A stretch of 32,086 bases of DNA from Candidatus Nanopelagicaceae bacterium (GTDB lineage: Bacteria > Actinomycetota > Actinomycetes > Nanopelagicales > Nanopelagicaceae): NCBI GenBank assembly GCA_947460855.1, contig CANHGU010000007.1, positions 1 to 32,086 of the forward strand, read 5' to 3'. Numbering within the stretch: position 1 is the first letter of the stretch; every line of letters begins with the position of its first letter. Both the position numbers and the translations under genes were made by a program. This document shows, piece by piece, positions 1 through 32,086 of the stretch. Under the pieces are notes generated by a model. That model worked only from the letters and a program-made list of their open reading frames with translations. It made no database searches and was not told the DNA's origin.

Positions 1-1
1 C

Positions 2-520
2 ATCCTTGATGTTATGAATCAAGCAATTTCATCTCCAGATGAAATGTCACTGCTTGCTCCTCGCATTATTTCAATCAAGGTACCTGTTGACATGATCGGT
101 GCAGTTATCGGGCCTAAGGGCAAGATGATCAATCAGATTCAAGATGAGACAGGTGCAGATATCACCATTGAAGATGATGGAACTATTTATATTGGGGCAA
201 CTGAGGGCTCAGCTGCTGAGGCTGCGAAGGCGCAAATTAATGCGATTGCAAATCCAGTACAACTCTCTGTTGGGGACAAGTTCAATGGTGCAGTTGTAAA
301 ACTTGCAACATTTGGTGCTTTCGTAAACCTCGCTCCAGGTAAAGATGGCTTGCTGCATATCTCGCAAATTCGCAAGATGCATGGCGGAAAGCGAATTGAA
401 AACCTTGAAGAGGTTATGAAAGTTGGCGAGAAGATTGAAGTTGTTATTAATGAGATTGATCCAAAGGGTAAATACTCATTAGTTCCAGCAAATCTTCCTG
501 AAGAAGCAAAGAGCGAGTAA
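2..520 (+). CDS. pnp: Polyribonucleotide nucleotidyltransferase, C-terminal part (KH + S1 domains), truncated by window edge
   Basis: Open frame runs from the window edge; KH motif [26 protein letters not shown] followed by S1 domain [28 protein letters not shown]. Confidence 0.95.
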
Positions 521-521
521 T

Positions 522-1793
522 TTGGCAAGAACGGTCTTACCTAGTGGCTTGCGAATAGTCACTGAAGAGGAAAGATCTGTTCGCTCTGCAGCTTTTGGTA
601 TTTGGGTTAATGTTGGCTCCCGCGATGAAACTGTTTCAACTGCGGGAGCTTCACATTTTCTAGAACATTTGTTATTTAAAGGAACAAAAAAACGCTCTTC
701 TCTTGAGATTTCGTCTGCAATTGAAGCAGTCGGTGGCGAAACAAATGCATTTACCTCTAAGGAGTACACCTGTTTTTATGCCCGGGTAATTGATAAAGAT
801 CTACCGCTAGCAGTTGATGTAATTAGTGATTTGATTACTTCATCGGTAGTCAAGCCAGATGATGTTGATGCCGAGCGAAAAGTAGTTCTTGAAGAGATTG
901 CAATGCGCGATGATGATCCAAGTGATCTAATCCACGATCTTTTTTTAGAGAAGTATTACGGCGATACACCGCTAGGTAGACCAATTTTAGGAACTATTGA
1001 ATCAATTAAAGGCATGAGCAGAAGTACGGTTTTTAACTACTATCGGAATAGATACAAGCCAGAAGATTTAGTTGTGGCAGTTGCTGGAAATATTAAGCAT
1101 AAAAAAGTAGTTGAAATGGTTGAAGATGCACTCTCAAAGGATAATTTTTTAGATCAGCCTAAAAAAGATTTTGTAGTAAGAAAGTCACCTGCAATAAAGG
1201 TTCCAGGCAAAGGCGAAGTAACGCTGCTTGATCGTAAAACTGAGCAAGCACATATTGTTTATGGTGTACCAGGTGTTGCCAGAGATGATAAGCGCAGATT
1301 TGCTTTGAGTATTTTATCTTCGGCATTAGGTGGCGGAATGTCATCTAGATTATTTCAAGAAATTAGAGAAAAGCGCGGTCTGGCATATTCAACTTATGCA
1401 TATAGTCAGCAATTTGCCGGTAGTGGTGTCTTGTCTTTTTATGTTGGCTGTAAGCCAGACAAAGCCGAAGAGTCTATAAAGATTATTCAATCTATATTAA
1501 ATGATGTGGCAGCGAATGGTTTAACAGTAGAAGAGATCAAAAGAGCCAAGGGGGCTGTTTCTGGGTCATTGGTTTTAAGCCAAGAGGACACCGGCTCACG
1601 AATGACTCGAATCGGTAAAAGTGAGTTGGTTTATGGTCAAGTTTTAAGCTTTGATGAAATTCTGCGCGAGATTTCTGCCGTAACACCAGATCAAATCAAG
1701 GAAATTGCCCGCCAAATCCTGCCGACATCTCCTACCCTTGCAGTAGTGGGACCATTTAGATCCACAAGTAAATTTGAAAGGTTAATCTCATGA
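522..1793 (+). CDS. M16 family zinc metallopeptidase (processing-peptidase-like)
   Basis: HFLEHLLFKGT (HxxEH zinc motif), downstream of pnp as in actinobacteria; TTG start. Confidence 0.93.
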   Translation: MARTVLPSGLRIVTEEERSVRSAAFGIWVNVGSRDETVSTAGASHFLEHLLFKGTKKRSSLEISSAIEAVGGETNAFTSKEYTCFYARVIDKDLPLAVDVISDLITSSVVKPDDVDAERKVVLEEIAMRDDDPSDLIHDLFLEKYYGDTPLGRPILGTIESIKGMSRSTVFNYYRNRYKPEDLVVAVAGNIKHKKVVEMVEDALSKDNFLDQPKKDFVVRKSPAIKVPGKGEVTLLDRKTEQAHIVYGVPGVARDDKRRFALSILSSALGGGMSSRLFQEIREKRGLAYSTYAYSQQFAGSGVLSFYVGCKPDKAEESIKIIQSILNDVAANGLTVEEIKRAKGAVSGSLVLSQEDTGSRMTRIGKSELVYGQVLSFDEILREISAVTPDQIKEIARQILPTSPTLAVVGPFRSTSKFERLIS

Positions 1794-2536
1794 AGGTTGC
1801 AGTTCTTGGTGCCAAAGGAAGAATGGGCACAGAAACAGTTGCAGCTATTGAAAGTTCAGGCGACTTAACACTTAGTTCAGCGCTAGATCTTGGGGATTCA
1901 TTAGAGCAGCTTGTTAAAACTGGTACAGAGGTTATAGTCGATTTCACCCACCCTGAATCGGTAATGAAAAATCTTGAGTTTGCAATTAGTAATGGAATTC
2001 ATGTTGTGGTCGGGACTACTGGGTTTGATGATAAAAAGCTTGCTGTGCTGAAAGAGTTATTAGCAAAAAATCCTAAGGTTGGCGCATTAATTGCTCCGAA
2101 CTTTGGACTAGGAGCAGTTTTAATGATGCAGTTCTCCCAAACTGCTGCAAAATACTTTGAAAGCGTGGAGATAATTGAGTTGCACCATGCAAATAAAGTT
2201 GATGCACCATCTGGTACTGCAATTAGAACTGCCGAGATGATTACCGATGCTAGGAAGCAAAGTAAAAAAAGTGCAATGCCGGATGCAAGTAAAACTATTA
2301 TTCCAGGAGCCAGAGGAGCTAAAGTAGGTGATGTTCCGATTCACTCCGTGCGCTCACATGGTTATGTTGCTCACCAAGAGGTTATATTTGGTGATGCTGG
2401 CGAGACTTTGAGCATTAGACATGATTCAATCAATCGGGCAGGGTTTATGCCTGGAGTACTAATTGGAATTAGAAATGTTGCAAAGCATCCAGGATTAACA
2501 GTTGGCCTAGAAAACTATATGGAGGAGATCAAATGA
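1790..2536 (+). CDS. dapB: 4-hydroxy-tetrahydrodipicolinate reductase
   Basis: KVAVLGAKGRMG N-terminus, ELHHANKVDAPSGTA motif; ATGA overlap with upstream gene. Confidence 0.96.
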   Translation: MKVAVLGAKGRMGTETVAAIESSGDLTLSSALDLGDSLEQLVKTGTEVIVDFTHPESVMKNLEFAISNGIHVVVGTTGFDDKKLAVLKELLAKNPKVGALIAPNFGLGAVLMMQFSQTAAKYFESVEIIELHHANKVDAPSGTAIRTAEMITDARKQSKKSAMPDASKTIIPGARGAKVGDVPIHSVRSHGYVAHQEVIFGDAGETLSIRHDSINRAGFMPGVLIGIRNVAKHPGLTVGLENYMEEIK

Positions 2537-2784
2537 GTGAAATAACAATGTATGGCGCAGAATGGTGCGGCGATTGCCGACGTTCAAAGAAGTTTTTAGA
2601 TGCGAATAATGTTAAGTACAACTATATTGATGTTGAAGCCGATGTGAGTGCTAGTGATAAAGTAATTGAAATAAATGGTGGCCAACGCTCAATTCCAGTA
2701 ATTATCTTCTCAGATGGAACTCACTTAACTGAGCCATCTGATGCTGTGCTAAAAGAGAAGCTAGAGTCGCTTAAAGTTCTTTAA
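2533..2784 (+). CDS. Glutaredoxin-like / mycoredoxin-family protein
   Basis: MYGAEWCGDCRRSKKFL (CxxC) and IPVIIFSDGTHLTEPS; small thioredoxin-fold protein. Confidence 0.85.
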   Translation: MSEITMYGAEWCGDCRRSKKFLDANNVKYNYIDVEADVSASDKVIEINGGQRSIPVIIFSDGTHLTEPSDAVLKEKLESLKVL

Positions 2785-3098
2785 AACCAGTTATATATTG
2801 CAGCAGATGTTACTGCTGCTGATATAACTACCACTGGGAATGGTGCTTTAAATTTCAGCGCAAGTAGAGCTACGCCAACTCCCGCTAACCGATGGTCAAT
2901 TAATAACTCTTTTTTGTGAGCAAATGTTTGAACACCAACTAATGCGCTAAGTAAAACGATAGGTACCAAGGTATTAATTCGTTTAAATCTTGGTCGATCT
3001 AGCCATTGTTCTGGAACGCTATGGCCAATGTATTTGTTCAAAAATGCGGTCATACTTGCCCCGATTACTGCGATCCAAATAGCTGTCATTTTTTCCAC
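2781..3098 (-). CDS. azlD: AzlD-family branched-chain amino acid transport protein
   Basis: 105 aa hydrophobic protein overlapping the azlC ORF; AzlD-like composition and position. Confidence 0.8.
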   Translation of the reverse strand: MEKMTAIWIAVIGASMTAFLNKYIGHSVPEQWLDRPRFKRINTLVPIVLLSALVGVQTFAHKKELLIDHRLAGVGVALLALKFKAPFPVVVISAAVTSAAIYNWF

Positions 3099-3748
3099 CC
3101 AAATATCACAGCAAGTAGCACAGTAGTAATAATTGGAACTCCAGCTGGTGCTATCGGAGTTAGTAGGAGGGCTAGTGCAATGGCGGAGGCAGAAATAATA
3201 AATTGTTTTTTATTCTTTAGACGTGGCCAGACCAATCCACAAAATGCAGCTGGTACTGCAGCATCTAATCCCCATACCGCTGGGTCACCAATCGCACTTG
3301 CGCCAAGTGCGCCTAAATATGTGAATATGTTCCAAAATATATAGACACCTATTCCAGTTATATAAAAACCTCGACGCTTGTCAGAGTCATTTTCTTGCAA
3401 TGTTGCTACCGCTGTCGATTCATCAATCGTAATTTGAGCAGAGAGGATTCTTCTTATTCCGTTAACCTTTAAAATTGGTGCCATTTGTAATCCATAAAGG
3501 GCGTTTCTAAAGCCAAGTAATGTTGCAGTTGCGATTGCACTAATTGCCGCACCTCCGGCACCCATAATTCCTACAACTGCAAATTGAGAGGCACCAGAAA
3601 ATAGTAAAAGTGAGAGTAGGCAGGTTTGTAGTATTGAAAATCCAGCGGTTACACCAGCTGCGCCGAAGGCCGCGCCATAAAGCCCAACGGTAAAGGCAAC
3701 GCTTAATGCGGTTCGATCTACCGGATTACTCCTTGGATTAATTGACAC
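3086..3748 (-). CDS. azlC: AzlC-family branched-chain amino acid exporter subunit
   Basis: GVTAGFSILQTCLLSLLLFSGASQFAVVGIMGAGG is a typical AzlC segment; paired with azlD; GTG start. Confidence 0.88.
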   Translation of the reverse strand: MSINPRSNPVDRTALSVAFTVGLYGAAFGAAGVTAGFSILQTCLLSLLLFSGASQFAVVGIMGAGGAAISAIATATLLGFRNALYGLQMAPILKVNGIRRILSAQITIDESTAVATLQENDSDKRRGFYITGIGVYIFWNIFTYLGALGASAIGDPAVWGLDAAVPAAFCGLVWPRLKNKKQFIISASAIALALLLTPIAPAGVPIITTVLLAVIFGWKK

Positions 3749-3800
3749 GCCGACACCTTAATCCAGCCAATCACCAATCACCAAAGATAGGGTCGCAGCC

Positions 3801-4520
3801 ATGAGTGATGAGATCATTTTTCGCGAGGATATGTCGGTTGAACTAGTTAAATCCAGTGCCAGTGATGCCGATGTAATTTGGGCAGCAAGAGTTTCAACGG
3901 CAGGGGATAAATCATTAGATGATGTGGGTGCCGATGCATCAAAGTCTGAGGGTTTGATTAATTACTTAGCTAGAGAGCGTCACGGATCACCATTTGAACA
4001 TACCTCAATGACGTTTTTTATATCAGCACCAATTTTTGTTTTTAGAGAGTTTATGCGCCATCGAATAGCTTCATACAATGAGGAAAGTGGAAGATATCGC
4101 GAACTTAAACCTGTCTTTTATATTCCAAGTAAAGAGCGAAAATTAGTCCAAGTTGGTAAGGCCGGTTCCTATACATTTGTTGATGGCACTGCAGAGCAGT
4201 ATGAGTTAACTGTTGCGTCAATTAAAGAGACCTGTGTATTGGCATATAAAAATTACCAAAAAATGTTGGATGCTGGTGTTGCGCGAGAGGTAGCCAGAGC
4301 GGTATTACCGGTAACACTTTATTCATCTATGTATGTGACCATGAATGCCCGAGCTTTGATGAATTTTCTATCGCTTCGAACGGCCCGCGAGGGTTCACAT
4401 TTTCCTTCCTATCCACAACGTGAAATTGAGATGGTGGCAGAGAAGATGGAAGCGGAATTTTCCAAGTTGATGCCAATAACATATGGAGCATTTCAAAAAT
4501 CTGGCCGCATAGCTCCATAA
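3801..4520 (+). CDS. thyX: FAD-dependent thymidylate synthase
   Basis: ThyX signature RHRIASYNEESGRY. Confidence 0.97.
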   Translation: MSDEIIFREDMSVELVKSSASDADVIWAARVSTAGDKSLDDVGADASKSEGLINYLARERHGSPFEHTSMTFFISAPIFVFREFMRHRIASYNEESGRYRELKPVFYIPSKERKLVQVGKAGSYTFVDGTAEQYELTVASIKETCVLAYKNYQKMLDAGVAREVARAVLPVTLYSSMYVTMNARALMNFLSLRTAREGSHFPSYPQREIEMVAEKMEAEFSKLMPITYGAFQKSGRIAP

Positions 4521-4540
4521 ATAAGCGGTAGCCTTAAGCC

Positions 4541-5431
4541 ATGCAGATCACGCCACCATTTGGTCGATTAATAACGGCGATGGTTACGCCATTTACTAAA
4601 TCAGGAGATATTGACTGGAGCGGCGTAGAAAAGATTGCCTCTCATCTTGTTTCAATCGGGCATGATGGAATTGCAGTAAATGGAACTACGGGTGAAGCGC
4701 CAACTACCTCCGATGAGGAAAAAGATCAGATTGTTAAAGTAGTAAGAAAGGTTGTGGGCGATAAAATAAAAATCATTGCCGGTGCTGGAAATAATGAAAC
4801 TTCACATTCGGTTGAACAAGCAAAGCGAGCAGCAAAAGCTGGGGCTGATGGCCTGTTAGTTGTTACTCCTTATTACAACAAACCACCACAAGCAGGAATC
4901 GAAGCACATTTTAAAGCAATGGCAGATGCAACTGATATTCCAGTAATGATGTATGACATTCCAGGTCGAACTGGAGTTGAGATTGAATCCGATACTATTG
5001 TTAAACTAACCGAACATAAGAATATTGTTGCGCTTAAAGATGCAAAAGGTAATCCAGCTGCAACTTCATGGGTAATTAAAAGGTCTGGGGTAGCTGTTTA
5101 CTCAGGTGATGATATTTTAAATCTACCTTTGTTGTCTGTTGGAGCAGTGGGCTTTGTCTCTGTTTGTGGTCACACAGTTGGTGGGCAATTGCGAGCGATG
5201 TTAGATTCTTGGTTCACTGGTGATTCAAATAAAGCACTTGAAATTCACCAACAGCTACTGCCAGTTTTTACCGGCACATTCCGTACGCAAGGTGCGATTC
5301 TTACTAAAGCTGCATTAAATCTAATGGGTCTTCCTGGTGGATTTACTAGATTGCCACTTGTTGATGCAACCGATGCGCAAATTGCGCAACTAAAGGTTGA
5401 TCTACAAGCAGGCGGCGTTAAATTAAAATAA
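4541..5431 (+). CDS. dapA: 4-hydroxy-tetrahydrodipicolinate synthase
   Basis: GTTGEAPTTSDEEK, VVTPYYNKPPQ, YDIPGRTGVEI, VALKDAKGN motifs. Confidence 0.95.
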   Translation: MQITPPFGRLITAMVTPFTKSGDIDWSGVEKIASHLVSIGHDGIAVNGTTGEAPTTSDEEKDQIVKVVRKVVGDKIKIIAGAGNNETSHSVEQAKRAAKAGADGLLVVTPYYNKPPQAGIEAHFKAMADATDIPVMMYDIPGRTGVEIESDTIVKLTEHKNIVALKDAKGNPAATSWVIKRSGVAVYSGDDILNLPLLSVGAVGFVSVCGHTVGGQLRAMLDSWFTGDSNKALEIHQQLLPVFTGTFRTQGAILTKAALNLMGLPGGFTRLPLVDATDAQIAQLKVDLQAGGVKLK

Positions 5432-5435
5432 ATAG

Positions 5436-7118
5436 ATGAATCATCCCCATCCTGGCCTGCCTTACCCTGCCAAATTAGCTAAGAAAACCTTGCGCATTGT
5501 CGCACTTGGTGGACTTGGTGAAATTGGTAGGAATATGACGGTATTTGAATATGAAGGTAGATTACTAATTGTTGATTGTGGCGTGTTATTTCCTGGCGAT
5601 GATCAGCCCGGTATAGATTTAATCTTGCCTGATTTTTCTTATCTAAAAGATCGCATGGATGACATTGAGGCGATCTTTTTAACCCACGGACACGAAGACC
5701 ATATTGGTGCGGTGCCATATTTGCTCAGAGAGCGCAGCGATATAAGAATAATTGGCTCCCAATTAACACTGGCATTTGTAACACCAAAACTTAAAGAGCG
5801 CAGAATAACTGCGCCAATGACGCAGGTTAAGGCTGGACAGGTAGAAAAAGTTGGTCCATTTACTCTTGAGTTTGTAACAGTTAATCATTCAATTCCAGAC
5901 TCACTTGCAGTTGCCATTAAAACACCTGCTGGCGTAATTTTACATACCGGTGATTTTAAGATGGATAAGATGCCACTTGATGGCAAGGTTACAGATCTAG
6001 AAACATTTGCCAGATTAGGCAAAGAAGGTGTCGATCTATTCTTGGTTGATTCAACCAACGCGGATGTACCCGGACTTACAGTTGCTGAAAAAGATATTTA
6101 TCCAGCGCTTAAGGAGGCAATTAGTAAGACTCCGCGCCGAGTAGTTGTTACATCATTTGCTTCCCATGTTCACCGAATCCAACAGGTGCTAAATGCAGCA
6201 CAAGAGGCTAACCGTAAAGTTGCCTATGTTGGTCGATCGATGGTTCGCAATATGAAGCTGGCTGAAGATTTAGGATACTTAAAAGTGCCTACCGGGTTAG
6301 TAGTTGATTACAAGGATATAGATTCATTTGGTGACAAAATAGTTTTAATTTGTACTGGGTCTCAGGGGGAGCCGCTTGCAGCTCTTTCTCGTATTGCAAA
6401 TGGAGATCATGAAATCCAGGTAGGAAAAGGTGACACAGTTGTACTGGCCTCTTCATTGATTCCAGGTAATGAAAAATCTGTCTACCGTGTTATTAATGAG
6501 CTAACAAGATTTGGCGCCCATGTTGTTCATAAGGGAAATGCGATGGTTCACGTCTCTGGCCATGCATCAGCGGGTGAACTTATGCACTGCTATGAGGTTG
6601 TAAAACCAAAGAATGTATTACCGGTGCATGGAGAGTGGAGACATATGCGTGCAAATGCTGACCTTGCTATGAAATCTGGATTAGCAGAGCACAATGTTGT
6701 AATTGCTGAAAACGGAATTACAATCGATGTTGCAGATGGTCATGCAGATATCTCAGGCTCTATCCCATGTGGCTATGTTTATGTCGATGGTCAAAGTGTT
6801 GGTGAAATTACCGAAAGCTCATTGAAAGATAGAAGAATTCTAGGCGATGAAGGTTTTATCTCTGTAGTTGTAGTAATTGATTCACAAAGTGGAAAAATTG
6901 TAGCTGGTCCTGATATTCATGCTAGGGGATTTACAGAAGACAAGAGTTTATTTGATGATGTTAAAGGTGATATTGAAAAAGCATTAAGTAAGGCGGTAGC
7001 TGGTGGATTTAATGGCACACATCAACTATCTCAAGTTGTTCGCCGGACAATTGGAAGCTGGGTAGGGGAGGAGCATCGTCGAAAGCCGATGATCATTCCA
7101 TTAGTAATCGAGGTTTAG
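5436..7118 (+). CDS. rnj: Ribonuclease J
   Basis: Metallo-beta-lactamase/beta-CASP RNase: LTHGHEDHIGAVPYLL, VHVSGHASAGEL, LPVHGEWRHM; next to dapA. Confidence 0.95.
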   Translation: MNHPHPGLPYPAKLAKKTLRIVALGGLGEIGRNMTVFEYEGRLLIVDCGVLFPGDDQPGIDLILPDFSYLKDRMDDIEAIFLTHGHEDHIGAVPYLLRERSDIRIIGSQLTLAFVTPKLKERRITAPMTQVKAGQVEKVGPFTLEFVTVNHSIPDSLAVAIKTPAGVILHTGDFKMDKMPLDGKVTDLETFARLGKEGVDLFLVDSTNADVPGLTVAEKDIYPALKEAISKTPRRVVVTSFASHVHRIQQVLNAAQEANRKVAYVGRSMVRNMKLAEDLGYLKVPTGLVVDYKDIDSFGDKIVLICTGSQGEPLAALSRIANGDHEIQVGKGDTVVLASSLIPGNEKSVYRVINELTRFGAHVVHKGNAMVHVSGHASAGELMHCYEVVKPKNVLPVHGEWRHMRANADLAMKSGLAEHNVVIAENGITIDVADGHADISGSIPCGYVYVDGQSVGEITESSLKDRRILGDEGFISVVVVIDSQSGKIVAGPDIHARGFTEDKSLFDDVKGDIEKALSKAVAGGFNGTHQLSQVVRRTIGSWVGEEHRRKPMIIPLVIEV

Positions 7119-7202
7119 TAATCCAGTTTTAAGTTAAGTTTTGGGATAAAGTGCGTGCCGATATCACCAAGTATTTAACTTATTCTTTAGGCTTGTCTTC
7201 TC

Positions 7203-9539
7203 ATGGCAAAGAAGAAAAATAATTCAAAGCGTCCGCGAATATTGCCGGCTATTACCCGGGCAATATCATCGCTCTGGCGGCTCGTTGCCAAGATTTTAGG
7301 AAGTGCAATTAGATTTGTTTTCAGATCATCAAAGGAGTTAGACCCGGAACATCAGCGAGATGGAATTGCATTTTTTATTTTTATATTAGCAATGCTCGCG
7401 GCCTCAGGTACTTGGTTTCAACTTGATAATTTATTGGGTAGAGGAATTCATTCATTTTTATTTGGTTCTGCTGGGTCATTAGCGTATCTGACTCCACTGA
7501 TATTTATTTATTTTGCATACCGTTTATTTAAAACACCTGAAGATAAGGCTGCAGTTGGTCGAATTACAATCGGTACTATTTTGATATTAATCAGTACAAC
7601 TGCACTTGCTCATATTATTAATGGTTCAGTTGGCACAGGAGCCACCGCAATTAGGCAAGGTGGCGGTTGGATTGGCTATGGGGTTTCAACCTCTTTAGTT
7701 GCTTTAGTTACAGAGATATTAGCTATCCCAATTTTAGTAATTGTTTTAATTTTCGGATTACTAGTTATAACTAAGACTCCATTTTCTAAAGTTATTAGTT
7801 GGTTTGGTAAATTGTTTAGACTTGGTGCTTCTGGAATTGGTAGTGCTCGGGCTAAGCGCGCTCAGCGATTAGTTGATGAGGATTTTGAGGTTAGTGAATC
7901 TCCTCCGTTTGAATCACCACTGGTAAAGGATTTAGTCCAAGAGTTTGAGCCACAGCAATTAGATTATGAAGTTGAACTAGATGACTTTGATGATGTTACG
8001 CAACCAATTCCAACAATTCAACGAACATCGAAGATTGAAAATAGTCGACCCCAACAGCTGCTCTTATCATCTGATGTTAAATATGAATTGCCACCAGCGG
8101 ATTTGTTGCGAACTGGGCCCGCTGCAAAAGGCAAGTCAAAGGTTAATGAAACTGTAGTTGCCGCTCTCAAGCAGGTATTTGATCAATTTGATGTTGATGC
8201 CCAGGTCACCGGATATATGCGAGGCCCAACAGTGACTAGGTATGAGGTTGAGCTTGGCAATGGTGTAAAGGTTGAAGCGATCTCAGCTTTATCTAAAAAT
8301 ATTGCTTATGCAGTTGCAAGTGGTGAGATAAGAATACTTTCGCCTATTCCTGGTAAGTCTGCTGTTGGTATTGAGATACCAAATTCTGATCGAGAAATTG
8401 TTGCATTAGGTGATGTTCTTCGTTCACCAGTTTCTGGAAATGACCCGCACCCAATGTTGATTGCACTTGGTAAAGACGTTGAAGGATCTTTCTTATGTGC
8501 GAATTTAGCAAAGATGCCACACTTATTAGTAGCAGGTGCAACAGGTGCTGGTAAGTCTTCCATGATTAATTCATTAGTTGTCTCAATATTAATGCGTGCA
8601 ACTCCTGATGAGGTTCGCTTAGTAATGATTGATCCTAAGCGAGTTGAGCTGACAAACTATGAGGGAGTTCCCCATTTAATTGCGCCAATTATTACTAATC
8701 CAAAAAAGGCTGCTGATGTTTTGGCATGGGTAGTACGTGAGATGGAAATGAGATATGACGATCTATCCGTCTATGGCTTTAGACACATTGATGATTTCAA
8801 CAAAGCGGTTAAGGCTGGCAAAGTAACACCACCTGATGGCAGTAATCGAACCCTTGAACCATATCCGTATTTATTAGTAATTGTGGATGAGTTAGCAGAT
8901 TTAATGATGGTAGCAGCGCGCGAGGTAGAGGAATCAATAGTTAGAATTACGCAGCTAGCAAGAGCTGCAGGTATTCACTTAGTACTTGCTACCCAGAGAC
9001 CAAGCGTTGACATTGTTACTGGTTTAATAAAAGCAAATGTTCCATCTAGATTATCTTTTGCAACGAGTAGTCTTGCAGATTCTAGAGTTATTCTAGATAC
9101 ACCTGGAGCTGAAAAATTAGTTGGTCAAGGTGATGGCTTATTTTTACCGATGGGAGCAAGTAAAGCGGTACGAATTCAGGGTGCTTATGTTTCTGAACGA
9201 GAGATTGAAGCGGTTGTAAATCACGTCAAAGGACAGTTACAACCTGTTTATAGAATTGATTTAAATGCACCAATTAAATCTAATGTTGTAACTGATGATA
9301 TTGGTGATGATCTTGACTTGTTACTACAGGCAGTTCAATTAGTCGTTTCTACACAATTTGGTTCTACCTCAATGTTGCAACGTAAATTAAGAATAGGATT
9401 TGCAAAAGCTGGTCGATTAATGGATTTAATGGAGAGTCGAGGAATTGTCGGACCTACTGAAGGTTCTAAAGCTCGGGCGGTTTTGATTAACGCAGAGCAG
9501 ATGCCAGATGTCCTGGAGTCTTTAAGGGGTAATCAGTAA
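7203..9539 (+). CDS. ftsK: DNA translocase FtsK/SpoIIIE
   Basis: N-terminal TM segments; Walker A GATGAGKSSMINSL, Walker B LLVIVDELADLMM, C-terminal gamma winged helix. Confidence 0.96.
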   Translation: MAKKKNNSKRPRILPAITRAISSLWRLVAKILGSAIRFVFRSSKELDPEHQRDGIAFFIFILAMLAASGTWFQLDNLLGRGIHSFLFGSAGSLAYLTPLIFIYFAYRLFKTPEDKAAVGRITIGTILILISTTALAHIINGSVGTGATAIRQGGGWIGYGVSTSLVALVTEILAIPILVIVLIFGLLVITKTPFSKVISWFGKLFRLGASGIGSARAKRAQRLVDEDFEVSESPPFESPLVKDLVQEFEPQQLDYEVELDDFDDVTQPIPTIQRTSKIENSRPQQLLLSSDVKYELPPADLLRTGPAAKGKSKVNETVVAALKQVFDQFDVDAQVTGYMRGPTVTRYEVELGNGVKVEAISALSKNIAYAVASGEIRILSPIPGKSAVGIEIPNSDREIVALGDVLRSPVSGNDPHPMLIALGKDVEGSFLCANLAKMPHLLVAGATGAGKSSMINSLVVSILMRATPDEVRLVMIDPKRVELTNYEGVPHLIAPIITNPKKAADVLAWVVREMEMRYDDLSVYGFRHIDDFNKAVKAGKVTPPDGSNRTLEPYPYLLVIVDELADLMMVAAREVEESIVRITQLARAAGIHLVLATQRPSVDIVTGLIKANVPSRLSFATSSLADSRVILDTPGAEKLVGQGDGLFLPMGASKAVRIQGAYVSEREIEAVVNHVKGQLQPVYRIDLNAPIKSNVVTDDIGDDLDLLLQAVQLVVSTQFGSTSMLQRKLRIGFAKAGRLMDLMESRGIVGPTEGSKARAVLINAEQMPDVLESLRGNQ

Positions 9540-9637
9540 CTTAATTTGGGGTGAACAAAAGGGTGAACTCTTAAACTCCCGATTTTAAGCGTAATGACCT
9601 CTAATAATCTTTCAAAAAAACTTGAGGAAATAGCCAA

Positions 9638-9652
9638 AAGGGTTCTACCCTT
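9638..9652. promoter_or_regulatory. Inverted repeat AAGGGT-TCT-ACCCTT upstream of the rodZ-like gene
   Basis: Perfect 6-bp arms; contains -10-like TACCCT at 9646-9651. Confidence 0.4.
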
Positions 9653-9682
9653 AGTCTCCCCAAAGCAAGACAGGTAAAACCA

Positions 9683-10423
9683 ATGGCTGAAAAATCTTCG
9701 CTACAACAAGCCCGAGAGGCTGCCGGTTTAACTGTTGAACAAATATCTTCTTTAACAAATGTTCGTGTTGGCGTCATTAAAGATTTAGAAAATAACTCAG
9801 TAGAGGTATGTGGTGGAGTTGCTTACGCCCGTGGCCATATTAGATCTATAGTAAAAGCCATTAACACTAAAACATCAAAAGCCCTCCAGGTTGATGCTGA
9901 TGTTCTAGTTGCAGAGCTTGAGGCATCGCAAAATACTGAAAGCAAAAAAATTATTGATCAGTTAGCTGCAAATAATGTTGCTGATAAGCCAAAAGAAAAA
10001 AAGCGTATGCGTTTTGGAACCTTGGCATCAATATCAGCTGCAGCATTGAGTATCGGCTTTGTTGCTCAAATCGCAATTAATAATGTTTCAGCTGTCAGCG
10101 AGAGCATCACTTCGGTCTCTGTTAAAAAGCCAAGTGCGCAAGAGAGCAGTACAACTATTACTGTTCCAGCGGGAGTAAATTTAGTTTTAACTGGTATTAA
10201 TGGACATAGCTGGGTTGGCTTAACAAATGAAAATGGTGAAAGTGTATTTAATGGTCAGATATCTGCTGGTCAGATTGCAACCTTTAGTGATCCAAATTTG
10301 CTCCGAGCAGTAATTGGAAATGCTGGAGCGGTTAAGTTAAATGTAAATGGCTCCGAATTAGGAGTTGCCGGGGCTGAGGGCGAGGTAGTTCGGTTGGAAT
10401 TCGGTATAAACGGGCAGTTATAG
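9683..10423 (+). CDS. RodZ-like HTH + TM + DUF4115-type protein
   Basis: LQQAREAAGLTVEQISSLTNVRVGVIKDLENN HTH; GGVAYARGHIRSIVKAI; single TM; C-terminal beta-rich domain. Confidence 0.82.
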   Translation: MAEKSSLQQAREAAGLTVEQISSLTNVRVGVIKDLENNSVEVCGGVAYARGHIRSIVKAINTKTSKALQVDADVLVAELEASQNTESKKIIDQLAANNVADKPKEKKRMRFGTLASISAAALSIGFVAQIAINNVSAVSESITSVSVKKPSAQESSTTITVPAGVNLVLTGINGHSWVGLTNENGESVFNGQISAGQIATFSDPNLLRAVIGNAGAVKLNVNGSELGVAGAEGEVVRLEFGINGQL

Positions 10424-10452
10424 TAGTAAAGTAGAAATTAAGTAATTTTGGC

Positions 10453-10468
10453 GCGCTATCCTTAGCGC
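10453..10468. promoter_or_regulatory. Inverted repeat GCGCTA-TCCT-TAGCGC directly before rimO
   Basis: Perfect 6-bp arms, ends 3 nt before the rimO GTG; contains -10-like TATCCT. Confidence 0.5.
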
Positions 10469-10471
10469 ATA

Positions 10472-11881
10472 GTGTCTACCAAAACCATAAATAGTAAATT
10501 ACCACGCACGGTAGCGTTGGTTACATTGGGCTGCGCCCGTAATGAAACAGACTCTGAAGAATTAGCAGGAAGATTAGCTGCAGATGGCTGGCAGTTAGTT
10601 TCAGATCCAGCACTTGCTGAGATTGCTGTTATTAATACCTGCGGCTTTATCGAGAGTGCAAAAAAAGATTCAGTAGATGCCTTAATTCAAGCCCACTCAC
10701 TTAAGGGCAATGGTGTTACAAAAGCGGTAGTTGCAGTCGGTTGCATGGCTGAGCGTTACGGCAATGAGCTAGCAACTGCAATGCCTGAGGCTGATGCCAT
10801 ATTAAGTTTTGATGATTACAAAGATATTTCTGCCAGACTTACCACAATTATTGATGGTGGAAAGATTACAACTCATATACCTAGGGATCGGCGCACGCTA
10901 CTTCCAATTGCCCCAGCAGAACGGGCCGATAAGAAAGCTGCCGATATTTCAACGCCCTCACCAATTGGACGTGTGCTTCGCAAGCGTTTAGATAATGCAC
11001 CAATTGCCCCGCTTAAGATTGCCAGCGGCTGTGACCGGCGATGTTCTTTTTGCGCTATCCCATACTTTCGAGGCTCGTTTATCTCGCGCAGACCAACAGA
11101 GATTATTGATGAGGCAAAGTGGTTGGCCGATACTGGGGTAAGTGAGCTCTACCTAGTCAGTGAAAACACCACCTCATATGGCAAGGATTTAGGTGACTTG
11201 AAGTTAATGGAGAAGATACTTCCAGATCTGGCAAAGATCGATGGCATAGAGCGGATAAGGCTTTCCTACCTGCAACCGGCAGAGGTTAGACCATCACTAT
11301 TGCAGGCGATGGTCTCTGTTGAAAAGGTTGTTCCATACTTTGATCTCTCCTTCCAACATGCAAATGGTGAATTGCTTAGAAGCATGCGCAGATTTGGTGA
11401 TGGCGAAAAATTCCTCCACTTGATTACTCAAATTAGAGCATTAAATCCCGCTGCTGGAATTAGATCTAACTTTATCGTTGGATTTCCTGGCGAAACTGAT
11501 GCACATTTTATGGATTTAATTGAATTTTTATCTCAAGCACAGCTAGATGCAATTGGCGTATTCGGCTACTCTGATGAGGATAAAACTGAGGGGCAAACTT
11601 TAAGCAATAAAGTTGCACCAGAGTTAATAACAGAGCGAGTAAATGAACTATCAACCTTAGTTGATGAGTTAATCACCCAACGGGCAGAGGCGCGGATTGG
11701 TGAAAAGGTGAGAGTGTTAATTGAGGATGAGGCCGAGCAGGAAGGTAGGGCAGATCATCAAGGTCCTGATGTAGATGGCTCTACATTTGTTAAATCAAGA
11801 AGTAAGTATCGAGTGGGCGAGTATGTTGATGCTGTAGTTAGCGAGGCGGTGGGCGTAGACCTAATTGCGCAGGTAATATGA
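10472..11881 (+). CDS. rimO: Ribosomal protein S12 methylthiotransferase
   Basis: [20 protein letters not shown]; radical [27 protein letters not shown] start. Confidence 0.94.
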
Positions 11882-12420
11882 AAAAAGTAGAACGGCCAAA
11901 CCTACCTAACTCACTTACAATTTTTCGAATCTTAGCTCTACCATTTTGTGCCTACGCTTTGTTTAAAAATGGTGGTGATGATGATAAGTGGCGAATTATT
12001 GCCTTTATACTTTTCTTTATTGTTGGCCTAAGTGACATATTAGATGGAAGATTAGCTAGATCTAGAAATCAGATTACTGAGTTTGGTAAGTTGCTTGATC
12101 CAATAGCTGACAAGGCGATGCTTGCTACTGCCACAGTAGGAGCGTCAACTCTGGGCATGCTCTCTTGGTGGGTGACAGGGATATTTTTGATTCGCGAGGT
12201 TGCGGTTACTATTTTAAGATTTGCCGTAATTAAAAAGGGCGTAATACCTGCAAGCAAAGGCGGAAAACTTAAGACCTTTTTCCAGAGTTTTGGAGTGGGC
12301 TTTTATATCCTGCCATTGCCATCATTTTTAAATACACCTCGTGATTTATTTATGGCGGTTGCAATATACCTAACTATTTCTACAGGTATAGATTACTTTA
12401 GAAAGGTGCTTACTAAGTGA
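11878..12420 (+). CDS. pgsA: CDP-diacylglycerol--glycerol-3-phosphate 3-phosphatidyltransferase
   Basis: CDP-alcohol phosphotransferase motif [28 protein letters not shown]. Confidence 0.94.
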
Positions 12421-12893
12421 GTGATTTAGAGGTTGCTAAATCGGTTGTTAAAAAATTAAGTAAGATAAGAAAAAGTTTAAGTGTCGCAGAATCTATTACC
12501 GGTGGTGGATTGGCTTCGGCGCTAACTGATATCCCAGGGGCATCTAAGGTTTTTATTGGTGGCGTAATTGCATATAGTGATCAGGTAAAAATTAATGAAC
12601 TTTCAATTTCTAAAGCCGATCTTTTAAAGTATGGCGCGGTATCAGAGGAGATTGCTCTTGCAATGGCGCAAGGTTGCCTTAAAAAATTTAAAACAGATTA
12701 CGCACTTGCCACCACAGGGGTAGCAGGGCCTGGTTCAGATAATGGGGTAAAGGCAGGAACGGCTTGGATTGGGGTCGTAGGTAAAGGTGAGAGTTTTGCA
12801 ATTGCCCTCTCCCTCTCTGGCACGCGGGAAATCATCCGCCACGCCACAATTACCAGCGCATTAGCAGCTTTAGAGCGTACTCTTAAGCCGTGA
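12417..12893 (+). CDS. CinA C-terminal-domain protein (nicotinamide-nucleotide amidohydrolase)
   Basis: [37 protein letters not shown]; stand-alone C-terminal domain. Confidence 0.93.
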
Positions 12894-13174
12894 TCCTTCT
12901 ACGTACACATATTGGTAGCTCACTTCGTGCTGCCCGTATTGAGCAAGGTCGCACGTTAAGAGATGTTGCTAAAAGTGCCAGAGTCTCACTCGGTTATCTA
13001 TCTGAGGTAGAGCGGGGACATAAAGAAGCATCTAGTGAATTATTAAATGCAATTTGTTCAGCCCTTGATCTATCTCTTTCCACAATCTTGGTTGATGTTG
13101 CCACTGTGGTTAAAACCCACGAATCCCCAGTACTAACAATCTCGACTTTGCAAGTGGTAGAGACCGCAGCTTAA
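12890..13174 (+). CDS. clgR: XRE-family regulator, ClgR-like
   Basis: [53 protein letters not shown] is closely similar to actinobacterial ClgR as I recall it; between cinA and recA; ends in -AA. Confidence 0.85.
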
Positions 13175-13175
13175 C

Positions 13176-13715
13176 TTGTCAGCCGAGCCGGCGTTTATTC
13201 CTTACGCCCGCCAACATTCAACAAGTAATAAATCGCGAGCTGCTATCTTTGCGGGTGCAAAATTAGTTATAGCCGAGGTGGGTAACTACCAATCAAATAT
13301 TGCAGATATTGCCTTACGCTCTCAAGTTTCAAAAGCTACGATCTACAATCAATTTGCCGATAAGGCAGAGATGATGGAGTGCCTGGTTGAGTCTGAGGTA
13401 ATTAGGTTGACAGATATGGCGCTCGCAGCATCCTCAAGACAAGAGGCTTTATACGCACTCTCAACTGCGATCTCTCAAGATGAGGCTCTGCGCAAATTAA
13501 CCCAATCAGATCCAAGTGATATTGCAAAGCTGGTAACAATCTCAAACCATCCAACTTGGGTGCTTGCCCACCAAGGGATTGCAAAAATTTTTGGAGCTGA
13601 CTCAGCTGTTTGCGGGGTGATCCTTAGATGGTTGATTGGACAGATTGGCTCTCCAATTACACATGAGGAGTCATTAGCGCAGTCAAAACGATTGGCTAAT
13701 TCACTTTTTAATTAG
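13176..13715 (+). CDS. TetR-type transcriptional regulator
   Basis: ADIALRSQVSKATIYNQFADKAEMMECLVESEV (TetR HTH). Confidence 0.82.
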   Translation: MSAEPAFIPYARQHSTSNKSRAAIFAGAKLVIAEVGNYQSNIADIALRSQVSKATIYNQFADKAEMMECLVESEVIRLTDMALAASSRQEALYALSTAISQDEALRKLTQSDPSDIAKLVTISNHPTWVLAHQGIAKIFGADSAVCGVILRWLIGQIGSPITHEESLAQSKRLANSLFN

Positions 13716-13716
13716 A

Positions 13717-13908
13717 ATGAGAATCTCAGAGCTTCGCACCAGGCTAAACAATTACTTCCCTGATGCCGATACCTACGCCCGGGATATCATCCATAGCGAG
13801 CTAGGCGGAATTAGCGTTAATGCGGCAATTGATATCGGTATGGAGCCGGATGAGATTTGGAAGGCGGTAGTGCGTCATAACCCTGCGATGCCTGATAAAT
13901 ACAGATAA
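13717..13908 (+). CDS. DUF3046-like small protein
   Basis: 63 aa immediately upstream of recA; the canonical place for DUF3046 in actinobacteria. Confidence 0.7.
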   Translation: MRISELRTRLNNYFPDADTYARDIIHSELGGISVNAAIDIGMEPDEIWKAVVRHNPAMPDKYR

Positions 13909-13936
13909 CGGCGTGTCCTAGCCCGATTTTACCCTT

Positions 13937-13952
13937 TCGAACAGTTGTTCGA
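13937..13952. promoter_or_regulatory. LexA/SOS box (Gram-positive/actinobacterial type)
   Basis: TCGAACAGTTGTTCGA: perfect palindromic arms TCGAAC/GTTCGA, GAAC-N4-GTTC core, upstream of recA. Confidence 0.88.
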
Positions 13953-13958
13953 TACAAT
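13953..13958 (+). promoter_or_regulatory. Putative recA -10 element
   Basis: TACAAT immediately 3' of the SOS box. Confidence 0.6.
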
Positions 13959-13964
13959 TATCCT

Positions 13965-14100
13965 GCCCAACCAGAGCGGTTCCACAGTTCCGCTGGCCTC
14001 TCAGCCAGCCGTCAGTGATGTTCCGTACCTTCTGGACCGAAGATATGACCTCGTTGTAGGAGATGAAATCCCTAGAGCTGGTCAAGGAGAAGAAAGGAAA
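13965..14100 (+). ncRNA. Candidate structured 5' leader of recA
   Basis: GC-rich (58 of 100 bases in 13961-14060), several stems including GCTGGC-CTCTCA-GCCAGC, between SOS-box promoter and recA SD. Confidence 0.5.
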
Positions 14101-14109
14101 TAAATCTTT

Positions 14110-15204
14110 ATGGCCTCTGCAAATAGAGAACCACAAGATGATAAAAAAGAAGATAAACGATCTAGCGATCGTAGTAAATCCCTAGATACCGCCCTTGCCC
14201 AAATCGAGCGTCAGTTCGGTAAAGGATCGGTAATGAAGATGGGAGATCGCAAAGCTGTTGCCATGGAGGTAATCCCAACTGGCTCAGTTGCATTAGATAT
14301 CGCTCTCGGCGTTGGCGGCTTGCCACGTGGTCGAGTAGTTGAGATCTATGGCCCAGAGTCCTCCGGTAAAACAACGGTGGCATTACATGCAATTGCTAAT
14401 GCTCAAAAAGCTGGTGGCATCGCTGCCTTTATTGATGCTGAGCATGCATTGGATCCAGAGTATGCAAAGAAACTTGGCGTTGATATTGATGCGCTATTAG
14501 TTTCTCAACCAGATACTGGCGAACAGGCACTTGAAATTATGGATATGTTAGTTCGATCAGGTGCAATTGATATTGTAGTTGTTGACTCAGTTGCCGCATT
14601 AGTACCACGTGCTGAAATCGAAGGCGAGATGGGTGACTCACATATGGGTCTTCAGGCACGCCTTATGTCACAAGCACTTCGTAAAATGACTGGCGCACTA
14701 CATCAATCAAACACCACTGCAATATTTATTAATCAGTTACGGGATAAGATCGGTGTTTTCTTTGGTTCACCAGAGACTACTACTGGCGGAAAAGCACTTA
14801 AGTTCTACGCCTCTATTCGTTTAGATGTTCGTCGAATTGAAACTTTAAAAGATGGTCAAGATGCGGTTGGTAATAGAACTCGCGTAAAGATCGTTAAAAA
14901 TAAGGTTGCGCCACCATTTAAACAAGCTGAGTTTGACATCATTTATGGTGTTGGAATTAGCCGTGAGGGATCATTAATTGATATGGGTGTTGAGATTGGA
15001 ATTGTTAAGAAATCTGGCGCCTGGTTTACCTATGAGGGTGATCAACTAGGACAGGGTAAAGAGAATGCCCGTGCATTCTTAATTGATAATCCAGATCTGG
15101 CCAATGATATTGAAACCAAGATCAGAGCTTCATATGTGCCAACTGAGGTAGATCCTGCCTTAGTAGCAGCAGTTGATGAAGCAACCGCTGATGTTGAGTT
15201 CTAA
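14110..15204 (+). CDS. recA: Recombinase A
   Basis: [48 protein letters not shown]. Confidence 0.99.
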
Positions 15205-15227
15205 TCACTAACTCACACAAAAGCATC

Positions 15228-15716
15228 TTGAAGAAATCTCAAGAGGTAGTAGCTGATCCCTACTCAGAGGCGATGTCGATTGCGTTATACGCACTTGCTC
15301 CACGCGCTAAGAGTAGGGATGAGTTGCATAAACAATTACTAAAGCGTGGGGCTGACTCAGAAATAGCCAATGCAGTTTTAGATTCACTTGAATTACAAGG
15401 TTTATTAAATGATCTTGAGTTTGCTAAGTTATGGTCAGAGTCTAGGCAACGGGCGAAGAAGTTAAGTAAGCGAGTAATTGCCGGTGAGCTTCGCACAAAG
15501 GGAGTTTCGCAAGACATAATCAATGAGGTAATTGAAGAGATTGATGATGAGAGCGAGTACAACCAAGCTTTTCTTCTTGCGCAACGTAAGTACAATTCAA
15601 TATCTCATCTAGATCCAGAGGTTGTTTATCGAAGGATTTCTGGTTTATTAGCCCGCAAAGGTTATGGCCATGGTATTTGCGCAAGAATTATGCGGGAGTT
15701 AACTGGATCTAAGTAG
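15228..15716 (+). CDS. recX: Regulatory protein RecX
   Basis: [23 protein letters not shown] and [16 protein letters not shown]; directly after recA; TTG start. Confidence 0.93.
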
Positions 15717-15733
15717 CAAGTAGAATTACCACC

Positions 15734-17170
15734 ATGCCTACCTTTGTAGTTGAAACCTATGGTTGCCAGATGAATGTCCATGATTCAGAGCGAATTAGTG
15801 GCCTCCTCCTAGATGCTGGTTACACCCAGGCTTTGGCAGATTCCCAACCAGATTTAGTGGTGTTTAATACTTGTGCGGTTAGAGAAAATGCTGACAACAA
15901 GTTGTATGGAAATCTTTCTTTTTTAGCGCCGCGCAAAAAAAGTGATCCAAATTTTCAAATTGCAGTAGGTGGCTGTATGGCTCAAAAAGATAAGGATCTA
16001 ATCATCAAACGCGCCCCATATGTTGATGTGGTATTTGGTACTCATAACATCGGCTCATTACCAATTTTGCTTGAGAGAGCACGAATCGAAGAGCATTCTC
16101 AAGTTGAGATAAAGGAATCATTAGAGCATTTTCCGTCAACGCTACCGGTAAAACGTGACTCTGCTTTTTCTGCCTGGGTCTCAGTCTCAGTTGGCTGCAA
16201 TAACACCTGCACATTTTGTATTGTTCCCCAACTTCGCGGCATTGAGAAAGATCGACCTGCTGTTGACATTATGAATGAGGTTAAAGCTTTAGTAGATCAG
16301 GGCGTAATTGAAATTACCTTGCTTGGCCAAAATGTTAATGCATATGGTGTTGATTTTGGCGATCGGGGTGCATTTGCCAAGTTACTTCGGGAGTGCGGAA
16401 AGGTTGATGGCTTAGAGCGAGTTAGATTTATGTCTCCACATCCACGAGATTTTACCGAGGATGTAATTGATGCCATGGCTCAAACAAAGAATGTAATGCC
16501 TCACCTGCATATGCCACTTCAATCAGGTAGTGACAAAATTTTGCAAGCTATGCGCCGTTCATATCGATCCGATCGGTATTTGGGAATTATTGAAAAGGTA
16601 AGAAAAGTTATGCCGAATGCTGCTATCACCACCGACATTATTGTGGGATTTCCTGGTGAGAGTGATGATGATTTTTCACAAACAATTAATTTAGTTAAAG
16701 AAGCAAAATTTTCTGCTGCCTACACATTCCAGTACTCAAAGCGACCCGGAACACCGGCTGCAACAATGCCTGATCAGGTATCGGATGATGTTATGGCCCA
16801 GCGTTATAACCATCTACACAAGGTTCAACAGGAGATTTCTAAAAGTGAAAATGAGAAGTTAATTGGTAAGAAGGTTGAATTGTTAGTTTCAAGCCATGAG
16901 GGCAGACATGATGTTGATCAAAGGAGAATGAATGGGCGTAGTGCTGATTTTCGCCTTACTCACTTTGATAACTCTGAAAATAAGGCCAGGCCTGGGGATC
17001 TAGTTGAGGTTAATGTTGTAGAAGCGTATGCAAATCATATTGTGGCAGGTGCGCCATTGGCGATCAAGAAAACTAAAGGGGCCGCAGCCCATGCAGCATG
17101 GATGGAAGATATCGGTGATAAAAAAATATTACTTGGAATTCCAACTTTGAGCTCCCTTAAATCACTTTAG
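15734..17170 (+). CDS. miaB: tRNA-2-methylthio-N6-dimethylallyladenosine synthase
   Basis: [20 protein letters not shown]; radical [18 protein letters not shown]. Confidence 0.96.
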
Positions 17171-17176
17171 TCTTAG

Positions 17177-18079
17177 ATGAAATTAATTGTTATTTGCGGT
17201 GCAACCGCCACTGGAAAAAGTGAATTAGCTATAGCTGTTGCAAAGGAAATAAATGCTGAGGTAGTTAATGCTGACTCTATGCAAGTTTATAAAGGAATGG
17301 ATATTGGAACAGCAAAATTATCAGTGCCAGAGCGAGCTGGCGTGGCGCACCATCTAATTGATGTATTAGATATTAAAGATGAGGCAAACGTTTCCTGGTA
17401 CCAGGAGGTAGCCAGAAATAAAATTGATCAATTGCTTAGCTCCGGTAAATCAGTAGTTGTAGTTGGTGGAACTGGTCTTTATATCAAAGCAATTTTAGAT
17501 GATTTAAACTTTCCAGATACTGACCCCTTAGTGAGAGACAAAATAACTGCGCAGGCAGAGAAATTTGGTAATGAAATAATGCATGAGCGACTTGCTAAAT
17601 TAGATCCCGCCGCAGCTCTTGCTATTCCTAAGGAGAATATTAGAAGAGTTATTCGCGCTCTTGAGGTAATTGAGTTAACCGGTAAACCTTTCACAGCGAA
17701 CTTACCAAGGCAGGAGAGCAGTAAATATCCGCAGGCAAAGCAGTTTGGGCTAGTGCTTGATAGAGCAAATCTTGATGAAAAAATTGATACTAGAGTTGAA
17801 GATATGTGGAGCAAAGGTTTTCCACGAGAAGTTTCATTGCTTATGACACAAGGATTAGAGCAGGCAACTACGGCCAAAAAAGCACTTGGTTATAACCAGA
17901 TAATTAATTACTTAAATGGTGAAACTGATGAAGCATTTGCTAAAGATGAGACTAAGCGTGTTACTAGGGCGTATGCAAGAAGGCAGGAAACCTGGTTTTC
18001 CAGAGATGAGCGGATTCAGTGGCTGGCGCCAGATTCAATCTCAGCACGGCTAGAAAAACTCTTGGCTAGTATTAATTGA
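17177..18079 (+). CDS. miaA: tRNA dimethylallyltransferase
   Basis: ICGATATGKSELAIAVA; NADSMQVYKGMDIGTAK; GGTGLYIKAI. Confidence 0.96.
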   Translation: MKLIVICGATATGKSELAIAVAKEINAEVVNADSMQVYKGMDIGTAKLSVPERAGVAHHLIDVLDIKDEANVSWYQEVARNKIDQLLSSGKSVVVVGGTGLYIKAILDDLNFPDTDPLVRDKITAQAEKFGNEIMHERLAKLDPAAALAIPKENIRRVIRALEVIELTGKPFTANLPRQESSKYPQAKQFGLVLDRANLDEKIDTRVEDMWSKGFPREVSLLMTQGLEQATTAKKALGYNQIINYLNGETDEAFAKDETKRVTRAYARRQETWFSRDERIQWLAPDSISARLEKLLASIN

Positions 18080-18873
18080 TGACCAAAGCTACTTACGGGC
18101 ACGGGACACATAATGATTTTGTCTTAGTTTTTGATGAGTTGGACCAATTAACTTTTACACCAAAACAAATCAAAAAAATATGCGATCGAAAAAATGGAGT
18201 CGGTAGTGATGGTTTTATTAGAATTGTTAAAAAAGATGGTGCTTGGTTTATGGATTATTCAAATGCCGATGGGTCAATCGCTGAAATGTGCGGTAATGGC
18301 ATAAGGGTAATGGCTAGGTATTTAACCGATCGCGGTCATCAACCAAGTGGAATTTATTCAATAAATACCAGGGCTGGCAGAAAATTTTTATCAGTACCTG
18401 AGAGTGGTGATATATCGGTGAATATGGGGCAAGTTTCTCAGGTAGTAGGTGAAATTTTAGTTGAATCAAATAACAATTCATTTTCTGGCTTAAATATTGA
18501 AATTGGAAATCCGCATGCGGTGGTATTCACCAATGATATGTCTCTGATAGGTGACTTAAAAAATGCTCCGAAGGTATCTCCAGACAGTGAGTATCCAGAT
18601 GGAGTTAACATTGAATTTGTTAAGTTTTTAGAAAATGGCGAGATCCAAATGCGAGTTTATGAGCGAGGAGTAGGTGAAACACAATCCTGTGGAACTGGAA
18701 CCTGCGCTGTAGCCCTTGCTGCAAGTATTATAAAAAATAAGCCATTGCCTATTAAGTGGATCATAAATCCACCAGGCGGAAAATTACTTGTTGAAATTGA
18801 TGGTCATAGCAATGCAACTTTGACTGGGCCAGCAGAGCTAATACGAGATATTGAATTGGATCAATATTTGTGA
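18076..18873 (+). CDS. dapF: Diaminopimelate epimerase
   Basis: GHGTHNDFVLV; NADGSIAEMCGNGIR; ERGVGETQSCGTGTCA catalytic Cys motifs. Confidence 0.96.
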   Translation: MMTKATYGHGTHNDFVLVFDELDQLTFTPKQIKKICDRKNGVGSDGFIRIVKKDGAWFMDYSNADGSIAEMCGNGIRVMARYLTDRGHQPSGIYSINTRAGRKFLSVPESGDISVNMGQVSQVVGEILVESNNNSFSGLNIEIGNPHAVVFTNDMSLIGDLKNAPKVSPDSEYPDGVNIEFVKFLENGEIQMRVYERGVGETQSCGTGTCAVALAASIIKNKPLPIKWIINPPGGKLLVEIDGHSNATLTGPAELIRDIELDQYL

Positions 18874-20312
18874 GTGATTCAAAGTTTGATAAGGATGAAT
18901 CACTTGAGATTGATATCGATACGTTAATTAGAGAAAATGCCCAAGCGGTAGCAGATTATGAGTTAAGTGAAAATCCTGAGAGCAGTAACCAAGATTTACA
19001 AGACCGTCAGGCGCTACGCCGCGTAAGTGGGCTTTCAACAGAGTTACAAGATGTTTCAGATGCTGAGTATCGACAGCTTCGGCTTGAAAAGGTTGTTTTA
19101 GTTGGAGTTTGGACACAAGGAAGTGCACAAGATGCTGATAACTCATTAAAAGAGTTAGCTGCACTTGCTGAAACCGCTGGCTCACAGGTTATGGAGGCGC
19201 TGATACAGCGGCGAGATAAACCAGATTCAGCAACATTTATTGGCTCTGGAAAGGTTAAAGAGGTTCGTGAAGCGGTAGTAGCGACCGGTGCAGATACGGT
19301 TGTATGCGATGGTGAGTTATCACCTGCCCAACTAAGAACACTAGAACAAAAAGTTAAAGTTAAAGTCATTGATCGGACTGCCTTAATTTTAGATATTTTT
19401 GCCCAGCATGCAAAAAGCAGAGAAGGTAAAGCGCAGGTAGAGCTCGCACAGATGTCCTATATGTTGCCCCGTCTACGTGGTTGGGGTGACTCTTTGTCTC
19501 GGCAAGCAGGTGGTATTGGTGGACGCGGACCTGGTGAAACAAAGATTGAAACTGACAGAAGAAGAATTAATGACAAAATGTCAAAGCTTCGCCGTGAGAT
19601 TAAAGATATGAAGATTTCGCGGGATACTAAGCGTAATGAGAGAAGACGAAACAATATTCCATCAGTTGCAATTGCCGGATATACAAATGCAGGTAAATCT
19701 TCGCTATTAAATCGATTAACAGGTGCTGATGTATTAGTTGAGAATGCGCTCTTTGCAACCTTAGATCCAACAGTCAGGAAAACGGAAAGTGCAGATGGTC
19801 GTATTTATACTTTGGTGGATACGGTAGGTTTCGTAAGACATTTACCGCACCAATTAGTTGAAGCATTTAAATCAACACTTGAAGAGGTATCTGAATCTGA
19901 TCTAATTGTGCATTTAGTCGATGGTGCACACCCAGATCCACAGGAGCAACTACGAGCTGTGCGTCAGGTAATTGATGAAATTGGTGGTGGCGAAATTGCC
20001 GAAATCATTGCGATAAATAAAGCAGATATTGCTGCACCAGAGGTGCTAATGGAGCTTTTGCGTAAAGAAAGTAATGCGTATGCGATTTCAGCTCGTACGG
20101 GGTATGGAGTTGAAACTTTAGTAAAAGCAATTGAATCAGCACTTCCTAAGCCAAAAGTTGAAATAAATGTAGTAATTCCATTTAGTAGAGGTGATTTGGT
20201 TAGTGCTGTACACGAACAGGGAGAGATTATCTCCGAGGAGTATTTACCAGAGGGAACTAGGCTTCATGCAATGGTTGGCGGGGCGCTTGCGAAAAAAATT
20301 GAGATGCTATGA
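18870..20312 (+). CDS. hflX: GTPase HflX
   Basis: SRQAGGIGGRGPGETKIETDRRRI; GYTNAGKSSLLNRLTGADVLVENALFATLDPT. Confidence 0.96.
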   Translation: MSDSKFDKDESLEIDIDTLIRENAQAVADYELSENPESSNQDLQDRQALRRVSGLSTELQDVSDAEYRQLRLEKVVLVGVWTQGSAQDADNSLKELAALAETAGSQVMEALIQRRDKPDSATFIGSGKVKEVREAVVATGADTVVCDGELSPAQLRTLEQKVKVKVIDRTALILDIFAQHAKSREGKAQVELAQMSYMLPRLRGWGDSLSRQAGGIGGRGPGETKIETDRRRINDKMSKLRREIKDMKISRDTKRNERRRNNIPSVAIAGYTNAGKSSLLNRLTGADVLVENALFATLDPTVRKTESADGRIYTLVDTVGFVRHLPHQLVEAFKSTLEEVSESDLIVHLVDGAHPDPQEQLRAVRQVIDEIGGGEIAEIIAINKADIAAPEVLMELLRKESNAYAISARTGYGVETLVKAIESALPKPKVEINVVIPFSRGDLVSAVHEQGEIISEEYLPEGTRLHAMVGGALAKKIEML

Positions 20313-20983
20313 GTTTATTACTCGGACTTAAGTTATTTTTAGCTCCGTTTTTTGTTTGGGTGATATCAATTCTTCAAGGCAGATATAGCGCACGTCTTGG
20401 CGGTTTGTTCCTTGGATTGCCTCTAACTACTGGGCCATTTTTGCTTATCATCGGTATACAAGAGGGGAGAGGATTTGCCAAGGTTGCAGCACACGGCGTG
20501 CTAGTAGGACAGATTTCATTAATTGTTTTTTGCCTAATCTATGCAGTAACAGCTAAGAAATTCAATTGGAAGTACTCAATTTTATTAGCAACTATCACTG
20601 TTTGGACAAGTGGTTACATTTTGAATCTGATTAAATTTTCTAATTTAGAAGTAATGTTGTTACTTCTAATTACTTGGGTTGTTTCACTAGGCTTGTTTCC
20701 TAAATATGAAAAGCCAGCAGATAAGGTAGAGGCACCAAAGTGGGAGCTACCAGTAAGGCTATTAACAGCAGTATTACTAATCTTGCTACTGACGGCTACC
20801 GCAAATATATTGGGCTCAAGAGTATCTGGAGCATTATCAACCTATCCAACAATAGTTTCTGTATTAGGATCGTTTAGCCATCGCAGGCACGGTCCAAAGT
20901 ATTTGATTGCTACTTTGCACGCTTTAATTCAAGCGCTACCAATTACTTCGGCAATAATGATTACCTTAACATTGGTGCTTTAA
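20309..20983 (+). CDS. Uncharacterised multi-pass membrane protein
   Basis: 224 aa with several TM segments; ATGA-type overlap with hflX; family not recognised. Confidence 0.7.
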   Translation: MSLLLGLKLFLAPFFVWVISILQGRYSARLGGLFLGLPLTTGPFLLIIGIQEGRGFAKVAAHGVLVGQISLIVFCLIYAVTAKKFNWKYSILLATITVWTSGYILNLIKFSNLEVMLLLLITWVVSLGLFPKYEKPADKVEAPKWELPVRLLTAVLLILLLTATANILGSRVSGALSTYPTIVSVLGSFSHRRHGPKYLIATLHALIQALPITSAIMITLTLVL

Positions 20984-21984
20984 GCAATAAATCCATTCGG
21001 AAATGGATCAGCAGGATCTAAAACCCAAGTTGCCTCACCCATTATCCAAGCACGACCAGTTACTGTTGGAATAATTGCTGGCAATCCCGCAACCGTAGTG
21101 TGCTCTTTGACTCGTCCTTCAAATTGCGAACCGATCCATGACTCATTTATCAATACATCTCTATCTTTAAACTCTCCTCGAGCTACCATTTGGGCAAGTC
21201 GTGCACTTGTTCCTGTTCCGCAAGGAGAACGATCAAACCAACCAGGGTAAATAGCCATTGCATTTTTCCAATGAAGTGCATTACTTCCTGGTGCAATAAA
21301 ATCAATATGGTGACAAATTGCGATATCCGGATTTTCTGGATGAACTGGACGATTTTGTAAGTTTATTGCATCACTTATTGCAAGACCTGCTGCTAGAAAC
21401 TTCTGGCCATTGGTATGCTCAAACTCAATTCCAATTCGATCCACAGGGATTATGGCGTAAAAGTTTCCACCAAAAGCCATGTCATATTTTATTTTTCCGT
21501 AGCCAGGTACATCGACAGTTTGATCTAATTGATAAGAAAAAGATGGCACATTAGTCAAAGTGACTTTTTCCGCCTTACCATTTTTTACTTGGACATCAAC
21601 AATTACTAATCCAGCTGGAGTATCAAGCCGGACTGTAGTAATTGGCTCTATAACAGGTACTAATCCTTTTTCAACTAAAACTGTTGCAACGCCAATAGTT
21701 CCATGTCCACACATCGGCAAGCAACCAGAAACTTCAATATAAACAACGCCCCAATCAGCATCTGGTCTAGTTGGCTTTTGTAGAATCGCCCCACTCATTG
21801 CAGGATGACCTCTTGGTTCATACATTAACCACTGGCGAATATGATCCATGTGCTCCATGAAATAGAGTCGTTTCTCAAACATTGTTTTGCCCGGAATCTC
21901 TTCAATTCCACTAGTGACTACTCGAGCCGGCATTCCTTCAGTGTGCGATTCAACCGTAGTTACGGTGCGCAAACTATTTTTCAT
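20980..21984 (-). CDS. Proline racemase family protein, probable 4-hydroxyproline 2-epimerase
   Basis: MCGHGTIGVATVLVE and DRSPCGTGTSARLA (both catalytic Cys present, so epimerase/racemase rather than trans-3-hydroxyproline dehydratase type). Confidence 0.88.
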   Translation of the reverse strand: MKNSLRTVTTVESHTEGMPARVVTSGIEEIPGKTMFEKRLYFMEHMDHIRQWLMYEPRGHPAMSGAILQKPTRPDADWGVVYIEVSGCLPMCGHGTIGVATVLVEKGLVPVIEPITTVRLDTPAGLVIVDVQVKNGKAEKVTLTNVPSFSYQLDQTVDVPGYGKIKYDMAFGGNFYAIIPVDRIGIEFEHTNGQKFLAAGLAISDAINLQNRPVHPENPDIAICHHIDFIAPGSNALHWKNAMAIYPGWFDRSPCGTGTSARLAQMVARGEFKDRDVLINESWIGSQFEGRVKEHTTVAGLPAIIPTVTGRAWIMGEATWVLDPADPFPNGFIA

Positions 21985-21988
21985 GATG

Positions 21989-22891
21989 TTACTTTCTATT
22001 TTTATAGAAATTAAGAGTTTGTTGAATATCTTTGTTTAGTTGAGCAAGGTCAGTTGCTGGAAGTGGCAAGCGAGGCAGTCTTGTAGGTCCGCCATATCGA
22101 CCAACCGCCTCCATAGCTATTTTAATTGCCACAATAAATTCCTTGCGGCTATCCCAGTTAAAAAGGTTATGGACAGCAGCATAAATTGGTTTTGCTTCGT
22201 CATATCTACCAGAAACACAAAGGTTATATAGCTCAACCGATTCTTTTGGAAGAGCATTTGGAAATCCAGCTATCCAACCAACCACACCACCAGTTGATAG
22301 CTCAAGTAGAACATCATCTGCGCCGACCAAAACCTCAATGCGCGGGGCATAATGGTGCAACTGCCAAATTCTACGGACGTCACCAGAGAATTCTTTAATT
22401 GCAACAACATTTTCAGAAGTATCTGCAATTCTTGCAACTAATTGCGGAGTTAAATCTACTTTTGTATCAAAAGGATTGTTATAAGCAATTATTGGAACTC
22501 CGACTTTATTTACCTCTTTATAGTGAGCAATAATCTCATCGTCATTTGCTCGATATGCTGTCGGTGGCAACAACATAACGCACTTAGCACCCATTTCAAC
22601 CGCTTGTTCTGCCCATCGACGGGATTCGGCTGCGCCATAAGCAGCAACACCAGGAACAATATTAAAACCATTTGGTGCAGCATCAATAGCAGTTTTTAAC
22701 ACTTTACTTCGCTCCTCTGGTGTTAAAACCTGATACTCACCTAGGGAGCCATTTGGTATTGCACCATGCACACCATTAGCTGCTTGCCATTTAATGTGTT
22801 CGGCATATTTGTCATAATCAATTGAAAGATCATCACGAAACGGCAGAGCCGTAGCAGTTAATACACCGTGCCAAGGTTTATTAGTTGTCAT
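21989..22891 (-). CDS. DapA-family lyase/deaminase, probable 1-pyrroline-4-hydroxy-2-carboxylate deaminase
   Basis: DHDPS-superfamily features GSLGEYQVLTPEER, IIAYNNPFDTKVD, VVAIKEFSGDVRR (Schiff-base Lys); adjacent to epimerase and dehydrogenase genes. Confidence 0.78.
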   Translation of the reverse strand: MTTNKPWHGVLTATALPFRDDLSIDYDKYAEHIKWQAANGVHGAIPNGSLGEYQVLTPEERSKVLKTAIDAAPNGFNIVPGVAAYGAAESRRWAEQAVEMGAKCVMLLPPTAYRANDDEIIAHYKEVNKVGVPIIAYNNPFDTKVDLTPQLVARIADTSENVVAIKEFSGDVRRIWQLHHYAPRIEVLVGADDVLLELSTGGVVGWIAGFPNALPKESVELYNLCVSGRYDEAKPIYAAVHNLFNWDSRKEFIVAIKIAMEAVGRYGGPTRLPRLPLPATDLAQLNKDIQQTLNFYKNRK

Positions 22892-22900
22892 GGCTAAACC

Positions 22901-24286
22901 TTATTCGCCAGCCGCTAAAACGCCAAGTGGAATTGGCGTAATAATTGGCCGATTAACGGCAGCAATTCGATCAATATCAGTGGGTGAGATTTCTAAATTA
23001 TCTGCCACCAGATCCACAACCGACCGTCCACAAATTCTTCCTTGGCAAAGGCCCATTCCGCATCTTGTAAAAAGTTTTGCCGTCCGTGAATCGGTTGCTC
23101 CTAGCTCTGTAATTGCATGCTTTAAATCATTTAAATCAACCTCTTCGCACCGACAAATAATTGATTCACCAGTAAGCCAAGATTTCCAGCCAGATTTAAT
23201 TGGATAGGCACGAATTAGTGCTGTTGCAAATCTTTGTTTTTTTGCCCTTCTTTTAATATGAGCTTTTTTAATCTCTACCTTACAGCCAACAAATTTTGCA
23301 GCAGATATTCCGGCAATTACACCTTCCGCCATAGAAAGCTCTGAGCCACCAATTCCGGTTATTTCGCCAGCAACGAATATGCCCGTGACAGATGTTTGTT
23401 GTTTATCATCCGCCCAAATAACCACTCCATCATCTTCTGCAACAATTTGTTTACAACCGAGTGATCCGGCAAGCGATGTATCGGCGGTAAAGCCCCAGCC
23501 AATTGCAGCAACATCACATTTTATATTTTTAATCTTCCTGATATTAAAATTCCTATCAATTTTGGCAATATCAACTGAATCTAATTCATCATTATCTGCT
23601 TTGTAAGCTCTAACTACTGCATATCCAAATCGAGGGCGTACCTTGCCCGTGCTAATAGTTTTTAGGTAGTAATAACCTTCATTAATCTTGTGCAAATTTT
23701 CTAGCATAGCGGCAAAAGATTTTAACCATCTAATCGGCTTATTAGCTTCTATTAACTCAACAATTTCACCGCCTGCTTTTAAAACTCCAGTAGCAACTGG
23801 AAGTAAGAAGGGGCCACTGCCTGCAACAACTATCCGCTTGCCAGCTAGTACAGCGTGCCCTTTCAAAAGTGATTGAACCGCACCAGGAGTCATTACACCA
23901 GGCGTGTCCCAGCCCGGGAACGGCAGAGTTCGATCATATGCACCAGTGCAAATAATTAAATTTTTAGTGTTAACAATTTTTTCATTATCTTGATGAATAA
24001 TTCTTAAAGTATTTACACCATCTTTATGGGTAGCACTCCATATCTGAGCGTTTGACCAAACTTCGATTTCTTTTCTAGCCTTTACTGCATTGATAAGTAG
24101 TAAACCAGTCTCTAAGTCATAATGCTGATCAATTTGATTTTCCAAACTATCTGCAGCCATCCGCCAGTACTGACCACCCATCCTTGGATTGCTATCAATC
24201 AAAAGTACTGGAGCTCCTGCAGCCGCAGCAGCAATTGCTGCACTTAATCCTGCTGGACCTGCACCAACAATTACAACATTATGCAT
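22901..24286 (-). CDS. FAD-dependent pyridine nucleotide-disulfide-type oxidoreductase with C-terminal BFD-like [2Fe-2S] domain (HcnB-like; D-hydroxyproline dehydrogenase subunit)
   Basis: VVIVGAGPAGLSAAIAAAAAGAPVLLID; C-terminal CRCEEV...RCGMGLCQGRICG. Confidence 0.85.
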   Translation of the reverse strand: MHNVVIVGAGPAGLSAAIAAAAAGAPVLLIDSNPRMGGQYWRMAADSLENQIDQHYDLETGLLLINAVKARKEIEVWSNAQIWSATHKDGVNTLRIIHQDNEKIVNTKNLIICTGAYDRTLPFPGWDTPGVMTPGAVQSLLKGHAVLAGKRIVVAGSGPFLLPVATGVLKAGGEIVELIEANKPIRWLKSFAAMLENLHKINEGYYYLKTISTGKVRPRFGYAVVRAYKADNDELDSVDIAKIDRNFNIRKIKNIKCDVAAIGWGFTADTSLAGSLGCKQIVAEDDGVVIWADDKQQTSVTGIFVAGEITGIGGSELSMAEGVIAGISAAKFVGCKVEIKKAHIKRRAKKQRFATALIRAYPIKSGWKSWLTGESIICRCEEVDLNDLKHAITELGATDSRTAKLFTRCGMGLCQGRICGRSVVDLVADNLEISPTDIDRIAAVNRPIITPIPLGVLAAGE

Positions 24287-24551
24287 TTGAACCTACCTGT
24301 GTCTGTACATTCATTCCATTTTTTGCTTCGATAATGCATGCTCTTTGGTTTGCAACACCATTTATTACAACTAAACAATCAAAACAAACACCGATCCCAC
24401 AGAAGATGCCACGCTTATTTTGATTAAATCTACTCAATCGTAAGGAGCGAATATTTACTGCTAGTAAAGCAGCACCAACAGATTGGCCAGCTACTGCAGT
24501 AATTTTCTGATCGTTATATGTAAATTCAATTTCAGACTGCGACATATTCAC
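24279..24551 (-). CDS. (2Fe-2S)-binding protein, HcnA-like small subunit
   Basis: RGIFCGIGVCFDCLVVINGVANQRAC; 90 aa; overlaps both flanking ORFs. Confidence 0.85.
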   Translation of the reverse strand: MNMSQSEIEFTYNDQKITAVAGQSVGAALLAVNIRSLRLSRFNQNKRGIFCGIGVCFDCLVVINGVANQRACIIEAKNGMNVQTQVGSNA

Positions 24552-25689
24552 TACCCTGAAAGCGCTTTGGTGAAAATGGTGATGGATCCATAAATGGACT
24601 TTGCCCTGTTATTTGCGAAGTGATTAGTTCACCAGTTGCTGGCGCTAATCCAATTCCAGCACCTTCATGGCCTGCTGCATGCCAAAGACCGGAAATAAGT
24701 GCATCCTCTCCTATGACTGGTAAATGATCTGGAGCATATGGTCGAAAACCACGATAAGCCCTTAGTAATTGCACATTGGAGAGAATCGGAAACAGTGATA
24801 TTGCTTGCCGTGCAAGTTGGCGCAAAATTGCTACATCTAGTTCACCGTTAAAGCCAACTCGTTCCCGAGAGGCTCCAATTAAAATAGTACCGCTGGCTGT
24901 TCCTTCTACTACAGCCGATGATTGCAGATCTGCCTGCCCACTTGCGACATTTGCAACATAATCTGCATCATAAACTTTGTGATGAATGAGTTTTGGCGCA
25001 GGCGAAGTAACTAAAATAAAACCGCGTCTTGGCATTATAGGTAGGTATGAATTAGCCATTTTTGCAATTTCACCCGCCCAAGTTCCGGTTGCATTAATGA
25101 CAATTGGGGAGATGTAACTATTTTTATCGGTAGATATACCAGTTACAGAGTTGTGATTTGAATTTACCTTAATCACATTTTCACCTTGCACAAATACCCC
25201 ACCGCGCTTTTTTACTGCTCTCATAATCTGCGCAGCAGCTAGCATTGGTTGGCACTGCGCATCTTTTGGATATAAAACACCATATTCAACGTCAGCAGAT
25301 AGGTATGGCTCAATTTTTTGCAGTCCATTTCGATCCAATTCAATGGTTTCCACGCCACTAGATTTCTGCAAAGTTGCTAGTCTCTTTAAATTTGATATGC
25401 CCTTTTCACTTCTGGATACAACTATTCCTCCTTTAGCTTCAAGCTCAAACCCACCACCGATATCTGTGTCTAGTTCAAACCATGCATCTCTTGATCGCAT
25501 TGCTAGAGTAAGTTCAGCCCCAGGTTCTTTGTCGGAAACTAAAATATTTCCTTCACCGGCCCCAGTAGTTCCACTTGCAACTGGACCACGATCAATTACT
25601 AGCACCTTAAGTCCAGCATTTGTAAGTGCCAGAGCACTACAGGCACCAACTACTCCAGCACCAATCACAATGGCATCAGGATTTTTCAT
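24532..25689 (-). CDS. DAO-type FAD-dependent amino acid oxidase/dehydrogenase (HcnC-like subunit)
   Basis: AIVIGAGVVGACSALALTNAGLKVLVIDRG; GFRPYAPDHLPVIGEDALISGLWHAAGHEGAGIGLAPATGELI. Confidence 0.88.
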   Translation of the reverse strand: MKNPDAIVIGAGVVGACSALALTNAGLKVLVIDRGPVASGTTGAGEGNILVSDKEPGAELTLAMRSRDAWFELDTDIGGGFELEAKGGIVVSRSEKGISNLKRLATLQKSSGVETIELDRNGLQKIEPYLSADVEYGVLYPKDAQCQPMLAAAQIMRAVKKRGGVFVQGENVIKVNSNHNSVTGISTDKNSYISPIVINATGTWAGEIAKMANSYLPIMPRRGFILVTSPAPKLIHHKVYDADYVANVASGQADLQSSAVVEGTASGTILIGASRERVGFNGELDVAILRQLARQAISLFPILSNVQLLRAYRGFRPYAPDHLPVIGEDALISGLWHAAGHEGAGIGLAPATGELITSQITGQSPFMDPSPFSPKRFQGSEYVAV

Positions 25690-25711
25690 GCTATAAATCT
25701 ACTGTCAGTAC

Positions 25712-25736
25712 CCCACTTTTAACTATAAGTAGTGGG
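25712..25736. promoter_or_regulatory. Inverted repeat CCCACT-N13-AGTGGG upstream of the minus-strand operon
   Basis: TACCCCACTTTTAACTATAAGTAGTGGGTTA, just upstream of the 25689 start. Confidence 0.45.
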
Positions 25737-25757
25737 TTACCTCACCAATTTAACCGG

Positions 25758-25779
25758 GTGCGAATAGGGTAAATCGCAC
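25758..25779. promoter_or_regulatory. Inverted repeat GTGCGA-N10-TCGCAC in the divergent intergenic region
   Basis: GTGCGAATAGGGTAAATCGCAC, perfect 6-bp arms; encloses TACCCT on the - strand. Confidence 0.45.
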
Positions 25780-25872
25780 TTCCATTTTATTTCTGCTAAC
25801 CATCGGACGTAGAGTTCCCATCTATATTCACTGCGGTATAAATGGTGCGTTTTCCACAGAATTGAGATTATC

Positions 25873-25887
25873 TACAAAGGCTTTGTA
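25873..25887. promoter_or_regulatory. Palindrome TACAAAGgCTTTGTA upstream of comEA
   Basis: Perfect 7-bp arms, 1-nt centre, about 20 nt upstream of the comEA GTG. Confidence 0.5.
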
Positions 25888-25907
25888 AATTACTATGTAA
25901 TTACCTT

Positions 25908-26501
25908 GTGCTCGATATCGACATAAACCCCGAACAAAAACGTGGATTAATTATAGTTTTCGCACTAACGATTGGATTAGCTGGGTTTTTCTTTTTAAAT
26001 TCACGTCCTACCGCTGAACCAGTATTGATACAAGATACCAATATAGATCAGACTCAAAATGATTTAATCGATATTCCAACTAAATTAATAGTCAATGTTG
26101 CTGGAAGAGTTAAAAATCCAGGTGTCTACCAATTACCACAGGGCTCAAGAGTTGTTGATGCAATCGAGGCAGCTGGTATGCAACTTAAAGGCGTTGATAT
26201 AAGCGATATAAATCTAGCTAGATTATTAGTAGATGGAGAGCAAGTACTAGTTGGCGGCTCAAAGTTGACAAGCAAAAAGAGTACTCCTAAAAAAATTACA
26301 TCAGATAATCCTCTCGATATAAATAGAGCAACTATTACTCAACTAGATACTTTGCCAGGTATTGGTCCAGTTACAGCCCAGCGAATTATTGACTATCGAA
26401 CAAAAGTTGGTCGTATAAGTTCAATTGATGAACTCAAGAAAATTTCCGGACTTGGTGGATCAAAATTCGAAGAGATAAAAGCCTTACTTCGAGTTTTATA
26501 G
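25908..26501 (+). CDS. comEA: Competence protein ComEA (SLBB + helix-hairpin-helix)
   Basis: VNVAGRVKNPGVYQLPQGSRVVDAIEAAGG-type SLBB; LDINRATITQLDTLPGIGPVTAQRIIDYR HhH. Confidence 0.95.
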   Translation: MLDIDINPEQKRGLIIVFALTIGLAGFFFLNSRPTAEPVLIQDTNIDQTQNDLIDIPTKLIVNVAGRVKNPGVYQLPQGSRVVDAIEAAGMQLKGVDISDINLARLLVDGEQVLVGGSKLTSKKSTPKKITSDNPLDINRATITQLDTLPGIGPVTAQRIIDYRTKVGRISSIDELKKISGLGGSKFEEIKALLRVL

Positions 26502-28747
26502 ATTATCGACTACTTTTAATAGGTAGTTCTTTATGGTTTGGTGCGGCGTTAGTCGGGTTCTTACCTAGCATAAAATTACTACTGATCATTGCCTTAATTG
26601 GTTTCATCTTTATTTATAGAAAAAGTTCATACTCAATAATACTGATTGCAGTTTTAGTAGGGTGTTGCTTAATCAGTATCAGACAATTTGCCTTAAACAA
26701 CCAGCTTCTGATGGCACATTTTGGTGATACGGCTGAGGTTGAGGGAGTAATTCAATCTGATCCGATTATTAAAGCTGGCAAAATTATTGGATCTAGATTA
26801 CAAGATGATCAATTCAGTGTTCTATTTAAACTAACAAAAATTGAAGGTGTATCAGTTAATTTACCCACGCGCCTTAAATATGATTTAAATTCTAAAGTAG
26901 GAATTGATCAAAAAGTAAAATTGAAAGCAAGATTTATAAAAAGTAAGGAGCGTAAAGTTGCGGCGCTACTAATTGCTAATGGAAAGATTTCCATATTAAC
27001 TGACTCCAGAAAGCTATTCTCTACCACATCAGGGATCAGAGATAGTTTTAGAAAATTGGTAAAGCATTCCGATGCAGGCTCTCTTATTCCAGGAATGGTG
27101 CTCGGAGACACTTCGCTGCAAAACTCAGTATTTGCCGACAAAATGCGAAGAGTGGGACTTTCCCATTTGACTGCAGTCAGTGGAGCAAACTTCGCACTGG
27201 TCGCCTCTTTTTTGCTTTGGCTACTTCAATTCATAGTCGCAAAGATTCGAATTAGAATTCAAATTGTTACCTTAATTCTTGTTTTATTTATATTTCTAGT
27301 TCGACCAACACCATCTGTACTACGTGCTTCAGTAATGACTGGCGTTCTTTTATTCGCAAAACTAAGAGGTGAAAAATCAACTGGTATACCAGCATTAGGT
27401 TGTGCAATTGCATTACTTATATTACTTGACCCATTCCAAGCAATTGACCCAGGATTTTCATTATCTGTACTAGCAACCGCTGGAATCTTAATATTTTCGC
27501 CGGTTATTAAATATAAGTTAGGTAATTATATAAAGCATGAGTGGCTAGTCGAAGCAATTTCAATTCCAGTAAGTGCAACTTTATTTTGTATCCCAATTAT
27601 CGTTTTGCTATCTAGCCAACTCTCTCTAATTACAGTACCAGCTAATATTTTAGTTGCTCCAGTAATTGCACCAATAACTGTTCTTGGATTTATAGCAGCT
27701 GTTTTTTCTCCTTTTATTCCAACAATTTCAACGATATTACTATTCATCGCAACTCCAATAGCTAATTGGATTGTCACGATCTGCCAAATAATGAATAGTT
27801 CGCCGGTAATTACTTTTAATCAAAGCGGATTTTTTATTGCAACATTTATACTATTGATCACTGCAGCTCTAACCAAGAAACTTTGGCTATCGGGTGTAGT
27901 AATACTTTTATTAGTTTTGCAATTATTTTTTAACTCGATGGTATGGCCAGGAAAGAACTGGCAAATTGCTAATTGTGATGTCGGACAAGGTGATGGGTTA
28001 GTTATAAATCTTGGCGATAGCAGCGGATTGGTTATTGATACCGGTCCAGATCCGCTCAAAATCAATCAGTGCTTACATAAATTAAAGATAAAGAAAATTC
28101 CGTTGTTAGTCCTAACTCATTTCCATGCGGATCATGTTGGAGGTCTTTCCTCAGTTATCAAAGATCGAAAGATAGGGCAGGTCTGGATATCTAATTTATT
28201 AGAGCCTGAAGCAAGTTATAAATCAGTACTAACACTTTTAAAGGGAATTGAACTTCGAACCGTTAAAGAGGGAGACAGATTTACTTCCAGTAACAATAAT
28301 TTAGATATTATGGTGTTGTGGCCAAGGGCTATTACCCAGGATTTTCAAACTTTGCCGGGCGATGGTTCAACAGTTAATAACTCAAGTATCTCTCTAATTA
28401 TTAGGATAAAATCACTTTCCATATTTGTAGCCGGCGATATTGAACCAGCAGTACAAGAGATAATTACAAAATCTGGCTACTTAGCAGCAGTAGATGTTTT
28501 AAAAGTATGCCATCATGGATCAAAGTACCAATATCTACCGATGCTTGATCAGCTTAAACCGAAGATTGCCATTATCAGCGTTGGTGCTGGTAATTCATAT
28601 GGACATCCCGATCCGGAGTACATAAATGAGTTGAAGCGAAGAAATATTAAAGTTCTGCGCACGGATATCTCAGGTGGAGTCTCACTTGCTCCACCTAATA
28701 GGATCAGGGTTACTGGCAAAGAATGGTGGCAAATTAGATGGGGTTAG
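26498..28747 (+). CDS. comEC: Competence protein ComEC/Rec2 (start uncertain; first ATG in track is 26711)
   Basis: DNA internalisation TM domain and C-terminal MBL domain LTHFHADHVGGL; in-frame coding-like sequence DYRLLLIGSSLWFGAALVGFLPSIKLLL... upstream of 26711 indicates a longer N-terminus. Confidence 0.85.
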   Translation: MDYRLLLIGSSLWFGAALVGFLPSIKLLLIIALIGFIFIYRKSSYSIILIAVLVGCCLISIRQFALNNQLLMAHFGDTAEVEGVIQSDPIIKAGKIIGSRLQDDQFSVLFKLTKIEGVSVNLPTRLKYDLNSKVGIDQKVKLKARFIKSKERKVAALLIANGKISILTDSRKLFSTTSGIRDSFRKLVKHSDAGSLIPGMVLGDTSLQNSVFADKMRRVGLSHLTAVSGANFALVASFLLWLLQFIVAKIRIRIQIVTLILVLFIFLVRPTPSVLRASVMTGVLLFAKLRGEKSTGIPALGCAIALLILLDPFQAIDPGFSLSVLATAGILIFSPVIKYKLGNYIKHEWLVEAISIPVSATLFCIPIIVLLSSQLSLITVPANILVAPVIAPITVLGFIAAVFSPFIPTISTILLFIATPIANWIVTICQIMNSSPVITFNQSGFFIATFILLITAALTKKLWLSGVVILLLVLQLFFNSMVWPGKNWQIANCDVGQGDGLVINLGDSSGLVIDTGPDPLKINQCLHKLKIKKIPLLVLTHFHADHVGGLSSVIKDRKIGQVWISNLLEPEASYKSVLTLLKGIELRTVKEGDRFTSSNNNLDIMVLWPRAITQDFQTLPGDGSTVNNSSISLIIRIKSLSIFVAGDIEPAVQEIITKSGYLAAVDVLKVCHHGSKYQYLPMLDQLKPKIAIISVGAGNSYGHPDPEYINELKRRNIKVLRTDISGGVSLAPPNRIRVTGKEWWQIRWG

Positions 28748-29682
28748 TTTTAATCCAAGGCGGAGAAAGTCTGTTAGCTGATCGAGCCATTTCAGAAATC
28801 ACAACTTCATTCCCTAATGCCCAGGTCACTAGTTTGTCAGCTAGCGAGATTGAGGTTGGAGTTATCACTGATAGTTTAGCTCCATCCTTGTTTTCTGATA
28901 CCAGGATTGTTGTAATTAAAGAAATTCAAGATTTGGCATCTGAATGTAGTGACGAGGTTGCAAGTTACTTAGAGAATACAGATGAGAATCTAACTTTAGT
29001 ACTTTGGCATAAAGGTGGGGTCAAAGGCAAAGCGCTTGTAGATAAAATTAAAAAAGCAAAAGCCGAATTAATCACAGCTGAAGTTATTAAAAAAGATAGT
29101 GAAAAGTCTGACTTTATTCGAAATGAGTTTAAGCGATTAGAGAGAAAGGTAAGCACGGAGGCTATTAGCGCCTTAATTGATTCACTTGGAAGTGACCTAA
29201 GAGAATTAAGTGCTGCCTGTTCACAGCTTGCCTCTGATGTAGCTATAAATAAAATTATTGATGAAGATGATGTTAAGTCTTATCAACAGGGCAGAGTTGA
29301 AAGTACTGGATTTGATGTGGCTGATGCCGCAATTGATGGTAAGACAGCTATTGCCTTAATTAATTTACGAAATGCGATTGCAACTGGAACTGATCCAGTT
29401 TTAATTGTTAGTGCATTAGCATCTTCTCTTAGAACTCTTGCGAAAGTATCTGGCGAATCTCGAAGTACTAAGTCATTCGAGTTAGCGTCAACATTGGCTC
29501 TTCCGCCTTGGCAAATTGATAAGGCTAGGCGCCAATTAACTGGCTGGAGTGAGAGCGGCTTAACAAAGGCGGTAATTGCTGTTGCAGCTGCTGATGCAGA
29601 TATAAAAGGTGCCGCTTCAGATCCTATTTACGCCCTTGAACGGGCGATAATGACCGTTTGTTCTGTGAAAGGTAGTAGATAA
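28738..29682 (+). CDS. holA: DNA polymerase III subunit delta
   Basis: Delta-subunit architecture, canonical position between comEC and rpsT. Confidence 0.9.
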   Translation: MGLVLIQGGESLLADRAISEITTSFPNAQVTSLSASEIEVGVITDSLAPSLFSDTRIVVIKEIQDLASECSDEVASYLENTDENLTLVLWHKGGVKGKALVDKIKKAKAELITAEVIKKDSEKSDFIRNEFKRLERKVSTEAISALIDSLGSDLRELSAACSQLASDVAINKIIDEDDVKSYQQGRVESTGFDVADAAIDGKTAIALINLRNAIATGTDPVLIVSALASSLRTLAKVSGESRSTKSFELASTLALPPWQIDKARRQLTGWSESGLTKAVIAVAAADADIKGAASDPIYALERAIMTVCSVKGSR

Positions 29683-29684
29683 TC

Positions 29685-29701
29685 ACGCTCAGTTTGAGCG
29701 T
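29685..29701. other. Hairpin ACGCTCA-GTT-TGAGCGT between holA and rpsT
   Basis: Perfect 7-bp stem, 3-nt loop; no downstream T-run, so not a classical intrinsic terminator. Confidence 0.55.
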
Positions 29702-29775
29702 AACCGCCCAACGCTGATACCCTACGGCTCTTCTTAAATAAGTTTTTAAGATTCAAAGAGAAAAGGTAATCCTAA

Positions 29776-30045
29776 GTGGCAAATATTAAGTCCCAGATAA
29801 AGCGTATTCGCACCAATAATAAGGCGCAGGATCGCAATAAGGCATATCGCTCAGCACTTCGAACTGCTATTCGTAGATTTCGTGATGCTGTTACATCTGG
29901 TGATGCTGCAAAGATTAAAGCTGAATTTACTGATGCATCACGTTCATTAGATACAGCTGTTTCTAAGGGTGTAATTCATGCCAATAATGCAGCAAATAAA
30001 AAGTCAGCGATGGCCAAGTTGGCCAACAAAGCTGGCGTTCGTTAA
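29776..30045 (+). CDS. rpsT: 30S ribosomal protein S20
   Basis: [37 protein letters not shown] start. Confidence 0.98.
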
Positions 30046-30070
30046 TTTTCTAGACTCTGCGAAGGCATAA

Positions 30071-31936
30071 ATGCCTGCCATCTCGATAGCTAAAGCACCG
30101 CAACCTGCTGCCACAAATCCTGCGCAAATACGTAATTATTGCATTATTGCCCATATCGATCATGGTAAATCTACTTTGGCAGATCGAATGCTAGGAATAA
30201 CTGGTGTAGTTGAAGACAGAAATATGCGTGCACAATATTTAGATCGCATGGATATTGAGCGCGAACGCGGTATCACGATTAAGAGTCAGGCAGTTCGCCT
30301 ACCTTGGCGATCTGGCTTAGATAATCAAGAATATGTACTAAACATGATTGATACACCTGGCCATGTTGATTTTACATATGAAGTTTCACGCTCACTCGCT
30401 GCTTGCGAAGGTGCAGTTTTGCTAGTTGATTGCGCACAGGGAATTGAAGCTCAAACGTTGGCAAATCTCTATTTAGCAATGGAGAATAACTTAACGATCA
30501 TTCCAGTTCTAAATAAAATAGATTTACCTGCTGCTCAGCCGGAGAAATTTGCTGAAGAGCTAGCGAATTTAATTGGGTGTAAACCGGAGGACTGCTTAAG
30601 AGTTTCTGGTAAAACGGGTGAGGGAGTTGAAGCGTTGCTTGATCAAATTGTTAAACAAATTCCACCCCCTGTTGGTGATCCAAAGGCACCTACCAGAGCT
30701 TTAATTTTTGATTCAGTCTATGACTCCTATCGAGGTGTTGTTACCTATGTGCGTGTTGTAGATGGTCATCTATCACCACGTGATCAAATTCAAATGTATT
30801 CAACTGGGGTACGCCATGAGATGTTAGAGGTTGGTGTTATTTCACCAGAACCTATAGCAAGTAAAGGATTAGGTGTTGGCGAGGTAGGTTATTTGATCAC
30901 TGGCGTAAAAGATGTACGCCAATCTCGAGTTGGTGACACAGTAACTACCTATAACAATCCAGCTACCGTGGCACTTGCTGGCTATAAAGATCCTAAGCCG
31001 ATGGTTTTTTCTGGTCTGTTTCCGTTAGATGGCGCCGAGTACCCAATGTTGCGTGAAGCGCTAGATAAATTACAACTAAATGATGCCGCCCTAGTTTTCG
31101 AACCAGAGTCCTCCGCAGCGCTTGGTTTTGGATTTAGATGTGGATTTCTTGGTCTACTGCATATGGAAATTGTGAGAGAGCGACTTGAGCGCGAGGCTGG
31201 TTTAACATTAATTTCAACGGCACCAAGCGTGGTTTACAACGTAACACTTGATGATGGCAAAAAAATAGTTGTGACAAATCCATCTGAGTATCCAGATGGA
31301 AAAATTGCCGAAGTGCAAGAGCCAATCGTGAAGGCAACAATATTGGCCCCAAGTGAGTTTATTGGAACAATTATGGAGTTATGTCAGCAACGTAGAGGCG
31401 TGCAAAAAGGAATGGATTATCTGTCAGAAGATCGAATCGAAATTCGCTATACGTTACCACTGGCTGAGATTGTCTTTGATTTTTTTGACCAACTTAAATC
31501 TCGTACGCGCGGCTATGCCTCATTAGATTATGAACCAATTGGCGAAGAACCAGGTGATTTAGTCAAGGTTGATATTTTGTTACAAGGTGAAAAAGTAGAT
31601 GCATTTAGTCAAATTGTTCATCGCGATAAAGCTTATGCCTACGGTGTTTCCATGACTGGAAAATTACATGAATTAATTCCTCGGCAACAGTTCGAAGTTC
31701 CAATTCAAGCTGCAATTGGTGCAAAGATTATTGCCCGCGAAAACATAAGAGCTATACGCAAGGATGTATTAGCAAAGTGTTATGGTGGTGATATTACCCG
31801 TAAGCGCAAACTACTCGAGAAACAAAAAGAGGGTAAGAAGCGTATGAAGATGGTAGGGCGAGTAGAGGTACCGCAGGAGGCATTTATTGCTGCGCTAACA
31901 ACCGACTCAGATAAAGCGAGTGAAAAGAAGAAGTAA
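30071..31936 (+). CDS. lepA: Elongation factor 4
   Basis: [25 protein letters not shown]; LepA C-terminal domain [22 protein letters not shown]. Confidence 0.98.
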
Positions 31937-32086
31937 GTGAATCTTGCATTCTATATTCATATTCCTTACTGCGTTAAACGCTGTGGCTATTGCGACTTCA
32001 ATACTTACACTCCAGCTGAATTGCAACTAACCGAAGGGTTAAAAGAGATATCAAACTCTTACATTGATTTAGCTATTAAAGAAATC
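31937..32086 (+). CDS. hemW: HemW / coproporphyrinogen III oxidase-like radical SAM protein, 5' end, truncated by window edge
   Basis: GTG start; MNLAFYIHIPYCVKRCGYCDFNTYTPAELQ with CxxxCxxC; follows lepA. Confidence 0.93.
   Translation, partial: MNLAFYIHIPYCVKRCGYCDFNTYTPAELQLTEGLKEISNSYIDLAIKEI

Follow-up and report, generated by a model that had tools for sequence, protein, structure and literature searches.

A candidate covarying leader RNA between the LexA-controlled promoter and recA of acI actinobacteria, overlapping the position of a PafBC-type promoter

The control of recA is the textbook case of a transcriptional response to DNA damage and is usually viewed as a matter of transcription being on or off. 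In the acI actinobacteria, an abundant freshwater lineage, the region upstream of recA raises the question of whether the messenger itself carries a further layer of control. The window analysed here (the whole stretch of 32,086 nt, from a genome that is 57% complete at 0.73 Mb) has a gap of 201 nt between recA and the preceding 63-aa open reading frame (ORF; 13717–13908), and within this gap 58 of 100 bases are G or C (13961–14060), compared with 41% over the window as a whole. An earlier note on this DNA, whose named words, coordinates and G/C count all proved correct on recheck, had proposed a structured cis-acting RNA at this position, with hairpins competing for the same bases on top of LexA control.

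Homologues of recA were found in 142 of 151 genomes of the family and 144 of 148 of the class. The promoter is of the LexA/SOS type: the SOS box overlaps it, and LexA is encoded, its DNA-binding domain being detected in the window's genome and in three relatives (apart from recA, LexA and WYL/PafC, genes were named by inspecting their sequence by eye). From the position of the −10-like element, the SOS transcript would be expected to start near 13965. An SOS box precedes the RNA core at nearly all loci of the family, and some genera have a further hairpin-like segment, ~20 nt long, in the interval between SOS promoter and core (L050, L065–L068, L076–L079).

Table 1. Features of the recA upstream region, in coordinates of the window.
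Feature	Position	Strand	Basis
SOS box CGAACAGTTGTTCG (LexA operator)	13938–13951	+	unchanged across 23 genus loci
−10-like TACAAT of SOS promoter	13953–13958	+	sequence; TACAAT/TACACT kept in genus
P1 5' strand CCAGA, partner 14031–14035	13971–13975	+	100% paired, 145 sequences
P2 5' strand GCGG, partner 14023–14026	13976–13979	+	identical in 145/145
P3 5' strand CCAC, partner 14015–14018	13982–13985	+	sequence variants keep pairing
P4 variable hairpin GCTGGC-CTCTCA-GCCAGC	13992–14009	+	many independent paired changes
Position-equivalent of PafBC promoter (RecA-NDp, recA P1), CCGTCAGTG-N8-TACCTT	14009–14031	+	position, conservation
P3 3' strand GTGA, shared with PafBC-like −26 element	14015–14018	+	covariation
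P2 3' strand CCGT	14023–14026	+	in minimum free energy fold of window and of relatives
Four-base bulge ACCT between P2 and P1, 3' side	14027–14030	+	identical in 145/145
P1 3' strand TCTGG	14031–14035	+	covariation with 5' strand
P5 hairpin TGACC...GGTCA, adjoins first AAGGAG	14046–14084	+	same shape, 17 genus leaders folded
Shine–Dalgarno region AAGGAG...AAAGGAA	14084–14099	+	sequence, kept in genus
recA coding sequence, 364 aa	14110–15204	+	ORF, plus homologues in relatives

The recA leader consists of a core of ~65 nt, formed by P1–P4, and the hairpin P5 near the ribosome-binding site. The minimum free energy (MFE) structure computed from the window alone, before any alignment, already contained P1, P2, P3 (as CAC/GUG) and P4, and the P1–P4 layout was recovered with small variations on folding 12 of 12 diverse cores. 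Folding stability by itself is compatible with chance (z of −1.71 for the whole 151-nt leader at −43.1 kcal/mol, and −1.33 for the 85-nt core), and it is the comparison of relatives that carries the evidence. The MFE pair 13982–14020 is not upheld by that comparison (10% paired); 13982 pairs with 14018 where the latter is G. P3 in the window comprises 13983–13985/14015–14017, the outer C13982–A14018 being open in the genus and C–G in relatives; most members have CCAC/GUGG, and clade g16 has CCAAC/GUUGG, CUAAC/GUUAG or CCAUC/GAUGG. The bulge between P2 and P1 sits within an unchanging block, TCCGTACCTTC (14022–14032), and the inner stem of P5 differs between members of the genus with pairing retained.

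The hairpins drawn in the earlier note fared unevenly in this comparison. The GCTGGC/GCCAGC stem is real and corresponds to P4 (13992–13997/14004–14009), which has undergone many paired changes and is up to ~25 nt longer in other genera. Of its supposed competitor, CCGCTGG paired with CC(AG)AGCGG, only the GCGG/CCGC part is widespread; changes at 13993 can be matched at 14008, and 13976 never changes. The switch built on the two stems is not supported, the alternative GCGG/CCGC pairing having a median probability of 0.01 in 135 leaders. A third stem keeps its inner four pairs (14025–14029/14034–14037), which are conserved and possibly form an alternative to P1/P2, but loses its outer pairs, and the TGAC (14046–14049) that was to close with GTCA (14011–14014) belongs to another hairpin, P5.

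Identity over the core is 0.925 within the genus, against 0.668 at four-fold degenerate sites of recA, and 0.840 against 0.513 over five genera. Within the genus the core is almost frozen, and the variable parts are the P4 loop, the stretch leading up to the start codon and the gene further upstream. Positions 13969, 13971–13972, 13974–13979, 13982, 14022–14032 and 14034–14035 are unchanging across 145 distinct cores, an invariance that is partly built in, as the pattern used to collect them fixes much of 13971–13979 and 14022–14035; a pattern-free, model-based search at order level recovered the same loci.

P2 and most of P1 are beyond the reach of covariation because they never vary. A structure-unaware MAFFT alignment of 61 members has double changes at 11 of the 20 pairs. 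Its covariation score is 0.202, compared with 0.061 ± 0.007 after shuffling (a value reached in 0 of 500 shuffles) and at most 0.095 with slid partners. For 100 members aligned to the model, an alignment that leans toward the structure, the score was 0.252 against 0.070. When ranked by an APC-corrected G statistic, the top seven of ~3,300 column pairs were all annotated pairs, and we regard this ranking as the stronger argument because a tree-based null gave only modest E-values for individual pairs (0.017 to 1.1). Change events were counted on a tree of the 145 members, with an alignment made blind to structure. In the middle of P1, the pair 13973–14033 occurs as A-U, U-A and C-G, with three independent compensatory events that changed both sides each time (p = 0.0005), and pairs of P3 and P4 changed jointly and repeatedly, with six events at 13994–14007 and six at 13995–14006. 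Covariation beyond that of shuffled alignments is what a structured cis-regulatory leader RNA would be expected to leave, and together with conservation beyond the SOS box it bears out the central proposal of the earlier note: the DNA separating recA from its LexA-controlled promoter encodes a structured cis-RNA, and one under selection. On these comparisons, a selected RNA fold almost certainly exists ahead of recA.

Of 151 order-level genomes, 134 gave a covariance-model match, all but two of them with a single copy, and good scores in a class sample of 395 genomes were confined to acI/Nanopelagicaceae. The leader is present in 11 genera of this one family, with nothing convincing outside it. 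Weaker class-level matches (22–29 bits) do not lie at recA in the genomes where both could be mapped, and the best pair among them (L132, L137) are near-identical loci that appear protein-coding by eye. A pattern search of GTDB placed the core at recA in 119 of 120 loci, the relatives being freshwater actinobacteria; a match in Niabella (L246) is without the core and was taken as chance. Among the 235 loci with a core, every one whose downstream sequence is long enough runs into a recA-like frame, and the SOS box is close upstream in nearly all, so the leader holds a constant position 5' of one gene, recA. In a RecA protein tree the genera that carry the RNA group together as a single clade (90/74; present in 88% of bootstrap trees), with the RNA-lacking g4, g9 plus g12, and g5 outside it, and a single gain is apparently the simplest reading of this distribution. 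Several public records carrying the acI leader bear the titles Bifidobacterium breve or Clavibacter (L222, L225, L272, L278, L287, L244, L285), names that look wrong.

The comparison with Rfam that the earlier note had called for returned no family matching the leader. None of the Rfam 15 covariance models matched the window above its gathering threshold, and in a permissive search of 13900–14160 the best sub-threshold hits had E-values of 1.5 or worse and scored well below the cut-off. A pattern search of viral contigs gave no match. No recA leader RNA is described for this lineage in the open-access literature, a weak form of absence.

What the earlier note missed is that the 3' strands of the fold overlap the position of the recA PafBC promoter. 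Mycobacterial recA has a LexA promoter, P2, with an SOS box, and a PafBC promoter, P1, of the RecA-NDp type (PMC5656591, PMC6789036), for which the consensus is tTGTCRgtg-8nt-TannnT (PMC5656591). In the window, GTCAGTG-N8-TACCTT (14011–14031) overlaps the 3' strands of P3, P2 and P1. The segment CCGTCAGTG-ATGTTCCG-TACCTT has the N8 spacing and the TANNNT −10 element, but its −26 element reads CGTCAG in place of the T-first TGTCRG. Because a match with two mismatches is not rare in such a window, the promoter argument is carried by position and conservation. Of the 40 recA regions compared from elsewhere in the class, outside this family, nearly all hold a TGTCRG-type promoter behind the SOS box, in the same order, and since PafC is also present here we take the leader motif to be the position-equivalent of P1. 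The window's genome has a WYL match and a PafC-like ORF followed by a TatC-like ORF, and a PafC homologue occurs in 24 of 24 family genomes tested. Among the RNA-bearing cores 140 of 145 have C in place of T, whereas 35 of 36 promoters that could be scored in other families have T; the RNA-lacking g9, g5 and g12 retain T in the −26 element. The CGTCRGTG form occurred nine times in ten genomes, eight of these at recA. Canonical TGTCRGTG sites stand ahead of further genes, among them dnaE2-like, radA-like and recR-like ones (names by eye). Given the C for T and the single use of CGTC outside recA, the internal PafBC-type promoter may be dead.

This overlap amounts to a natural experiment, in which relatives with a relocated promoter separate the bases that serve the DNA from those that serve the RNA. 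A PafBC-type promoter lies upstream of the SOS box for 52 cores, mostly of g16 with the addition of L041 in g3. Of these 52, 29 have lost an intact leader GTCRGTG, against 2 of the 93 cores without such a promoter; Fisher's test of strict upstream matches against the rest gave p = 3e-9, a value that is too small, as g16 is one clade and the events are non-independent. P3 pairing is maintained in the members whose leader word is broken. These patterns suggest that RNA pairing is under selection of its own and that promoter selection still maintains the −26 word in the other cores despite its C, and they indicate that DNA and RNA constraints act on the same bases.

How might such a leader act? 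The reading that we favour, and consider rather probable, is that of a cis-acting leader, recognised by a trans factor, that tunes the translation or stability of the SOS-type recA mRNA. A single origin in the acI/Nanopelagicaceae lineage would have placed it ahead of recA, downstream of the LexA-controlled promoter, and its 3' strands would reuse bases of an older PafBC-type promoter, one stretch of DNA serving as both promoter element and RNA fold. SOS transcripts starting near 13965 would carry the fold; were the internal PafBC-type promoter still functional, its transcripts would begin near 14038 and lack it. A start near 14038 is not by itself contrary to the RNA, because the 3' strands overlap the PafBC promoter position. 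In the least certain steps, the trans factor, for which a protein is the likeliest candidate, might contact the unpaired or bulged invariant bases (13969, 14027–14030), and translation or stability of the recA mRNA might be what it affects. We place the output there because neither a terminator nor consistent sequestration of the Shine–Dalgarno region was seen. No intrinsic terminator was found on the + strand between 13700 and 14250, which also argues against the attenuator that had been suggested, and no conserved stem that would sequester the Shine–Dalgarno region was seen in the leaders, where its accessibility is intermediate (median 0.38).

The folding calculations bear on whether the leader switches. 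P1 and P2 are favoured in most leaders (median probability 0.74 and 0.81), and two local hairpins that would exclude them, AACC/GGUU (13969–13972/13978–13981) and GUACC/GGAC (14025–14029/14034–14037), fit nearly all 145 sequences, their bases being mostly invariant anyway. A true riboswitch would make the core an aptamer for a damage-linked small molecule or second messenger, with P1/P2 swapping with these hairpins, and the invariant bases held by the loops and bulge, the near-universal fit of both hairpins and the restriction of 14036 to A or G opposite U14026 agree with this idea. We nevertheless find it doubtful: most of the alternative pairs involve bases that P1/P2 would keep invariant in any case, GUACC/GGAC is predicted at low probability in most leaders, known aptamers give no match, the RNA is limited to a single gene in a single family, and neither a terminator nor the Shine–Dalgarno accessibility reveals an expression platform. 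It is likewise unlikely that a new RNA class senses DNA damage or a linked signal by swapping P1/P2 for the two local hairpins over a still-active PafBC promoter; if true, one DNA segment would encode two layers of the damage response at once.

That no expression platform is visible would also suit a leader that passively stabilises the mRNA or shields its 5' end by structure, without a partner in regulation, as would P5, a leader hairpin that likewise varies freely with its pairing kept, but the more than 20 invariant bases of the core, some of them unpaired, exceed the needs of a passive stem and leave this explanation distinctly unlikely. Selection on DNA only, with an extended PafBC/LexA promoter whose inverted repeats are protein sites and an RNA fold that is incidental, is very unlikely. 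The 3' strands do occupy the PafBC promoter position and the RNA-lacking g9 retains TGTCGGTGGTAATCCGTACCTTCGG; against this, P1, P3 and P4 show repeated compensatory changes, TANNNT does not require the invariant CC of TACCTT, and RNA pairing survives breakage of the promoter word, on which ground a pure promoter explanation was rejected. As for a leader processed into, or acting as, a trans-acting small RNA, the compact conserved fold and long invariant blocks would fit, but the element is always joined to recA and a terminator of its own was not seen, which makes this highly improbable.

Among known systems, the mycobacterial recA promoter pair is alike in gene, in having an SOS box with a PafBC-type promoter upstream, in the exact N8 spacing and in TANNNT, and LexA and PafC are encoded in both settings. 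The acI P1 region differs from it in having C for the conserved T and in lying within a covarying RNA fold, of which the other families examined show none. Candidate leader RNAs from comparative genomics (PMC2864571, PMC2704228) are similarly lineage-restricted, covarying and upstream of a gene; the acI leader is set apart from them by the lack of an Rfam match, by its gene being recA and by sharing bases with a promoter. With metabolite riboswitches it has in common conserved unpaired bases and possible alternative pairings, but it shows no terminator, no consistent Shine–Dalgarno sequestration and no gene other than recA. A cis-acting leader of the kind we favour would add a post-transcriptional layer to recA control in an abundant freshwater lineage, and the analysis provides a testable RNA family of 100–145 aligned members.

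Further features of the surrounding promoters emerged from these comparisons. Upstream of the recA SOS box, GGCGTGTC (13910–13917) is a GCGTGTC-type word. Such a word, as GCGTGTC or as its reverse complement GACACGC, falls within the 80 nt before the SOS box in 41 of 51 sequences from the family and in 30 of 37 from other families; both orientations occur, and the surrounding DNA would predict 0.007 per zone. In g16 (L069–L075, L189) a canonical PafBC-type promoter, TGTCAGTG-N8-TANNNT, directly adjoins the recA SOS box, and a similarly compact arrangement precedes dnaE2-like genes (L188, L205, L209). In several genera, a TGTCRGTG-type site stands before a short ORF that opens with M(I/L)I(D/N)C and is followed by an ORF resembling a coiled-coil secreted hydrolase (L182, L183, L185, L187, L191, L192, L195, L199, L204), a possible PafBC target.
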